This document shows positions 1-64,000 of a DNA stretch of 64,000 bases, in pieces. Each line of letters opens with the position of its first letter. The first letter of the stretch is position 1. The notes beneath the pieces are model-generated. The model worked only from the letters and a program-made list of their open reading frames with translations, searched no databases and was not told the origin of the DNA. The DNA comes from Pseudomonadota bacterium (lineage in GTDB: Bacteria > Pseudomonadota > Gammaproteobacteria > Burkholderiales > Thiobacillaceae). The stretch spans positions 62,001-126,000 of the forward strand of contig JAKBJA010000117.1 of the NCBI GenBank assembly GCA_021836225.1. Direction: 5' to 3'. Position numbers and translations under genes: made by a program.

Positions 1-447
1 ACGCCGGATGGCCAGGACAGCGAGGCGCTGCTGGCCTTGCCGCAATTGCAGGTGGTGGCAGGCAGGCGCGTGCTGATCGTGCGCGGGGTCGGCGGCCGCC
101 CCCTGGTGGCCGACACCTTGCGCGCGCGGGGGGCGGACGTACACTTCCTGGAGTGCTACCGTCGCACCTGTCCGCGCGCCGATGCCGCGCCCCTGCTGGC
201 ACGCTGGCAGGCCGGCGGAATCGATGCGGTGACGGTCGCGAGCGCGGAGACGCTGCATAATCTGGCCGCGCTGCTGGGCGAGCCGGGTGCGCCCCTGCTG
301 GCGGCCACCCCGCTTTTCGCGCCGCATGAGAAAATTGCCGAAGCGGCCCGCCGCTTCGGCATTGCACACGTCGTCGCCACCCAGGGCGGCGATGCAGGCC
401 TGCTGGACGGCCTGGTCAACTGGTTCAGGAACGAGACAGGCTCTTAA
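1..447 (+). CDS. hemD: Uroporphyrinogen-III synthase, C-terminal part (gene starts left of the window)
   Basis: The frame is open from base 1 and ends in TAA, so the gene enters from the left and only about 148 C-terminal residues are seen. HemD closes hydroxymethylbilane with ring-D inversion to give uroporphyrinogen III, the branch point to haem, sirohaem and cobalamin. Visible family traits are VLIVRGVGGRPLVADTLRARG, then LECYRRTCP, and a late TVASAETLHNLAALLG segment, which is the typical second lobe of the bilobal HemD fold. It is followed 4 bases later by hemX and then hemY, the usual beta/gammaproteobacterial hemDXY order (hemC would be expected upstream). An internal TTG at base 37 is not a start. 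The identification rests on sequence pattern plus context and is quite secure. Confidence 0.88.
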   Translation, partial: TPDGQDSEALLALPQLQVVAGRRVLIVRGVGGRPLVADTLRARGADVHFLECYRRTCPRADAAPLLARWQAGGIDAVTVASAETLHNLAALLGEPGAPLLAATPLFAPHEKIAEAARRFGIAHVVATQGGDAGLLDGLVNWFRNETGS

Positions 448-451
448 AACA

Positions 452-1480
452 ATGAATGAAACACCCCAAACGTCCTCCGCGCCCCCTGTCGCCGCCCCCG
501 TGGTGCCGCCTCACCCGCGCATGCAGGTGGTGCCGCTGGTCGCCATGCTGGTCGCGGTGCTGGCGCTGGCTGCGGCTGCGTGGTCGTGGTCCGACAGCCG
601 CGAACGCATCCGCGACCTGAAGACCGAACTGGGACGCCGCCTGGCCGATTCGGGCAAGGACGTGAACGAGTCCGTCCTGCTGGCGCGCAATGCCGACGAT
701 GCGATGCGGCAGGTCAGCGAAAAGGTCTCGCATATCGAAAGCCAGATGGCGTCCTCGCAGCAACAGCAGCTTGCGCTCGAGTCCATGTACAAGGAACTGG
801 CACAGGGCCGCGATCAGTGGACGCTGGCCGAGATCGAACAGGTGTTGCTCACCGCAGCACAGCAGTTGCAGCTGGCCGGCAATGTGAAGGCGGCGATCAT
901 TGCGCTGGAAGGCGCCGACACCCGCCTGCAGCGCCTGAACAAGCCGCAGTTCACCGCGCTGCGCCGCGCCATCGCCGCGGATCTGGCCAACCTGCGCGCG
1001 GCGCCCTCGGTTGACGAGGTGGGGATGAGCGCGCGCATCGAGGCCCTGGTGGCGCACCATATGGACTGGCCGTTGGCCAGCGCGCAGGCGTCCGAAGCGG
1101 TGCCTGCCCCGCGCAGCGTGCGGGCGGCCAACTTCGGCCAGGAACTGTGGGCGGAGTTGAAGCATCTGGTGCAGATCCGCCGCGTGGAAGGCAACGAGGC
1201 GGTGCTGCTGCCTCCCGACCAGGCCTATTTCCTGCGCGAGAACCTGCGTCTGCGCCTGCTGTCGGCGCGGCTGGCGCTGATGTCGCGTGACCAGGCGGCG
1301 TTCCGCGCGGACCTGCTCGCGGTGTCGAACATGCTCGAGCGCTACTTCAATACGCGCGACGCCGGCGTCGCCGACGCGATCAGGGAGGTCCAGCGCCTGG
1401 CCAGTCTGCAGATCGCCATCAAGCTGCCGGGCATCAACGCCAGTCTTGCCGCGCTCGATGCCTACAAGGGGAACCCGTGA
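452..1480 (+). CDS. hemX: HemX-like membrane protein, hemDXY operon
   Basis: A 342-residue protein starting MNETPQTSS, chosen over a longer in-frame extension that would run back through hemD. A Pro/Ala-rich cytoplasmic N-terminus is followed by one membrane segment (about residues 26-48, VVPLVAMLVAVLALAAAAW). A long Arg/Glu/Gln-rich region with coiled-coil character then leads into the HemX core (YKELAQGRDQWTLAEIEQVLLTAAQQLQL). HemX proteins are often labelled uroporphyrinogen-III methyltransferases, but this protein shows no methyltransferase SAM loop, so that label should not be used. The real role is unclear; position suggests an accessory in tetrapyrrole synthesis. It is followed by hemY with a one-base TGATG overlap, implying coupled translation. 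Confidence 0.85.
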   Translation: MNETPQTSSAPPVAAPVVPPHPRMQVVPLVAMLVAVLALAAAAWSWSDSRERIRDLKTELGRRLADSGKDVNESVLLARNADDAMRQVSEKVSHIESQMASSQQQQLALESMYKELAQGRDQWTLAEIEQVLLTAAQQLQLAGNVKAAIIALEGADTRLQRLNKPQFTALRRAIAADLANLRAAPSVDEVGMSARIEALVAHHMDWPLASAQASEAVPAPRSVRAANFGQELWAELKHLVQIRRVEGNEAVLLPPDQAYFLRENLRLRLLSARLALMSRDQAAFRADLLAVSNMLERYFNTRDAGVADAIREVQRLASLQIAIKLPGINASLAALDAYKGNP

Positions 1481-2652
1481 TGCGCGGGCTGATCTCGCTG
1501 CTCATCGTCGCCGTGCTGGCGGTCGCCCTCGCCATGGCGGGGCGCTACGACCCCGGGTACGTAGTGCTGGTGTACCCGCCGTGGCGAATGGAAATTTCCT
1601 TCATCGGCTTCGTGCTGGCGGTGATCGGGATGGTGGTCGGCGGCGTTGTGCTGTTGCGGCTGGCCATGCTCACCCTCAATCTGCCCAGCATCGTGCGCGA
1701 GCAGCGCGAGCGTCGCGCCGCCCGCAAGCGCGACGAAAATTTCGTCGGTGGCCTCAGGGCGTATACCGAATACCGCTACCAGGATGCCGAGCAATCCCTG
1801 GGGCAATGGCTGGGTGACGAGTCGCGGCTCGGCCTGGCGCGCGTGCTGGCTGCGCGCGCGGCGCAGGAAATGCGGTCCATCCAGCAGCGCGAACGCCATA
1901 TTCAGGAAGCGAGCGAACACGGCGCCGAACTTGCGGCGCAGCTGTTCGAGGCCGAGGCGCGGCTCGACGCCAAGGATGCAACGGCGGCGCTGGTGGCGAT
2001 CAATCGTGCCAAGGACATCGCGCCGCAGCACACCGCACTGTTGCGGCTCGAACTCAAGGCGAGGCAGATGACGGGCCAGTGGGACGAAGCCGAGCGCCTG
2101 CTCGACGCACTGACGCGCAGCAATGCGCTGGAGCCGGGCGTTGCCGCCCAGAGCCGGCGCATGGCGTATGCCGAAAATCTCAAGCGCCGCGCTGAAGACG
2201 ATCGCGGCCTGCTGGAATACTGGAAGAAGATCCCGTCCGATTTCAAGGTCGACCCCTGGGTGGCGCGTGCCGCCGCCCGCGCCTTCATGCAGCGCGGCGG
2301 CCACGACACCGCGCTCGACGTCCTGGAGGCGGCGCTCGGCCGCGAGTGGAACGAGGAACTGGTGGCGCTGTACGGCGAGGTGCGCGGCAGCAGCCCGACC
2401 CGGCAGATCGAACAGGCCGAAAAATGGCTGCATGCCCAGCCGCGCGACGCGCAGTTGCTGCTCACGCTGGCCCAGCTGTGCAGCGTGCAGCAGCTGTGGG
2501 GCAAGGCGCAAAGTTATCTGGAGGCCAGTCTGGCCCTCGCCGCCAGCGCCGAGGGCCATATCCGCATGGCCGAACTCAAGACCCAGAGCGGCCAGCCCGG
2601 CGAAGCCTGCCAGCATTACCAGAAAGCGCTGGCGCTGTGCCGCGCGGAGTAG
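1480..2652 (+). CDS. hemY: HemY-like TPR membrane protein
   Basis: A 390-residue protein. ATG at 1480 overlaps the hemX stop by one base (TGATG); a GTG one codon earlier is also possible. Two hydrophobic segments open the protein (residues about 1-20 and 36-60, with LAVIGMVVGGVVLLRLAML). The rest is alpha-helical TPR-type repeats, for example ARVLAARAAQEMRS and AAIN-type helices, ending EACQHYQKALALCRAE. This is the proteobacterial HemY of hemDXY operons and not the Bacillus protoporphyrinogen oxidase also called HemY; no FAD motif is present. It probably scaffolds or regulates haem synthesis at the inner membrane. Confidence 0.85.
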   Translation: MRGLISLLIVAVLAVALAMAGRYDPGYVVLVYPPWRMEISFIGFVLAVIGMVVGGVVLLRLAMLTLNLPSIVREQRERRAARKRDENFVGGLRAYTEYRYQDAEQSLGQWLGDESRLGLARVLAARAAQEMRSIQQRERHIQEASEHGAELAAQLFEAEARLDAKDATAALVAINRAKDIAPQHTALLRLELKARQMTGQWDEAERLLDALTRSNALEPGVAAQSRRMAYAENLKRRAEDDRGLLEYWKKIPSDFKVDPWVARAAARAFMQRGGHDTALDVLEAALGREWNEELVALYGEVRGSSPTRQIEQAEKWLHAQPRDAQLLLTLAQLCSVQQLWGKAQSYLEASLALAASAEGHIRMAELKTQSGQPGEACQHYQKALALCRAE

Positions 2653-2712
2653 GGATTTGAGGGGCAGGCTGGCACGTTTGTACGGGGCCGCAGCCCGGCG
2701 CAGCGTTGTATT

Positions 2713-2728
2713 ATTAGATTTCTCTAAT
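2713..2728. promoter_or_regulatory. AT-rich inverted repeat before the DUF302 gene
   Basis: ATTAGA, a 4-base spacer, then TCTAAT form a perfect 6-bp inverted repeat in an otherwise GC-rich genome. It sits 18 bases before the ATG of the next gene and just upstream of its AAGGAG ribosome site. It could be an operator or part of a promoter (TAATAT at 2725-2730 resembles a -10). No good -35 at the right distance was found, so function is inferred from position only. Confidence 0.3.
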
Positions 2729-2746
2729 ATTTCAAGGAGTGCCTCC

Positions 2747-3268
2747 ATGCGCCGGAATTTTTTTGCCGTAGTGGGTTTCGTGCTGGGCGCGATGGTGTTG
2801 TCGGCGCCCGCCAGCTGGGCCGCAGCGCCCAAGACAAAACAGTCGGCGCAGGCTGCCGACGTCTACAAGGTGGCGATCGATCGTGGCGTCAGCCTGGCTG
2901 ATGCCGCCGAATCGATGCGCCTGCGGGCCAATGCGTTGAACCTGAAGCTGGTGGCCGAGCTGCCGCTGTCCAAGCAGGTGGAAGCCATCACCAACCAGCC
3001 GCAGCGCACCGTCACCATCTACCAGTTTTGCGATGCCGTCCTCGCCAAGGACCTGATCGACATGAATCTGGATTTTGCCGTGTACATGCCCTGCCGCATC
3101 GCCCTGATCGAAGACGCCAAGGGCCAGGGCTGGCTGGTGATGATGGACGTGAACGTCGATGCAGTGGCGAAGGAAAAACGCCTGCCGCAGGTCCTGAAGG
3201 ATCGCGTCAACGCCGTGCGCAACTCGCTGATCGACATCATGAAGGCGGGCGCCAAGGGCGAGCTGTAA
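2747..3268 (+). CDS. Secreted DUF302-family protein
   Basis: A 173-residue protein with a clear Sec signal peptide (MRRNFFAVVGFVLGAMVLSA, cleavage probably after SWA). It starts at ATG with AAGGAG 7 bases upstream. The mature part shows the DUF302 pattern: SLADAAESMRLRANALNLKLV, then TIYQFCDAVLAKDL, then MPCRIALIEDAKGQGWLV. DUF302 proteins are periplasmic or cytoplasmic and often found in sulfur and metal-redox bacteria, but their biochemical role is unknown. It has its own upstream AT-rich inverted repeat and a strong downstream terminator, so it is probably a single-gene transcript. Confidence 0.75.
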   Translation: MRRNFFAVVGFVLGAMVLSAPASWAAAPKTKQSAQAADVYKVAIDRGVSLADAAESMRLRANALNLKLVAELPLSKQVEAITNQPQRTVTIYQFCDAVLAKDLIDMNLDFAVYMPCRIALIEDAKGQGWLVMMDVNVDAVAKEKRLPQVLKDRVNAVRNSLIDIMKAGAKGEL

Positions 3269-3290
3269 GCCTGTCCTGACAGGACCCCGG

Positions 3291-3318
3291 GCCCGGGCCG
3301 TTGCCCGGGCTTTTTATT
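3291..3318 (+). terminator. Intrinsic terminator after the DUF302 gene
   Basis: GCCCGGGC, loop CGTT, GCCCGGGC, then TTTTTATT: a perfect 8-bp GC stem followed by a U tract. It ends transcription of the plus-strand gene 22 bases after its stop and lies between convergent genes. Confidence 0.93.
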
Positions 3319-3340
3319 GGGGTGACGGCAGCGGTCGCCT

Positions 3341-4378
3341 TCAGGCGGCGGGTGCGGTTTCGGCGTCCGCCGCGTAGGTGAAGGCGTCGGCGAAAAATTC
3401 TTCTTCCGGCAGATTGCGGGTCTTCACGAAACTGTCGCGCGCGCTGTCCACCATGGCGGGCGCACCGCAGGCGTACACCTGGTAGCCCGACAGGTCGGAA
3501 AAATCGGCCAGCACGGCCTCGTGCACGTAGCCGGTGCGGCCCTGCCAGCGATCGCCCGGCTGTGGGTTCGACAACACCGGAATGAAGCTGAAGTTCGGCC
3601 GCTCGGCCAGCCACTGCTGCGGCAATTCGGCCATGTACAGGTCCTTCAGCGCGCGCACCCCCCAGTAGAGCACCAGTTCGCGGTCGGTATGTTCGGCAAA
3701 GGCGTGTTCCAGCATGCCCTTGATCGGCGCAAAGCCGGTGCCGCCGGCGATGAAGATCATCGGCTTGTCGGAGTCCTCGCGGATGAAGAAACTGCCGAGC
3801 GGGCCTTTCAGGCGCAGGATGTCGCGTTCCTTCAGGGTGGTGAAAACCTGATCGCTGAACAGGCCGCCCGGCACGTGGCGGATGTGCAGCTCCAGCAGCG
3901 CATCGTCGTGCGGCGGGTTGGCGAGCGAATAGCTGCGCGTCTTGCCGTCCTTCAGCTGGAAGTCGATGTATTGCCCGGCGAGAAACTGCAGGCGTTCGTT
4001 GGCGGGCAGCTTGATCAACACCCGCATCACGTCGTCGGCGCGTTTCTCCAGCTTTTCCACCCGGCATGGCAGGGTTTTCACCACGATGTCCCTGGCCGCG
4101 CCGATTTCCTTGGCCTCGATGACCATGTCGCTCAAGGGTTTGGCGCGACAGAACAAGGCGCGGCCCTGCGCCTTGTCCTCGTCCTTCAGCGCGTTGGCGG
4201 AATGCACGCCGTAGTCGAGCTGGCCGGACAGCACACGGCCCTTGCAGGCGCCGCAGGCGCCGTTGCGGCAGCCGTAGGGCAGCGCAAAGCCTTCGCGCAG
4301 CGCGGCTTCGAGGATGGTTTCGTCGTCGTTGACGGTGAATTGATGCCCGCTGGGCTGGATGGTGATCTGGTACGGCAT
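3341..4378 (-). CDS. 2Fe-2S ferredoxin / FAD / NAD(P)H reductase (CDP-6-deoxy-delta-3,4-glucoseen reductase-like)
   Basis: A 345-residue electron-transfer flavoprotein. An N-terminal plant-type ferredoxin domain carries the cluster ligands in YGCRNGACGACKGRVLSGQ, with the last cysteine in ALFCRAK. The FAD-binding motif RSYSLANPP follows, then the NAD-binding core GGTGFAPIKGMLEH and the C-terminal YACGAPAMVDSAR. It moves electrons from NAD(P)H through FAD and the 2Fe-2S cluster to a partner. The family is often annotated as AscD-like, but in betaproteobacteria it commonly lies near ubiquinone genes and its partner is not known. The domain order (ferredoxin first) matches phenol/benzoate-type reductases. 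It is monocistronic here, between the terminator and a divergent epimerase gene. Confidence 0.85.
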   Translation of the reverse strand: MPYQITIQPSGHQFTVNDDETILEAALREGFALPYGCRNGACGACKGRVLSGQLDYGVHSANALKDEDKAQGRALFCRAKPLSDMVIEAKEIGAARDIVVKTLPCRVEKLEKRADDVMRVLIKLPANERLQFLAGQYIDFQLKDGKTRSYSLANPPHDDALLELHIRHVPGGLFSDQVFTTLKERDILRLKGPLGSFFIREDSDKPMIFIAGGTGFAPIKGMLEHAFAEHTDRELVLYWGVRALKDLYMAELPQQWLAERPNFSFIPVLSNPQPGDRWQGRTGYVHEAVLADFSDLSGYQVYACGAPAMVDSARDSFVKTRNLPEEEFFADAFTYAADAETAPAA

Positions 4379-4472
4379 GATGTGCGCTTAAAATGCGGTG
4401 ATAAACCGAGGGATTATCGCCCGAGTGGGCGGGGTTTTCACCCCTGCACCTACAGGGTTACAGGCTGAGGCA

Positions 4473-5360
4473 ATGAAAAAAATCTTGATCGTGGGGTTCG
4501 GCGATGTGGCGGAGCGATTGGTGAAACGCTATGCCGGGCAGGCCGATTTCATCGGCATGATCCGCCGCGCCGAGCGCGCCGCCGACCTGCGCGCGCTGGG
4601 TGTGACGCCCTACGTCGGCGACCTCGACGTGCCCGCCACGCTGAAGCGCCTGCCGCGCGTCGACGGCGTGTTCCACTTTGCGCCGCCGCCCAATGAGGGC
4701 AGGGCCGATCCGCGCACGACCCATCTGTTGCATGCGCTGGCACGGCACGGCAAGCCGGGGGCGCTGGTCTACATCAGCACCAGCGGCGTGTACGGCGATT
4801 GCGGCGGCGACTGGGTGGCCGAGACCCGTCCGGTGGCGCCGGTGAATGGCCGCGCCGTGCGGCGGGTCGACGCCGAGCGCCAGCTGCGCGCCTGGGGCGA
4901 AACGCTGCGGGTGCAGGTGAGCATCCTGCGCGCGCCCGGCATCTATGCCGCCGACCGCCTGCCGCTGGAGCGCATCAAGCGCGGCACCCCGGCCTTGATT
5001 GCCAGGGACGACAGCTACACCAACCACATCCATGCCGACGACCTGGCGCGGCTGGCGTGGGCGGCACTGTTCCGCGGCCGTTCGCAGCGCATCTACCATG
5101 CAGTCGACGCGCATCCGCTGAAAATGGGGGACTGGTTCGACAGCTGCGCCGATGCCTTCGACCTGCCGCGGCCGCCGCGGGTGGATCGCGCCGAAGCGGA
5201 AAAGATGCTGTCCGAAGCGCTGCTGTCGTTTCTGCGCGAGTCGCGCCAGTTGTCGAACGCGCGCACCACGCACGAACTGCGGCTGAAATACCGCTATCCG
5301 ACGTCAGATGACCTGCTGCGCGAAATCAGGCAGGCCCGCGGACAGATGAATCTGTTCTAA
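4473..5360 (+). CDS. SDR-type NAD-dependent epimerase/dehydratase family protein
   Basis: A 295-residue Rossmann protein. The start MKKILIVGFGDVAERL gives the dinucleotide-binding loop (GFGDVAE) right at the N-terminus; a longer frame from 4398 lacks this logic. Further marks are DGVFHFAPPPNEG, the catalytic-region YISTSGVYGDCGG, then SILRAPGIYAADRLP and NHIHADDLARLAWAAL. This resembles the extended SDR subgroup of YeeZ-like proteins. No substrate can be assigned. Its last four bases overlap the convergent fxsA stop. Confidence 0.75.
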   Translation: MKKILIVGFGDVAERLVKRYAGQADFIGMIRRAERAADLRALGVTPYVGDLDVPATLKRLPRVDGVFHFAPPPNEGRADPRTTHLLHALARHGKPGALVYISTSGVYGDCGGDWVAETRPVAPVNGRAVRRVDAERQLRAWGETLRVQVSILRAPGIYAADRLPLERIKRGTPALIARDDSYTNHIHADDLARLAWAALFRGRSQRIYHAVDAHPLKMGDWFDSCADAFDLPRPPRVDRAEAEKMLSEALLSFLRESRQLSNARTTHELRLKYRYPTSDDLLREIRQARGQMNLF

Positions 5361-5764
5361 CGCAGCAGGTCGTCCGGCTCGCGCTTGAACTCGCCTTCCA
5401 GCACATCGTCGTTAGCCGGGCGCAGCGGGTCCGTCTTGCGCCCGGTCCAGGTGCCGGGAATCAGCAACAGCACCAGCGCGATGACATCGCTGATGAAACC
5501 GGGGAAGACAAGCAGGCCGCCCGCGAGGAGAATGCGGCTGCTGGCAAACAGCGAGGCGAGCGGGTTCGCGCCCGACTGCAGCGAAAACAGCAGGCGCGCG
5601 CGCCAGGCGACACGCTCGACGCGGATCAGCATGATGCCGGCAAAGGCTGCGAGCAGCAGCCACAGCACCACCCAACTGCCGATGAAACGGGCCACCCAGA
5701 AGATGCCGATGGCTTCCAGAACCGGAAACGACAGCAGCAGTAGCACAATCCAACCAAAGCGCAT
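5357..5764 (-). CDS. fxsA: FxsA family membrane protein
   Basis: A 135-residue protein with three or four hydrophobic segments and the family's conserved glycine-rich membrane region (LASLFASSRILLAGGLLVFPGFISDVIALVLLL). FxsA was named for suppressing F-exclusion of phage T7 when overproduced in E. coli; its normal function is unknown. The C-terminus is polar and cytoplasmic. It ends in TAG overlapping the convergent epimerase stop, and starts divergently from cutA with only three bases between the two ATGs, so the promoters must lie inside the neighbouring reading frames. Confidence 0.85.
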   Translation of the reverse strand: MRFGWIVLLLLSFPVLEAIGIFWVARFIGSWVVLWLLLAAFAGIMLIRVERVAWRARLLFSLQSGANPLASLFASSRILLAGGLLVFPGFISDVIALVLLLIPGTWTGRKTDPLRPANDDVLEGEFKREPDDLLR

Positions 5765-5767
5765 GAC

Positions 5768-6091
5768 ATGGAACCTTTGTTAGTCTTGACGAATGTACCC
5801 GATGTTGCGGGCGCCGAGAAACTGGCGCACGCGCTGATCGAAAGCCGTGCGGCGGCGTGCGCGAACGTTTTGGCGGCGTGCCGCTCCATCTACCGTTGGC
5901 GGGGCGCGGTGGAATCGGCAGACGAAATCCCGCTGCTGATCAAAACCACCGTGGCAAACTACCCGCTGGTCGAAGCGATCGTCCGCGCACATCACCCTTA
6001 CGACGTACCTGAACTCATTGCCGTACCGATTACACACGGCCTGCCCGCTTATCTCGACTGGGTGGCCAAGGAGACTGAAAAGCATGACTAA
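5768..6091 (+). CDS. cutA: CutA1 divalent-cation tolerance protein
   Basis: A 107-residue protein, the usual length of this trimeric ferredoxin-like family. Characteristic pieces are LVLTNVPDVAGAEKLAHALI, CANVLAACRSIYRWRG, DEIPLLIKTT and the metal-site histidine region HHPYDVPELIAVPI, ending YLDWVAKET. CutA1 is linked to copper tolerance in E. coli, where it precedes dsbD, and the same arrangement is seen here: dsbD starts inside its last eight bases. Translation of dsbD is therefore probably coupled to cutA. Confidence 0.93.
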   Translation: MEPLLVLTNVPDVAGAEKLAHALIESRAAACANVLAACRSIYRWRGAVESADEIPLLIKTTVANYPLVEAIVRAHHPYDVPELIAVPITHGLPAYLDWVAKETEKHD

Positions 6092-8381
6092 GTGGATCCG
6101 TTTGCTCAGCGCACTGTTTGCAGTTGGGGGTGCGTTTGCGCATTTTCCAGTGGCCCATGCCGAAGAATTTCTCGACCCCGAAGTCGCGTTCAAGTTCTCG
6201 GCGCGGGCGCTGGATGCCAATACGCTGGAAGCGCACTGGCAGATCGCCGATGGCTATTACATGTATCGCGACAGGTTCAAGTTCGAAGTCGACGGCGCGA
6301 CGCTGGGCACGCCGCTGAAGCCACCCGGCAAGGCGAAGCAGGACGAGAACTTCGGCACGGTCGAGACCTATCGCAAGGATGTGCGCATCGCGCTGCCGAT
6401 CCAGCGCACCGCAGGCGCCACGTCGGTCACCCTCAAAACGGTGTCGCAGGGCTGCGCGGACGCCGGACTGTGCTACACCCCGCAAAGCGAAAGCGTCACG
6501 ATCAAGCTGCCTGCTGCGGTAGCTGCCCCCGCAGCGCTCGCCCCGGCGCCCTCTGCGTCTGCCTCCTCTGCAGCGCCTTCCGCGCTCGACAGTCTGCGCA
6601 GCCTGGCGGGCGATTCGGGCATGCCTAAACTCCTGCCGCCGGACGAAGCCTTCCAGGTTTCCGCAGCCATGCCGGATGCGCAGACGGTCAAACTGGATTA
6701 CACGCCGACTGCCAATACCTACCTGTATCGCGACAAGCTCGCCTTCGTCGTCAAATCGCCGGCCGATGTGAACGTGACGCGCGTCGACACCCCGGCGGGC
6801 GACGTCAAGGACGACCCGAGCTTCGGCCGCACCGAGGTGTATCACCGGAGTTTTTCGACCAGCCTCACGTTGTCGCGCGCACTGGCCGGCAACGAGAAGC
6901 TGGTGCTGGCAGCCACCTGGCAGGGCTGCAACGAGGCGGTCGGCGTCTGCTACCCCCCGATCAAGCATGACTTTTCCCTGGCGGCGAGCGGTGCCGCTGT
7001 GCCTGTTGCCGAGAGCGGCCCGGCGGCGACGCCGGCTGAGCCTGCCGTGGGCGAATCCGATACCTCGAAAATCGAGCGCGTGCTGAAGGGCGGCAGTTTC
7101 TGGGCGGTCGTCGCCACGTTTTTCGGCTTCGGACTGCTGCTGGCGCTGACGCCATGCGTGTTCCCGATGATCCCGATCCTGTCGGGCATCATCGCCGGGC
7201 AGAACAAGCAGCTCACCAAGGCCAGCGGTTTCCTGCTTTCGCTCGCCTATGTGCTGGGCATGGCCATCACCTACGCGCTGGCCGGCGTGGCGGCGGCCCT
7301 GTCCGGCACGCTGCTGTCGAACGCGCTGCAGAATCCGTGGGCGCTCGGCATCGGCGCAGGCATTTTCGTGCTGCTGGCGATGTCGATGTTCGGCTTCTTC
7401 GAACTCCAGCTGCCGAGCTTCATCCAGAGCAAGTTCTCCGATGCATCCAACAAGATGAAAGGCGGCAACTTCGTCGGCGTCTTCATCATGGGCGCGCTGT
7501 CGGCCGTGATCGTCGGCCCCTGCGTGGCGCCCCCGCTCGCCGCCGCACTCGCCTTCATTGCGCAGACCGGCAACACCACGCTGGGCGGCGTCGCGCTGTT
7601 CGTGCTGGCGCTGGGCATGGGCGTGCCCTTGCTGCTGGTGGGTCTGTCGGCGGGTGCCCTGCTGCCGCGCGCCGGCGGCTGGATGAATGCGGTGAAGTAT
7701 TTCTTCGGCGTGATGATGCTGGCGATCGCCATCTATCTCGTTTCGCCCATCATCCCGGCCTGGATCAACATGCTGCTGTGGGCCGTGCTGCTGATCGCGT
7801 CCGCGATCTACCTGCATGCGCTCGACCCGCTGCCGGACAAAGCGTCGGGCTGGGCGCGCCTGTGGAAGGGCCTCGGCGTGGTGTTGCTGATCGGCGGGCT
7901 GTCGATCATTCTCGGCATGCTGGCCGGCAGCCGCGACCTGCTGCAGCCGCTCGACGTGTTCAAGGGCGGGGTGGTGGCCGGTACCGGCGGCGGCGCGATG
8001 GCGGCCGAGCCGGAAGGCCTGGCATTCGAGAAGGTGAAGAGCGTTGCCGAACTTGATGCCCGGCTGGCTGCGGCCAAGGCCGAAGGCCGTGCGGTCATGC
8101 TCGACTTCTATGCCGACTGGTGCGTGTCGTGCAAGGAAATGGAGCGTTTCACCTTCAAGGAACCCAAGGTCCAGGCGCGCCTGCACAAGATGGTCCTGCT
8201 GCAGGTCGACGTCACAGCCAACACCGACGCCGACAAGGCCTTGCTGCAGCGCTTCAGCCTGTTCGGCCCGCCCGGCCTCATTTTCTGGAATGGCGCGGGG
8301 GAGCAGTCGGATTACAAGGTGATCGGTTTCGAGAAATCCGACAAGTTCCTCGCCAGCATCGACGCCGCGCTGGGCAAGTAA
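6084..8381 (+). CDS. dsbD: Thiol:disulfide interchange protein DsbD with duplicated N-terminal domain
   Basis: A 765-residue inner-membrane protein that passes electrons from cytoplasmic thioredoxin to periplasmic DsbC/DsbG and cytochrome-maturation proteins. A signal peptide is followed by two tandem DsbD-alpha-like domains: the first (about residues 28-145) has the redox pair in QGCADAGLCYTP, the second (about 195-310) has QGCNEAVGVCYPP. Then come eight membrane helices with the two conserved cysteines in LTPCVFPMIPILSG and GPCVAPPLAAAL. The C-terminal thioredoxin domain has DFYADWCVSCKEMERF. E. coli DsbD is about 565 residues with a single alpha domain, so the extra ~170 residues are a true duplication. 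Confidence 0.93.
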   Translation: MTKWIRLLSALFAVGGAFAHFPVAHAEEFLDPEVAFKFSARALDANTLEAHWQIADGYYMYRDRFKFEVDGATLGTPLKPPGKAKQDENFGTVETYRKDVRIALPIQRTAGATSVTLKTVSQGCADAGLCYTPQSESVTIKLPAAVAAPAALAPAPSASASSAAPSALDSLRSLAGDSGMPKLLPPDEAFQVSAAMPDAQTVKLDYTPTANTYLYRDKLAFVVKSPADVNVTRVDTPAGDVKDDPSFGRTEVYHRSFSTSLTLSRALAGNEKLVLAATWQGCNEAVGVCYPPIKHDFSLAASGAAVPVAESGPAATPAEPAVGESDTSKIERVLKGGSFWAVVATFFGFGLLLALTPCVFPMIPILSGIIAGQNKQLTKASGFLLSLAYVLGMAITYALAGVAAALSGTLLSNALQNPWALGIGAGIFVLLAMSMFGFFELQLPSFIQSKFSDASNKMKGGNFVGVFIMGALSAVIVGPCVAPPLAAALAFIAQTGNTTLGGVALFVLALGMGVPLLLVGLSAGALLPRAGGWMNAVKYFFGVMMLAIAIYLVSPIIPAWINMLLWAVLLIASAIYLHALDPLPDKASGWARLWKGLGVVLLIGGLSIILGMLAGSRDLLQPLDVFKGGVVAGTGGGAMAAEPEGLAFEKVKSVAELDARLAAAKAEGRAVMLDFYADWCVSCKEMERFTFKEPKVQARLHKMVLLQVDVTANTDADKALLQRFSLFGPPGLIFWNGAGEQSDYKVIGFEKSDKFLASIDAALGK

Positions 8382-8394
8382 TTCAGCGCGGGCT

Positions 8395-8432
8395 GGCGAA
8401 CCCCTGCGTGCGAAAGCGCGCAGGGGTTCGCC
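8395..8432. terminator. Strong hairpin between convergent dsbD and the DsrS-like gene
   Basis: GGCGAACCCCTGCG, a 10-base loop, then the perfect complement CGCAGGGGTTCGCC: a 14-bp stem starting 13 bases after the dsbD stop. The U tract is weak (GTTTC), so it may act as a less efficient terminator or protect the mRNA end. Confidence 0.7.
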
Positions 8433-8435
8433 GTT

Positions 8436-9503
8436 TCAAGGCTGGCGGCGCAGCACTGCGATGGCGTCGAGCAGGGGCGTGACGACCGGCTGGATCTTGC
8501 GCCGCATCAGCGAGCCGATGGCGGTGGTCTTGAGGAAGATCGGCCGCACCGTGTCGGCGTCCACCGCAGCCAGGACGTCGAGTGCGGCGCAGTCCGGTTC
8601 CAGTTGCGGCGCGGCGGCGAGCAGCGCCGCGCGCGCTGTGGCGCGTGCGGCTTCGTCCGTTTGGCGCAGCGGCGCGCACCAGTTGGCCAGTGCGTTCAGC
8701 GTGTGGTTCACCACTTCCTGGATTTCCGGGCGGTCGAGAATCAGCGCGGTGGTGGCGAGGAAGGTCTGGCCTTGCCCTGAGAGCGCTTTCTCCAGCATCG
8801 TACTGTAGGGATTGCCGGCGAACTGCGGCACGCTGGCGTGGTCGGCGCGCTCGGTGCGCGGGTTCGGCAGCGTGTCGGGCTGCAGCTCGAGGAAGGGAAC
8901 GTAATACGAATTGCGGCTGCTGCCGCGTTTCCACATTGCCAGCCGCTCGGCGTCCGTGAGCACGCCGGAGTACAGCATCACCGCGACGGTGTCGAGAATG
9001 CCGACGTCGTCCTCGTGCAGGAAGGCGAGGTGCTCGACCAGGAACTCGGCCAGCGTGCGGCCCATGCTTCCTTTACACACCACGTCGCGCATCAGCATCA
9101 GCCGTGCATTCTCGATGGTCGGCATGCACCACCAGGCGTAGCGCGCCAGTTCGTCGGTGAGCGCGGGCGAGTGCACCACCGCGACCACCGCCTCCTCTTC
9201 GGCAATCAATAACAGCTGCGCCAGGTGCTGGGTCGACAGCCCGGCCTGGGACTGGCGGGTCCAGCGCGTCAGATGCACCGGGTAGCCGCCGGGCGAGCCG
9301 AGCGCGTGGCCGGACAGCAGTTCGCGCACTCGTTTCAGATAGCGGTCGGAACGCTCGTTGGGCTTCAGCGGCACGCTCGCCTCACCCTGCGGTGTCAGCG
9401 CCCACAGCGTCATGTTCGACTCGTCGATGCGGACGGCTTTGAGCTCGGTATTGAAGAGAACGTTGAGGCGCAGTTCATCTTCGGGGGACAGCTCGTCGTT
9501 CAT
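8436..9503 (-). CDS. Conserved cytoplasmic protein, resembles sulfur-oxidation protein DsrS
   Basis: A 355-residue soluble protein; the start [18 protein letters not shown] is set by the ATGA overlap with the hemL stop. No catalytic motif or membrane segment is seen. Recognisable stretches ([72 protein letters not shown]) recall DsrS of sulfur-oxidising bacteria, a cytoplasmic protein affecting Dsr protein levels. I recognise this by memory of pattern only. If correct it suggests the organism uses reverse Dsr sulfur oxidation. It is the last gene of the thiD-thiE-hemL operon. Confidence 0.55.
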
Positions 9504-10777
9504 AGCGCCTTGAACACCTCGCGTGCGGCGGCGATGGTGGCGTCGATGTCGGCGTCGCTGTGCGCGGCCGAGACGAAACCGGCTTCGAATGCGGAGGGCG
9601 CGAGATAGATGCCGTGATCGAGCATCGCGTGGAAGAAGCGGTTGAACGTCTCCTTGTCGCTCTGCATCACTTCGGCAAAGCTGGCAGGCGGCTTCGCGGC
9701 GAAATACAGGCCGAACATGCCGCCGACCGAGTCGGCGCAGAAGGTAACGCCGGCGTCCTTCGCTGCAGCGTTCAGACCCTTCACCAGTTTTTCGGTACGG
9801 GCAGTGAGCGTCGCGTAGAAGCCGGGTTCGGAAATCGCGGCGAGCGTCGCCAGGCCGGCTGCCACCGCGACCGGATTGCCCGACAATGTGCCCGCCTGGT
9901 ACACCGGGCCGGTGGGCGCCAGCGCGTCCATCACGTCCGCGCGGCCGCCGAAGGCACCGACCGGCATGCCGCCGCCGATCACCTTGCCGAGCGTGGTGAG
10001 ATCCGGCTTGATGCCGAGCAGTTTCTGCGCACAGCCGAGGTCGACACGGAAACCGGTCATCACTTCGTCGAAGATCAGCAGGGCGCCGTGCTGATCGCAC
10101 AGCCGGCGCATCGTCGTCATGAATTCGGCGGTCGGCTTCACCAGGTTCATGTTGCCGGCGAAGGGCTCGACGATGATGCAGGCGATCTCGCTGCCGATCT
10201 CGGCGAAGGTGCGCTCGAGCCCGGCGACGTCGTTGTAGTCGAGCACGAGGGTCTGCGCCGCGACTTCCGGCGGCACCCCGGCCGAGGTGGGATTGCCGAA
10301 AGTGAGCGCGCCGGAGCCGGCCTTCACCAGCAGGAAGTCGGCGTGGCCGTGGTAACAGCCTTCGAACTTGATGAACTTGCTGCGTCCCGTAAATCCCCTG
10401 GCCAGACGGATCGCGCTCATGGTCGCCTCGGTGCCGCTTGATACCAGCCGAACCTTCTCGATGCTTGGCACGAGCTCGATGATGCGCTTTGCGATGGTCA
10501 GTTCTGCCTCGCTGGGTGCGCCGAACGACAGGCCGTTGGCGGCGGCGTCCTGCACCGCCTTCACCGTGCCGGGGTGGGCGTGGCCGAGGATGGCCGGGCC
10601 CCACGAGCCGACGTAGTCGATGTATTCGCGGCCGTCGGCGTCCCACACGCGGGATCCCTTGGCGCGGCTGAAGAATACCGGGGTGCCGCCGACGCTCTTG
10701 AAGGCGCGCACCGGGGAGTTCACGCCGCCGGGGATGACTTTCTGGGATTGTTCGAAAAGTTCTTGGTTACGGGTCAT
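9500..10777 (-). CDS. hemL: Glutamate-1-semialdehyde 2,1-aminomutase
   Basis: A 425-residue PLP enzyme that makes 5-aminolevulinate from glutamate-1-semialdehyde in the C5 route of tetrapyrrole synthesis. Marks are the N-terminal [21 protein letters not shown], the PLP phosphate-binding [16 protein letters not shown], the aspartate motif [12 protein letters not shown] and the Schiff-base lysine in [17 protein letters not shown]. Length is standard. It starts by ATGA overlap with thiE and ends by ATGA overlap with the DsrS-like gene, so the four genes are translationally coupled. The thiDE-hemL link is common in betaproteobacteria. Confidence 0.97.
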
Positions 10778-11409
10778 TGTTCCGATTCCACTTCAAAGAG
10801 TTGATTCAGGTCGTGCGCGCTGGCACGGATGTCGGGGGCGTCGAACAGCGCCGACAGCACGGCGAGGCAGTCGGCACCGGCGTCGAGCAGTTGTGGCGCA
10901 TTGGCGAGGGTGATGCCGCCGATGGCGACCAGTGGCATGTGGATGTGCGGTGCGGCCTCACGCAGCAGATCGAGGCTGGCGCGCGGCGCGGCCGGCTTTG
11001 TGGGTGACGGAAAAAAGCTGCCGAAGGCGATGTAATCCGCTCCCGCGGCCTGGGCCGCGTGCGCGAGCTCGAGGCTCTGGTAGCACGAAGCGCCGACGAA
11101 TTTGTTTTTGCCGAGGATGATGCGCGCCTCGCGCAGGCTGCCGTCGTCGCGCCCCAGGTGCACGCCATCGGCGTCGGTCAAATCGGCCAGCCGCAGGTCG
11201 TCGTTGACGATCAGCGGCACCCTGAATTGGCGGCACAGCGCGACCAGTTCGCTCGCCTGCTCGTGCCGGCGGGCGACGTCGCCTGATTTGTCGCGGTACT
11301 GCACCGCGGCCACGCCGCCCGCCAAGGCCGCCCCGACCTGCTGCAACAGGCGTTCGGTATCTGCGGTTTCGGGGGTGATGGCATACACGCCACCCGGAAA
11401 TTCAAGCAT
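10774..11409 (-). CDS. thiE: Thiamine-phosphate synthase
   Basis: A 211-residue TIM-barrel enzyme that couples hydroxymethylpyrimidine diphosphate with thiazole phosphate to give thiamine phosphate. The start [15 protein letters not shown] is chosen because it begins 8 bases after the thiD stop; the open frame extends upstream but only antisense to nothing useful. Motifs include [46 protein letters not shown] (diphosphate loop) and [20 protein letters not shown]. It ends overlapping hemL by ATGA. Confidence 0.94.
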
Positions 11410-11417
11410 GGCGACGA

Positions 11418-12260
11418 TCAGGCATTGCCTTCCGCCTGCCCATCCTGAGCCCAGAAGAAACGCTCGGGGATGTATTGGCCCATGCCGGGACGGAACGCCG
11501 CCTTCAGGGTTTCGTAGGTGAAATTCTGTGCATCGCGCACCGCCTGTGGCACGTCCTGGCCATAGGCCAGAGTGGCGGCGATGGCCGAGGCGAGGGTGCA
11601 GCCGGAACCGTGATAGCTGCCGGGCAGGCGGTCCCAGGCGTCGGTCTGCACGTGGCCGTTGGCGTCGTACAGGCTGTTCAATACGCGCGGCGTGGCCTCG
11701 TGGGTGCCGGTGATGAGCACGTACTCGCAGCCGAGGTCGGTCAGGTGCCTGGCGCAGGCGGCGAGATCGAGGTCGTCCTCGTCCGATTCGAACAGCGCCA
11801 GCCGCCGGGCTTCGTGGCTGTTGGGGGTGAGGATGCTGGTCTGCGGGATCAGCAGGTCGCGCATGGCGGCGATCATGTCGTCGGTGGCGAGTTCGTCGCC
11901 GCGCCCTGACGCCAGTACCGGATCGAGGATGACTGGAATGTCCGGGTAGTCGGCGAGGATCTCGGCGATGACCGCGATCGATTCGGGGCTGCCCAGCATG
12001 CCGAGCTTGAACGCCGCCACCGGGACGTCTTCCAGCAGCATGCGCGCCTGGTCGGCTACCCACTCGGAGTCGATCACCAGGATCTCGTCGACGCCGGCCG
12101 TGTCCTGCACCGTGATGGCGGTGATCACCGACAGCGGGTGGCAGCCCATGCTGGCCAGCGTCAGCAGATCGGCCTGGATGCCTGCACCGCCGGTCGGGTC
12201 GGACGCGGCGAAGCTGAGCACCAGCGGCGGCGTGGGCTTGGGGGAGAAGATAGGCGGCAT
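11418..12260 (-). CDS. thiD: Hydroxymethylpyrimidine/phosphomethylpyrimidine kinase
   Basis: A 280-residue ribokinase-fold enzyme that phosphorylates HMP and HMP-phosphate for thiamine synthesis. Visible family parts are VLSFAASDPTGGAGIQADLLT, the substrate-lid region CHPLSVITAITVQDTAGV, VILDPVLASGRGDEL, TPNSHEARRLA, VLITGTHE, and the catalytic anion-hole motif GSYHGSGCTLASAIAATLA. It is the first gene of the thiD-thiE-hemL-dsrS-like operon and is divergent from the rubredoxin gene, with 53 bases between the starts, a space that must hold both promoters. Confidence 0.95.
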   Translation of the reverse strand: MPPIFSPKPTPPLVLSFAASDPTGGAGIQADLLTLASMGCHPLSVITAITVQDTAGVDEILVIDSEWVADQARMLLEDVPVAAFKLGMLGSPESIAVIAEILADYPDIPVILDPVLASGRGDELATDDMIAAMRDLLIPQTSILTPNSHEARRLALFESDEDDLDLAACARHLTDLGCEYVLITGTHEATPRVLNSLYDANGHVQTDAWDRLPGSYHGSGCTLASAIAATLAYGQDVPQAVRDAQNFTYETLKAAFRPGMGQYIPERFFWAQDGQAEGNA

Positions 12261-12313
12261 GGCGTCACTGCTTTAAAATCAATCTCCAATTTTAGCCGAT
12301 TCCCCTTGCCCCC

Positions 12314-12496
12314 ATGTCCGAAACCCCCGAATACAAAAGCTGGATGTGCCTGATCTGCGGTTACATCTACCACGAGGAAGCCGGTGCACCCGACGACGGC
12401 ATCCCGCCGGGCACGCGCTGGGAAGATGTTCCGATCAACTGGACCTGTCCCGATTGCGGCGCGCGCAAGGACGATTTCGAGATGGTGGCGTTTTAG
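12314..12496 (+). CDS. Rubredoxin
   Basis: A 60-residue one-iron electron carrier. The two iron-binding knuckles are CLICGYIYHEEAG (CxxCG) and CPDCGARKDDFEMV (CPxCG), with the typical GIPPGTRWEDVP between them. The size is that of a complete single-domain rubredoxin. It stands next to thiD in many betaproteobacteria. Its partner is unknown; rubredoxins serve alkane hydroxylases, oxygen/superoxide reductases and others. Confidence 0.95.
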   Translation: MSETPEYKSWMCLICGYIYHEEAGAPDDGIPPGTRWEDVPINWTCPDCGARKDDFEMVAF

Positions 12497-12650
12497 GGCA
12501 TTTTGTTGATTTCGTTCAAGAAAAATCTGGACTGGTACGTTATTGCAGGGGAAGTGAGTGGGTTGTGACACGCGCGGCATCATCGTGAGGCAGCCTGCCC
12601 ATGGTGGGATGAGACGGCGTTGAAAAATAACATTTAATTAGGAGACGATA

Positions 12651-13556
12651 ATGATTATGCGGTGGATTACAGCGTGGGTCCTGCTTGTTTTCTCGGCAAG
12701 CGTATGGGCGATTTCCCCCTATATCCAGGGGGATTCGGTGAAGGGCGGCAGCGTGCAGGCGGCGGCGGCAGCGGTCGAGTCCAAGCTCAAGGGTGGCGGT
12801 TTCAAGGTGATCGGCAAATATTTCCCCAAAACCCTGGCGGGGTATGGCGTGGTCATCGCGACCGACGATGCCATGCTCGATGAGGTGGGCTCGGTGGGGG
12901 GCAATGCCATCCTGGGCGCGGCGATTCGCGTGGGGGTGAAGGCCGACGGCAGCGTGGTGTACACCAATCCCGACTACTGGTATCGCGCCTATTTCCGCAA
13001 GGGGTTTGCCAAGAAGGAGGAGGCGGTCAAGGCCCTGCAAACGCGCCTGCAGGATGCGCTGGGGGCGGGCAAGGGCGTGGGCGGTGACGAATCCGCCGGC
13101 AGCCTGAGCAACTACCGCTACATGATCGGCATGGAGCGCCTGGATTCGTACAAGAACAAGCTGGCCGAATATGGCAGCTTTGCCGAGGCGGTGAAGACCG
13201 TGCGCGAGAATCTGGCCAAGGGCACGGGCAAGACGACCAAGGTCTACGAGATCGTGATGCCGGATCGCAAACTGGCCGTATTCGGCGTTGCGATGAACGA
13301 CGGCGAGAACAGCGACGGCGACTGGATCAAGAAAATCGACATGCAGAACAGTATCGCCGGCCTGCCCTACGAGATTTACGTGGTCGACAAGGAGGTCGAG
13401 TCGCCGCATGGCCGCTTCCGCATCGCCTTGGCGTTCCCGGATGTGGGCATGGGGCAGTTCATGCGGATCTCTTCCCTGCCGAGCACCATCCTCGAAACCA
13501 TGAGTGCGGTGGCCGGGGTGGAGAAAAAATCCAGCGGGGAGTCCTGGCAGCAGTAA
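12651..13556 (+). CDS. Secreted protein of unknown function
   Basis: A 301-residue protein (ATG at 12651 with AGGAG 6 bases before; a second ATG two codons on is possible). A signal peptide (MRWITAWVLLVFSASVWA) is followed by a mature domain. The first part, SVKGGSVQAAAAAVESKLKG with GFKVIGKYFPK, recalls DUF302-like folds. The remainder (YRYMIGMERLDSYKNKLAEY, KVYEIVMPDRKLAVFGVAMN, LPYEIYVVDKEVESPHGRFR, FPDVGMGQFMRISSLPSTI) looks like a globular alpha/beta domain that I do not recognise. It lies alone between the rubredoxin gene and a strong bidirectional terminator, so it is probably not part of the pil operon. Confidence 0.7.
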   Translation: MIMRWITAWVLLVFSASVWAISPYIQGDSVKGGSVQAAAAAVESKLKGGGFKVIGKYFPKTLAGYGVVIATDDAMLDEVGSVGGNAILGAAIRVGVKADGSVVYTNPDYWYRAYFRKGFAKKEEAVKALQTRLQDALGAGKGVGGDESAGSLSNYRYMIGMERLDSYKNKLAEYGSFAEAVKTVRENLAKGTGKTTKVYEIVMPDRKLAVFGVAMNDGENSDGDWIKKIDMQNSIAGLPYEIYVVDKEVESPHGRFRIALAFPDVGMGQFMRISSLPSTILETMSAVAGVEKKSSGESWQQ

Positions 13557-13577
13557 AGATTTCGCTCCATGGCGAGC

Positions 13578-13608
13578 AAAAAGGGCGTTGCGTAGCAACG
13601 CCCTTTTT
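13578..13608. terminator. Bidirectional intrinsic terminator before pilG
   Basis: AAAAAGGGCGTTGC, loop GTA, GCAACGCCCTTTTT: a 14-bp stem whose A and T tracts make it work in either direction. It separates the secreted-protein gene from the pil chemosensory operon. Confidence 0.93.
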
Positions 13609-13726
13609 GTTTGCTGCCCGTCCCCTGCGGCGTTCAGGCACTAAAGAAGCCCGAACCGGTGCCGTAATGTTTACCACACAGGGGGGTGGCACGTGCCGCC
13701 TACCCGAGACCCTGCTGGAGAAACGT

Positions 13727-14119
13727 GTGGATAACGAAGCATTGAAAGGCGTCAAGGTGATGGTCATCGATGACAGCAACACCATACGCCGCAGCGCGGA
13801 AATCTTTCTGAACCAGGCAGGCTGCGAGGTCATCCTGGCGCAGGATGGCTTCGACGCGCTGGCCAAGATCACCGACCATGAACCGGACGTGGTGTTTGTC
13901 GACATCATGATGCCGCGACTCGACGGCTACCAGACCTGCTCGCTGATCAAACGCAATGCCAAGTATCGCACCACGCCGGTCATCATGCTGTCGTCCAAGG
14001 ACGGGCTGTTCGACCGTGCGCGTGGCCGCATGGTGGGATCGGACGAATACCTGACCAAACCGTTTACCAAGGACACGTTGCTGACGGCGGTGCGCGAGCA
14101 CGCGTGCGCGGGCGCTTAA
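13727..14119 (+). CDS. pilG: PilG, CheY-like response regulator of twitching motility
   Basis: A single receiver domain of 130 residues. GTG at 13727 is chosen because GGAG lies 6 bases upstream and the length then equals known PilG; the open frame continues upstream without a ribosome site. Phospho-acceptor and conserved residues are VIDDSNTIRRSAE (acidic pair), VFVDIMMPRLDGYQTC (Asp acceptor) and PVIMLSSKDGLFDRARG with the Lys in YLTKPFTKDTLL. PilG interacts with FimL/PilZ-type partners and promotes pilus extension and cAMP signalling in Pseudomonas. First gene of pilGHIJL. Confidence 0.94.
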   Translation: MDNEALKGVKVMVIDDSNTIRRSAEIFLNQAGCEVILAQDGFDALAKITDHEPDVVFVDIMMPRLDGYQTCSLIKRNAKYRTTPVIMLSSKDGLFDRARGRMVGSDEYLTKPFTKDTLLTAVREHACAGA

Positions 14120-14140
14120 TTTTTTTCGAGGAGCATAGAT

Positions 14141-14506
14141 ATGGCGATCAGCCGAATTCTGGTTGTGGATGATTCCCCCACCGAGCGCTTTTTCCTGTCC
14201 GAGTTGCTGGTCAAGAACGGCTATCTGGTCAGCATGGCCGAAAGCGGCGAGGAAGCCGTAGCGCAGGCCAAGCAGACCCTGCCCGACCTGATCGTGATGG
14301 ATGTCGTGATGCCCGGCATGAACGGCTATCAGGCGACCCGCATGATCACCAAGGAAGACGCGACCAAGCATATCCCGGTCATTATGTGCACCACCAAGGG
14401 TCAGGAAACCGACAAGGTGTGGGGCATGCGCCAGGGCGCGAAAGCCTACCTGGTCAAGCCCGTGAAGCCGGAAGACCTGCTGTCGCAAATCAAGGCGCTG
14501 GGCTGA
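14141..14506 (+). CDS. pilH: PilH, CheY-like response regulator
   Basis: A 121-residue receiver domain with GAGGAG 7 bases before its ATG. It shows LVVDDSPTERFFLSELLVKNG, the acceptor region LIVMDVVMPGMNGYQATRMI, and PVIMCTTKGQETDKVWGMRQGAKAYLVKPV. In Pseudomonas PilH acts as the second output or phosphate sink for the Chp system, supporting pilus retraction. It follows pilG by 21 bases. Confidence 0.93.
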   Translation: MAISRILVVDDSPTERFFLSELLVKNGYLVSMAESGEEAVAQAKQTLPDLIVMDVVMPGMNGYQATRMITKEDATKHIPVIMCTTKGQETDKVWGMRQGAKAYLVKPVKPEDLLSQIKALG

Positions 14507-14516
14507 GCACTCCACC

Positions 14517-15038
14517 ATGGCCAAGAAATTCAATCTGCGCGAATTTCAGACCCAACTTTCGCAGCAGTTGCAGGCGGCGGCCAGTCGCGACAATTCCGGC
14601 TCCCGGTTGGGTTTCCGGGTGGGCGACGTGAACTGGCTGGTGAGCCTGTCCGACACCGAGGAAGTGATCCCGGTGCCGCCCATCGTCAAGGTGCCTGGCG
14701 CGCGTCGATGGTTTCGCGGCGTTGCCAACATCCGCGGAAATCTGTTTGCGGTGAGCGATTTTTCCGATTTCATGGGGCAGGGCGTGACGCCCGACCATGC
14801 CGACTGCCGCCTGCTGATTCCGCACCATGATTTCGGCGTCAACGCGGCCCTGCTGGTGCGCAGCACCCTGGGCCTGAAAAACATCAACCGTTACCAGCTG
14901 CGCAACGCGCACGCGGCGCATCCCTGGATCGCGCGCCAGTATGCGGACGAGGCGGGTGCCGACTGGTGCGACATGGACTTCGGACAATTGCTCGGCAATG
15001 CCGAGTTTCTCAAGGTCGAAGCGCAGATCGGCAACTGA
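14517..15038 (+). CDS. pilI: PilI, CheW-like adaptor
   Basis: A 173-residue CheW-domain protein (FRVGDVNWLVSLSDTEEVIPVPPI, then RGVANIRGNLFAVSDFSDFMG, and the later beta-barrel half LLVRSTLGLKN). CheW adaptors link a methyl-accepting chemoreceptor (here PilJ) to the histidine kinase (PilL). Starts 10 bases after pilH and is followed by pilJ 50 bases later. The length matches PilI. Confidence 0.92.
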   Translation: MAKKFNLREFQTQLSQQLQAAASRDNSGSRLGFRVGDVNWLVSLSDTEEVIPVPPIVKVPGARRWFRGVANIRGNLFAVSDFSDFMGQGVTPDHADCRLLIPHHDFGVNAALLVRSTLGLKNINRYQLRNAHAAHPWIARQYADEAGADWCDMDFGQLLGNAEFLKVEAQIGN

Positions 15039-15088
15039 TTGATCATTAAAACCGGGCGCACTGGCGCCGATGAGGAAGGACTGGAGCG

Positions 15089-17209
15089 ATGAACATGGCA
15101 ATCACGATGAATGGCCTAAAAGGATTGGCGGGCCGCATGACGGGAAAGGTCACGGGAAAAGGCGGGGGCGAACACACCACCCTGATCATGCAGACCGTGC
15201 GCAAACTGGCGGACAAGGAGCCTGGCAAGGCGCCCCTGATCGGCAATTTGCCCGTCGAAAAGCAATATCTCTATACCGGCGGCACACTGATTATCTCCTT
15301 GCTCCTGGCCGCCGGATTCACCATCTACAGCTCGATCCAGATCAACAACCGTACCGGTTACGAAACGCGGGCGGGCGAACTGAAGGTGCTGTCGCAGCGC
15401 CTGCCGCTGACCGCCCAACAGTCCGTTCTGGGTAATGCCGCAGCCTTCAAGAAGCTGGCGGCTGGAAAAACCAGCTTTGAAGCGACCCTGAAGGGCTTGG
15501 CCGAAGGCGACGATACGGTGCCCGCGTCCAGCGGCGCGGCGCGCGCAACGCTGGATAAAATTGACGCACAGTGGAAGAAGTTCAACCCGCAGGTCGCTCA
15601 GATCCTGTCGCAACAGAAAAACCTGGTGGCGATGAGCGTAAACATCAAACGCATTAACGACCTGAGCGTCGATCTGCAGGAGGTGGCCGAGCAGCTCGCC
15701 AGCCAGCTGGCTGATTCGGGCGCCAGCGTGCGCGAGGTGTCGCGCGCCAACCATCTGGTCATGTTGAGCCAGCGTCTGCCGAAAAACGCCAACCTGCTGC
15801 TGTCGGCCGAACTGATCGACCCGGCCGTGGTGATGCAGCTGGAGAAGGACACGACCTCGTTCCGCGACACGGTGCAGGCATTGATGACAGGCGGAGCCAG
15901 CCGCAACGAAGACAGCATGGCGACGCTGGAAGATCTCGGAAGCAACATGGGTGACATGGTCGAGGTGGTGGGCGCGGTGCTGGCCAACACGCAGCCGCTG
16001 TTGCAAGCCAAGGTCTCGGCCAAAAACCTGTTCACCGGCAGCGATACGCTGCTTGCCGACACCGACCAGCTGTCGAAGGACTATCAGTCCATCGGCGGTG
16101 CCGGTTATCTGCTGGCCGCCCTGTTCGGCCTGCTGGCGATCGGCTCGCTGGTGATGCTGGGACTGGTCAACATCAACGAGACCAAGTCGCGGGCGCGCAA
16201 GAGCGAAGAGGAAAACGGCCGCAACCAGGAAGCGATTCTGCGTCTGATGGACGAACTCGGTGAACTCGCCGAAGGCAACCTCACCATCAACGCCAGCGTG
16301 ACCGAGGACATCACCGGTGCGGTGGCCGACTCGATCAACTACACGGTGGAGGAGTTGCGTACCCTGGTGCGCGGGATCAACAATGCCGCGCAGCAGATGG
16401 ACCAGGCCGCCAGCCAGGCGAGCCAGGTGTCCGATTCGCTGCAACAGGCGGCACACCGTCAGACGGTGGAAATCGAGGGAACCTCGGCTGCGGTGGTGAG
16501 CCTGGCGCAATCAGTGCAGCAGGTGTCGGGCAACGCCGCCGAGTCCGCCCGTGTGGCCGAACAATCGCTGGCGGCTGCCGAGAAGGGCCAGCAGGCGGTG
16601 GCCAACGCCATCGCCAGCATGAACGGCCTGCGCGAACAGATCCAGGAAACCTCGAAGCGAATCAAGCGCCTCGGCGAATCATCGCAGGAGATCGGCGAAA
16701 TCGTCGAACTGATTTCCGACATTACCGAACAGACCAACGTGCTGGCGCTCAACGCCGCCATTCAGGCCGCATCCGCGGGCGAGGCCGGTCGCGGCTTCTC
16801 GGTGGTCGCGGAAGAAGTGCAGCGGCTGGCGGAACGTTCCGCCGATGCGACCAAGCAGATCGCGGCGATCGTGAAGACCATTCAGTCGGATACCCACGAT
16901 ACCGTGGCGGCGATGGAGGTCTCGACCCAGGGCGTGGTCGAAGGCGCCAAGCTGTCCGATGCGGCAGGCCAGACGCTGGCTGAGATCGGCGACGTGTCGA
17001 AGAAGCTGGCCGGCCTGATCGCCGACATCTCCTCGGCCACCCAGAGCCAGGCGGAGTCGACTGCCAAGGTGGCCGAAACCATGCAGGACATCAAGTCCAT
17101 TTCGGCACAGACCAGCAGCGGCACGCAACAAACTGCCGACTCGATCGGCGGCATGAAGCAGCTGGCTCAGGATCTCAAGAACTCGGTTGCAGGCTTCAAG
17201 CTCGCCTGA
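15089..17209 (+). CDS. pilJ: PilJ, methyl-accepting chemoreceptor for twitching motility
   Basis: A 706-residue receptor. Membrane helix 1 lies around residues 55-78 ([20 protein letters not shown]) and helix 2 around 335-355 ([20 protein letters not shown]). Between them is a roughly 255-residue sensor region with two PilJ-type (type IV pili methyl-accepting) helical repeats, each containing SQRLP. A HAMP-like linker leads into the long coiled-coil signalling domain with the hairpin tip [20 protein letters not shown] and [21 protein letters not shown] second ATG at 15095 fits the GGAG spacing better (8 bases versus 2), so the true N-terminus may be MAITMNG. Confidence 0.95.
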
Positions 17210-17278
17210 TCGGGACTGACCATAACCTAAAGCGGTCAGCCGACCCAGGCCAAGCAAACAACGTCAGGAACACACACC

Positions 17279-20200
17279 ATGAGCGCCTTACTCGATTACG
17301 ATACCGGCCCGTTGAACTGGGTGCGAGGGGACATCGATGCCGCCCTGCAAGCCGCCCTCGGGCGCGTGCAGGCCTACGGCGTGGATGTCGACCTCACCAA
17401 TGCCCTGCGCCTGGCAGCCGACGATGCGCACCAGGTGACCGGCGCGCTTCGCATGGTGGGCCTCGAAGGCGCGGCCACCCTCGCAGGTGCACTCGAGTCC
17501 ACCCTGGGCGACATCAACGAGAATCGCATGCAGGCGAACGACGAAGTGTTGCGCGCCTTGCGCAATGCCATCGAAGGCCTGCAGCGCTGGGTCAAGGACC
17601 TGGCCGACGGACGCGGCAGCGGCGAACTGGCGCTGTTCCCCCTCTACAAGCGCTTGCGCGAACTGCAAGGTGCGGAGCGGGTGTTCGAAGGCGAACTGTT
17701 TTTCCCCGATCTGCGCACGCGGGCGCACGGCAAGGCGGCCAACGATGCGATGACGCAGGAGGCGCTGGCGGCTGAAGTCAAAACCGCGCGCAGCCTGTTC
17801 CAGCGCGGCCTGCTGGCCTTCCTGCGCAATATCGAGGCGGAGCAGGGGCTGAGGCGGATGCGCGACGCACTGGCTGCAATCGAACGCATTGCACCCTCGC
17901 AGGCCTCGCAAACCTTCTGGTGGGCCTGCGTCGGCTTTGTCGACAGCCTGATCGCACATGGCGTCGAAGCCGATTTCCATGTCAAGCAACTGCTCGCGCG
18001 CGTTGATCTGCAAATGCGCCGCCTGATGGAGGGCTCGCCCCAGGTTGCCGAGCGCCTGCTGCGCGACGCCCTGTTCTTCGTGGCGAAAAGCCAGACGCTG
18101 GATGGCCGCGCCGCCGAAGTCCGCGCGACCTTCGGCCTCGATCGCTATCTCCCCGGCCGCGGCATGCTCGACCCCGAAGCACTGGCGCGCATGCGCCCGG
18201 TGCTGGATGCCCTGCAGACGAGCCTCAAGGCGGCGCGCGATAGCTGGCACGCCTATGTCGAGGGCGATGCCGCCCAGCTACCGCAATTCCTGGCCCACCT
18301 GGAACGCATGCTGCCGCAGGCGCAGATGCTGGACGCCAGCAGGCTGAAGCTCTTGCTGGACGAACTGGCGGCGGCGGCCGCTGCAACGGCAGGTCGTGAA
18401 GGCGACGCGCGCGAACAGATGGACCTGGAAGTCGCGTCCACCTTGCTGTTCATGCAGAACGCCGTCGACCAGGAAGATGTCCTGCACAGCGACTTCGCCG
18501 CCCGCGCCGAAAGCCAGCAGGCGCGCCTGCGTGCGCTGATCGAAGGCCGCGAAATGCCGGCCAATGTCGTTGATTCCAGCAACCAGCGCGAAGCCGAACG
18601 CGACATGCTGGTGCATATGGCGCAGGAAGTCGGCCAGAACCTGAAACAGATGGAAGAGGCACTGGATGCCTTCTTCCGCGACGCCGGCGAGCGCGAGGCG
18701 CTGGCCGGCTTGCCCGCGCTGGCACAGCAGGCGCAGGGCGCACTGACCATGCTCGAATTGCCCGACGCCGCGAGCCTGCTTGGCGCAGCCACCGCCACCG
18801 TGCAATCGTTTGCTAGCGAGGGTCATCCCGACGAGGCAACCCAGCAGCGTCTGGCCGATGCCTTCTCCAGCCTGGGGCTGTATATCGAATCCTATTGCGC
18901 CGGCCGTGCCGACGCCGTCAGGATCCTGCGTCCCGTGCTGATCGAATTCGGCGTGATCGATGCCGATAGCGTTGACGAAAGCGCGTTCGAGGACACGGTC
19001 GAATCCGGCTTGCCCGCGCGCAAGGCCGGTGTGCAGGAGAGTTATGTGGCGTGGCGCGATCAACCTGACGACGCCACAAAAAAAAAATTCCTTGATACGC
19101 TGACTGAGCTCAATCGCGATGCCGAACTGATCGACGATGCCACGCTGAAACAACAGACGCGCGCCGCGCTCGATTCCTGCAAGGATGCGCTAGCAGCGCC
19201 GCAGGCGCTAGATGCCGACATCGCCGCTCTGACTGGCCTGGCGTTGCCCGACCGGGCAGCACTCGATATTCCGCTGAAGATCGAAGAGGTTGCCGAGCCG
19301 GTTGCCGAGGCTGTCCTGTCGACGTTCGCCGAGGCGGCGAACGAACCGGTTGAACTTCCTGTCGCCGAAACAGCGGCGCCCACCTACAGTGCAATGGTCG
19401 AAATTGTGCAGCCGGCGTCCGAACCGGCCGAGCCGGAGGTGGTCACAGATGCAGCCGTCGACAACGCTCCTGTCGAGGACATGCTCCTGGTTTCGATTCC
19501 CGAAGAATCCGAGGCGGAACTGCTGGAAATCTTCCTGGAAGAAGCCAACGAGGTGCTGGTGACGCTGGGTGAGGCCTGCGAGGCCTGCCAGAGCAACCCC
19601 GACGACCAGGCGTCCCTTACGGTCATCCGCCGCGGCTTCCACACGCTGAAGGGCAGCGGGCGCATGGTCGGGCTGAACGAGCTGGGCGAAACCGCGTGGC
19701 GGCACGAGCAGTTGATGAACGGCTGGCTGGCCGAGAAAAAGCCGGCCAGCGGCGACCTGTTGCGTCTGGTCGGGCGTGCCCGGGGGGTGTTCCAGGACTG
19801 GGTGAACGCGCTGCAGGCCAATCAGCCCGCGAATCTGCCGGTTCCCGCCCTGCTGGCGGCGGTCGAGCGCGTAGCACAGGGACAGCCGCTGGATGTGGCG
19901 CCGGTTCAGGCTGCTGCTCCGGTCGAGCATGTTGCCGAAGCGCCGGCTGCGAATGCGCCGGACTTGTCCGGAATGGTTGCCGAAATCGGGACGCCGGCAG
20001 AAGCCGAGGCGGTAGTGGAAACCGACGTGACAGCCGTTCCGGAGGTCGAGGCGGTGGCCGCAGTCGAAGTGGACGTTGCGGCCGATACCGAAGCGGAAAG
20101 CGATTGGCTGGTCCTGTCAGCGACCGAACCCGTTGTCGAGCATGAGGACGCATTCGCCGCACTGGAAACTGAGGCGGCCGATGATGCCGAGGCCGCCGCC

Positions 20201-23200
20201 GCTGAAACTCCGGTCGAGTTGGTCGGGCACGCAGGCAGCGAAGCGAATGCCGATGCCGCATCGATCATGGTGGACGACGTTCAGCCTGAAGCCGAAGAGG
20301 CACGGTTTGAGCTGCCCGTGCCTGAGGTGGGTGCGATCATCGAATATGCAACGCCTGTGGCGTCGTCTGGTATTGAGCCAGCCGTCCAGGAAGGTGCCGA
20401 TGCGATGCACGCGGAAACGCATGCAGAACTTGCGGCCCCGCAAGGCGACGCCGAATCGCTTGGCGCTGAATCCCACGTGGAGCCGCCGGACGAGATCTGC
20501 ATCGGACCGGTTTGTCTCTCCACCGGCCTCTACGAAATTTTCATGACCGAAGCGCATCAGCGCTTGGCGGTATTGAGCGAAGAGGCCGAACGCCATGCCG
20601 AGGTTGCGAACAGCGCGGTCAGCGAGCATGCGCGCCGTGCGATTCACACCCTGGGCGGGATTGCGGGGACTGCCGGCATCACTGCCTTGTCCGAGTTGTC
20701 GCATGCCCTCGAACAGTATTGGAACCGCTTCGTGCACGTCCCGATGCCGTCTTCGCATCTGTCGCTGGTCCAGGATACCGTCGCTCGCTTGCACGACATG
20801 ATTGCAAGCATCGAAAGCGGGCATCTGCCCGAAGGTGCGGCCGACCTGATTGCGACACTGGGCGAACTCGAGGATGAGCAGGCCCCGCTGGCACCCGAAC
20901 CGGCCCCTGCGACGGTGAGCGACACGTCGGACGAACTTGCCGTACCGGCCGCCGATATGCAGGAAGAAGCGCCTTCCCCGGAAGAAATTCCTGCCGAGAC
21001 AGTCAGCGCCATCGAACTGGCCGAAGCCAGCCAGCCCGATGCGGCGCCCGGCTTGCCGGACGTGAGTGCGCTGGTCCCGGACTTCAAGCCCGCCATGCCG
21101 TCGCCCGTATTCGAGCGGCGTGAAGTGGCCGATGAAATCGACCAGCAGTTGCTGCCGATTTTCCTCGAGGAAGCCGACACGCTGGTGCCCGATACCAGCG
21201 CGCAGCTGCGCGCCTGGAAGGATGCACCCACCAATGCAGGCCCCCGTGATGCGCTGCGCCGCAACCTGCATACCATCAAGGGCAGCGCGCGCATGGTCGG
21301 CGCGATGCGCCTGGGTGAACTGACGCACGTGATGGAATCGCGCGTGATTGCCGTGATCGAAGGCCATATGAGCACGGGTGCGGACGTCTTCGACACGCTG
21401 GAAGCGCAGCTCGATCGCCTGGCCGATGCCGTGGAACGCCTGAAGCAGGGCGACCTTGCGCCGGTGATCGAAGACGCGCCGGCCCCGCTGGAAGCGCCGG
21501 TCGAACCGGTTCTGGGCCATGCCGAGTCCACGACTGCGGTGCCCGCCACGATAGCCGACCCGCTCGCACCGACGCAGCCGGTCACGCGTGACAGCAATGC
21601 CCTGACCCTGCGGGTGCGTGCCGACTGGATCGACCGCATGGTCAACCAGGCCGGCGAAGTGGCGATTGCGCGATCGCGTATCGAGAGCGAGGTGTTCGCG
21701 TTCAAGCGTCACGTCAACGAATTGTCGGAAGCGCTGGTGCGCCTGCGCGGCCACATCCGCGAAGTCGAGATCCAGGCCGAGTCGCAGATGCAGGCGACCT
21801 TCCAGACGCAGGGCGTGGCCGAGGAATTCGATCCGCTGGAATTCGACCGTTTCACGCGTTTCCAGGAAGTCACGCGCTTCCTGGCCGAAAGCGTGAACGA
21901 CATTTCCACGGTGCAGCACATCCTGCTGGCCCGTCTGGGCGAGGCGGATGCTGCGCTGATCCAGCAGACGCGCCTCAACCGCGAACTGCAACAGGATCTG
22001 CTGCGGGTGCGCATGGTGCCGCTGTATTCGGTGGCCGAGCGTCTGTACCGCACGGTGCGGCAGACCGCGCGCGACGTCGACAAGCGTGCGCAGCTCGACA
22101 TCCAGGGTGGCGAGCTCGAAATCGACCGCTCGGTGCTGGAGAAGGTCACTGCGCCGCTGGAACACCTGCTGCGCAACGCGCTGGCGCACGGCATCGAGGA
22201 ACCCGAGGTACGCCGTGCGGCGGGCAAGGCGGAATTCGGCGAGATCGTGCTGTCGGCGCGCCAGTCCGGCAATGAAATGATGCTGACCGTGAAGGACGAC
22301 GGTGCCGGCCTCAACTACGCGCGCATCCGCGAAAAGGCGGAGGCCAACGGCCTGCTGCTGCCGGGCGTCGAACCGACCGAAACCCTGCTGGCGCAGATGA
22401 TCTTCGCCGCCGGTTTTTCCACTGCCGAGGCGGTGACCGAGGTGGCGGGGCGCGGCGTCGGCATGGACGTGGTGAAAAGCGAAATCTCCGCGCTGGGCGG
22501 CCGTATCGACATCGTCTCCGTGCCGGGCGCCGGCACCACGTTCAACATCTACCTGCCGCTTACCCTGGCGATGACCCAGGCGGTGATGATCCAGGCGGCC
22601 AAGCACGATTACGCGCTGCCGGCACCGCTGGTACAGCAGGTGCTGGAACTGAAGCCGCACGAACTGGAACAGGCGATGGCGGCCGGCGAGTTGACGTGGC
22701 GTGGTGCGCGCTATCCGTTCTCCTATCTTCCGCATCTGCTGGGCGACACCGAGGCGGTGCACGAGGTGCAGCGCTACAACCCGGTGGTGCTGCTGCAAAG
22801 CGGTTCCAGCCAGGCGGCCGTACTGCTCGACGTGATCGAGGGTACGCGCGAAATCGTGGTCAAGAACATCGGTCCGCAGATGGCGCGCATTACCGGCGTC
22901 TCGGGTGCCACGGTGCGCGGCGACGGGCGGGTGATCCTGATCCTCAACCCGGTGCCGCTGGCGCTGCGCTGGGCCAGCCTGCCACGTACCGCAGTGGAAC
23001 GCACGGCGCCCGCCGAGGCCGTAGAAGTCAGCGCTGCCCTGCAGCCGCCGCTGGTTCTGGTGGTCGACGATTCGCTCACCGTGCGCAAGATCACCACCCG
23101 CCTGCTCACCCGCGAAGGCTTCCGCGTCGACAGTGCGAAGGACGGCGTCGATGCGCTGGAAAGGATGCACGACCTGATTCCGGACGTGGTGCTGCTCGAC

Positions 23201-23428
23201 GTCGAGATGCCGCGCATGGATGGTTTCGAGCTGGCGCGCGTGATGCGCAGCGATGCGCGCCTGAAGTCGGTGCCGATCATCATGATCACCTCGCGCACGG
23301 CGGACAAGCACCGCAACCACGCGATGGAGATCGGCGTCAACGTGTACCTGGGCAAACCGTATCAGGAACAGCAACTGCTCGACTCCATTGCCGAGCAACT
23401 GGGTCAGGAAGCGGCCGTTCCGGCGTAA
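17279..23428 (+). CDS. pilL: PilL/ChpA hybrid histidine kinase, 2049 residues
   Basis: Chemosensory kinase of the twitching system. An N-terminal Hpt-like region (DDAHQVTGALRMVGLEG, lysine of the usual HxxKG replaced by Thr) is followed by a FimL-like region. Three Hpt domains have likely phospho-histidines near residues 788 (HTLKGSGRMVGL), 1122 (HTLGGIAGTAGI) and 1331 (HTIKGSARMVGA), joined by Ala/Glu/Val-rich linkers. Then come the CheA dimerisation helices, the ATP-binding domain (HLLRNALAHGIEEPEVRRAA at about 1628, DDGAGLN, GRGVGMDVVKSE), a CheW-like domain, and a receiver domain with acceptor Asp in LLDVEMPRMDG near 1973. Pseudomonas ChpA is about 2470 residues with more phosphotransfer domains. 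No pilK or chpB follows. Confidence 0.96.
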   Translation: MSALLDYDTGPLNWVRGDIDAALQAALGRVQAYGVDVDLTNALRLAADDAHQVTGALRMVGLEGAATLAGALESTLGDINENRMQANDEVLRALRNAIEGLQRWVKDLADGRGSGELALFPLYKRLRELQGAERVFEGELFFPDLRTRAHGKAANDAMTQEALAAEVKTARSLFQRGLLAFLRNIEAEQGLRRMRDALAAIERIAPSQASQTFWWACVGFVDSLIAHGVEADFHVKQLLARVDLQMRRLMEGSPQVAERLLRDALFFVAKSQTLDGRAAEVRATFGLDRYLPGRGMLDPEALARMRPVLDALQTSLKAARDSWHAYVEGDAAQLPQFLAHLERMLPQAQMLDASRLKLLLDELAAAAAATAGREGDAREQMDLEVASTLLFMQNAVDQEDVLHSDFAARAESQQARLRALIEGREMPANVVDSSNQREAERDMLVHMAQEVGQNLKQMEEALDAFFRDAGEREALAGLPALAQQAQGALTMLELPDAASLLGAATATVQSFASEGHPDEATQQRLADAFSSLGLYIESYCAGRADAVRILRPVLIEFGVIDADSVDESAFEDTVESGLPARKAGVQESYVAWRDQPDDATKKKFLDTLTELNRDAELIDDATLKQQTRAALDSCKDALAAPQALDADIAALTGLALPDRAALDIPLKIEEVAEPVAEAVLSTFAEAANEPVELPVAETAAPTYSAMVEIVQPASEPAEPEVVTDAAVDNAPVEDMLLVSIPEESEAELLEIFLEEANEVLVTLGEACEACQSNPDDQASLTVIRRGFHTLKGSGRMVGLNELGETAWRHEQLMNGWLAEKKPASGDLLRLVGRARGVFQDWVNALQANQPANLPVPALLAAVERVAQGQPLDVAPVQAAAPVEHVAEAPAANAPDLSGMVAEIGTPAEAEAVVETDVTAVPEVEAVAAVEVDVAADTEAESDWLVLSATEPVVEHEDAFAALETEAADDAEAAAAETPVELVGHAGSEANADAASIMVDDVQPEAEEARFELPVPEVGAIIEYATPVASSGIEPAVQEGADAMHAETHAELAAPQGDAESLGAESHVEPPDEICIGPVCLSTGLYEIFMTEAHQRLAVLSEEAERHAEVANSAVSEHARRAIHTLGGIAGTAGITALSELSHALEQYWNRFVHVPMPSSHLSLVQDTVARLHDMIASIESGHLPEGAADLIATLGELEDEQAPLAPEPAPATVSDTSDELAVPAADMQEEAPSPEEIPAETVSAIELAEASQPDAAPGLPDVSALVPDFKPAMPSPVFERREVADEIDQQLLPIFLEEADTLVPDTSAQLRAWKDAPTNAGPRDALRRNLHTIKGSARMVGAMRLGELTHVMESRVIAVIEGHMSTGADVFDTLEAQLDRLADAVERLKQGDLAPVIEDAPAPLEAPVEPVLGHAESTTAVPATIADPLAPTQPVTRDSNALTLRVRADWIDRMVNQAGEVAIARSRIESEVFAFKRHVNELSEALVRLRGHIREVEIQAESQMQATFQTQGVAEEFDPLEFDRFTRFQEVTRFLAESVNDISTVQHILLARLGEADAALIQQTRLNRELQQDLLRVRMVPLYSVAERLYRTVRQTARDVDKRAQLDIQGGELEIDRSVLEKVTAPLEHLLRNALAHGIEEPEVRRAAGKAEFGEIVLSARQSGNEMMLTVKDDGAGLNYARIREKAEANGLLLPGVEPTETLLAQMIFAAGFSTAEAVTEVAGRGVGMDVVKSEISALGGRIDIVSVPGAGTTFNIYLPLTLAMTQAVMIQAAKHDYALPAPLVQQVLELKPHELEQAMAAGELTWRGARYPFSYLPHLLGDTEAVHEVQRYNPVVLLQSGSSQAAVLLDVIEGTREIVVKNIGPQMARITGVSGATVRGDGRVILILNPVPLALRWASLPRTAVERTAPAEAVEVSAALQPPLVLVVDDSLTVRKITTRLLTREGFRVDSAKDGVDALERMHDLIPDVVLLDVEMPRMDGFELARVMRSDARLKSVPIIMITSRTADKHRNHAMEIGVNVYLGKPYQEQQLLDSIAEQLGQEAAVPA

Positions 23429-23442
23429 TCGCGTACTGGACG

Positions 23443-23473
23443 AAAAAAACGGGCGTTTTGCGCCCGTTTTTTT
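23443..23473. terminator. Bidirectional terminator at the end of the pil operon
   Basis: Seven A, CGGGCG, loop TTTTG, CGCCCG and seven T: a perfect 13-bp stem lying between the pilL stop and the stop of the convergent gene, usable by both. Confidence 0.95.
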
Positions 23474-23491
23474 CGCCTGGCGGGAGAGCTG

Positions 23492-24544
23492 CTAGAGCTT
23501 CAGATTGGCGAGGTCTCCGCCGGCCAGTGTGTTGAGTTGCGAATCGCCCTGTGCCGGATCGCGGTGGTAGCTTGCCGACAGGTGACGCGCCGCATCCAGC
23601 CAGTGGGCTTCGGCCGTTTTCACCACAAAAGCCAGTTTGGCGATATCGCCGTTGCCGAGCCAGGCTTCATACGCCTGTGGCAGTGCCGGGAACAGGGCGC
23701 GGCGCAGCCCTGAAAGGTTCGCCAGGTAAAAGTGCAGCGAGCCGATCGCCTCGCGTTCGAGCAGTGTCGGCAGCGTCACCAGGCAGTCGGCCAGATGGTC
23801 GCGTACCGCGCGCGCCAGCAGTTCGGCATGCCTCGAGGTGAGGCGGCCGAGCATCGCGTTCCAGTCTTCGCCCAGGAGCGATTCGGCGCGCGCCTCGCCG
23901 ATCTCGTGCAGGATCATCGCCTCGCTCTCGGCCTCGGCCATGCGGTCGAGCCCATGCTCGATGTCGCACTCGAAGTCGTAGTGCGCAAATGCGCGTCCCA
24001 GTGCGGTGTCCTTTTCTTTCCATTGCCATTCTTCGTACTTGTTCCACAGCAGGCGGCGCACCGCGTCCATGCGCAGGAAAATGGCGCCGTCGCGCATGGC
24101 GGCGGGTGGTGCGATCAGGTCGCGTGCATATTCGCAGCCGGCCACCAGCACCTGCACGCCGTCGCGTACTTCGGCGCGCTTGAGTTCGGCCAGCACGAAA
24201 TGCGGCTTGCGGAAGTGTCCCAGTCCGCTGCTGTAGACCAGCCCCTGCGGGATCAGAGCGCGGTTGATGTCGTCGGCCTCGAACGGGTCGATGCCGGATT
24301 CAGTGAGCGGAAGCAGCGCGAAATCCTCTTCCTCGATCGCGTCCCACAGGCTTTCGCGCGCGTTCAGCCAGTCGCCGAGTTCGTCCTTGGGCAGACGCGC
24401 GCCATAGGGGATTTCCATTTCCCAACGGTAATACTCGCGCATTTCCAGAAGGAAGGTGCACATCGTCATGTCGCGCGCGTGGCGGGCGTCGGCGATGGTG
24501 CAATTCTTTTGCACCGTGTCGATGAGGGCGGAAAGTTCAAGCAT
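23492..24544 (-). CDS. Conserved protein of unknown function (Sfum_1244-like)
   Basis: A 350-residue soluble protein beginning MLELSALIDTVQKNCTIADA, followed by ARDMTMCTFLLEMREYYRWE. It has acidic and aromatic-rich helices (WNKYEEWQWKEKDTALGRAF, HYDFECDIEHGLDRMAEAE, LHEIGEARAESLLGEDWNAM) and a C-terminal helical part (HWLDAARHLSASYHRDPAQG). No membrane segment and no catalytic signature are visible. The opening recalls a family annotated after Sfum_1244, found mainly in sulfur- and metal-metabolising bacteria; this is from memory. It is followed by a separate terminator region and precedes no obvious partner. Confidence 0.6.
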   Translation of the reverse strand: MLELSALIDTVQKNCTIADARHARDMTMCTFLLEMREYYRWEMEIPYGARLPKDELGDWLNARESLWDAIEEEDFALLPLTESGIDPFEADDINRALIPQGLVYSSGLGHFRKPHFVLAELKRAEVRDGVQVLVAGCEYARDLIAPPAAMRDGAIFLRMDAVRRLLWNKYEEWQWKEKDTALGRAFAHYDFECDIEHGLDRMAEAESEAMILHEIGEARAESLLGEDWNAMLGRLTSRHAELLARAVRDHLADCLVTLPTLLEREAIGSLHFYLANLSGLRRALFPALPQAYEAWLGNGDIAKLAFVVKTAEAHWLDAARHLSASYHRDPAQGDSQLNTLAGGDLANLKL

Positions 24545-24579
24545 GACGCACTCCTGAAGACAGCTTTATCTGGAGTGTA

Positions 24580-24613
24580 CAAATAAAAACAGCCCGTGCA
24601 ACCGGGCTGTTTT
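24580..24613 (-). terminator. Intrinsic terminator of the 610-residue repeat protein
   Basis: Read on the minus strand: AAAACAGCCCG, short loop, CGGGCTG and TTTTTATTT. It lies 19 bases beyond the stop of the upstream minus-strand gene and before the next minus-strand gene, so those two genes are separately transcribed. Confidence 0.9.
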
Positions 24614-24631
24614 CAGGGGTATTGCACGCGT

Positions 24632-26464
24632 TCAGTGGCGACGCACGGAGCCATAGAAATTCAGGTCGGCGCGCGAGCGGCGTGAAAGTTCGAAGCGTGC
24701 AGCCTCGGCACCGCTGAACTGGCCCGCGATCTGGCCATACACCTCGGTGGCCCAGGCCTTGTCGTTGAGCGCATCGGCGATGCCCTCGGCCCAGCGCAGC
24801 TTGTCGGCAGGCTTGCTCAGGTGTGTGCCGCATTCCGCATACCACTTTTTCAGCGTCGCGGCGGGCAGGGCAAAGCCCTTGAGGCGATCGATGAACTGGA
24901 TGCAGGCGTCGCCATTCGGGCAGGCGGCCGCGGCAGCCGCATACAGTTCATCCGCCCGGGCGCTGTTGCCCATGGAGGCGTACAGCCGGCCGATGTGGGT
25001 GAGCGCAAAGTGATCCTTGGCCTGCGCGCGCGCCGCTTCCAGCAAGCGGCCGGCTTCCGTCGCGTCCTGCGTCGCGGCGAAGCTCGCTTCGGCGAGCTTG
25101 GCGGTGTCGTAGACCGTGGCATTCGGGTCTGCCGCCAGCGCGGCTTCGCGCGCGGCGAGGTAGGCGCGTGCCTTGGAAACGCCCAGTTCACGGTGCTGCA
25201 GGTGCGCGGCGGTGACCACCAGATCCTTGAACGCGATGAAGTCGGTGGCGTTTTCTGCCGCGCGGTCGAGCAGACGGGAGAGCCAGTCGGTATCGTCGAG
25301 GTTCTTGTCCACCGCCAGCATGATGGGCTTGTAGCGCGAGAACTGGTAGCCGGTGCCGTCAAGCAGGGTCTCGGCCGACTCGATCAGCTTGGCGGAGTAG
25401 AACGGGTCTTCCAGCTCCAGCCTCACGCGCTCGGCCAGGGCGAGGAACTGTTTGACGCTGACCGCTTCCTTTTCGAGCTGCTGGAATTCCATGTAACGCG
25501 CGTGGTTGGCCTGGCGCTTTTCCAGCTTGGTTTTCACGCGCGCCAGACGTTCGGTGTCGTCGGCCAGATGCGCTTCCACCGCGGCCACCAGCTTCTGCAT
25601 TTCGTCCAGCCCGGCGACGGCGTCTTCGGCCTTGTCGAGCAAGGCCGCGGCGCCCGGCTTGTCGCCCACGCTTGCCAGGCCTTCGGCGAGCTCGATGTAA
25701 TCGCCGGTCGCGGTTGCCAGGTCCCCTGCCTTTTTCAAGGCCGACTGCATGAATGCGGCGTCACCCGCCTGCTTGGCCGACTCGATCAGCGTCTTGGCGG
25801 CGGTAAAGTCGGTGGCGCCCGCCAGCGCGCGCTCATACAAGGCCTTGGCGCGCGCCGGGTCGCCCAGCGTCTTGGTGACTTCGCCCGCCAGCGACAGCAG
25901 GTCGGGCACACTGGACAGCTTCTCGCCGGCCTTGTTGAAGATGGCCGCGGCGTAATCCTTGTCGAGCAGGTGCTCGGCCGAGGCCGCCGCCAGCTTGCTG
26001 TATTCCACCGCACGCGAGATTTTTGCCTCGGCCTTTTCCAGCACCTTCTTGGCGAACGCGCTGTCGGCAATCACCGCCATCACGTTCTTCGCCAGGTCGA
26101 TCAGCGGATCGAGGTTGCCGGTCTCCTTCAGCGCCTTTTCATACGCGCCCACCGCGGCCGCCTTATCCCCCAGCACCTTGAACTTGGCTTCGGCAAGTGC
26201 AACCTGCTCGTCGCCCGACATGCAGTAATCCTCGGCGGTCTGCAGCAGTTCCTCGGCGCGGCCTTGCTCGCCCAGCACCTTGTAGACGATGGCGCATGCC
26301 GCCAGGTCCTTGGTGAACTGGCAGTCGTCTGCCACGCGGTCCATCAACTCCTTGGCGTAGGCTGCATCGGCAGGTTCCTGCAGGGCCTCCAGCGCCAGGG
26401 CCGCGTAATCGGCGCCGCCGCTGCATTGGGCTTCTTTGGGGGTGAGGGTGTCGCGGGTGGCCAT
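24632..26464 (-). CDS. Large alpha-helical repeat protein, TPR/SEL-like, unknown role
   Basis: A 610-residue, cytoplasmic-looking protein built of repeated helix pairs. Units recur about every 35 residues with the pattern AKAL-Y-RAL / A---L--AG: for instance KAAAVGAYEKALKETGN, DPARAKALYERALAGATDF, GDAAFMQSALKKAGDLATATG, NSARADELYAAAAAACPNGD. No signal peptide, membrane helix or catalytic motif is seen. Repeats of this sort make protein-protein scaffolds. The C-terminal sequence EAARFELSRRSRADLNFYGS is basic. The family is not recognised with certainty; its own terminator and 176-base upstream gap suggest an independent transcript. Confidence 0.6.
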   Translation of the reverse strand: MATRDTLTPKEAQCSGGADYAALALEALQEPADAAYAKELMDRVADDCQFTKDLAACAIVYKVLGEQGRAEELLQTAEDYCMSGDEQVALAEAKFKVLGDKAAAVGAYEKALKETGNLDPLIDLAKNVMAVIADSAFAKKVLEKAEAKISRAVEYSKLAAASAEHLLDKDYAAAIFNKAGEKLSSVPDLLSLAGEVTKTLGDPARAKALYERALAGATDFTAAKTLIESAKQAGDAAFMQSALKKAGDLATATGDYIELAEGLASVGDKPGAAALLDKAEDAVAGLDEMQKLVAAVEAHLADDTERLARVKTKLEKRQANHARYMEFQQLEKEAVSVKQFLALAERVRLELEDPFYSAKLIESAETLLDGTGYQFSRYKPIMLAVDKNLDDTDWLSRLLDRAAENATDFIAFKDLVVTAAHLQHRELGVSKARAYLAAREAALAADPNATVYDTAKLAEASFAATQDATEAGRLLEAARAQAKDHFALTHIGRLYASMGNSARADELYAAAAAACPNGDACIQFIDRLKGFALPAATLKKWYAECGTHLSKPADKLRWAEGIADALNDKAWATEVYGQIAGQFSGAEAARFELSRRSRADLNFYGSVRRH

Positions 26465-26640
26465 GGACTGTCTCCAGATAAACGTAATTCAACCGGGCGA
26501 TTTTCCGCCTGTGGGAGTGGACAGCCAAATAAGTAATGTCGATGGCGGCATTAGCGGCGGCATGGGATGCTGGCCGCCCGGAGATCTAAGCCAGGCATGA
26601 ATGAAAAGCAGTGGGCAGCGAAACAGCGAGTCGGCAAGCC

Positions 26641-27963
26641 TTAGAGGACGTAGCGCGCCAGGTCCTCGCGGGCGGCCAGCGCGGCCAAACGGCTGGTGAC
26701 GGCTTCGGCATCGACCACGTATTCGCCCGTGGTGCTGCCGGCGTCGAAGGAGATGTCCTCCAGCAGCTTTTCCATCACCGTATGCAGGCGGCGTGCGCCG
26801 ATGTTCTCGGTGCGCTCGTTCACCTCGAAGGCGATCTCGGCGATGCGGCGGATGCCGTCATCGGTGAATTTGAGCGTGACGCCTTCGGTCGCCAGCAGCG
26901 CTTCGTACTGCCGCGTCAGGCAGGCATCGGTTGAGGTCAGAATCCGTTCGAAGTCTTCCACGCTCAAGGCCTGCAGTTCGACGCGGATCGGCAGCCGTCC
27001 CTGCAGTTCGGGAATGAGGTCAGACGGCTTCGACAGGTGGAAGGCGCCGCTGGCGATGAAGAGGATGTGGTCGGTCTTCACCATGCCGTACTTGGTCGAC
27101 ACGGTGGTGCCCTCGATCAGCGGCAAGAGGTCGCGCTGCACGCCCTGGCGCGACACGTCGCTGCCGTGGGCGTCGCTGCGGGTGGCGATCTTGTCGATCT
27201 CGTCGAGGAACACGATGCCGTTCTGCTCGACCGCCTCAAGTGCCTGCTGCTTGGTCTCCTCGTCGTTGATCAGCCGCCCGGCTTCCTCCTCGGTCAGGAG
27301 TTTCATGGCTTCGCGTACCTTCAGCTTGCGGGTCTGCCGACGGGTTTGCCCAAGGTTCTGAAACATGCCTTGCAACTGCTGCGACAGGTCTTCCATCCCC
27401 GGCGGCGTAAAGATTTCCATGCTCGGGCTTACCGCGGCGACCTCGACCTCGATCTCCTTGTCGTCGAGCGCGCCTTCGCGCAGCATCTTGCGGAAGCGCT
27501 GGCGCGCCGCGCCTTCCTCGCGCTGCGGTTCGGGCTCATTGAAGCCGACGCTGCGCGGTGGCGGCAGTAGCGCGTCGAGAATGCGTTCCTCGGCGGCTTC
27601 CTCGGCGCGGAACTGCACCTTGGACGTGGCCTGCTCGCGCATCTGCTTGACTGCGGTTTCCATCAGGTCGCGGATGATGGTGTCGACGTCGCGCCCGACA
27701 TAGCCGACCTCGGTGAACTTGGTCGCCTCGATCTTGATGAAGGGTGCATTGGCGAGCCGCGCCAGGCGCCGTGCGATCTCGGTCTTGCCGACGCCGGTCG
27801 GGCCGATCATCAGGATGTTCTTCGGCGTGATTTCCTGGCGCAAGGGCTCATCGACCTGCTGGCGCCGCCAGCGGTTGCGCAGGGCGACGGCGACCGCGCG
27901 CTTGGCGGCAGCCTGGCCGACGATGTGCTTGTCGAGTTCGTGGACGATTTCTTTGGGGGTCAT
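26641..27963 (-). CDS. hslU: HslU, ATPase subunit of the HslVU protease
   Basis: A 440-residue AAA+ unfoldase that feeds substrates to HslV. Seen are the N-terminal [20 protein letters not shown], Walker [16 protein letters not shown], the pore loop region [16 protein letters not shown], the I-domain insertion, Walker [13 protein letters not shown], sensor/arginine region [12 protein letters not shown] and [18 protein letters not shown], and the conserved C-terminal tail LARYVL that docks into HslV. It follows hslV by 43 bases in the usual VU order. Confidence 0.97.
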
Positions 27964-28006
27964 GAAAGGTGAGCAGTAAGCAGAAAACGGTAAGCGGAAA
28001 TTGGGC

Positions 28007-28540
28007 TCACAGGGTTTCGATCACGTGGTTCTGGTTCGAATAAATGCAGATGTCTCCCGCTATGGTGAGGCTCTTTTTGACGATTTCAAGCGGGGGCAGG
28101 TCGGTGTTTTCCAGCAGCGCGCGGGCGGCGGACTGGGCGAAGGCGCCGCCGGAGCCGATGGCGGCGACGGCCAAGTCGGGCTCCAGCACGTCGCCGTTGC
28201 CGGTGATGATGAGGGAGTGCTCGCGGTCGGCCACCGCCAGCATGGCTTCCAGCCGCCGCAGCATGCGGTCGGTGCGCCAGTCCTTGGCGAGTTCGACGGC
28301 GCTGCGCAGCAGGTGTCCCGAGTGCTTGTCGAGCTTGGCTTCGAAACGCTCGAACAGGGTGAACGCATCGGCGGTACCGCCGGCGAACCCGGCCAGCACT
28401 TTTTCCTGGTATAGCCGCCGTATCTTGCGCGCGGTGGACTTGATGACGATGTTGCCGAGCGTGACTTGGCCGTCGCCGCCGAGGGCGACTTCGGTGCCCC
28501 GGCGGACGGAGAGAATGGTGGTGCCGCGATATTGTTCCAT
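28007..28540 (-). CDS. hslV: HslV, proteolytic subunit of the HslVU protease
   Basis: A 177-residue threonine protease. The start [15 protein letters not shown] leaves a six-residue propeptide to be removed so that Thr7 becomes the N-terminal nucleophile, normal for betaproteobacterial HslV; the longer frame upstream is rejected. Further marks are [12 protein letters not shown], the lysine near [21 protein letters not shown] and [19 protein letters not shown]. It is heat-shock type and forms a dodecamer capped by HslU. Confidence 0.97.
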
Positions 28541-28687
28541 GAGTGGAGTTATCCTGAAAAAAATGACCGCGAAGGGCGCGCGTTGCGCGAAGGAAGTCTT
28601 GTCTGGTCGCCTGGATGCCCTGCGCATGCGCTCTGGCATCCGAATTATACGGACGGGCGATGCCGCCGCCGGTCAGACCAAGAGGCC

Positions 28688-29809
28688 TCAGTCCGGATGG
28701 TGCGGGATGAGTTGCGCCAGCTGATCGATGCCCATGACGCGGAAAAGTTCGTGGATGAGCGCATTGTGGCCACGCAGGGTGATGGCCTTGCCGCTGCCCA
28801 GGCATTGCATCAGCACGCTGATGAACTGGCTGACGCTGCCGTAATCGACCCGTGTGACCTGCGTCAGATCGACCAGCACGTCGTTATGCGTGGCGGCATA
28901 ACTGCCGATCTGCTGCAGGGCGGCGTCGTTTGCAGGGGTGATTTCGCCGGCCAGCCGCAGCGCGTCGTCCACCGGCTCAACGGGTTTGGCCTGTACTACT
29001 TCGGCCGCCTGCACCTCGCTCCAGGAAGGGGGCGATACTTCGAAACGAACGGCGTAATCGACCGCCATGTCCTCGAAACTGTCCTGCTGGCCGAGCGTCT
29101 GGAAAAGCTCAAGCAGCAGCAACCAGTGCACCGCGCGACTGTGCGTGGCGCGTGTGAGATCCTGCAGCAGGGCAATCAGACGATCGACGCCGCTGACCCG
29201 CAGCTTGCGCTTGGCCTTGCGGGCGGCGGCAAGAATCTGGGCACATTCGTCCGCCCCCGTTTCGTCGACCATCTCGATACGCGAGAAATCGATCTGCACC
29301 ACGGCCTTTTTGTCGGTGCCGGCGATGCCCTCGCGCAGGGTGGCCGTCGCTTTCTTGTCGAGCAGGCTCGGCAATTCCAGACTGGCCGCCTCGGCTTGCT
29401 GGGGTTTTCCGGCGTTCCCGTTCCCCCCCATTTTTTGCCAGACGGGCGGTGAGGTCTCGAAACGCATCGCGTAATCGAGTGCCAGCTGTTCGAACTCCTT
29501 CTCGTTGCGCTGGATGCAGTAAAGATCGAACAGCATGTGCCAGGCGCGGCGATCGCCCGTGCCCAGCATATCCTTCAGCAGACGCTCTGCCATGTCGGAC
29601 TGACCGCTTGCGTACAGGATGGCCGCTTCATCGACCGGTGACTGGGGCGCGCCGCTGGTTTCCTCCACCACGATGCCGCTGGCCCCCATATTCATGGTCA
29701 GCAGCGTTTCGGTGGAATGCGATTCGCTGGCAGGCGCAGGGACAGGCGCCTGCCGGGATGCCGGGGCAGGGGGCTTGTCCTTGCCTTTTTTGAAAAACGG
29801 AAGAGCCAC
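28688..29809 (-). CDS. STAS-domain protein, unknown role
   Basis: A 373-residue soluble protein with a GTG start (MALPFFKKGKDKPPAPASRQ). The N-terminal third is Pro/Ala-rich and disordered. Then a helical motif occurs twice (AWHMLFDLYCIQRNEKEFEQ and HWLLLLELFQTLGQQDSFED, each followed by xxVDYAxRFExSPPxW), each paired with a STAS-like segment: VVQIDFSRIEMVDETGADEC and DVLVDLTQVTRVDYGSVSQF. STAS domains bind partners or nucleotides in anti-anti-sigma and transport regulation, but neither copy has the Ser-rich phosphosite of SpoIIAA obviously preserved. So the architecture is a tandem duplication of a helical-plus-STAS module. Lies between znuB (39 bases upstream) and hslV. Confidence 0.6.
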   Translation of the reverse strand: MALPFFKKGKDKPPAPASRQAPVPAPASESHSTETLLTMNMGASGIVVEETSGAPQSPVDEAAILYASGQSDMAERLLKDMLGTGDRRAWHMLFDLYCIQRNEKEFEQLALDYAMRFETSPPVWQKMGGNGNAGKPQQAEAASLELPSLLDKKATATLREGIAGTDKKAVVQIDFSRIEMVDETGADECAQILAAARKAKRKLRVSGVDRLIALLQDLTRATHSRAVHWLLLLELFQTLGQQDSFEDMAVDYAVRFEVSPPSWSEVQAAEVVQAKPVEPVDDALRLAGEITPANDAALQQIGSYAATHNDVLVDLTQVTRVDYGSVSQFISVLMQCLGSGKAITLRGHNALIHELFRVMGIDQLAQLIPHHPD

Positions 29810-29848
29810 GGAATATGCGAGCTTTGGTCAGGGGTTCAGTGTTGGATA

Positions 29849-30622
29849 CTAGCGCTGTCGCCCCGTTGCGGCAACCCGCAGCACGTTGCCTGCAAGCAGG
29901 GCAGCCACGGCGAGCGAGATGACAATCGCAGGTCCGGCGGGCCAGTCGAACACTGCAGATGCCGCCAATCCGGCTGCGTAGGCCAGTGCGCCGAGTCCCC
30001 AGCCGATCAGCAAGCCTGCACGGGGTGACCGGCCGCGCACCGCCAGTGCAGGCAGAATCAGGCTGGCAAACACCAGGTACACGCCGACGAGCTGCACCGA
30101 GGCGGTGATGGCGAGCGCGAAAATCAGGTAAAAGCCCATCCGCCCGAGACGGTCGCCGCGCAGTCGCCAGAAGCCGAGCAGCAGCGCGTAGATCGTTGCG
30201 ATCTGGGCCAGTTGGGATGGCCCCACCCAGAGGATTTGCCCGGCCAGCAGTTCGTTCAGATGCTCGCCGCCGTGCGGATCGCCCGACAACAGCAGCACCG
30301 CCAGGCTTGCGGCGACGGCGAAGGACGAGCCGATCAGCGCTTCCTGGATCTCGGGCCAGCGCGCTTCGCAGCGTGCCAGAAACGCGGCGCCCGCCAGCGC
30401 CGCCGCGGCAGCGGCCAACTGGGTCTGCCAGCCCTGGGTCTCCCAGCCCAGGGTATGGGCGGCAATCACGCCGAGCACGGCGATCTGGGCGATGGCGAGA
30501 TCGAGAAAGATGATCCCGCGCGCCAGCACCCGCCGCCCCAGCGGGACGTGGGTGGCGAGGACGAGCAGCCCGGCGACGAAGGGCCAGCCGAGCAGCCCCG
30601 GGTCGAGCGCAGCCCAGTTCAT
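29849..30622 (-). CDS. znuB: Zinc/manganese-type ABC transporter permease
   Basis: A 257-residue inner-membrane protein with about eight hydrophobic helices. Family traits are RRVLARGIIFLDLAIAQIAVLG near the N-terminus (the RG-[ILV]-x-[FL]xxxx-xAQ region of ABC-3 permeases), SGDPHGGEHLNELLAGQILW and QLVGVYLVFASLILPALAV. It joins znuA by an ATGA overlap. The ATPase (znuC) is not encoded on either side. Whether it carries zinc, manganese or another metal cannot be settled from sequence, but the neighbours favour zinc. Confidence 0.8.
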   Translation of the reverse strand: MNWAALDPGLLGWPFVAGLLVLATHVPLGRRVLARGIIFLDLAIAQIAVLGVIAAHTLGWETQGWQTQLAAAAAALAGAAFLARCEARWPEIQEALIGSSFAVAASLAVLLLSGDPHGGEHLNELLAGQILWVGPSQLAQIATIYALLLGFWRLRGDRLGRMGFYLIFALAITASVQLVGVYLVFASLILPALAVRGRSPRAGLLIGWGLGALAYAAGLAASAVFDWPAGPAIVISLAVAALLAGNVLRVAATGRQR

Positions 30623-31518
30623 CGCGCGACTTTCAGCAGCTGGTCGATGCTGTCGTCGAACAGACCGAACAAATCCTTGGCCCGCTCCGATCCGCCGACG
30701 GTGAACGGCATCATGACGGCCGGGATGCCTGCGTGTTCAGCCAGCCATTCCGAGGGACGCGGATCCTGATAGGCGGCCCGGATGACCATCCGTGCAGGCG
30801 TGATTTTCAGCTGCGCGACGATTTCGGCCAGATGGCCGATCGAAGGCGCGACGCCGGGCTTGGGTTCCAGCACGGCCACCTGCTTCAGCCCCAGCCAGTT
30901 CTCCAGATAGGGGAAGCCCTCGTGCTGCACTGCGATGGGTATGCCCCTGAGCGGCGCGGCCTGTGCCTGCCAGCGGACCATCGCCGCATTCCAGCGGGTG
31001 TTGAAGTCCGCCAGCCGCGCCCGGTAGGTGGCGGCGTGGCCCGGGTCGATCTCGGCCAGGCGGGCGCCCAGCGCCTGCGCCACGCGCGCAATGTTGCGCG
31101 GGTCGGTCTGGATGTGCGGATTGCCCGCCGCGTGGATGTCGCCCTGGGCGCGGTCGAGGACAGCCGGTTTTTCCAGCAGCGCGACCTGCTGTGCCGCCTC
31201 GAAATAGCCCGGCTGGCCCGGCTGGATGGCGGCGTTGCCCGCCTGCCGCAGCAGCACGGGCAGCCAGCCGATTTCGAGCTCGGCGCCGGTGCAGACGGCG
31301 AGATTGGCGCGCCGCATCTGCGCGATCAGGCTGGGGCGCGCCTCGATGTGGTGCGGGTCCTGAAAGGCCGTGGTGGCGGTATAGACCTTGACGTTGGCGC
31401 CGCCGAGTTCGGTGGCGAGCGCGCCCCACTCGGGTTCGCAGGCAAAGACGTTGAGTGCGGCATGGGCGAAAACCGGCCATGCCGCGACCAGAAAGGCGAA
31501 TAAACGGAATGCTTTCAT
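30619..31518 (-). CDS. znuA: Periplasmic metal-binding protein, ZnuA-like
   Basis: A 299-residue substrate-binding protein (start MKAFRLFAFLVAAWPVFAHA; an in-frame start 30 bases earlier is unlikely). After the signal peptide, the cluster A-I ligands are visible: His56/57 in FQDPHHIEARPS, His135 in AAGNPHIQTDPRN, His199 in IAVQHEGFPYLE and an acidic residue late in the protein. It lacks the His-rich loop of classical ZnuA. The periplasmic protein delivers metal to the permease, which starts inside its stop codon. The outer-membrane barrel gene ends 10 bases upstream. Confidence 0.8.
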   Translation of the reverse strand: MKAFRLFAFLVAAWPVFAHAALNVFACEPEWGALATELGGANVKVYTATTAFQDPHHIEARPSLIAQMRRANLAVCTGAELEIGWLPVLLRQAGNAAIQPGQPGYFEAAQQVALLEKPAVLDRAQGDIHAAGNPHIQTDPRNIARVAQALGARLAEIDPGHAATYRARLADFNTRWNAAMVRWQAQAAPLRGIPIAVQHEGFPYLENWLGLKQVAVLEPKPGVAPSIGHLAEIVAQLKITPARMVIRAAYQDPRPSEWLAEHAGIPAVMMPFTVGGSERAKDLFGLFDDSIDQLLKVAR

Positions 31519-31528
31519 CGGGAGTTCC

Positions 31529-32878
31529 TTAAAAAGAGTGCGCGCCATGCGTGCCGAGGCTGAAGATGTATTGCACGTACCACTGGTTTTCGTCCTGCCC
31601 TTCGATGGCCCGGTTTTTCGTGTACTGCACGCGCCAGCGCGAGAATTCCGAGGGCGAGTAGTCGACCATCAGCGAGTGACGGGTGGGCCGGTAACCGGTA
31701 CGGGGCAGGGTGGCATTGTTGAGGCCGAAATCCTGCGAACCGGGGTCGAGCAGGTCGTAGCGATAGCCGGCACGCCAGAGCGGCATGAACTGGTATACGG
31801 CCTGCGCGTAGCCGCCGTACTGGGTGGCCTGGTACGCGCCGAGGCTGCCCGCGCCACACAAGCCGTTGGTGCAGTCCAGGCTGCCGCTTTCCTCGCGGCG
31901 GAACGCCTCGGCGGCAAACTTGAAATTGTGGATGGTGGTGTTGCCCAGCGGCGCCCATTTCCAGACGAAGTCCGCCAGCCAGGTCTTGCTGTCGCCGGTG
32001 AAGGCGGTGTTCACGTCGGTGCCGGCAAAGTCGGCGAGCGTGCCGCTGCGCGCCTCGGCGCGGGTCGACAGATAGGACACGCCGCCGCGCCAGCTGTGCG
32101 AGTCGCCCACGTCGCCCCCGATATGGCCGTACAGCGCGTAGCTGCCGACGCCGTTCGTGTTGCGGTCGGTGCCGGGAAAATTCGCTCCACGCCCGATCTC
32201 GGCGCCCAGTTCGGTGAAGAGGTCGGTCGGTGCCACCCATCTCAGCTGCAGGCCATCGTTGCCATAACCTTCGCCGAACAAGGCTTCATACATCAGGTTG
32301 TTGGTGGCGAAATCCCAGGCATGCGGGTGCTGCTCGTTCTGGTAGCCGATGCCGGAGCGGAAGCGCCCACCCTTGAGGGTCAGGCCCTGGCCCAGCGCCA
32401 GGGTCTGGAACCAGGCCTCCTCCACGCCGACCGTGCCGTCGTTCAGCGTGGCATTGAAATAGCCGCGGAAATACGGATCGACGTTGGAGGCCAGCACCAG
32501 TTCGCTGTCGTCTACGGAAAACCCGCGTGTCGTGCCGGGCGCCGTGCCGTTGGGCAGGAATCCCGTGATGCGGCGTTCGGGGATGTCCTTCAGGTGGGCA
32601 TAGCCGCCTTGCAGGATGACCGAGATTTCGGGATTGAACGCGCCGGGATTGCTGGGCGTCGAACTGGCCGCGTCTTGCGGCGGGGGGCTGGCTTGGGCGG
32701 CATTGGCCGCGGCGGACGCTTCGGCTTTCGCCAGCCGCGCTTCCAGCGCCTGGATGCGGGTTTCGTAATCGGTCTTCATGGCCTTGACTTCGGCGCGCAG
32801 TGCGGCGAGGTCGGCATCGTCGGCATGGGCCGGGCAGGCGGTCGCGAGGGCCGCCGCCAGAAAAGCGGGACGTAACAT
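31529..32878 (-). CDS. Outer-membrane beta-barrel protein beside the metal transporter
   Basis: A 449-residue protein with signal peptide (MLRPAFLAAALATACPAHA), then a coiled coil (about residues 25-60, LRAEVKAMKTDYETRIQALE), a Pro/Ser-rich linker and a long beta-strand region of alternating residues that ends in Phe (IFSLGTHGAHSF), the signature of BAM-inserted barrels. The coiled-coil-plus-barrel architecture resembles phosphate-selective porin/OprO-type or zinc-associated porins. There is no TonB box or plug. As first gene before znuA it may be the outer-membrane entry for the metal; that is inference from position. Confidence 0.7.
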   Translation of the reverse strand: MLRPAFLAAALATACPAHADDADLAALRAEVKAMKTDYETRIQALEARLAKAEASAAANAAQASPPPQDAASSTPSNPGAFNPEISVILQGGYAHLKDIPERRITGFLPNGTAPGTTRGFSVDDSELVLASNVDPYFRGYFNATLNDGTVGVEEAWFQTLALGQGLTLKGGRFRSGIGYQNEQHPHAWDFATNNLMYEALFGEGYGNDGLQLRWVAPTDLFTELGAEIGRGANFPGTDRNTNGVGSYALYGHIGGDVGDSHSWRGGVSYLSTRAEARSGTLADFAGTDVNTAFTGDSKTWLADFVWKWAPLGNTTIHNFKFAAEAFRREESGSLDCTNGLCGAGSLGAYQATQYGGYAQAVYQFMPLWRAGYRYDLLDPGSQDFGLNNATLPRTGYRPTRHSLMVDYSPSEFSRWRVQYTKNRAIEGQDENQWYVQYIFSLGTHGAHSF

Positions 32879-32940
32879 GTTCTACTCCATCAACGTGAGG
32901 CAAACGCCTGCGCAAGCGTCGGCGCAGGCATCGAAAAAAC

Positions 32941-33237
32941 TCAGGCGTCGGATGGAGCGGGGGGCGCGCGTGCGCAGGCGGGGCGGGGTGCGAGGTCGGC
33001 GCACGCGAATTCGGCGCCGGGGGCATAAATGGGACCGGTGGGCGGCGTCGCCAGGACGACCAGGCTGGGCGGCAGGGCCGTGCCCAGCTGCGCCTGCGCG
33101 AGACAGGTTTCGCAGACCTTGTCGGGCAGGCCCGTGTCGTGCACGCGCAGATGGGTCAGCGCATGCGCGAACGCCGCCGCCTGACCGAACAGCAGGGTCA
33201 GGGCGAACAGCCAGGAGAGCAGGCGGCGCGACGGCAT
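32941..33237 (-). CDS. Small secreted Cys/His protein
   Basis: A 98-residue protein. The chosen start MPSRRLLSWLFALTLLFGQA gives a proper signal peptide; a 20-residue longer version is possible. The mature part holds HALTHLRVHDTG followed by CETCLAQAQLG, and a late lone Cys pair in ACADLAPRPACAR. The pattern recalls small DUF2946-like proteins found near copper or zinc genes. His and Cys spacing suggests metal binding, but nothing more can be said. Confidence 0.5.
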   Translation of the reverse strand: MPSRRLLSWLFALTLLFGQAAAFAHALTHLRVHDTGLPDKVCETCLAQAQLGTALPPSLVVLATPPTGPIYAPGAEFACADLAPRPACARAPPAPSDA

Positions 33238-33247
33238 GGGGCGAATT

Positions 33248-33487
33248 CTACTGCCTCGGCGGGTCGACGGGCGGAACGGGGTCGTAGCCGTGGGCACAGC
33301 CGGGGCGGCAACGGCCGATGCGTTTCGCGGCCAACCAGCTGCCCTTGAGCGCCCCGTGTTTTTCGATGGCTTCCTTGCCGTATTCCGAGCAGGTGGGCAG
33401 GTAGCGGCACTGCCGTCCCAGCCAGGGCGAGAGCGCCAGCTGGTAGATGCGGATCGCGCCGACGAGGAGTTTTTGCGCGAAATTCAC
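33248..33487 (-). CDS. yidD: YidD, membrane protein insertion efficiency factor
   Basis: A 79-residue protein with the family core YQLALSPWLGRQCRYLPTCSEY, then AIEKHGALKGSWLAAKRIGRCRPG, and the C-terminal HGYDPVP. GTG start overlaps the CobW stop. YidD is a peripheral inner-membrane protein that helps insertion of Sec/YidC substrates. It usually lies between rnpA and yidC; here it is away from them, in the metal-handling block. Confidence 0.95.
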   Translation of the reverse strand: MNFAQKLLVGAIRIYQLALSPWLGRQCRYLPTCSEYGKEAIEKHGALKGSWLAAKRIGRCRPGCAHGYDPVPPVDPPRQ

Positions 33488-34548
33488 GGCTTTGCCTCGG
33501 CATGGCGGGACGCCGCACCGGAGAAGTCGGCCAGCAGCTTTGCGACGAATTCGGGTTCGAGGTCGCGCACGATGAACACGAAGCGGCTGCGGTGGTCGTC
33601 GTCCGGCCAGGCGTCGAGCTTCACCTCGGGATACAGCACATGCTGCACGCCATGCAGCACCATCGGCTGCGGCTCATCCTGCAGGTTCACGATGGCCTTG
33701 AAGCGCAGCAGGTTCTCGGCGCGAAACGAGGTGAGCATGCCGAGCGCCGATTGCAGGCCGTAGCGGTCGAGCGGTGTGTCTATCACCACCGAAAACGCCT
33801 GGATGCGCGCGTCGTGCAATGCGGTCATGCGTTTGCCGGTAATCGGGTTGGCGCCGCCGAGCTTGCCGGCGCTGGCCGGCTGATAATGCTGCGGCTTCAG
33901 CCAACGCGCGACTTCCATCGATTTAGTCTCGGCGTTCCACAGCCCCAGGTTCTGGATCGCTGCGGGATCGAGCTCGCCGTGCGTCACCGTGACGATATCC
34001 GCCGCCGGATTGAGTGCGACGAGCCGTTCGCGCAGGGCGGCGACCGTGCCGGCAGGCGCGAGATCGGTCTTGGTAAGCAGCAGCCGGTCGGCTACCGCCA
34101 CCTGCTTGACGGCCTCGGCGTGTTCGTCCAGCTGGCCCATGCCGAACAGCGCGTCGACCGTGGTCACCACGCCGTCGAGGCGGAAGCGCGCGCGCACCCA
34201 GTTGTCATGCAGCAGGTTGTCGAGCACCGGCACCGGGTCGGCGATACCGGTGGTTTCGATGATGACGCGCTCGAACGCCGGGATGTCGCCCTTCTGTCGT
34301 GCCATCCACAGGTTTTTAAGGGTCGGCGAAAGGCTGCCGGAAATCGTGCAGCACACGCAACCGCCGGACAGCAGCGCCATCGGGCCTTCCATTTTTTGCA
34401 GCAGTTGGTGGTCGAGCGCGACCTCGCCGAATTCGTTCATCAGGATCGCCGTGCGCGGCAGCGTGCGCACCAGATGATTCAGCACCGTGGTCTTGCCGCT
34501 GCCCAAAAAACCGGTGAGCAGCGTGATGGGGATCGGCGTGTCGGACAT
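33484..34548 (-). CDS. CobW/P47K family GTPase (zinc-chaperone type)
   Basis: A 354-residue GTPase. The G1/P-loop is TGFLGSGKTTVLNHLV, followed by LMNEFGEVALDHQLL, the metal-binding GGCVCCTISG (CxCC), IIETTGIADPVPVLD and the specificity motif LLTKTDLAP. The C-terminal CobW_C domain (IQAFSVVIDTPLDRYGLQSA, FKAIVNLQDEPQPMVLHGVQ) is complete. CobW-family members load zinc, cobalt or other metals onto client proteins; its location with znuA/znuB-type genes and dksA points to zinc. GTG ATG start: ATG at 34548 preferred. Confidence 0.88.
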   Translation of the reverse strand: MSDTPIPITLLTGFLGSGKTTVLNHLVRTLPRTAILMNEFGEVALDHQLLQKMEGPMALLSGGCVCCTISGSLSPTLKNLWMARQKGDIPAFERVIIETTGIADPVPVLDNLLHDNWVRARFRLDGVVTTVDALFGMGQLDEHAEAVKQVAVADRLLLTKTDLAPAGTVAALRERLVALNPAADIVTVTHGELDPAAIQNLGLWNAETKSMEVARWLKPQHYQPASAGKLGGANPITGKRMTALHDARIQAFSVVIDTPLDRYGLQSALGMLTSFRAENLLRFKAIVNLQDEPQPMVLHGVQHVLYPEVKLDAWPDDDHRSRFVFIVRDLEPEFVAKLLADFSGAASRHAEAKP

Positions 34549-34648
34549 CACAGTTGTGCCGGTTTTCGCGATGGGTTGCGCCCAGGGTCAGAAACGGTGG
34601 ACCGGACGATGGCGAGCAAAGTTTCCATGGCGGGCTGCCGCCGCTGTT

Positions 34649-35068
34649 TCAGGCGTGCAGTCTTTCCTTCTTCTCGTGGCGTTCCTGCGCCTCGATCGAA
34701 TATTCGGCAGTGGGTCGCGCCAGCAGACGGGGCAGTCCGATGGGGTCGCCGGTTTCCAGACACCAGCCGTATTCGCCGCTGTCGATGCGCGCCAGGGCAG
34801 TATTGATCTTTTTCAGCAGTTTGCGTTCGCGGTCGCGCACGCGCTGTTCCAGCATGTGCTCCTCTTCCACGGTGGCGCGGTCATTGGGGTCGGCAAAATT
34901 CTCGTTCTCTTTCAGGTGCTCGCCGGTGTCGGCGGCATTGCTGAGCATCTCGTTGCGCAGCGTTTCAAGGCGCTCGCGGAAAAACGCCAGCTGGGCCGCG
35001 TTCATGTAGGCGGAGGCCGGCATTTTCAGCAGCGCGGCTTCGGTAAGGGGTTTGGACGTGGCAGACAT
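34649..35068 (-). CDS. dksA: DksA, RNA polymerase-binding transcription factor
   Basis: A 139-residue coiled-coil protein that acts with ppGpp on RNA polymerase. The start MSATSKPLTEAALLKMPAS has CTGGAG upstream; the longer frame is rejected. The coiled-coil tip is FADPNDRATVEEEHMLEQRV with the DxxDxA-like acidic pair. Of the four zinc cysteines only the first remains (YGWCLETGDPIGLPRLLARP, then YSIEAQERHEKKE), the C-T-S-A pattern usual for betaproteobacteria, so folding does not need zinc. It heads the CobW-YidD block. Confidence 0.93.
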   Translation of the reverse strand: MSATSKPLTEAALLKMPASAYMNAAQLAFFRERLETLRNEMLSNAADTGEHLKENENFADPNDRATVEEEHMLEQRVRDRERKLLKKINTALARIDSGEYGWCLETGDPIGLPRLLARPTAEYSIEAQERHEKKERLHA

Positions 35069-35270
35069 GGGAACTCCAGGCGTCTTAGGATGATTAGTTA
35101 AGTTAAATGCAGCCGGGCAGGGGCCCGGGGCAACCGAAATGGGTCCGGTGGCGGCAATTGCGCCCCGCATCATAACCCCGTCACGGCGGTAGGTGCCATC
35201 AGAGGGGGATGAATGCGCAGCGGATTGACCGGGACAGCCCGAATCCGGGGGGATCAGCGATAATCCGAAA

Positions 35271-36347
35271 ATGAAAACTTTTTTTCCGTTGACCGCCCTT
35301 CTGCTCGTGCTGGCCGCGTGTGGACGCGACGCGCCGCAGGCAGCCCCCGAGGATATCCGTCCGGTACGCGCCGAGCAGGTGGGGGTGAGCACCGCTCAAA
35401 ACGGGACACGCTACGCCGGGGAAGTGCGCGCACGCTACGAGACCGATCTTGCGTTCCGTGTGGCGGGGCGGGTCAGCGCCCGCAAGGTGGAGGTCGGCAC
35501 CCAGGTCAAGGCGGGCCAGGCCATCGCCACGCTCGACCCCAGTGATTATGCGCTGGCGGCGAGTGCGGCACGGGCGCAATTCACCGCGGCCGAAGCCGAA
35601 GCCAGGCTGGCGCGGCAGGACTTGCGGCGCTTTACCGAGCTGCGTGCGCAGAACTTCATTTCCCAGGCCGAACTCGACCGCCGACGGACGACCGCCGAAG
35701 CGGCCGCGGCGCAGGCGCGCCAGCTGCGCGCAGACGCAGCCCGCCAGGGCAACCAGCAGGCCTATACCCGGCTGACCGCGCCGCATGCCGGCGTGGTGAC
35801 GGCCATTTCGTTCGAGGCCGGGCAGGTCGTGGCGGCCGGGCAGCCGGTGGCGAAGCTGGCGCGTACCGGTGAACTCGAAGTGCGAATCGATGTGCCGGAA
35901 AACGCGCTCGATGCGCTGCGTACTGCGCATGCGCTGAGCATTCACTTGTGGTCGGCGCCGGACCGGGCCTATGCCGGACGGCTGCGGGAATTGTCGCCGG
36001 TAGCCGATGCGGCCAGCCGTACCTACAACGCCCGCATCAGCCTGCTGCATCCCGATGCGGCCGTGAAACTGGGCATGACGGCCACGGTCGAGGTCGGCAG
36101 CGAGTCGGCCCCGAGCCTGTCGGTGGCGCAATCGGCGTTGTTCCGGATCGATGGCAAACCCCAGGTGTGGGTGGTGAACCCCCAGACCCGCAAAGTGGCG
36201 GCACGCAGCGTTCAACTCGGCGAGCTGAGCGGCGAACGCGCGGCCATCGTGTCGGGATTGACGGCAGGCGAGTGGGTGGTGACGGCCGGGGTGCACAAGA
36301 TCGCGCCCGGCCAGCAGGTCCGTCTGGTCGGGTCCGCCCGGCCATGA
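35271..36347 (+). CDS. RND efflux periplasmic adaptor (membrane fusion lipoprotein)
   Basis: A 358-residue adaptor with lipobox LLVLAACGRD, so it is anchored to the inner membrane after cleavage before Cys17. The lipoyl halves lie at DLAFRVAGRVSARKVEVGTQ and YTRLTAPHAGVVTAISFEAG, separated by a coiled-coil hairpin (AARAQFTAAEAEARLARQDL to QLRADAARQGNQQAYTRL). Later beta-barrel parts include LSPVADAASRTYNARISL. It works with the RND pump that follows by ATGA overlap. No outer-membrane channel gene is adjacent. Confidence 0.92.
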   Translation: MKTFFPLTALLLVLAACGRDAPQAAPEDIRPVRAEQVGVSTAQNGTRYAGEVRARYETDLAFRVAGRVSARKVEVGTQVKAGQAIATLDPSDYALAASAARAQFTAAEAEARLARQDLRRFTELRAQNFISQAELDRRRTTAEAAAAQARQLRADAARQGNQQAYTRLTAPHAGVVTAISFEAGQVVAAGQPVAKLARTGELEVRIDVPENALDALRTAHALSIHLWSAPDRAYAGRLRELSPVADAASRTYNARISLLHPDAAVKLGMTATVEVGSESAPSLSVAQSALFRIDGKPQVWVVNPQTRKVAARSVQLGELSGERAAIVSGLTAGEWVVTAGVHKIAPGQQVRLVGSARP

Positions 36348-39300
36348 GCGACACCCCCCGTTTCGTTCCCGGGCGCGGCAACCTGTCGCGCTGGGCAATC
36401 GAGCACCCGGCGCTGGTACGCTTCTTCATCGTGCTGATCCTGCTGGTTGGGGTGCGCTCGTATTTCCACCTGGGGCAGGCCGAGGATCCGCCGTTCACGT
36501 TCAAGGTCATGCTGATCCAGGCGCAGTGGCCGGGGGCGACCGCGCAGGAGGTGTCGGAACAGCTGACCGAGCGGATCGAGAAAAAGCTGCAGGAAATGCC
36601 CCAGCTCGATTTTGTGCAGAGTTACGCCAAGGCGGGCGAGACCGCGCTCTTCGTCAATCTCAAGGAAACCGTGCGCGGGCACGATGTGGCGGAGGCGTGG
36701 TACCAGGTCCGCAAGAAGATCGGCGACATCAAACAGGAACTTCCGGCCGGTGTGAAGGGGCCGTTCTTCAACGACGAATTCGGCGACACCTTCGGATCAA
36801 TCTATGCCTTCACCGGCGACGGATTCAGCCGAGAGGAACTGCGCCGTGCCGCCGAGGATGCACAGCGCGAGGTGCGCCGCTTGCCGAACGTGGGCAAGGT
36901 CGAGCTGTTCGGCATCGTGCCGGAAAAAATCTACATCGATATCCCCGCGCAAAAGCTCGCCACGCTTGGCATCACGCCGCAACAGATCATGCAGGCGGTG
37001 CAGGAGCAGAACGGCGTGGTTGCCAATGGGCGGGTGGAAAACAATGTCCTGTCAATTCCGCTGCGTGTGTCGGGGCCCTATTCCGACGTGGATCGCCTGC
37101 GCGAAACCCTCATTCGGGTGGGGACACGTACGCTGCGGCTGGGCGACATCGCCGACGTGACACGGCGCTACGAGGATCCGCCCACCAGCGAAATCCGTTC
37201 GCAGGGCGAGCCGGCGATCCTGCTCGGGGTGTCGCTCGCGGATGGCGGGGATGTGGTGGCCATGGGGCGCGCCGTGGCCGCCGCCATGGCAGCATTGCAG
37301 AAAACCCTGCCGGTGGGCATGGAAATCCAGCGGATCCACGACCAGCCCAGCATCGTCAGCCGTGCGGTCAGGCTGTTCATGCAGAGCTTCTTCGAAGCCG
37401 TCGCCATCGTGCTGGCGGTGACTTTCCTGGCGCTCAAGTGGCGTGCAGGACTGGTGGTGACACTGTCCATTCCGGTGGTGCTGGCGATCACCTTTACAGC
37501 GATGTGGTTTTTCGATATCGACCTGCACCGCATCTCGACCGGGGCGCTCATCATCGCGCTCGGCCTGCTGGTGGACGACGCCATCATCGCGGTGGAAATG
37601 ATGGCGCACAAGCTCGAGTCCGGCTGGGGGCGTTTCGAGGCGGCCACCTACGCCTTCCATTCGACCGCGTTCCCCATGCTCACCGGCACCCTGCTGACCG
37701 CCACCGCGTTCCTGCCGATCGCGCTGGCCAAGTCGATGGTCGGCGAATACACCTTTGCCATTTTTGCGGTGACGACGATTGCGCTGCTGTCGTCCTGGCT
37801 GGTGGCGGTGGTGGTCACGCCTTATCTCGGCCACGTTCTGCTGAAGCCGAGCCATCACGTGACCGACGAGAACGCGGCCTACCTCACGCCGTTTTATCGG
37901 CGCTTCCGCGCCATGGTGACCTGGTGCCTGACGCATCGCCGCAGCGTGATTGCATTGACGGTGGCGGCGCTGATCGTCGGACTGGCTGCGATGCAGCGGG
38001 TCGAGAAACAGTTTTTCCCGGCATCCGACCGGCTGGAGATCCTGGTCGAAATGTGGCTGCCCGAAGGTGCCTCCATCGAGGCCACGCGTGCCGAAGCGAT
38101 CAGGCTCGAAACCCTGTTGCGGCGGGACAAGGATGTGACGCACGTGATCGACTACATCGGACAGGGTGCGCCGCGTTTCGTACTGGGGCTGGACCAGCGG
38201 CTGAACAACCGCAATTTTGCGCAACTGGTGGTGATTGCGAAGGACATCCCGGCACGCGAGCGTGAACTCGCCCGCATCCACCGATTGTTCGAAACCGATT
38301 TTCCCAACGTGCGCGGGCGCGCGGTGCGTTTCGAATACGGGCCGCCAGCCGGCTATCCGGTGCAATACCGGCTGTCAGGAACCGATATTCCGCGGCTCAA
38401 GCTCGAGGCCGAAAAACTGCGCAGAATCGTTGCGGCCCAACCGCAGGTGACGGCCGTGAATCTGGACTGGAACGAGCAGTCGCTGGCGATCAAGGTCCGG
38501 CTCGATCAGGACAAGATCAAGGCGCTCGGCCTCAGCTCGGATGCGGTCGGCCGCTTGCTGGCCCTGGAGCTGTCGGGTGCGACCGTCACCCAGTTTCGCG
38601 AAAACGATCGCTTGATCGACGTGGAATTGCGCATCCCACGCAAGGAACACCGCGATGTCGATGCACTGAAATCGTTGCCGATCGGCAACTTCGATGGACA
38701 GAGCGTGACCCTGGGGCAGATCGCCACGTTCAAGCCGGTGTTCGAGGACGGCGTGATCTGGCGGCGCGACCGTCTGCCGACGATCTCGGTGCGCGGCGAT
38801 CCGGTGGGCAAGACGCAGCCGGCGACCATCATCGAGTCGCTCGCGCCGCAGGTGGCCCGGTTCAAGGCCCAGTTGCCGCCGGGCTTCCGGCTGGAAATCG
38901 GCGGGCCGGTGGAAAGCAGCGCCAAGGCCAATGCCGCCATCGGCGCATCGTGGCCGCTGATCGTGATTACCACGCTGACGCTGCTGATGCTGCAGCTCGG
39001 CAGTTTCTCGCGCTCCCTCCTGGTGATATTGACGGCACCGCTCGGCATCATCGGCGTGGCGATCGCTTTGCTGGTGAGCGGCCAGCCGATGGGCTTCGTG
39101 GCGCTGCTGGGCATCATCTCGCTGTCCGGCATGATCATGCGCAACTCGGTGATCCTGGTCGACCAGATCCAGCAGGACATCGCGCGCGGCCTGCCGCAAT
39201 GGGACGCGATCGTCGAGTCCACGGTGCGGCGGATGCGCCCGATTAGCCTCACCGCCGCCGCCGCGGTGCTGGCGATGATTCCGCTGTCGCGCTCGATTTT

Positions 39301-39412
39301 CTGGGGACCGATGGCGGTCTCGGTGATGGGCGGGCTGATCGCGGCGACCTTCCTCACGCTGTTTTTCCTGCCGGCCTTGTATGCGGCGTGGTTCAGGGTA
39401 AAACTTGAATAA
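36344..39412 (+). CDS. RND efflux pump permease (AcrB family)
   Basis: A 1022-residue inner-membrane pump. MSDTPRFVPGRGNLSRWAIE is chosen because its ATG overlaps the adaptor stop. There are twelve helices with two large periplasmic loops. Helix 4 carries the proton-relay aspartates in GLLVDDAIIAVEMM. FRFFIVLILLVGVRSYFHLG starts helix 1, and FGPMAVSVMGG-type sequence closes the protein. The first-helix and AEDPPFTFKVMLIQAQWPGA pattern resembles the HAE1-like subgroup used for drugs, metals or organic compounds; the substrate is not predictable. It ends 24 bases before an independent lipoprotein gene. Confidence 0.92.
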   Translation: MSDTPRFVPGRGNLSRWAIEHPALVRFFIVLILLVGVRSYFHLGQAEDPPFTFKVMLIQAQWPGATAQEVSEQLTERIEKKLQEMPQLDFVQSYAKAGETALFVNLKETVRGHDVAEAWYQVRKKIGDIKQELPAGVKGPFFNDEFGDTFGSIYAFTGDGFSREELRRAAEDAQREVRRLPNVGKVELFGIVPEKIYIDIPAQKLATLGITPQQIMQAVQEQNGVVANGRVENNVLSIPLRVSGPYSDVDRLRETLIRVGTRTLRLGDIADVTRRYEDPPTSEIRSQGEPAILLGVSLADGGDVVAMGRAVAAAMAALQKTLPVGMEIQRIHDQPSIVSRAVRLFMQSFFEAVAIVLAVTFLALKWRAGLVVTLSIPVVLAITFTAMWFFDIDLHRISTGALIIALGLLVDDAIIAVEMMAHKLESGWGRFEAATYAFHSTAFPMLTGTLLTATAFLPIALAKSMVGEYTFAIFAVTTIALLSSWLVAVVVTPYLGHVLLKPSHHVTDENAAYLTPFYRRFRAMVTWCLTHRRSVIALTVAALIVGLAAMQRVEKQFFPASDRLEILVEMWLPEGASIEATRAEAIRLETLLRRDKDVTHVIDYIGQGAPRFVLGLDQRLNNRNFAQLVVIAKDIPARERELARIHRLFETDFPNVRGRAVRFEYGPPAGYPVQYRLSGTDIPRLKLEAEKLRRIVAAQPQVTAVNLDWNEQSLAIKVRLDQDKIKALGLSSDAVGRLLALELSGATVTQFRENDRLIDVELRIPRKEHRDVDALKSLPIGNFDGQSVTLGQIATFKPVFEDGVIWRRDRLPTISVRGDPVGKTQPATIIESLAPQVARFKAQLPPGFRLEIGGPVESSAKANAAIGASWPLIVITTLTLLMLQLGSFSRSLLVILTAPLGIIGVAIALLVSGQPMGFVALLGIISLSGMIMRNSVILVDQIQQDIARGLPQWDAIVESTVRRMRPISLTAAAAVLAMIPLSRSIFWGPMAVSVMGGLIAATFLTLFFLPALYAAWFRVKLE

Positions 39413-39436
39413 GGTAAACAGTGCAAGGAGGTCAGG

Positions 39437-39997
39437 ATGAAAACCATTGCTTTCGCATTCGCAGGCACATTGCTGCTGGCAGGGTGTGCCGGGCTTGAAT
39501 CGTCCAACCCGACTTCGCCGTATTACGCCTATTCCACGGGATGGGTGGCGCAACTCAACCGCCCCCTGACCATCCCGGCCGACTCTGCCACGGTGCGTTT
39601 GCAGTACGGCCATATCGTGCCGCGCAACGGCGTGCAGGAGCAGGACCCGTATTGCGTGGTGGAGCTGAACACGGTCAGCGGCGCGCCGCAGACGCTGCAG
39701 CCTGGGCACTTCCAGATATGGCGGGTAACGCGTAGCGTGAGTATCTTCGCGAAGGCGTCGTCGCCCTTGATGAAGGCAAGGTATGTGGACGATGATGATG
39801 GCGACCTGAGCTTGCTTTATTACAAGACGGAGTTCCGGCTGCGCGATGCCGCGCAGCCGAACCTGCGTGGCATGACTTGCGCGTGGAACCAGATGGCACC
39901 CGGCAACCGGCCGCTGATGCGGCATCTCACCCTGGACGAAATCCGGGGGGCGCTGGGCGACTGGATGAGCCTGGTCCCGCCGAAGGTGACGCTATGA
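39437..39997 (+). CDS. Outer-membrane-type lipoprotein of unknown function
   Basis: A 186-residue protein with a near-perfect AAGGAGGT ribosome site and lipobox LLLAGCAG. After the lipobox it shows YYAYSTGWVAQLNRPLTIPA, VRLQYGHIVPRNGVQEQDPY, CVVELNTVSGAP, QTLQPGHFQIWRVTRSVSIF and MTCAWNQM. There are three Cys in the mature part. The family is not recognised. It overlaps ppk2 by ATGA, so the two are coupled. Confidence 0.65.
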   Translation: MKTIAFAFAGTLLLAGCAGLESSNPTSPYYAYSTGWVAQLNRPLTIPADSATVRLQYGHIVPRNGVQEQDPYCVVELNTVSGAPQTLQPGHFQIWRVTRSVSIFAKASSPLMKARYVDDDDGDLSLLYYKTEFRLRDAAQPNLRGMTCAWNQMAPGNRPLMRHLTLDEIRGALGDWMSLVPPKVTL

Positions 39998-40803
39998 AAC
40001 CTGCCGATACCCGTATTGCCCCCGACAGCAAGGTCAAGTTGTCGAAATGGGACGCTGATGACGACGCGATCATCGGCAAGGACAAGTCCGACGCGCGCGA
40101 GCGCCTGGAAGCACATCGCGTCCGTCTGGAAACGCTGCAGGAGTTGCTGCACGCCGAGGGCAAGCACAGGCTGCTGGTCGTGCTGCAGGCGATGGATACC
40201 GCCGGCAAGGATTCGACCATCCGCCACGTGTTTCAGGGGGTCGACCCGCTGGGAGTGAGGGTGGCGTGCTTCAAGGCGCCGACCCCGGAGGAACTGGCGC
40301 ACGATTACCTGTGGCGGGTGCATCCACATGTACCGGGCGCCGGCGAAATCGCCATCTTCAACCGCTCGCATTACGAAGACGTGCTCATCACCCGCGTCAA
40401 CGGCTGGATCGATGCGGCTGAATGCAAGCGCCGCTACCGCCAGATCAACGACTTTGAAGGCATGCTGGCGGAAACCGGCACGACGATCCTGAAGTTCTAT
40501 CTGCACATTTCCAGGGACGAGCAGAAAAAACGTCTGGAAGAACGCCGCGACACGCCCGAAAAACAATGGAAATTCCAGCCCGGCGATCTTGCGGTGCGGG
40601 CGAAGTGGGACGGCTACATGGAAGCCTACGAGGCGGCGCTAGCGGCCACCAGCACGGCGCACGCGCCCTGGCATGTGATTCCTGCCAACAACAATCTGGC
40701 ACGCAACCTGATGATTTCCCACCTGCTGATCGAAACGCTGGAAAGCCTGAAAATGCGCTACCCGGAACCGGTGGAAGGCGTGACCGATATCCAGATCGTC
40801 TAG
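39994..40803 (+). CDS. ppk2: Polyphosphate kinase 2 (PPK2 family)
   Basis: A 269-residue P-loop kinase using polyphosphate to phosphorylate nucleotides. The Walker A region is LQAMDTAGKDSTIRHVFQGV, followed by RVHPHVPGAGEIAIFNRSHYEDVL (typical SHYEDV motif), the lid with DEQKKRLEERRDTPEKQWKF, and DLAVRAKWDGYMEAYEAALA. This is a single PPK2 domain of usual length. The MKPADTRI start overlaps the lipoprotein stop. It ends 14 bases before the convergent GGDEF/EAL gene. Confidence 0.95.
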   Translation: MKPADTRIAPDSKVKLSKWDADDDAIIGKDKSDARERLEAHRVRLETLQELLHAEGKHRLLVVLQAMDTAGKDSTIRHVFQGVDPLGVRVACFKAPTPEELAHDYLWRVHPHVPGAGEIAIFNRSHYEDVLITRVNGWIDAAECKRRYRQINDFEGMLAETGTTILKFYLHISRDEQKKRLEERRDTPEKQWKFQPGDLAVRAKWDGYMEAYEAALAATSTAHAPWHVIPANNNLARNLMISHLLIETLESLKMRYPEPVEGVTDIQIV

Positions 40804-40817
40804 CCGCGCTGACGGGT

Positions 40818-43637
40818 TTAGCTGACCAGGCTCAGATGCGGCATGCGCGCAGGCATCGAACGTGTGTCGGTCAGCGCACTGTCGACCGGCTGCCAGAAGG
40901 GAAAGGCTTCCGGGCGATGGATGTGGTAGCCCTGCAGATAATCCACCCCCATGTCTTCGAGCAGCGCGGCCATGTCGGCGTCTTCCACCTGCTCGGCCAC
41001 CGAATGCATGCCGAAATCGCGCGCGAGCTGTGCGATCGAGCGGACGATGGCCTGGTCGCGGCGATCATCCAGCATGCCGCGCACGAAGGCGCCGTCGATC
41101 TTGAGGAAGTCGGCGGGCAGGTGCTTGAGATAGAAGAATGACGAGGCATCGCGCCCGAAGTCGTCCAGCGCGAACTGGCAGCCGCGTTCGCGCAGGCCCT
41201 GGATCAGGCGCTGGGCGTCGCCCAGGTTGACCACGGCGGCGGTTTCCGTCACCTCAAACCCCAGGCGCGAGCCCGCCACGCCATAGTGGTCGAGCAGATG
41301 GCAGACCACACCGAGGAAGGACTCGTCGGCAACGGTCTTGCCCGACAGGTTGATGAAATACACCGCATTGTCGTCCGGCTGCGCGGCCAGATAGGACACC
41401 ACGGCTTCCAGCATCCAGCGGTCGAGGATGGGCGCCTGCCCGTAGCGTTCGAGGGCGGGCAGCAGCTTGGCCGGCCCCTCGACCACGCCGTTGCGCTGCC
41501 AGCGGATCAGCACCTCGTAATGCGGCTGGCCGCTGCTTGAGGTCGGCTGGATCAGTTGGCGATAGGGCAGGAACTGGTTGGCGTCCAGCGCCTGCGCGAA
41601 ATCCGCTGCCCAGCCCATTTCCGTTTCCAGACGACGGAATCCGACCTCGTCCGCCTCGTACAGCATGACCCGCCCGCTGCCCTCCGACTTGGCGCGGTAG
41701 CACGCCATGTCGGCCTGGATCATGAGGTCGCCGGCGGTGGTCGCGGCTTGCGTGATGGGGGCGATCCCCGCACAGGCGCCGAGGGTGAAGCGCCGTCCCT
41801 TGTGCTCGAAACGGAAGTCGCGGATGCGCTGCACCAGCTGGCGGCAGATCCGGTTCGCCTCGTCGGGCCGGGTATCGAACAGGATGAGCCCGAATTCGTC
41901 CCCGCCCAGGCGGCCCAGGTAGGCCTGGGCGGGCAGGGCGGCTTTCATGGTCTGGGCAATGTCCGCCAGCAAGGCATCGCCCACCGAATGGCCGCAGGTA
42001 TCGTTCACCAGCTTGAACTGGTCGAGGTCGATGTAGCAGAACGCATGCTGCTGTCCCTGGTCGCGCGCGGTGTGCAGCGCGCGGGCCAGGCGGCCTTCCA
42101 CCGCACGGCGATTCGGCAGGGTGGTCAGCGTGTCGTGGAAGGCCATTTCGCGCAGGTTGTCGAGCAGGACCTTCTTTTCGGTTTCGTCGCGCAGCACATA
42201 GACGGCACCGAGGGCGCCATGTTCGTTCAGCGGCGCACAGCTGTAGCTGATGGCCAGGTGCTGGCCAAAGCGGGTGTGCAGCTGCGCCGATCCGGTCTGG
42301 CCATGCAATGCCGCAGCCGACGACAGGAAGCAGGCCGGCGCCTCTTCGTCGCCGCTCATCTGGTCCAGCCGCATCACGTCGCTCAGCGAGTTCAGCAGCG
42401 CATCCTCGAGCGCGAGGCCGAGCAGGCTTTCGGCAGCGGGGTTGAGGTAGGTCACCTGATTGTGCGCATTGGTCACGACGACAGCGTCGTTGATCGATTG
42501 CAGCGTGACTTGCCAGCGTTCCTTTTCGGTGCTGAGCGCCGCTTCGTCGAGTTTGCGTTGCGTGATGTCGAAACGGATCGACAGGTATTTAAGCGGCAGG
42601 CCGTCGTCGCCCTTGATCGGGATGATGGTCGAGGCAGTCCAGAACAGCCGGCCATCCTTGGCGCGGTTGCAGATTTCGCCGCGCCAGGTGCGGCCGCTGG
42701 TGATGGTTCCCCACAGCTTGGAGAAAAACGCGGCGTCGTGCATGCCCGAATTGACGATGCGGTGATTCTGCCCGATCAGCTCTTCGCGCGTGTAGCCGCT
42801 GATGATGCAGAACAGGTCGTTGGCGAAGGTGATGTTGCCGGCGAGATCCGACTCCGACACGCTGGCGGCGCTGTCGAGCGCCTTCTGCTGCTCGCCCAGG
42901 TCGGTGAGCAGGCGCTCCAGCGCCGCGCTCATGAAGTTGAAGGCGCGCGTGGACTCCTGCAGTTCGGGCGGGCTGCCGGCGCGGACGGGGAGGCGTACGC
43001 TGTAATCCCCGGCCTCGATCTGGCGTGCGGTCGCGCTGAGGCGGATCAGGTCCTTCAGGTTGATCCGCAGCAAGACACGGGTGAGCCAGCCGAGCAAGAC
43101 GATCGCAAGGCCGAGCAGCAGGAACAGGCGGGTACCGAGATGCCACAGAAAATCTTCGTACGCATGGGAGGAAGGCTGGATGCGCAGGTTGCCGTAGTAG
43201 GCGCCCTGGATGATCAGATCTTCCTGCATGACGGGGAGGGCGAGGCGGGTCAGCCGGGCAAACCAGTCGGGACGATCCACGGTGGGCGGGTGCGCCTGCT
43301 GGCGCAGGACGTGGCCGTCCGGCGTGGTGTATTCCACCTGCCGTAAATTGCCCTGGTCGATCGGGATCCTCAGCCGCGCCTGCACGGCCGCGTAATCGCC
43401 GCGGATGGCCGGTTCGGCCACGGCCTGCGACAGCGCCGCAAGCTGTGCGGTGGCCTGCACGTGCAATGCGGCGTCGGCATCCTGGCGGGCAATGTGCAGC
43501 GCCTGCTGACCCGCCAGCGCGAACACCGCGATCAGCACGAACAGGGTCGCGCCCACGACGCGGCCCTGGGTGCTGAGTTGGGCCGGGCGCAGGGCGTGCG
43601 CAAGGCGGACGAGCGGGGGCGGGAGACGGGGGCGCAT
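40818..43637 (-). CDS. Membrane GGDEF/EAL cyclic-di-GMP protein with PAS domains
   Basis: A 939-residue protein. Membrane helix 1 (about 28-46, VVGATLFVLIAVFALAGQQA) and helix 2 (about 168-190, LFLLLGLAIVLLGWLTRVLL) bracket a periplasmic sensor. HAMP (RLSATARQIEAGDYSVRL) follows, then two PAS regions, GGDEF (LGGDEFGLIL intact, preceded by DLDQFKLVND), and EAL. EAL residues: EVLIRW replaces EALIRW, INLSGKTVADESFL, EVTETAAV, ALDDFGRDASSFFYLKHLP, KIDGAFVRGM and VAEQVEDAD, so all metal and catalytic acids are kept. Synthesis and hydrolysis of c-di-GMP are both plausible; net activity is unknown. Confidence 0.92.
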   Translation of the reverse strand: MRPRLPPPLVRLAHALRPAQLSTQGRVVGATLFVLIAVFALAGQQALHIARQDADAALHVQATAQLAALSQAVAEPAIRGDYAAVQARLRIPIDQGNLRQVEYTTPDGHVLRQQAHPPTVDRPDWFARLTRLALPVMQEDLIIQGAYYGNLRIQPSSHAYEDFLWHLGTRLFLLLGLAIVLLGWLTRVLLRINLKDLIRLSATARQIEAGDYSVRLPVRAGSPPELQESTRAFNFMSAALERLLTDLGEQQKALDSAASVSESDLAGNITFANDLFCIISGYTREELIGQNHRIVNSGMHDAAFFSKLWGTITSGRTWRGEICNRAKDGRLFWTASTIIPIKGDDGLPLKYLSIRFDITQRKLDEAALSTEKERWQVTLQSINDAVVVTNAHNQVTYLNPAAESLLGLALEDALLNSLSDVMRLDQMSGDEEAPACFLSSAAALHGQTGSAQLHTRFGQHLAISYSCAPLNEHGALGAVYVLRDETEKKVLLDNLREMAFHDTLTTLPNRRAVEGRLARALHTARDQGQQHAFCYIDLDQFKLVNDTCGHSVGDALLADIAQTMKAALPAQAYLGRLGGDEFGLILFDTRPDEANRICRQLVQRIRDFRFEHKGRRFTLGACAGIAPITQAATTAGDLMIQADMACYRAKSEGSGRVMLYEADEVGFRRLETEMGWAADFAQALDANQFLPYRQLIQPTSSSGQPHYEVLIRWQRNGVVEGPAKLLPALERYGQAPILDRWMLEAVVSYLAAQPDDNAVYFINLSGKTVADESFLGVVCHLLDHYGVAGSRLGFEVTETAAVVNLGDAQRLIQGLRERGCQFALDDFGRDASSFFYLKHLPADFLKIDGAFVRGMLDDRRDQAIVRSIAQLARDFGMHSVAEQVEDADMAALLEDMGVDYLQGYHIHRPEAFPFWQPVDSALTDTRSMPARMPHLSLVS

Positions 43638-43674
43638 ACGAAAGGAATCGGCGGCAGGCGCGTTTTCTGAAGTT

Positions 43675-43688
43675 GACGTAAAAACGTC
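43675..43688. promoter_or_regulatory. Inverted repeat upstream of the GGDEF/EAL gene
   Basis: GACGT, AAAA, ACGTC: a perfect 5-bp inverted repeat in the 91-base gap between xerC and the GGDEF/EAL gene. It lies in front of the minus-strand GGDEF/EAL start and beyond the xerC stop. It may be a small operator, but the evidence is only its symmetry. Confidence 0.25.
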
Positions 43689-43728
43689 TATTCAGACGGT
43701 GTGACCACTCACATTATGAGGCGCCGGC

Positions 43729-44649
43729 TCAGCTTTTCTTGCGCGCGCGCGGGTGCGCCTGATCGTACACCTTGGCCAGATGCTGCCAGTCGAGGTGGGT
43801 GTAGACCTGGGTGGTGCTGATGCTGGCGTGGCCGAGCATTTCCTGCACGGCACGCAGGTCGCCCGACGATTGCAGCACATGGGTGGCGAACGCGTGGCGC
43901 AGCATGTGCGGGTGCACGTGCTGGCTCAGGCCCGCCTGCAAGGCCCAGCGGTTGAGCCGCAGCTGCACGCTGCGCGGGGTGAGGCGGGTGCCGCGCTGGC
44001 TGATGAACAGGGCAGCGATGCCGGCGCGCGCCTCCCCAGGGATACCGTCCCTGCGGGACATAAGCGGCAGCCGGTGCGGCAGCCAGGCGGCAATCGCGGC
44101 CAGGGCCTGTTGTCCCACCGGCACGATGCGGGTCTTGTTGCCCTTGCCGGTGACCTGCGCTTCGCCCGCTTGCAGGTTGAGGTCGTGGAGATCGAGCCCG
44201 ACCAGTTCCGACAGGCGCAGGCCGGATGAATAGAACAGCTCGAACATGGCGCGGTCGCGTGCCAGCAGGGCATCGTCGGCTGCCGCAGACGTGCTGCCGT
44301 CGAGCAGTTGGGTGCAGGCATCGGGCGACAGGATTTGCGGTAGAGCCTTGGCCGTTTTGGGCGGGCGCAGTCCGGTGCAGGGGTTGTTGGCAAAGCCGAG
44401 CCGACGGCAGGCAAAGGCATAAAACCCGCGCCAGCTCGACAGCTGTCGCGCCACGCTGGTGGCCGCCAGGTTCTGGCTGCGCAGCCTGACGATGGCGCCG
44501 CGGATGTCGGTCACGCCGAGTTCGGCCAGCGGCTTGCCGGCGGTCAGATTGGCGAGATTCGCCAGATCGCGCTGATAGGCCGCCACGGTATGCGGAGACA
44601 GCCGCCGTTCGGCGGCGAGGTATTGCAGATAGGACGCGACTGCGTTCAA
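43729..44649 (-). CDS. xerC: Tyrosine recombinase XerC
   Basis: A 306-residue recombinase that with XerD resolves chromosome dimers at dif. Catalytic residues are Arg in SSGLRLSELVGLDLHD, Lys in VTGKGNKTRIVPVG, HxxR in HPHMLRHAFATHVLQ, His in LGHASISTTQVYTHLD and the Tyr of that same segment. The core-binding domain ALSPHTVAAYQRDLANLANL is complete. It begins with TTG overlapping the DUF484 stop (TTGA); no better start exists in frame. Follows dapF-DUF484, the usual dapF-DUF484-xerC order. Confidence 0.95.
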   Translation of the reverse strand: MNAVASYLQYLAAERRLSPHTVAAYQRDLANLANLTAGKPLAELGVTDIRGAIVRLRSQNLAATSVARQLSSWRGFYAFACRRLGFANNPCTGLRPPKTAKALPQILSPDACTQLLDGSTSAAADDALLARDRAMFELFYSSGLRLSELVGLDLHDLNLQAGEAQVTGKGNKTRIVPVGQQALAAIAAWLPHRLPLMSRRDGIPGEARAGIAALFISQRGTRLTPRSVQLRLNRWALQAGLSQHVHPHMLRHAFATHVLQSSGDLRAVQEMLGHASISTTQVYTHLDWQHLAKVYDQAHPRARKKS

Positions 44650-45308
44650 TCCTGCATCCGTACCAGCGCGGCGCCGACCAACTGGCCCAGCCGTTCGAGG
44701 TAGAGCGTGCCCATGCCGGCATAGAAGCGCTTGGCTTCCTCGGACGCCAGCACCAGCAGGCCGATGGGGGCGGCGGCAGTGGCGGGGCGCAGCGGAATGC
44801 AGGCAAACGCGCGCAGGTGCGGCGACACCTCGCCGAACCAGTCGCTGGCGTCATTGACGGCGAGTGGACCGCAGGCCGGTTGCGCCATCGCCTCGATGCC
44901 GGCACGGGCGGCGGGCGATACCGGGTCGGTGAGGCTGGGCACGCTGTCGGCCGGCAGGTTCCACACCCGCACTGCATGGTGCGGCACTGCGAAGCCTTCC
45001 CGCAGATGCAGGTTCAGCGCCGCGAGGATGTCCGCGGGCGTGTGCGCTGCCAGCAGAGCCAGGGTCAGCGCATGCAGCTTGTCGGAAATGCCGTCGTTTT
45101 CTTCGCCGAACTGGATCAGTTCGGCAAGCTTGTTTTCCAGCATCCGCACCTTGTCGCGCATTGCGATCAGCTGGCGCTCGCTCATCGACACGGCGTGGGT
45201 ACCGTGCGGATGCGGAATGTGCAGATCCGCCAGCAGGGTGGGGAAGTCGTTGAAGAAATTAGGATGCCGGGTCAGGAACTCGGCGATATGTTCGGGTTGC
45301 ATGTCCAT
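44646..45308 (-). CDS. DUF484 family protein
   Basis: A 220-residue GAF-like protein. Typical N-terminus AEFLTRHPNFFNDFPTLLADL, then a PHPHGTHAVSMSERQLIAMR stretch and a helix (VRMLENKLAELIQFGEENDG). The C-terminal half ends with GLLVLASEEAKRFYAGMGTL and YLERLGQLVGAALVRMQ. DUF484 proteins always sit between dapF and xerC in many proteobacteria; their role is unknown. Its ATG overlaps the dapF stop by one base (TAATG). Confidence 0.92.
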   Translation of the reverse strand: MDMQPEHIAEFLTRHPNFFNDFPTLLADLHIPHPHGTHAVSMSERQLIAMRDKVRMLENKLAELIQFGEENDGISDKLHALTLALLAAHTPADILAALNLHLREGFAVPHHAVRVWNLPADSVPSLTDPVSPAARAGIEAMAQPACGPLAVNDASDWFGEVSPHLRAFACIPLRPATAAAPIGLLVLASEEAKRFYAGMGTLYLERLGQLVGAALVRMQD

Positions 45309-46156
45309 TAGAGTTCGATCTCCCCTTCAAATACTGTTTCGGCCGGGCCGGTCATGTAGACCGGCTGGCCCTTGCCTGCCCATTCGATGACGAGGTCGCC
45401 GCCGCGCGTGTGTACGCTGACCGGGCTTTGCAGCCAGCCCTGGCGGATGCCGGCGACCGCCGCGGCGCAGGCGCCGGTGCCGCAGGCCAGGGTCTCGCCG
45501 GCCCCGCGCTCGTAGACGCGCAGGCGGATGTCGTGCGGGGTGAGCACCTGCATGAAACCGGCATTGACGCGCTGCGGAAAGCGCGAATGCGATTCGATCG
45601 CGGCGCCGAGGATGTCCACCGGCGCGCTGTCGAGGTCGTTCACCCGCAGCACCGCGTGCGGATTGCCCATCGACAGCGCGGCGATGTCGAGGACGTGCTG
45701 GCCGACCTTGAGCGCATAGGTCATCGCCTCGGCTTCGGCGGCGAACGGAATGTCGACCGGCGCGAAGCGCGGCGCGCCCATGTCGACGGTGACCTGGCCA
45801 TTGGCAAGCAGGCGCGGCTCGATCACGCCGGACGCGGTTTCCACCCGGATCGCGGTCTTGTCGGTGAGGCCCTTGTCGTGCACGAAGCGCACGAAGCAGC
45901 GCGCGCCGTTGCCGCATTGCTCCACTTCGCCGCCGTCGGCGTTGAAGATGCGGTAGCGGAAATCGACATCGGTGCGGCCGGGTTTTTCGACCAGCAGGAT
46001 CTGGTCGCAGCCGACGCCGAAATGGCGGTCGGCGATGCGGCGGCATTGCTCGGGCGTAAGCGAGACGGCTTGGCTGACGCCGTCGAACACGACGAAGTCG
46101 TTGCCGAGGCCGTGCATTTTGGTGAATTTCAGTTTCATGCCCTGTTGGGTATTCAT
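45308..46156 (-). CDS. dapF: Diaminopimelate epimerase
   Basis: A 282-residue PLP-independent epimerase that converts LL- to meso-diaminopimelate for lysine and peptidoglycan. The catalytic cysteines are in [18 protein letters not shown] and [17 protein letters not shown]. The domain start [17 protein letters not shown] is standard. Two starts are possible: [12 protein letters not shown], whose ATG overlaps the stop of the CoA-binding gene (ATGA), or the inner [10 protein letters not shown] at 46138, the usual family start. The longer one is given because coupling explains it. Confidence 0.96.
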
Positions 46157-46608
46157 TCGGTTTTGAGTCTGACGTAATCCTTGAGCAGACAGCGGTCCAT
46201 CACTACCGTCATGCCGGCGGCCTGCGCGCGCAGCGCGGCGGCCTCATGAACGATGCCTTCCTGGATCCAGATAGCGCTCGGTAAACGATGCACCGTCGAA
46301 AATGGCCGGTGCATGGAGTGTAGCGCCAGGCACTGCTCGACGATAGCCGGCACATGCTCGGCGGCGCGAAACACGTCGACCAGGTCGACCGCGAACGGAA
46401 TGTCGGCCAGGCTGGCATACGCTTTCTCGCCCAGCACTTCGTCCACCAGTGGGCGCACCGGCACGATGCGGTAGCCGTAACGCTGCATCGCCTGTGCTAC
46501 GCGATAGCTCGGCCGCGCGGGCTGCGGCGACAGCCCGACGACAGCGATGGTTTTGACGCGATCGAGCAGCGCGTGCAGGGTGGCGTCGTCGGGATTGGCA
46601 AAGCTCAT
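46153..46608 (-). CDS. CoA-binding domain protein (YccU-like)
   Basis: A 151-residue Rossmann-like protein. [20 protein letters not shown] and [20 protein letters not shown] are the CoA-binding fold; further [20 protein letters not shown], then [17 protein letters not shown] contain the conserved Cys region of this family. These small proteins bind CoA or nucleotide-like ligands and may act in acylation control; the substrate is not known. Coupled to the acetyltransferase by ATGA and to dapF. Confidence 0.85.
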
Positions 46609-47102
46609 ATAGGCAACTCCATCACATGGTCGTCCATCACGAAGCCGTGGCCGATGTCGAACACGCGCGATTCGACGATGCGGAAACCGTATTTCTGATA
46701 GGCGGCGATCGCCTGCGTGTTGCCGCGATTCACCTGCAGCCACAGCCGGCGCGCCTGCCGCTGGCGCGCCCAGTCCTGGACGGCCTGCAGCAGCGCGGCG
46801 CCGATGCCCTGGCGCTGGTGATCGGGATGAACGTAAAGCTTGTCGAGCTTGCAGTCCGTGCCGTCCAGCACGGCATGGGCAAAGCCGGCCATCGCCGGGT
46901 TCCGTCGCGCAACCCACCAGGCGTGGTTGGGGTCGTCGAGCTGCGAGAGAATGCGGTCGGCGGCGTAGCGTTCGCCCAGCATGACGTCGATCTGCGCCTG
47001 CGAAATCAGCGCCGGGTAGGTGGCCTGCCAGACGATGCGTGCCAGTGCGCTGACGGCGTCGACCTCCTGCCGCATCAGGCGGTACAGGCTTGCATCACTC
47101 AT
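46605..47102 (-). CDS. GNAT family N-acetyltransferase
   Basis: A 165-residue acetyltransferase starting MSDASLYRLMRQEVDAV. The acetyl-CoA pyrophosphate loop is YVHPDHQRQGIGAALLQAVQ (Q/RxxGxG/A), preceded by the beta-strand LDGTDCKLDKL and followed by WLQVNRGNTQAIAAYQKYGF. A longer frame upstream is antisense to the acyltransferase and not used. The start overlaps the acyltransferase stop by eight bases. The substrate is unknown. Confidence 0.85.
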   Translation of the reverse strand: MSDASLYRLMRQEVDAVSALARIVWQATYPALISQAQIDVMLGERYAADRILSQLDDPNHAWWVARRNPAMAGFAHAVLDGTDCKLDKLYVHPDHQRQGIGAALLQAVQDWARQRQARRLWLQVNRGNTQAIAAYQKYGFRIVESRVFDIGHGFVMDDHVMELPI

Positions 47103-48009
47103 ACAGGCTGGCTTCGCCTTCGGGACGCGTCTTGAAGCGGCGGTGCAGCCACAGATACTGCGGCGGCATCTCGCGGATGCGGTCCTCGATGAATGCATTC
47201 ATGCGCGCAACGTCGGCTTCCAGGTTTTCGCTCGGGAAATTGTCCCACGGCGGGTAGAAGTGCAGGCGGTAGCCTTCGCCGCCGGGCAACTGACGGGTGA
47301 TGACGGGTACGATCTGCGCGCCCGTGAGCTTGGCCAGCCGCGGCAGCGCCGAGAGGGTGGCGGCCTGGATGCCAAAGAATGGAACGAATACGGCGTTGAG
47401 GCGGCCCTGATCCTGGTCCGGCAGGTAGTAGAACGGCAGGGGGGCCTTCAGCGCCTTCAGCACCGGCTTGATGCCGTCCGACTTGGCGATCAGCACCGGC
47501 GCATGGAAGCGTGAGCGCCCGCGCAGCATCAGCCAGTCTGAGGCGGGGTTCTTCGAGGGGGCGTACATCGAGGCGATCTGGCGATCCATGGTCAGGCGCA
47601 CGCCCCCCATGTCGAGCCCGACGAAATGCGGCGCCAGCCAGATCACCGGCCGCACGCCGTCGCCCATCACGGCGTCGGGGTTGTCGATCCGGACCAGGCG
47701 CCGCAGGCGCGCCTCGCTCCCCCACCACAGCAGACCGTGTTCGAGTACGGCGCGCATGGAGGCCTGATAGGTCTGCCGCAGCCAGCGGTCGCGCTCCCGC
47801 TTGGGGGTATCGGGAAAACACAGGGCGAGGTTGGTGGCAACGACATGACGGCGCTTTCCCGGCAGCCGCGCCAGCAAACCACCCAGGGCATTGCCGATGG
47901 CCGCCTGCAGCGACAGCGGCAGCCAGTGCAGCAGCCACAGCAGGCCGACGCTGAGCCAGACCGGCAGCAGCGCGGGACGCATCAGATTGCTGGATTGGGT
48001 GGGGCTCAT
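47095..48009 (-). CDS. Lipid A acyltransferase (LpxL/LpxM family), second of two
   Basis: A 304-residue inner-membrane acyltransferase. The hydrophobic N-terminal anchor (LLPVWLSVGLLWLLHWLPLSL) precedes the catalytic HX4D motif in WLAPHFVGLDMGGVRLTM, then SKNPASDWLMLRGRSRFHA, YYLPDQDQGRLNAVFVPFFG and LTGAQIVPVITRQLP. These enzymes add late lauroyl or myristoyl chains to lipid A in the Kdo2-lipid A step. It is translationally coupled (ATGA) to the first acyltransferase upstream. Confidence 0.88.
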   Translation of the reverse strand: MSPTQSSNLMRPALLPVWLSVGLLWLLHWLPLSLQAAIGNALGGLLARLPGKRRHVVATNLALCFPDTPKRERDRWLRQTYQASMRAVLEHGLLWWGSEARLRRLVRIDNPDAVMGDGVRPVIWLAPHFVGLDMGGVRLTMDRQIASMYAPSKNPASDWLMLRGRSRFHAPVLIAKSDGIKPVLKALKAPLPFYYLPDQDQGRLNAVFVPFFGIQAATLSALPRLAKLTGAQIVPVITRQLPGGEGYRLHFYPPWDNFPSENLEADVARMNAFIEDRIREMPPQYLWLHRRFKTRPEGEASLYE

Positions 48010-48878
48010 TCTTCGGGCGGGTCGTCCGGGTGCGCCACGCCGCCTGGGCGCTTGTGGCGGTTGTAGCTCCACAAGTATTGCGCCGGGAAGCGCCGCACGA
48101 TGTCTTCCACGCCCCGGTTGATGAGGGCGGCGGCGGCGGTTTTGTCTTCGGGCAGCGGGGCTTCCAGCGGAAAGACGTGGATATGGTAGCCGCGCCCCCA
48201 GTTCAGGCGTTCGGCGGCGACGAAAAACGCTGCCGCGCCGGTCTTGCGCTGCAGGCTGGCGACCAGCGTCGGCGTATAGGCCGGGCGCCCGAAGAACGGC
48301 GCCCACACACCGTCACCGCCGGTGGCCACCTGGTCGGGCAGGATGCCGATCGCTTCGCGGCGTTTCAGCGCCGCCAGCTGGGAGCGCACGCCGGACAGAT
48401 CGGTCGGCACCAGCGTCGCCTGGCCACGCTGGCGGCCGGCCAGCATCAGGGTCGCCAGCACCGCCTTGCGCGGCGGCTTGTACATGGCAGTGAACGGGTG
48501 CAGCGACGCGTAATACAGGTTGATGATTTCGAAACAGCCGATATGCGGGCCGATCAGGATGATGCCCCGGCCCGCTGCGCGCGCGGCGTCGATGTGCTCC
48601 CAGCCGCTGGTGCCCTTCACCAGCTTCACCACCTTGTCGTACGGGCGCAGCCACACCGGCAGCAGCTCGACGATGGCCTTGCCGGACTCGCCGATGGTCT
48701 GCCGCAGCAGACGTTTGCAATCGCGTCCGGCCGTGCACAGGCCGCTGTCGAACAGATTGCTGCGCATGCGCCCAGAGTGGCGGCCCGGCGCCCAGTAAAC
48801 GAGCCAGCCCAGAGCGATGCCTAGGCCGTGCAACAGCGGCAGTGGCAGGCGGGCCAGCAGCTTGAACAGGAACATCAT
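48006..48878 (-). CDS. Lipid A acyltransferase (LpxL/HtrB family), first of two
   Basis: A 290-residue protein from [20 protein letters not shown]; an upstream GTG ([10 protein letters not shown]) would add 13 residues. Catalytic HX4E is in [18 protein letters not shown], then [40 protein letters not shown] and [19 protein letters not shown]. It shares the family with the next gene but differs in its acid (E instead of D), so the two probably add different acyl chains or work at different positions. It heads a seven-gene overlapping run down to xerC. Confidence 0.88.
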
Positions 48879-48950
48879 ACGGCGGGGGAATTGACGGCCG
48901 GGCAACAAGCGCGGCACAATGCCATCCAGGTTGCAGCCGCCGCGTTAATC

Positions 48951-48977
48951 TTGACAACTTGCGGGCGGGATAAAAAT
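48951..48977 (+). promoter_or_regulatory. metK: Putative sigma-70 promoter of metK
   Basis: A perfect -35 (TTGACA at 48951-48956) is followed after 15 bases by the AT-rich AAAAAT, in an otherwise GC-rich gap. Spacing is slightly short for a textbook -10, but no competing site is seen in the region between the divergent acyltransferase and metK genes. Confidence 0.5.
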
Positions 48978-49013
48978 ACAGCTAAAGCGTCGCCGCTCTG
49001 TCTGTCCCCCGAG

Positions 49014-49036
49014 CCGGTTACGCAGTCGGTAACCGG
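49014..49036 (+). promoter_or_regulatory. Perfect hairpin in the metK leader
   Basis: CCGGTTAC, loop GCAGTCG, GTAACCGG: an 8-bp stem ending 6 bases before the AGGAG ribosome site of metK. It may tune translation or stability. No riboswitch family is recognised. Confidence 0.55.
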
Positions 49037-49052
49037 GACAACAGGAGCAGTC

Positions 49053-50219
<1,167 letters not shown>

Positions 50220-50256
50220 TCCGCTTTCCTTTTCGGGCGAGTATTTCGCCCCCCTG

Positions 50257-50320
50257 TGCCGAGGAGCGCTGCGACGGTTTACCCGCCAGGCTCGGTATAG
50301 GCGATGTTCCAACGGCGCTC
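50257..50320 (+). ncRNA. S-adenosylhomocysteine (SAH) riboswitch
   Basis: It matches the SAH riboswitch seen upstream of ahcY in betaproteobacteria. Core segment CCGAGGAGCGCTGCGACGG, then CCCGCCAGGCTCGG, then CAACGGCGCTC. P1 pairs CCGAG (50259-50263) with CTCGG (50291-50295), and the pseudoknot pairs GAGCGC (50264-50269) with GCGCTC (50315-50320). SAH binding turns ahcY on so that the inhibitory by-product of methylation is removed. The gene it controls starts 65 bases after the last paired base. Confidence 0.92.
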
Positions 50321-50355
50321 GTTGACTTGCAGCTGGGGCTGCGGCCAAACGAGCG
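50316..50355 (+). promoter_or_regulatory. Alternative hairpin that competes with the SAH riboswitch pseudoknot
   Basis: CGCTCGTT (50316-50323) is a perfect complement of AACGAGCG (50348-50355), with an inner GCAGC/GCTGC stem. The first strand overlaps the pseudoknot strand GCGCTC, so the two folds cannot form together. This is the likely expression platform: SAH frees the downstream leader. There is no U tract, so control may be by Rho or by structure rather than intrinsic termination. Confidence 0.65.
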
Positions 50356-50385
50356 TACCCCTGCTGTCATTCAAGGAGTTTCACC

Positions 50386-51801
50386 ATGAATGCAGTATCC
50401 AATTTTTCCGATTTCGTCGTTGCCGACCTCGCGCTCGCCGACTGGGGCCGCAAGGAAATCCGCATCGCCGAAACCGAAATGCCCGGCCTGATGGCGATCC
50501 GCGAGGAGTTCGCCGCGAGCCAGCCGCTGAAGGGCGCGCGCATCACCGGTTCGCTGCACATGACCATCCAGACCGCGGTGCTGATCGAGACGCTGACTGC
50601 GCTCGGCGCACAGGTGCGCTGGGCCTCGTGCAACATCTTCTCCACGCAGGACCATGCTGCCGCCGCGATCGCCAAGGACGGCATCCCGGTGTTCGCGGTC
50701 AAGGGCGAATCGCTCACCGACTACTGGGACTACACCCACCGCATTTTCGAGTGGACCGACGGCGGCTATTCCAACATGATTCTCGACGACGGCGGCGACG
50801 CCACCCTGCTGCTGCATCTGGGCGCGCGCGCGGAGAAGGACATCTCGGTGCTGGCCAACCCGAGCAGCGAGGAAGAGCATGTGCTCTACGCCGCGATCAA
50901 GGCCAAGCTGGCCAAGGATCCGACCTGGTATTCGGTGCGCCTCGCCGCCGTGAAGGGCGTCACCGAGGAGACCACCACCGGCGTGCATCGCCTGTACCAG
51001 ATGCACGCGCGTGGTGAACTCAAGTTCCCGGCGATCAACGTCAACGATTCGGTCACCAAGTCGAAGTTCGACAACCTGTACGGCTGCCGCGAATCGCTGG
51101 TCGACGGCATCAAGCGCGCCACCGATGTGATGGTGGCCGGCAAGGTCGCGGTGGTTGCAGGCTACGGCGACGTCGGCAAGGGTTCGGCGCAGGCGCTGCG
51201 CGCGCTCTCCGCCCAGGTGTGGGTGACCGAGATCGACCCGATCTGCGCGCTGCAGGCGGCGATGGAAGGCTACCGCGTGGTGACCATGGAATACGCCGCC
51301 GACAAGGCCGACATCTTCGTCACCGCCACCGGCAACTTCCACGTCATCAACCACGACCACATGGCGAAGATGAAGGACCAGGCCATCGTCTGCAACATCG
51401 GTCACTTCGACAACGAGATTGACGTGGCCTCGGTCGAGAAATACCAGTGGGAAGAGATCAAGCCGCAGGTCGACCACATCATCTTCCCCGACGGCAAGCG
51501 CATCATCCTGCTGGCCAAGGGCCGCCTGGTGAACCTCGGCTGCGCCACCGGCCATCCCTCGTACGTGATGTCGTCGTCGTTCGCCAACCAGACCATCGCG
51601 CAGATCGAGCTGTGGCAGGAACGCGATTCCGGCAAATACCCGGTCGGCGTCTACACCCTGCCCAAGCACCTCGACGAGAAGGTCGCGCGCCTGCAGTTGA
51701 AGAAACTCAATGCGCAGCTGACCGAGCTGAGCGACCAGCAGGCGGCCTACATCGGCGTGCCGAAGACGGGCCCCTACAAGGCCGAGCATTACCGCTACTG
51801 A
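50386..51801 (+). CDS. ahcY: S-adenosylhomocysteine hydrolase (adenosylhomocysteinase)
   Basis: A 471-residue NAD-binding enzyme that splits SAH into adenosine and homocysteine. Seen: [80 protein letters not shown], the NAD loop [32 protein letters not shown], and the C-terminal [20 protein letters not shown] with YRY end. ATG at 50386 with AAGGAG. Controlled by the upstream SAH riboswitch. The 471-residue length is the longer bacterial form with an insertion. Confidence 0.98.
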
Positions 51802-51827
51802 TCGACCTCACCTGAAAGGAGCGCGCC

Positions 51828-52175
51828 ATGCGTCTGCTGCTGCTGTGGATACTGAATGCCGTCGCCCTGCTGGCGGTGACCTGGCTGCTGCCCACCATTC
51901 AGATATCGAGCTTCGGGACGGCGCTGCTGGCCGCACTCGTGCTCGGCTTCATCAACACGCTGGTGCGGCCGGTGCTGGCGCTCCTCACGCTGCCGATCAC
52001 GGTGCTGACGCTGGGCATCTTCTACCTGGTGCTGAACGGCCTGCTGTTCTGGCTCGCCAGCGCGCTGTTGCCCGGCTTCCAGGTGCAGGGCCTCGTGTCG
52101 GCGATGGTCGGCGCCATCCTGTACGGCGTGATCGCCTGGGCGCTGTCCGCGCTCATCCCCAACAAAAAAGGTTGA
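51828..52175 (+). CDS. Phage-holin-like membrane protein (PF04020-type)
   Basis: A 115-residue protein with four membrane helices and little else; sequence such as AVTWLLPTIQISSFGTALLA and ALVLGFINTLVRPVLALLTL is the hallmark of the family also called DUF360. It is not a phage protein in this context: it lies between ahcY and metF in many betaproteobacteria. AAAGGAG ribosome site 7 bases upstream. The function is unknown. Confidence 0.88.
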   Translation: MRLLLLWILNAVALLAVTWLLPTIQISSFGTALLAALVLGFINTLVRPVLALLTLPITVLTLGIFYLVLNGLLFWLASALLPGFQVQGLVSAMVGAILYGVIAWALSALIPNKKG

Positions 52176-52178
52176 TGT

Positions 52179-53012
52179 ATGACCGAACGCACATTCAGCT
52201 TTGAATTCTTTCCGCCCAAGACGGCGGAAGGCGCCGAGAAGTTGCGCGCCACGCGCGAGCAACTGGCGCAACTCAAGCCCAAGTTCTTTTCCGTGACCTT
52301 CGGCGCCGGCGGCTCGACCCGCGACCGCACGCTGGAGACCGTGCGCGAGATCCAGGCCTCCGGCTCGGAAGCCGCGCCGCACCTGTCGTGCATCGGCTCG
52401 ACCGAAGAGAGCATCCGCGACATCCTCACTGCCTACAAAAGCCAGGGTATCCGCCACCTGGTCGCACTGCGCGGCGATCTGCCGTCGGGCACCATGGACG
52501 CCGGCGAGTTCAACTACGCCAACGAACTGGTGGCTTTCATCCGCAAGGAAACCGGCGACTGGTTCGAAATCGAAGTCGCCGCCTATCCTGAAGTCCACCC
52601 GCAGGCGCGTTCCTCCACCGAGGATCTGGCCAACTTCAAGCGCAAGGTCGACGCCGGCGCCGACTCCGCGATCACGCAGTATTTCTTCAACGCCGACGCC
52701 TACTTCAACTTCGTCGAAGACGCGCGCGCGCTCGGCGTCAACATCCCCATCGTCCCCGGCATCATGCCGATCGGCAACTACGTGCAACTGGCGCGCTTCT
52801 CCGACGCCTGTGGCGCCGAAATTCCGCGCTGGCTGAGAAAGAAGCTGGAAAGCTATGGCGACGATCTGGCGTCGATTCGTGCTTTCGGGCTGGATGTGGT
52901 GACCGACCTGTGCGATCGCCTGCTCGCCGGCGACGCGCCGGGCCTGCATTTCTACACCATGAATCAGGCGGGTCCCAGCACCACGATCTGGCAGCGGCTG
53001 GGATTGTCCTGA
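52179..53012 (+). CDS. metF: 5,10-methylenetetrahydrofolate reductase
   Basis: A 277-residue FAD enzyme producing 5-methyl-THF for methionine synthesis from homocysteine. N-terminal FSFEFFPPKTAEGAEKLRAT, SVTFGAGGSTRDRTLE, HLSCIGSTEESIRDILTAYK, LVALRGDLPSG, YPEVHPQARSSTEDLANFKR, DSAITQYFFNADAYFNFV and PIVPGIMPIGNY are all present. Length fits. Starts three bases after the holin-like gene. With metK and ahcY it completes the methyl cycle together with a methionine synthase elsewhere. Confidence 0.97.
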   Translation: MTERTFSFEFFPPKTAEGAEKLRATREQLAQLKPKFFSVTFGAGGSTRDRTLETVREIQASGSEAAPHLSCIGSTEESIRDILTAYKSQGIRHLVALRGDLPSGTMDAGEFNYANELVAFIRKETGDWFEIEVAAYPEVHPQARSSTEDLANFKRKVDAGADSAITQYFFNADAYFNFVEDARALGVNIPIVPGIMPIGNYVQLARFSDACGAEIPRWLRKKLESYGDDLASIRAFGLDVVTDLCDRLLAGDAPGLHFYTMNQAGPSTTIWQRLGLS

Positions 53013-53027
53013 GTGCGTGGCGGCCGT

Positions 53028-53342
53028 TTACAGCCAGGTGATGCGGCGCTGCAAATCGGCCAATTGGGCAACGGCATCTTTCAGAGTGACGCCGTCGTCG
53101 CTTGAACCGACCACCACCGCCTTGTCTGCCACCGGCACCAGATTGTCGAGCTTGAAGCGCCCCTTGCCGGTCTGGTCGCGCAGGAAGCAGCCTTCGTCGA
53201 AGAACAGGCGGTCGCCGCTGGCATCGATTTCCTCGGAGTCGACCGAGTCGTAGCCGATCAGTCGCCGGATGCCGTTCAGTCCATCGGCGATGTCGACCGC
53301 GGTGACGGTTTGCTGGTTGGCATCGATCAAGTAGGCTTTCAT
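53028..53342 (-). CDS. Small DUF3846-like protein
   Basis: A 104-residue acidic protein: MKAYLIDANQQTVTAVDIAD, then GDRLFFDEGCFLRDQTGKG and VPVADKAVVVGSSDDGVTLK. The pattern with F-x-DE-x-CF-L and an IVG-type strand recalls DUF3846. The function is unknown. It is convergent with metF and stands alone. Confidence 0.5.
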   Translation of the reverse strand: MKAYLIDANQQTVTAVDIADGLNGIRRLIGYDSVDSEEIDASGDRLFFDEGCFLRDQTGKGRFKLDNLVPVADKAVVVGSSDDGVTLKDAVAQLADLQRRITWL

Positions 53343-53444
53343 CGCATGTCCTCGTGGGGAAGGGGAGCCTGACCGGATTATCCGCCTGGTTTGGCCGGGA
53401 TGGTCGAATGCAAAGCGTCTTCGACCCGCCCGGTCTGCCCCGCG

Positions 53445-54560
53445 TCAGGCCAGGCAGGCTTTAAGCGCCTTCAGGCAATAGTCGACGTTTTCCTGCTTAG
53501 CGGAATAGCCCATCAGGCCGATGCGCCAGATCTTGCCGGCCATGTCGCCAAGGCCGGCGCCGATTTCCAGGTTGAACTCGTTCAGCAGGCGGGCGCGGAT
53601 CGCCGCCTCGTCGACGCCTTCGGGCACGTAGATCGAGTTGAGCTGCGGCAGGCGGGCGGATTCCTCGACCACGTATTTCAAGCCCATGGCTTCGAGGCCA
53701 GCCTTGAGTTTTTCGTGCATCGCCCGATGGCGCGCCCAGGCATTTTCCAGGCCCTCTTCTTCCAGGATCACCAGCGATTCGTGCAGGCCGTACATCGGGT
53801 TGATCGGCGCGGTGTGGTGGTAGGTGCGCTTGCCGGCGGACTGCCAGTAGCCGAGCACCAGATTGAGGTCGAGGAACCAGCTTTGCACGGCGGTGGTGCG
53901 CGCCTTGATGCGGGCGATGGCGCGTTCCGAGAACGACACCGGCGACAGGCCCGGCGTGCACGACAGGCATTTTTGGCTGCCCGAATAGGCGGCGTCGATG
54001 CCCCACTTGTCCAGGTGGACCGGCGTACCGCCGAGGCTGGTGACGCAGTCCATGATGGTGAGTGCACCGAACTCCTGCGCGATCTTCGCCAGCGTCGCGG
54101 CGTCCGACTGTGCGCCGGTCGAGGTTTCGGCATGGACGAAGGCGAGCACCTTGGCATCGGGATTCGCCTTGAAGGCGTCGCGCACTTTCTGCGGATCGAC
54201 CGGTGCGCCCCAGGCGTCGTCGACGATCACCGGCACGCCGCCGGTGCGCTTGACGTTTTCCAGCATGCGGCCGCCGAACACGCCGTTGCGGCAGACGATC
54301 ACCTTGTCCCCCGGTTCCACCAGGTTGACGAAGCACATTTCCATCCCCGCCGAGCCGGGCGCCGAGACCGGGAAGGTCAGCGCGTTCTCGGTCTGGAACG
54401 CCATGCGCAACATGGACTTGATCTGCTCCATCAGATCGACGAAGGCCGGATCGAGGTGGCCGATGGTCGGGCGCGCCATGGCGTCGAGCACGCGCTGCGG
54501 CACGTCGGAGGGGCCGGGGCCCATGAGGATGCGCTTGGGGGGGATGAAGGAAGCCGTCAT
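53445..54560 (-). CDS. Class V aminotransferase (alanine/serine-glyoxylate aminotransferase-like)
   Basis: A 371-residue PLP enzyme. Substrate/cofactor-region motifs: RILMGPGPSDVPQRVLDAMA, RPTIGHLDPAFVDLMEQIKS, VSAPGSAGMEMCFVNLVEPG, VLAFVHAETSTGAQSDAATL, IMDCVTSLGGTPVHLDKWGI, and the Schiff-base Lys in AAYSGSQKCLSCTPGLSPVS. Ends with the conserved IGLMGYSAKQENVDYCL. Serine- or alanine-glyoxylate aminotransferase is the best match, part of glyoxylate/photorespiratory-type metabolism; a (S)-ureidoglycine or pyruvate transaminase cannot be excluded. No neighbour helps to decide. Confidence 0.85.
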   Translation of the reverse strand: MTASFIPPKRILMGPGPSDVPQRVLDAMARPTIGHLDPAFVDLMEQIKSMLRMAFQTENALTFPVSAPGSAGMEMCFVNLVEPGDKVIVCRNGVFGGRMLENVKRTGGVPVIVDDAWGAPVDPQKVRDAFKANPDAKVLAFVHAETSTGAQSDAATLAKIAQEFGALTIMDCVTSLGGTPVHLDKWGIDAAYSGSQKCLSCTPGLSPVSFSERAIARIKARTTAVQSWFLDLNLVLGYWQSAGKRTYHHTAPINPMYGLHESLVILEEEGLENAWARHRAMHEKLKAGLEAMGLKYVVEESARLPQLNSIYVPEGVDEAAIRARLLNEFNLEIGAGLGDMAGKIWRIGLMGYSAKQENVDYCLKALKACLA

Positions 54561-54646
54561 AACCTTGGTCTCTGTGTGGAAAATATCAACTAAAACAAAG
54601 GCTTGATTCTACTGGCAAACGGTGGCGCCAGGAATCGTGCAACTAC

Positions 54647-55501
54647 TCAGACGGGTGGCTCGCCCATCAGCGGCCGCATCGCCGTCAACAGGCTGTTGAA
54701 GATGCGCGGGTGGGCCTTTTCCTGCTCGGCCAGCATCTGCTTCATCGCGTAGCGCTGCTGCGGCTTGGCGAAGCACGCCGGGCAGTTCTCGAAGATCACC
54801 GGCAGGCCGGCGTCGGCGGCGAAGGCGCGGGTCTGGCGTTCGCGCGCGTAGGCGAACGGCCGGATGATGCGCAGGTCGCCGGCATCGTTGAGGTAGTGCG
54901 GCGACATGGTCCTGAGCTTGCCGCCGAACAGCATCGACATCATCAGCGTTTCGGCGAGGTCGTCCAGATGCTGCGCCAGCGCGACGACGTTGCAGCCCTG
55001 CTCGCGTGCGACGCGGTAGAGGATGCCGCGCCGCATGCGCGAGCAATAGGCGCAGTATGAGTCGCTGTCCTTGGTCAGCGTCTTCTGCGCCTCTTCCAGA
55101 ATCGGTTGCGACTCCAGGAAATAGGGCACGCCGAGCGCGGCCATGTAGGGCTTGAGCGGCGAGGGATCGAACTGGTCGGATTGCGGGTCGACCGTGCAGG
55201 CAAGCAGCTCGAATTTCACCGGGGCTTTCTGCTGCAGATGGTGCAGGGTATGCAGCAGCGACAGCGAATCCTTGCCGCCCGACAAGCCGAGCAGGATGCG
55301 GTCGCCTTCGCGGATCATGTGGAAGTCGCCGATGGCGCGTCCGGCCGCGGTCAAGAGCGAGCGGGAGGGTCTCACCCACCCTGTGTCCGTTCGTGCTGAG
55401 CCTGTCGAAGCATGGGCGGACACAGGGCCTTCGACGGGCCTGTCCTGAGCCTGGTCGAAGGGCTCAGGCCGAACGGCGCTTGGGTTCGATGTTTGGCTCA
55501 T
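54647..55501 (-). CDS. ttcA: tRNA 2-thiocytidine biosynthesis protein TtcA, with inserted palindromic repeat
   Basis: A 284-residue PP-loop enzyme that thiolates C32 of tRNAs. The ATG at 55501 overlaps the msbA stop (ATGA). PP-loop SGGKDS at residues 74-79, iron-sulfur cluster Cys150 and Cys153 (SYCAYCSRMRRGILY), Cys240 and Cys243 (ENCPACFAKPQQR). Residues about 9-39 (VRPEPFDQAQDRPVEGPVSA followed by HASTGSARTDTG) are not TtcA-like: they are encoded by a palindromic repeat. The conserved domain starts around LLTAAGRAIGDFHM. Confidence 0.93.
   Translation of the reverse strand: MSQTSNPSAVRPEPFDQAQDRPVEGPVSAHASTGSARTDTGWVRPSRSLLTAAGRAIGDFHMIREGDRILLGLSGGKDSLSLLHTLHHLQQKAPVKFELLACTVDPQSDQFDPSPLKPYMAALGVPYFLESQPILEEAQKTLTKDSDSYCAYCSRMRRGILYRVAREQGCNVVALAQHLDDLAETLMMSMLFGGKLRTMSPHYLNDAGDLRIIRPFAYARERQTRAFAADAGLPVIFENCPACFAKPQQRYAMKQMLAEQEKAHPRIFNSLLTAMRPLMGEPPV
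55387..55476. repeat. Palindromic repeat element inside the ttcA reading frame
   Basis: CCGTTCG (55387-55393) and CGAACGG (55470-55476) are its outer inverted arms. Inside are GCTGAGCC/GGCTCAG and nested CTTCGAC/GTCGAAG pairs. The 90-base unit has the sequence character of the dispersed GAGCCTGTCGAAGG-type repeats of many proteobacteria. Being a multiple of three with no stop in the ttcA frame, it adds about 30 residues without breaking the gene. Confidence 0.8.
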
Positions 55502-57240
55502 GCGGAAAACTGCAGCGCGTGCAGTTGCGCGTAGCGGCCCTTCCGGGCGATCAGGTCGGCGTGGCTGCCGACTTCGACGATGCGGCCGCCTTCCAGCACG
55601 ACAATCCGATTGGCGCGTTCGATGGTGGAGAGGCGGTGCGCGATGACCAGCGTGGTGCGGTTCTCCATCAGCGTCTCCAGCGCGGCCTGCACGTGGCGCT
55701 CGGATTCGCTGTCCAGGGCGGACGTGGCTTCGTCGAGGATCAGGATGGGCGCGTTCTTGAGGATGGCGCGTGCTATTGCAATTCTTTGGCGCTGCCCGCC
55801 CGACAGCCGCATGCCGTTCTCGCCGATCAGCGTGTCCAGCCCGTCGGGCATGGCCTGGATGAAATCCCAGGCATGCGCGGCGATACAGGCGGTGCGGATC
55901 TCGTCGGGCGTGGCGTCGCGCTTGCTGCCGTAGGCGATGTTGTGCCCCAGCGTGTCGTTGAACAGCACCACGTCCTGCGATACCAGGGCGATGTGGCTGC
56001 GCAGGTTCTGCAGCCGGATGTCGTGGGTGTCGATGCCGTCGAGCTGGATCGAGCCGGAATCCGGGTCGTAGAAGCGCGGCACCAGATTGGCCAGCGTGGT
56101 CTTGCCCGAGCCCGAGGCGCCGACCAGCGCCACCGTTTCGCCGGGCGCGATGTCGAGCGTGATGCCGGCCAGCGCCGGCGTGGCTTTGCCGGGATAGGTG
56201 AGTGTCACGTCGCGCAGCGCCAGCCGCCCTTCGGTGCGGGGGAGGGTGCGGCTGCCGCTGTCGCGCTCGGCGTCTTCGTCGAGCATGGTGAAGATGGTCT
56301 CGGCGGCGGCCAGCCCGCGCTGCAGCTGGTCGTTGACCGAGGTGAGCCGTTTCAACGGCGCGAACAGCAGCAGCATGGCCATGAAGAAGGCGACGAAGCC
56401 GCCGACCGTGGTGGCGTTGTCGCTCGCCTGGTCGGCGGCGATGTAGACAATGACGGCGAGCGCAATCGCGGCGATCAGCTGGATCACGGGTTCGTACACC
56501 GCGTTGGCGGCGACGCGCTTCATCTCGAACAGCCGCGCCAGGTTGGCGGCCTGGCGGAAGCGCGTCTGCTCGTAGTCCTCGCCGCCATACAGCTTGACCA
56601 CGCGATGTCCGCCCACCGCCTCGTCGACCACCTGGGTGATTTCGCCGATGTTCTGCTGCGCCTTGCGCGAGAGTCCGCGCAAGCGCTTGCTGGCAACGCG
56701 CACCACCCACAGCGTGAGCGGCACCAGCGCGAACACGATCAGGGTCAGCTTCCAGTTCAGCCACAGCAGATAGCCGAGCAGTCCCAGCACCGTCACCGTG
56801 TCGCGCACCAGCGTGGTGAGCGAACTGGTGGCCGATTGCGTCACCTGGGTGACGTTGAACGCCAGCTGCGCGATCAGCTGGCCGCTCGGGTTCTGGTCGA
56901 AGTAGCGCGTCGGCAGCGTCATCAGCTTGTCGAACATGGCCGCACGCAGATCCATCACCAGGCGGCTGCCCACCCAGGCCATGCAGTAGGTGCTGACGAA
57001 GCTGGTGATGCCGCGCACGATGAAGAGCCCGAGCAGCAGTATCGGCACCCAGCGGATGAAGGCCTGGTCCTTGGCGACGAAGCCCTTGTCCAGCAGCGGC
57101 TTGAATAGCGCGGGCAGCGCGGGTTCGGTGGCGGCGGTGAGGACCAGCGCGACGATGGACAGCGCGAACATGCGCCAGTAGGGCTTCACATAGCCGAGCA
57201 GGCGGACGTACAACTTATGGCTGTGGTCGGCAGGCGTCAT
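55498..57240 (-). CDS. msbA: Lipid A export ATP-binding/permease protein MsbA
   Basis: A 580-residue ABC half-transporter flipping lipid A-core across the inner membrane. Six helices (from KPYWRMFALSIVALVLTAAT onwards), then ATPase: Walker A VALVGASGSGKTTLANLV, signature RLSGGQRQRIAIARAIL, Walker B ILILDEATSALDSESE and H-loop LVIAHRLSTIERANRI. Start at MTPADHSHKLYVRLLG where it overlaps the 49-residue ORF; a longer frame upstream runs through that ORF and is rejected. Together with the LpxL pair elsewhere in the window it concerns lipopolysaccharide. Confidence 0.93.
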   Translation of the reverse strand: MTPADHSHKLYVRLLGYVKPYWRMFALSIVALVLTAATEPALPALFKPLLDKGFVAKDQAFIRWVPILLLGLFIVRGITSFVSTYCMAWVGSRLVMDLRAAMFDKLMTLPTRYFDQNPSGQLIAQLAFNVTQVTQSATSSLTTLVRDTVTVLGLLGYLLWLNWKLTLIVFALVPLTLWVVRVASKRLRGLSRKAQQNIGEITQVVDEAVGGHRVVKLYGGEDYEQTRFRQAANLARLFEMKRVAANAVYEPVIQLIAAIALAVIVYIAADQASDNATTVGGFVAFFMAMLLLFAPLKRLTSVNDQLQRGLAAAETIFTMLDEDAERDSGSRTLPRTEGRLALRDVTLTYPGKATPALAGITLDIAPGETVALVGASGSGKTTLANLVPRFYDPDSGSIQLDGIDTHDIRLQNLRSHIALVSQDVVLFNDTLGHNIAYGSKRDATPDEIRTACIAAHAWDFIQAMPDGLDTLIGENGMRLSGGQRQRIAIARAILKNAPILILDEATSALDSESERHVQAALETLMENRTTLVIAHRLSTIERANRIVVLEGGRIVEVGSHADLIARKGRYAQLHALQFSA

Positions 57241-57386
57241 GGCAGCAGGGAGGCGAGTCCGGGGAAGGTGAAGATGCCCGTGCTGTCGGGGAGGGCAGTG
57301 AGCAGTACCGACGCGCCGATGGCGGGTTCGCGCTTCACGCGTTCCTGAATCAGGTCCTGCGACGGGTTTTCGGGGTTTTCGGTCAT
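57237..57386 (-). CDS. Possible 49-residue protein translationally coupled to msbA
   Basis: MTENPENPSQDLIQERVKRE followed by PAIGASVLLTALPDSTGIFT, ending LASLLP. Its stop overlaps the msbA ATG (ATGA), the same coupling used by most genes in this genome. No family is recognised; there is no signal peptide or membrane helix. It may be a real small protein or only a leader ORF setting msbA translation. Confidence 0.4.
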   Translation of the reverse strand: MTENPENPSQDLIQERVKREPAIGASVLLTALPDSTGIFTFPGLASLLP

Positions 57387-57554
57387 GGGGCGGATAGTGA
57401 AAAGCCCCGCGATTGTAACGCGCCGCGCTTGGCCGGCGTCGATTCTGTCGGGATGGGCCCCTCGGTTCGGGGTTCCCGGCGGGGCGGCATTTTGTCGCCC
57501 ATTCGCGGTCTGCAGCCGTGCCCTGAATGAGTCGTCGAGCGTAGAATACGCGCC

Positions 57555-58919
57555 ATGTCGGAACCCATCGATCCGCGCCCGCGCGCACAGAACCAGTTGG
57601 AGCAGCACCTCAGCGAGGTGCAGCTGCTGCTCGCGCGCCAGCGGCGCGTCGAGACCCTGGTGCAGAAGCAGGACATGCCGCGCCACGAGCTGGTCGAAGG
57701 GCTGGTGCACCGCCAGCATCTGGTCGAACTGCACAACCTGCTGCGCCGCCTGTCGGCCGGCGAGATCGCGCGCGTCATCGAGGCCTTGCCGGAGGAAGAC
57801 CGCCTCGCCGCCTGGCAGGAGGTCGAGGAAAGCCGCTGCGAACTGGTTCTGGAAATCGTGTCGGACGACGTGCGAGCCGAACTGCTGGAGGCGCGCCCCC
57901 ACAGCAGCGCGCGCAACATGCTCTCGGCGTTCGAGCTGAAGAACGGCCGGCTGAGCCAGGTGCGCATCGACAGCCGCGCCGACCTGGCCAACGTCAACCC
58001 GATGTGGATCGACCTCGTCGCCCCCACCGCAAGCGTGCGCGCCTGGGTGGGCGAGTTCTTCCAGCTCTATCTGCCCGACCCGGAGGACGTCACCGACATC
58101 GAGGAAAGCGCGCGCTTCTATGTCGACGACAACGATGCGGTGCACATGAGCTCGAACTTCCTGCTCGACAAGCAGGGCGATTCGCGCAACGTCCCGGTGG
58201 CCTTCATTCTCCACCGCAACATCCTGTTCTCGGTGCGCAACGAGGAACTGCCGGTGTTCCGCCTGCAGCGGCTGCGCGCCCGCACCCAGCCAGGCTATGT
58301 CTCCGACGGCAAGGACGTCCTGCTCGACCTCTATGGCGCCGACGTCGAATACTCGGCCGACGCGCTCGAGGATGTCTACGCCGAATTCGAGCGCGTCGGC
58401 CGCCAGGTGCTGTCGCCGCAGGTCACCGACGACGAGGCGGCTGAAATCCTCGCCGAGATCGCCAAGGGCGAGGATTTGAATGGCCGCATCCGCCGCAACG
58501 TGCTCGACACCCGCCGCGCGCTTTCCTTCCTGATGCGCGGCCGCCTGCTCTCGACGGAACAACATGAGGACGCACGGCAGATCCTGCGCGACATCGAGTC
58601 GCTCGACGGCCACACGTCCTTTCTCTTCAACAAGATCAACTTCCTGATGGACGCCACCGTCGGCTTCATCAACATCAACCAGAACAAGCGCGTGTCCAAG
58701 TTGACCGCGATTTCCATCGTGTTCGTGCCGATCAACATCATCGCCGGCATCGGCGGCATGTCCGAATTCTCGATGATGACCGCCGGCATCCCGTGGCCGA
58801 TTTCCTACGGCGCCTTCACGCTGGCGATGGGCGCGCTCGGCTTTGGCACCTATCACGCACTGCGCTACTTCGAACGGCGCAAGCCGCAGACTGCGGAGCG
58901 GGCGCGCAGGGAAGGCTGA
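57555..58919 (+). CDS. CorA-type divalent-cation transporter with MgtE-like N-domain, no GMN
   Basis: A 454-residue protein. Residues about 40-110 (LVHRQHLVELHNLLRRLSAG, EIARVIEALPEEDRLAAWQE) look like an MgtE_N cytoplasmic domain; the rest is CorA-like: DLVAPTASVRAWVGEFFQLY, LPDPEDVTDIEESARFYVDD, long helices (LRDIESLDGHTSFLFNKINF), and two C-terminal helices around VSKLTAISIVFVPINIIAGI. The selectivity motif GMN is replaced by GMS (GGMSEF). Magnesium transport is likely by family, but the altered motif leaves the ion uncertain. It is monocistronic, divergent from the msbA run. Confidence 0.82.
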   Translation: MSEPIDPRPRAQNQLEQHLSEVQLLLARQRRVETLVQKQDMPRHELVEGLVHRQHLVELHNLLRRLSAGEIARVIEALPEEDRLAAWQEVEESRCELVLEIVSDDVRAELLEARPHSSARNMLSAFELKNGRLSQVRIDSRADLANVNPMWIDLVAPTASVRAWVGEFFQLYLPDPEDVTDIEESARFYVDDNDAVHMSSNFLLDKQGDSRNVPVAFILHRNILFSVRNEELPVFRLQRLRARTQPGYVSDGKDVLLDLYGADVEYSADALEDVYAEFERVGRQVLSPQVTDDEAAEILAEIAKGEDLNGRIRRNVLDTRRALSFLMRGRLLSTEQHEDARQILRDIESLDGHTSFLFNKINFLMDATVGFININQNKRVSKLTAISIVFVPINIIAGIGGMSEFSMMTAGIPWPISYGAFTLAMGALGFGTYHALRYFERRKPQTAERARREG

Positions 58920-59218
58920 CGTCTCGCGCCACCATGCGAGGTCGTCTCGCGTGGATGCAATTCAAGACAGTACGACCATTGCACTCTCCATCGCGGCGGG
59001 CGGGATGCATGTTGTCATGCTCGCGAATACAGCCGTGCGAGTGTCGGAAGCAGAGAGCAATGCAAGAAAATGCCGGTGGGTCATAGCTGCCGAGTCTCGA
59101 GGAAAGTAGCGGCTTATGCGGGCATAAGACTAACGTTGTATTGACAAAACCGGGCGCGAAAGAGACAGTCCCCAAAAATCCAAGCGCAATGCTGGAAATT
59201 ACAAAAGGAGGGGGAGGG
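58920..59218. other. Low-information gap at the left edge of the accessory segment
   Basis: No gene is convincing here. It holds a 7-bp inverted repeat CTTATGC/GCATAAG with a 2-base spacer (59113-59128) and a TTGACA at 59141 without a clear -10. No tRNA, integrase remnant or attachment repeat is visible. The base composition turns less GC-rich toward the right. Confidence 0.5.
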
Positions 59219-59398
59219 ATGTACCGGATGCTCAACGCGCACAGGGCGGCAACAGCGCACGCCTACGGCGGCCATGCCGTCTTCGTGAGGTGGATTACGG
59301 GTTCCGCGCCATGTGCGCATTCAGAACACGCTGAAGAAGGCTTGCCGGCCTTCGTTGCCGGCGCGAACGACAACCCTTCCCTATCTCCTTCCGCTTAG
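59219..59398 (+). CDS. Possible 59-residue protein with a very strong ribosome site
   Basis: ATG at 59219 is preceded by AAAAGGAGGGGGAGGG, an extended match to the anti-Shine-Dalgarno at good spacing. The product starts MYRMLNAHRAATAHAYGG and ends VAGANDNPSLSPSA; it has no recognised family. It stops 20 bases before the J-like gene and so may be its upstream partner or leader. Only the ribosome site supports it. Confidence 0.4.
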   Translation: MYRMLNAHRAATAHAYGGHAVFVRWITGSAPCAHSEHAEEGLPAFVAGANDNPSLSPSA

Positions 59399-59418
59399 CA
59401 TTCGGTCGCTATTTCGCC

Positions 59419-60111
59419 ATGGAAAACAAGAGTCTTTATACGGTCTTGGGGATTCGGCCCGAAGCTTCCCAAGATCAAATCGAGGCCGCCTACGCGGCAA
59501 TCCTGGAGCAGCTCAAGGAGGGAACCAATCCCAACCCGAACGCGGATGACCGCGTCCGGCTCATCGCTGCCAAAGAAGCCTACGAAATCCTGTCCAACCC
59601 CGTCAGGCGCCAACAATACAATCAGAAAATTTTTGCGCCCCAGACCGTGGACGTGCCGCAGGCCATCGTGATCGAGCAGGCCGAAACATGGACGATTTCC
59701 AAAGTGCTGGTCGTTGGCCTGATCGTGCTCGCTGCAATTGGGGTCTATGGCTACACGACCACGCAGCGGGAGCAACTTCGTCTGGCTCACGAGAAGGAGG
59801 TCGCAGATGGCCAGGCGAGGCTTGAACAGGAAAGGTTAGAGCAACAGAAAGCCATGATGGCGCAACAAGCCGAGCGTGAGCGGCAGGCTGCGGATCAGGC
59901 GCTGCGGAACCAGGCAATCCGAGAGTCCGACGCGATCAGCATGCGACTGCGTCAGGAGGCCATGGAGAAGCAGCGTCAGGAGCAGTACCAGCAAATGCGC
60001 GACGACGCAGCGCGACGCCAGCAATTGGCAGAGGCGCAACAACGAGCGCTGCGAGAAAAGCAGACGCTGCAGTGGGTCGAAAACGAGAATCGCAGGAATC
60101 GCAGGTATTGA
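59419..60111 (+). CDS. Membrane-anchored J-domain-like protein lacking HPD
   Basis: A 230-residue protein. Residues 1-70 read like a DnaJ helix II/III region (SLYTVLGIRPEASQDQIEAA, YAAILEQLKEGTN, RLIAAKEAYEILSNPVRRQQ YNQ) but the HPD tripeptide that activates Hsp70 is absent. A membrane helix lies near residues 93-113 (ISKVLVVGLIVLAAIGVYGY). After it comes a long, highly charged coiled coil rich in Gln, Arg and Glu (EQERLEQQKAMMAQQAERER), ending basic. It may scaffold rather than stimulate a chaperone. It is the last plus-strand gene before the reverse transcriptase operon. Confidence 0.7.
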   Translation: MENKSLYTVLGIRPEASQDQIEAAYAAILEQLKEGTNPNPNADDRVRLIAAKEAYEILSNPVRRQQYNQKIFAPQTVDVPQAIVIEQAETWTISKVLVVGLIVLAAIGVYGYTTTQREQLRLAHEKEVADGQARLEQERLEQQKAMMAQQAERERQAADQALRNQAIRESDAISMRLRQEAMEKQRQEQYQQMRDDAARRQQLAEAQQRALREKQTLQWVENENRRNRRY

Positions 60112-60379
60112 GTTCGAATGCTGGTGAGGGTGCCCAGCGATGTCGACCTCAACGCAATCCACCGAACTTGGCTGGTACAGTCGCGATGGTCGTCTTTTCG
60201 GCCTAAGCAGTCACCCACACAGCAATCGAAGAGGACCGCTTAAAGCTGCGAACTGCCTTTCACTTCCGACAACCGCAAGACTGCTGCGATCGGAAGCTGT
60301 CCATCGATGAAAGTTTCATAGACAAACCCAGCAGTAGCCGGTGCGATAGGCAATCATCATTCTGTAATGCTGGTCTGTG
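60112..60379. other. Gap between the J-like gene and the reverse transcriptase locus
   Basis: No supported gene. It holds a 7-bp stem CTTCCGA/TCGGAAG (60263-60269 with 60290-60296) with an inner CGCA/TGCG pairing. Together with flanking bases it has the look of a degenerate dispersed intergenic element. A 56-codon frame at 60140-60310 is not convincing. There is no U tract, so the stem is not an obvious terminator. Confidence 0.4.
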
Positions 60380-60555
60380 AAGGTCATCTCTACTAAGAGA
60401 CGAATGCGTAGGCGCTGCCGGACGCGATCAAGACGGGTGGATAAGACGGCCCGCTCCTACCGTCTGGTTACTCAACCCCCAATTGATATAGGGGAAGAGT
60501 GGGCGCTTGTGTGTGGGCTGCCAACAGCCATTAAGGGTAAAGCGGAGCGCCGAAG
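60380..60555 (-). ncRNA. Candidate DRT3 non-coding RNA with a CACACACA template motif
   Basis: Starts immediately after the stop of the distal RT gene, same strand. Read on the minus strand: GGCGCU (60551-60546) pairs perfectly with AGCGCC (60507-60502). Enclosed are a GGCUG-UUGG-CAGCC hairpin (60529-60516) and, directly after it, CACACACA (60515-60508). Further stems follow: AGACGG/CCGUCU (60465-60444) and UCUCU/AGAGA (60400-60387). An ACACAC segment displayed next to a stem is the known template of the DRT3 RNA. The ends are guesses; no terminator U tract is present. Confidence 0.72.
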
Positions 60556-62628
60556 TTAATATACCTCGCGGCTGCGCTTCGCGTCTAGCTCTTTCCCGAG
60601 ATCGAATTTATCGCCCCAGGCAGTAAACCATTGATCGTTGGAAGACTGAACAGACAAGAGGCCAGCTGCATCCAGGCCAAAAATCTGCCCGATGCTGTCC
60701 TTTGTGGCGGAGCTGATGTAAGGACAAACCACGAGATCTAGCAGCAAGATTAGCGTTTCGGCGTCATTGGGGCAGTGGGCCTTCATATATTCGAGTTTTG
60801 CGATGATGTGTGCTTCCACGAAGGCCTTCAACTTCGCATAGCGAACCTTATCTTTTATATAGGACAGAAGGGTCGTGATCGAAAAGTGGCTCATGAAGCC
60901 CACCGGACGAACATAATCACCTGTGCCACCATCCTCCTCGATCAAGAAATGACGGAGAAGGACGGAAACTGGCAACCAATATTCCCGGCCGATCTGCAAT
61001 AGGGAAATGAGCAGGTAGAGGCTCTCGACTTCGCGATGAACGCTCATCGTATTCTTTTCGAGCTGTTGCATCACGTTGTCGTGGACGTACTTAAACAGCA
61101 GGTGTTTCAGCTCATATGGCAGGCCCTGCGCATGCATAAAGTCCACGGAGGTCGCAATCATCCGGCAGAGGCGGATTGTGTGATTGACCTTCGGGCTCGC
61201 CGAGTACGCGAAAAAAGCAAACTCAATGATCGCGAGCAGGGCATTAGAGAGGCGCTTACGATCGCGATCTGACTTGTCGCACGCGACATAGGCTTTGAAG
61301 AGCTTCTCGATCTTATTCTCAGCTATGGCGAAGGTGTAATTCAGCAGATCGCCATAGGTGACACCTGCCTCCTTGATGGCGGACTTGTACCGGATGATCA
61401 AACGGTTCGCATTTATGGCGCAGACTAGGTTCTGCTTGGGCGGCTTGGAGGGATCGGCCATCGACTCCTCCTCACACACCGGATCGATCTCGTCATTGAG
61501 AAAGGTCGAGATACGCTCTTTGGCGATCGTAATTTCGGTGATGATCGGCTTTTGATAATGCTTGATTTTCGCCGTATTGATGCTCAGCTTTTTGGACTTA
61601 AGGATCTCCTGGAGCGTCTCGAATATCTTTAACTGCGTGGACTCCTTGTTGTAGAAAACGAAGAAGTCATCCACGTACCGGAAAATTTCATAATCGATCT
61701 TGTGGATCAGATTTTCTCCAGCGGCCAATTTCGTGATCAGTTCCGCATCGACCGACTGCAAAATGATCTCGGCGAAAATCCGAGAAAACTCCGGACCAAT
61801 GACGATGCCGTTGGTCTCTTTATGATTCAGGTTTTGCATTAGGGCATCAAACCACCCCCCGAAGGTAGCCTTCGATTCCGCCAGACTGAATTTTGTCTGA
61901 TCCTTGCCCAGAACGGCCCAAGGCAGCGAGTGAGTGTAGATGCTATCAAAGCACTTGCTCACATCGATCTGCACCATCGCATCGTATTTCTTCTCGCTGC
62001 GGTGGTATTCGTGCGATTCAAAAAAGCGATGGATGTTCCGGTATTTTTGGTACACAAAATAGGACCCGAGCTGCTCGTACTCCCGGTCTTCCTCCTCCAC
62101 CCCTGCAACAGCGTCCAAGCGCTCTTCATGGAGCTTGTCCTTGAAGTAAGCGTAGCGCGACACCGACACCGGACGGCGTATCGAAAACTCGCTGACGGAC
62201 GTGTGGTATATGATCAGCGCGCTGTGCGTTGCGTAGAAGCTTGCCACGTCAACCTGATTGCGTGGATGCACGACGCTCAGCGTGCGTCCATCAAGACTAT
62301 GAGCAACACGGAAATTGAAAGGGATGGTCGCCATCTGGCATTTGCCGATGGGCACGGAGCGGCGCGTTTTCTGCTTACCCCATTCAGTTACAACCTCAAC
62401 CGTGATCACGACCTTGGGGTCGATCCCGAACAGTAGCCGCATTGTCCGGTCGAGATCGGTCGTCTCGCAAATCCAGCGCAACTGGCCCTTTTCGATCTCG
62501 ATGCTGTTGTTTCTTAAGAAGCGATAATAGCCCCGATTGGAGAATGTCGGAGGCACCTCGAACGGCAGCATGTCCGTCAGCACAGCCCTTTGCTTCCTGT
62601 GAGTGAGCGAGACGCGCCGCTTAGCCAT
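60556..62628 (-). CDS. drt3b: Defence-associated reverse transcriptase, UG8/Drt3b-like
   Basis: A 690-residue RT. Motif A is VQIDVSKCFDSIYTHS (Asp222), motif B region NGIVIGPEFSRIFAEIILQS (about 273-292), motif C RYVDDFFVFY (Asp320, Asp321), with later FETLQEILKSKKLSINTAKI (motif D/E area). There is a long N-terminal extension (residues 1-215), and a C-terminal half of about 300 residues that is alpha-helical (FAYSASPKVNHTIRLCRMIA, LYLLISLLQIGREYWLPVSV). The gene starts by an 8-base overlap with the first RT. GC is far below the chromosome. UG8 in DRT type 3 is the best match by organisation and motif type. Confidence 0.8.
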   Translation of the reverse strand: MAKRRVSLTHRKQRAVLTDMLPFEVPPTFSNRGYYRFLRNNSIEIEKGQLRWICETTDLDRTMRLLFGIDPKVVITVEVVTEWGKQKTRRSVPIGKCQMATIPFNFRVAHSLDGRTLSVVHPRNQVDVASFYATHSALIIYHTSVSEFSIRRPVSVSRYAYFKDKLHEERLDAVAGVEEEDREYEQLGSYFVYQKYRNIHRFFESHEYHRSEKKYDAMVQIDVSKCFDSIYTHSLPWAVLGKDQTKFSLAESKATFGGWFDALMQNLNHKETNGIVIGPEFSRIFAEIILQSVDAELITKLAAGENLIHKIDYEIFRYVDDFFVFYNKESTQLKIFETLQEILKSKKLSINTAKIKHYQKPIITEITIAKERISTFLNDEIDPVCEEESMADPSKPPKQNLVCAINANRLIIRYKSAIKEAGVTYGDLLNYTFAIAENKIEKLFKAYVACDKSDRDRKRLSNALLAIIEFAFFAYSASPKVNHTIRLCRMIATSVDFMHAQGLPYELKHLLFKYVHDNVMQQLEKNTMSVHREVESLYLLISLLQIGREYWLPVSVLLRHFLIEEDGGTGDYVRPVGFMSHFSITTLLSYIKDKVRYAKLKAFVEAHIIAKLEYMKAHCPNDAETLILLLDLVVCPYISSATKDSIGQIFGLDAAGLLSVQSSNDQWFTAWGDKFDLGKELDAKRSREVY

Positions 62629-63967
62629 GTTTCCATGCCCTCACGATCATCTGCAACTCTCTCGTGCTGAAATTATGATACCGGCGTTGCTCAAAGCCAG
62701 TGGTGAATTTGAGCTTTTTCAACTGCTTTTGCAGGCTGGTCCGCTTGAGTTCCGCAATGCGCGTCTTGAGCCGCTTATCGAGCAGTTCAAAGCTCGACAA
62801 GTCGGTCACGATCGAATTGTTGAAGTATATGCCGGTGACCGCGCATGACTTGCTGTTGGATAGGCGGGTATTGCCCGTCAGGAATTTTACGCGGCCGACC
62901 AGCTTTCTGAATGCACCCTTCGGGTTAACCGGCTTCTCCTGCCAATAGTCCGCGAACGCGGCATCCAGCCGCGTACGATATTTCGCCACCTTCGCTGCGC
63001 TCGGGCTAATTTCAAACTGCCCCGGTTTGAGGAGGAAGCGATAACCCAGATACTCAAACTTCTTCGGATCAGTGTCGGCCAGCTTGAATTCAAAGGTTTT
63101 GGCCGCGTTGTGCATGAGCCCGTTGTCGCCGAAGATCAAGATGATCATGTCCTTGAACGAGCCAAGGTCTTTGCCAATTGGCGGTCGCGCAAACACGGCC
63201 ACGATATCATCGACAAACCGGCAATATAGGACCAAGCCGGGGATCGCCCGGATCTTCTTGTCCACAGGCCTTAGATACAACTCAGCCAGATATGCGCTGA
63301 TGCCAACGCCCCGGGGAATGCCGGTTGTGGCGCCGGAGATCACGCCGTATGAGTCCAGCACCTGCTTGATGTATTTCTTTGAGGCGGGACTCAATAACTG
63401 GTCGCGATCCAGCTTTTCGACCAAGCGCTTGCGGTCGATGCTCTCATAAAATGACGAGATGTCGGTGCGGACTAGCTCGAAAGGAAAATTGCTACCGAGC
63501 ATGTCGCGAAGTTGGCAGACTAAGTCGTGACGGTTAGCCTGTTTGACACCGTAGATGCGATGGATGTTACGCTGGAGCTGCTTGATAACGAAGAAGGTCT
63601 CAGGCTCCGCGTCGATGCAGAAAACCGGCTTTCCCTTCGGCCCGGTCTTTTGGGAAAGGACGATCTTGAAACTTGGCTTGAGAATCTTCTGACTGATGTC
63701 ATCCATCAGGGCATCGATGGCGGATGACTTATCTGTTTTCAAGGTAACTAGTTCAGCCTTCAACGCATGCAACTTCGTCTCGAAATCGTCAGCCGTCAGT
63801 GTGGCTTTGACTTTCCGTAGATCACGAATGTCCTGCACCTTGTCGCGTACAGCGAGCGTGAACGGTTCGAGAGTCGGGAAATAGCGGGTTGCCAAGTCGA
63901 CACCCTTACGGTTCTCAGCATCATAGATGCGACGGAAGTTCTCCGCGGTGAACATTTGATCTAGCAT
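62621..63967 (-). CDS. drt3a: Defence-associated reverse transcriptase, UG3/Drt3a-like
   Basis: A 448-residue RT (ATG at 63967; GTG one codon earlier also possible; an in-frame TGA lies 24 bases upstream, so the 5' end is complete). Motif A VRTDISSFYESIDRKRLVEK (Asp169), motif B GIPRGVGISAYLAELYLRPV, motif C YCRFVDDIVAVF (Asp253, Asp254), motif D/E FEFKLADTDPKKFEYLGYRF. The N-terminal 100 residues are helical. There is no integrase, maturase or Cas1 domain. It is probably the RNA-templated partner of the following RT. Only 33 bases of upstream sequence remain, so its promoter is outside the window. Confidence 0.8.
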   Translation of the reverse strand: MLDQMFTAENFRRIYDAENRKGVDLATRYFPTLEPFTLAVRDKVQDIRDLRKVKATLTADDFETKLHALKAELVTLKTDKSSAIDALMDDISQKILKPSFKIVLSQKTGPKGKPVFCIDAEPETFFVIKQLQRNIHRIYGVKQANRHDLVCQLRDMLGSNFPFELVRTDISSFYESIDRKRLVEKLDRDQLLSPASKKYIKQVLDSYGVISGATTGIPRGVGISAYLAELYLRPVDKKIRAIPGLVLYCRFVDDIVAVFARPPIGKDLGSFKDMIILIFGDNGLMHNAAKTFEFKLADTDPKKFEYLGYRFLLKPGQFEISPSAAKVAKYRTRLDAAFADYWQEKPVNPKGAFRKLVGRVKFLTGNTRLSNSKSCAVTGIYFNNSIVTDLSSFELLDKRLKTRIAELKRTSLQKQLKKLKFTTGFEQRRYHNFSTRELQMIVRAWKHG

Positions 63968-64000
63968 CACTGACGATTCATTCCATTTGATTCAGTTCGG

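What the first reader, a model, noticed from the sequence alone, without database searches (positions are those of the whole stretch)
60380..63967. A complete-looking DRT type 3 antiphage system: two adjacent reverse transcriptases and a candidate RNA
Two RT genes on the same strand overlap by 8 bases: a 448-residue RT with FVDD and a 690-residue RT with YVDD, both with intact catalytic aspartates. Neither has intron maturase, Cas1 or retron features. Established knowledge: DRT type 3 consists of a UG3 RT, a UG8 RT and a non-coding RNA and protects against phages. The order (shorter RT first, longer RT second), sizes and lack of accessory nuclease fit this system. Composition is strongly different from the core chromosome (28/60 GC at 61561 versus 44/60 at 57601), indicating horizontal acquisition. 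The homolog in this betaproteobacterium appears to be an accessory insertion.
Basis: partly seen in the sequence, partly recalled or inferred. Interest (0 to 1): 0.95.

Follow-up and report, generated by a model that had tools for sequence, protein, structure and literature searches.

The report
DRT3 antiphage twin reverse transcriptases
This bacterial DNA carries two open, neighbouring reverse transcriptase genes and, just behind them, a predicted structured RNA with the template ACACAC: a DRT3 system of a known kind, likely acquired from another bacterium, that would stop phages by making repetitive double-stranded DNA that kills the infected cell.

Summary
Both proteins pass NCBI's curated Drt3a and Drt3b models with about twice the required score. 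The catalytic, base-selecting and priming residues named in the DRT3 literature are present. In this clade ACACAC lies 40-42 nt behind the drt3b stop in 32 of 32 loci with downstream sequence, and every helix of the predicted RNA has at least one compensated base pair. Eleven of 11 more distant annotated loci counted, and 17 of 23 prophage-type loci examined, also carry ACACAC within 400 nt; the six exceptions are four interrupted genes and two relatives without drt3a. The operon has 52% GC against 65% before it, and synteny with the closest genome found ends at the corA stop: an accessory island. It is a new member of a known, recently explained kind. New here: a covariation-supported RNA model for this clade, which Rfam lacks, and a candidate pseudoknot. 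Expression, DNA product and defence were not tested.

The parts
62621..63967 (-). drt3a, UG3-type reverse transcriptase, 448 aa, FVDD at residue 251, RTDIS (first catalytic Asp) at 167
   Evidence: NCBIfam NF041747.1 409.7 bits, cut-off 200; PADLOC Drt3a 2.1e-123; PDB 9z6y chain A 5.1e-24; motif positions
60556..62628 (-). drt3b, UG8-type reverse transcriptase, 690 aa; E24, R115, D222, R283, YVDD 318-321, terminal Y690
   Evidence: NCBIfam NF041748.1 718.5 bits, cut-off 350; PADLOC Drt3b 5.4e-200; PDB 26cz and 9z6y; residues
62621..62628 (-). 8-base overlap of drt3a and drt3b
   Evidence: coordinates; 8 bases in 20 of 27 related loci, undetermined in 7 where the alignment stops one residue short
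60429..60555 (-). predicted DRT3 RNA (model R1, 127 positions; the true ends are not known)
   Evidence: alignment of 32 loci; covariation; model match 149.3 bits, next best in the window 7.7 (the window is one of the model's sequences)
60509..60514 (-). ACACAC, presumed template of Drt3a
   Evidence: 41 nt behind the drt3b stop; 40-42 nt in 32 of 32 loci of the clade with downstream sequence
60546..60551 (-). P1 5' strand (GGCGCU), pairs with 60502-60507; closes the template loop
   Evidence: 99.0% of cells paired, 1 of 6 pairs with a compensated change
60502..60507 (-). P1 3' strand (AGCGCC)
60516..60529 (-). hairpin P2, ends one base before ACACAC; presumed template boundary
   Evidence: 100% of cells paired, 1 of 5 pairs compensated
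60471..60499 (-). hairpin P3
   Evidence: 97.9% of cells paired, 7 of 9 pairs compensated
60444..60465 (-). hairpin P4 with 8-nt loop
   Evidence: 100% of cells paired, 4 of 7 pairs compensated
60539..60545 (-). candidate pseudoknot 5' strand (CCGCUUU), pairs with the P4 loop at 60451-60457
   Evidence: 223 of 224 cells paired in A2; 7 of 7 pairs with 4 double changes in L043; counts on A4
60451..60457 (-). candidate pseudoknot 3' strand (GGAGCGG, loop of P4)
58920..64000 (.). accessory region: begins after the corA stop; contains a DnaJ-domain frame and the DRT3 operon; right border outside the window
   Evidence: GC drop; collinearity with G717 ends at 58919

Best explanation
This locus encodes a DRT3 system, two open reverse transcriptase genes plus a predicted structured RNA carrying ACACAC, that likely defends its host by making poly(TG)/poly(CA) double-stranded DNA which kills phage-infected cells. 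By analogy with the E. coli system, Drt3a would copy ACACAC again and again into poly(TG); hairpin P2, one base from the 5' end of the template, would stop it from reading further, and P1 would hold the loop. Drt3b would start a DNA strand on its last residue, Y690, and pick A and C in turn with E24 and R283 and no nucleic acid template. The strands would anneal, be kept low by RecBCD-type nucleases in healthy cells and accumulate when a phage blocks those nucleases, causing abortive infection. Shown here: the genes, their residues, conservation and covariation of the RNA, accessory status. Inferred: expression, DNA product, trigger and defence.
For: Curated equivalog models for both proteins and PADLOC profiles. 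Solved DRT3 proteins are the best sequence matches in the PDB. E22, R71, R241 and Y666 of the E. coli protein (PMC13174585) correspond to E24, R115, R283 and Y690 here, and all nine positions checked are identical in 120 of 120 listed close homologues. ACACAC behind drt3b in 32 of 32 loci of the clade, in 11 of 11 distant annotated loci counted and in 17 of 23 viral-collection loci examined, against 0.07-0.13 per 400 nt expected. Compensated pairs in every helix. Two relatives that lack drt3a (L076, L079) also lack ACACAC.
Against: No expression, product or phage data exist for this copy; the promoter is outside the window. The host's nucleases were not examined. The R1 model finds 4 of 12 distant loci (L043, L049, L052, weakly L032) and, on the right strand, 2 of 18 viral loci (L057, weakly L059), so the RNA fold is clade-specific beyond the ACACAC motif. 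Rfam has no matching family. No tree of UG reverse transcriptases was built.
Confidence: 0.95

Rival explanations
1. The locus is a silent DRT3 copy: open in sequence but not expressed, or not working with this host.
For: Interrupted DRT3 copies exist among relatives: L028 has a frameshifted drt3b and L072, L073, L074 and L077 have early stops. No promoter can be checked.
Against: Both frames are open and all checked residues are kept; the RNA helices are intact.
Confidence: 0.1
2. The two reverse transcriptases belong to other UG families or to a retron or group II intron and stand together by chance.
For: Both match the general reverse transcriptase domain and, weakly, intron and retron models.
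Against: Score margins of about 310 and 509 bits over the next PADLOC family; intron and retron models far below cut-off; the same pair with an 8-base overlap recurs; template RNA behind it.
Confidence: 0.01
3. The apparent pseudoknot is really an alternative long-range helix that replaces P1 and P4, so the RNA switches between two folds.
For: The minimum-energy fold of the window RNA pairs these two regions and opens P1 and P4; L049 also folds with long-range pairing.
Against: P4 itself is compensated in 4 of 7 pairs and fully paired in all 32 sequences, and L043 keeps both P4 and the 7 long-range pairs. A switch would also need both, so the two readings are not separated by covariation alone.
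Confidence: 0.3

Closest known systems
E. coli DRT3 (Drt3a UG3 + Drt3b UG8 + ncRNA; PMC13174585, PMC13314766; PDB 9z6y, 26cz)
   Same: Gene order, both protein families, catalytic and gate residues, terminal priming tyrosine, downstream RNA with ACACAC in a loop.
   Different: Drt3b is 28-39% identical to the four E. coli proteins aligned and has 690 residues against 667. The RNA has its own helices around the shared template, including a candidate pseudoknot; the published covariance model was built from EcoDRT3-related RNAs and was not at hand to test.
DRT3 of E. coli GYB01 type (L049, 680 aa Drt3b)
   Same: Shares the core CCCTTAATGGCTGTTGGCAGCC-CACACAC around P2 and the template.
   Different: Different P3 and P4; the pseudoknot does not form in the same register.
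DRT10 and DRT9 (one class 2 reverse transcriptase with a template RNA)
   Same: RNA-templated synthesis of repetitive DNA by a UG reverse transcriptase (abstracts and passages).
   Different: One reverse transcriptase instead of two; no protein-templated partner.

Membership tests
DRT3 | UG3-type reverse transcriptase (Drt3a) | tested here: met
   NCBIfam 409.7 bits, cut-off 200; PADLOC 2.1e-123
DRT3 | UG8-type reverse transcriptase (Drt3b) directly behind it | tested here: met
   NCBIfam 718.5 bits, cut-off 350; PADLOC 5.4e-200; 8-base overlap
DRT3 | Catalytic aspartates in both | tested here: met
   FVDD and RTDIS in Drt3a; D222 and YVDD in Drt3b
DRT3 | Base-selecting residues E22 and R241, helper R71 (E. 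coli numbering) | tested here: met
   E24, R283, R115 by alignment to 26cz and across loci
DRT3 | C-terminal priming tyrosine (Y666) | tested here: met
   Y690, last residue; 120 of 120 listed close homologues
DRT3 | Downstream RNA with ACACAC template in a loop | tested here: met
   Motif 41 nt behind the stop, enclosed by covarying helix P1; expression not tested
DRT3 | Match to the published ncRNA covariance model | not tested
   Model not held; Rfam has no matching family
DRT3 | Placement in UG3 and UG8 in a tree | not tested
   Profile margins used instead
DRT3 | Synthesis of poly(TG) and poly(CA) | not testable with these tools
   Needs biochemistry
DRT3 | Protection against phages | not testable with these tools
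   Needs plaque assays
retron | Retron-type reverse transcriptase | tested here: not met
   NCBIfam retron_St85_RT 26.6 and 21.0 bits, cut-off 235
group II intron | Maturase-type reverse transcriptase with intron RNA | tested here: not met
   TIGR04416 57.5 and 52.0 bits, cut-off 300; only Rfam match at gathering score in the window is an SAH riboswitch

The most novel reading that the evidence does not exclude
In this widespread DRT3 clade the template RNA is a pseudoknot: the strand behind the template-closing stem pairs with the loop of the 3' hairpin P4, building a telomerase-RNA-like core in which hairpin P2 sets the template boundary and the pseudoknot lets Drt3a slip back and re-read ACACAC.
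Probability: 0.35. Interest if true: 0.5.

Novelty: new member of a known kind. Interest (0 to 1): 0.32.

Why it matters
DRT3 is the system in which a protein, not a nucleic acid, sets the sequence of one DNA strand. This locus and its relatives show both halves of that rule, the RNA template ACACAC and the Drt3b gates E (or D) and R, travelling together in a clade only 28-39% identical to the E. coli proteins aligned here, in hosts named as alpha-, beta- and gammaproteobacteria and on phage-type contigs. Among the loci counted, none with open drt3a and drt3b lacked the motif. The RNA model gives a way to find and annotate this clade's RNAs, which Rfam does not cover, and the candidate pseudoknot makes the question of how Drt3a re-reads its template testable.

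Tried and rejected
Retron, group II intron and other UG families: rejected on profile scores. Another template or other base-selecting residues: looked for and not found among DRT3 loci. At position 24 only E or D was seen in proteins with a residue there: D in 27 of 120 homologues of the Vibrio query and in L045, L063, L072 and L073. L048 has N at the R115 position. L079 has Q and H at the gates but no drt3a and no ACACAC and is not counted as DRT3. Host genome: none is held. Promoter- and terminator-like sites near the RNA (2 and 3 found, 0.7 and 0.5 expected) are not used as evidence. Relatives on plasmids are at most 40.6% identical, phage records hold none that covers 80% of the query, and the 9-kb DNA query matched plasmids only outside the operon. 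In a sample of 398 genomes of the phylum, 2 had Drt3b at 1e-40, one of them the genome (G001) used as the centre. Rows dropped before counts: L025 (cut at its contig end), L033 (E. coli plasmid, drt3b annotated in two pieces), L038-L041 (other views of loci already held), L054, L055 and L056 (same contigs as L042 and L058), L080 (short match). L043 was counted apart.

Against the pseudoknot: L049 pairs in 2 of 6 positions with letters. L058 lacks P2 and does not pair in this register by eye. The window's single-sequence fold differs. In print: 'DRT3' together with 'pseudoknot' is in 2 papers of the library. In the DRT10 preprint PMC12632851 the passage concerns telomerase RNA (passages seen). 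The DRT2 paper PMC12596737 was seen as a listing with the start of its abstract. The word does not occur in the main texts of PMC13174585 and PMC13314766. The structure paper of Deng et al. (Science 2026), known to me only through PMC13314766 and PMC13213688, was not seen, so the contact may already be visible there.
Full report
What is there. At the right end of the window two open frames lie on the minus strand, 62621-63967 (448 aa) and 60556-62628 (690 aa), overlapping by 8 bases. In 27 related loci where I placed drt3a by tblastn, the overlap is 8 bases in 20; in the other 7 the alignment stops one residue short of the end, so the overlap is not determined. The first protein passes NCBI's curated Drt3a model (409.7 bits, cut-off 200), the second the curated Drt3b model (718.5 bits, cut-off 350). 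PADLOC agrees, with the next family about 310 and 509 bits behind. Among solved structures the best sequence matches of Drt3b are 26cz and the Drt3b chain of 9z6y, and of Drt3a the Drt3a chain of 9z6y. An AlphaFold2 model of Drt3b (mean pLDDT 84.7) matches DRT6, DRT4, UG15 and AbiK best (TM-scores normalised by the query 0.39-0.55 among the first twelve rows). That library ends in April 2026 and its listed rows show no DRT3 chain.

Residues. In E. coli DRT3, E22 and R241 of Drt3b select A and C, R71 helps, and Y666 is the primer. This is from PMC13174585, of which I read the abstract, parts 1-2 of 3 of Results, the Discussion, the ncRNA modelling section, part 1 of 2 of the legends, and passages. 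By alignment with 26cz and across loci these are E24, R283, R115 and Y690 here. PMC13213688 (passages) names Glu26 and Arg253 for the other solved Drt3b, the same two places in the alignment with 9z6y. In 240 listed homologues of a Vibrio and a Bacteroides query, R283 is kept in 240; position 24 is E in 207, D in 27 and a gap in 6; position 115 is R in 235 with 5 gaps; Y690 is kept in 230 with 10 gaps; the last D of YVDD is N in 7.

The RNA. The literature places an RNA with an ACACAC template downstream of drt3b (PMC13174585; PMC13314766, abstract and part 1 of 2 of its DRT3 section). In the window ACACAC lies 41 nt behind the stop codon. It lies 40-42 nt behind the stop in the window, in L042 and in 30 of the 31 loci; the 31st, L025, is cut at its contig end. 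In 11 of 11 more distant annotated loci counted (L032, L034, L044-L052; several closely related to each other; L033 was left out) it lies 42-221 nt behind the stop. The background was 0.066 per 400 nt in ten of those loci.

A Drt3b profile found 25 loci in the viral collection, and 23 were examined. ACACAC follows within 400 nt in 17, all of which keep the C-terminal tyrosine and R283, and E or D at position 24 except L075, which starts inside the gene. Of the six others, L072, L073, L074 and L077 have interrupted frames and carry ACACAC 311-1200 nt past the matched part; L076 and L079 have no detectable drt3a and no ACACAC. drt3a was also not found for L067 and L075, whose loci begin inside drt3b. 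The background there was 0.13 per 400 nt.

RNA structure. The alignment of 32 loci (A2) gives 27 predicted pairs in four stems, 13 of them with changes on both sides that keep the pair. With the candidate pseudoknot added, 14 of 34 pairs do, against 4.1 in shuffles; 99.2% of cells pair, against 39-56% when partners are slid. P1 rests on one compensated pair (L018) and has two rows with one broken pair. A covariance model (R1) finds the window RNA with 149.3 bits, next best place 7.7 (the window is part of the model). Loci outside the model: of 12 distant loci it finds L043 (50.3 bits), L049 and L052 (27.0 each) and weakly L032 (15.2), and misses 8. Of 18 viral loci given to it, it finds L057 (112.2, same contig as L053) and weakly L059 (15.4), plus two minus-strand chance-level matches in L061. 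Rfam has no match in 60250-60700 up to E=1.

Candidate pseudoknot. Columns 11-17, right behind the 5' strand of P1, are complementary to the loop of P4 (columns 102-108). In A2, 223 of 224 cells pair, with one compensated pair, and 11 to 31 of 500 shuffles reach the five observed values, so A2 alone is modest. With L043 and L049 added (A4), 5 of 7 pairs have double changes against 0.5 in shuffles, and 97.9% of 237 cells pair. A4 was fitted to R1, which holds P4 but not the pseudoknot. Against it: L049 pairs in 2 of 6 positions with letters, and one of the A4 double changes comes from L049 itself. L058 lacks P2 and shows no such pairing by eye. The single-sequence fold of the window RNA pairs the same two regions but opens P1 and P4 (z-score -2.06).

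Where it sits. The operon has about 52% GC against 65.0% (SD 2.1). The 31 loci are 67-92% identical over the best segment and are titled as alpha-, beta- and gammaproteobacteria (classes recalled from the names), with one small contig binned as Pedosphaera. Neighbours include phage-type integrases (L003, L013, L029) and a type I restriction subunit (L007). Two E. coli loci have an integrase just before drt3a and genes annotated ogr/Delta and phage polarity suppression behind drt3b, which I read as P4-like satellites. Of 399 genomes of one order, 212 match the corA stretch; the closest, G717, is 93% identical over 1520 bases. G717 is collinear with window 53445-58919, ending at the corA stop. 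It then has two frames without Pfam match and the core genes mtgA, aroE and glnA (aroE by Pfam, mtgA and glnA named by me from their sequences). None of these three is found in the window. In G273 and G533 a mtgA relative lies directly before corA instead, so this neighbourhood is rearranged in the group and no clean empty site was seen. No Drt3b match was found in the three genomes (without a positive control, as the tool warns). I read this as an island inserted behind corA whose right border is outside the window.

How it most likely works. By analogy with E. coli: Drt3a copies ACACAC into poly(TG); Drt3b makes poly(CA) from Y690 with E24 and R283 in the role of a template; the strands anneal; RecBCD keeps the product low; phage inhibition of RecBCD lets it build up and the cell dies (PMC13174585 abstract and Discussion). 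Each step is inferred for this copy.

Verdict. The added value is the RNA model of the clade and the candidate pseudoknot.

Noticed in passing
L050 3970-6009 (E. coli CFSAN064035): Drt3b ends in a different C-terminus without the priming tyrosine in the aligned place and looks frameshifted against L051; 12 E. coli records give the same match statistics, only this one was read.
   Followed up: partly
L072, L073, L074, L077: drt3b is interrupted by an early stop, yet ACACAC is still found downstream of the remnant.
   Followed up: partly
L058 5121-5230: A DRT3 locus whose RNA seems to lack hairpin P2, with ACACAC only 24 nt behind the stop.
   Followed up: partly
L061 4595-4685, minus strand: Weak match of the RNA model (13.4 bits, E 0.15) on the strand opposite drt3b, likely chance.
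   Followed up: no
P0121-P0240: Seven listed homologues of the Vibrio Drt3b have N instead of the last D of YVDD, for example P0217.
   Followed up: no
L091, 12153-13076 and 11686-12219, + strand: Two accessory frames without Pfam match sit behind corA in the closest genome found, where the window has its island: perhaps an insertion hot spot.
   Followed up: partly
window 59419-60111, + strand: 230-aa frame with an N-terminal DnaJ domain (Pfam 38.7 bits, cut-off 27.8) between corA and the DRT3 operon.
   Followed up: no
window 50255-50327, + strand: SAH riboswitch, 61.9 bits, gathering score 37.
   Followed up: no
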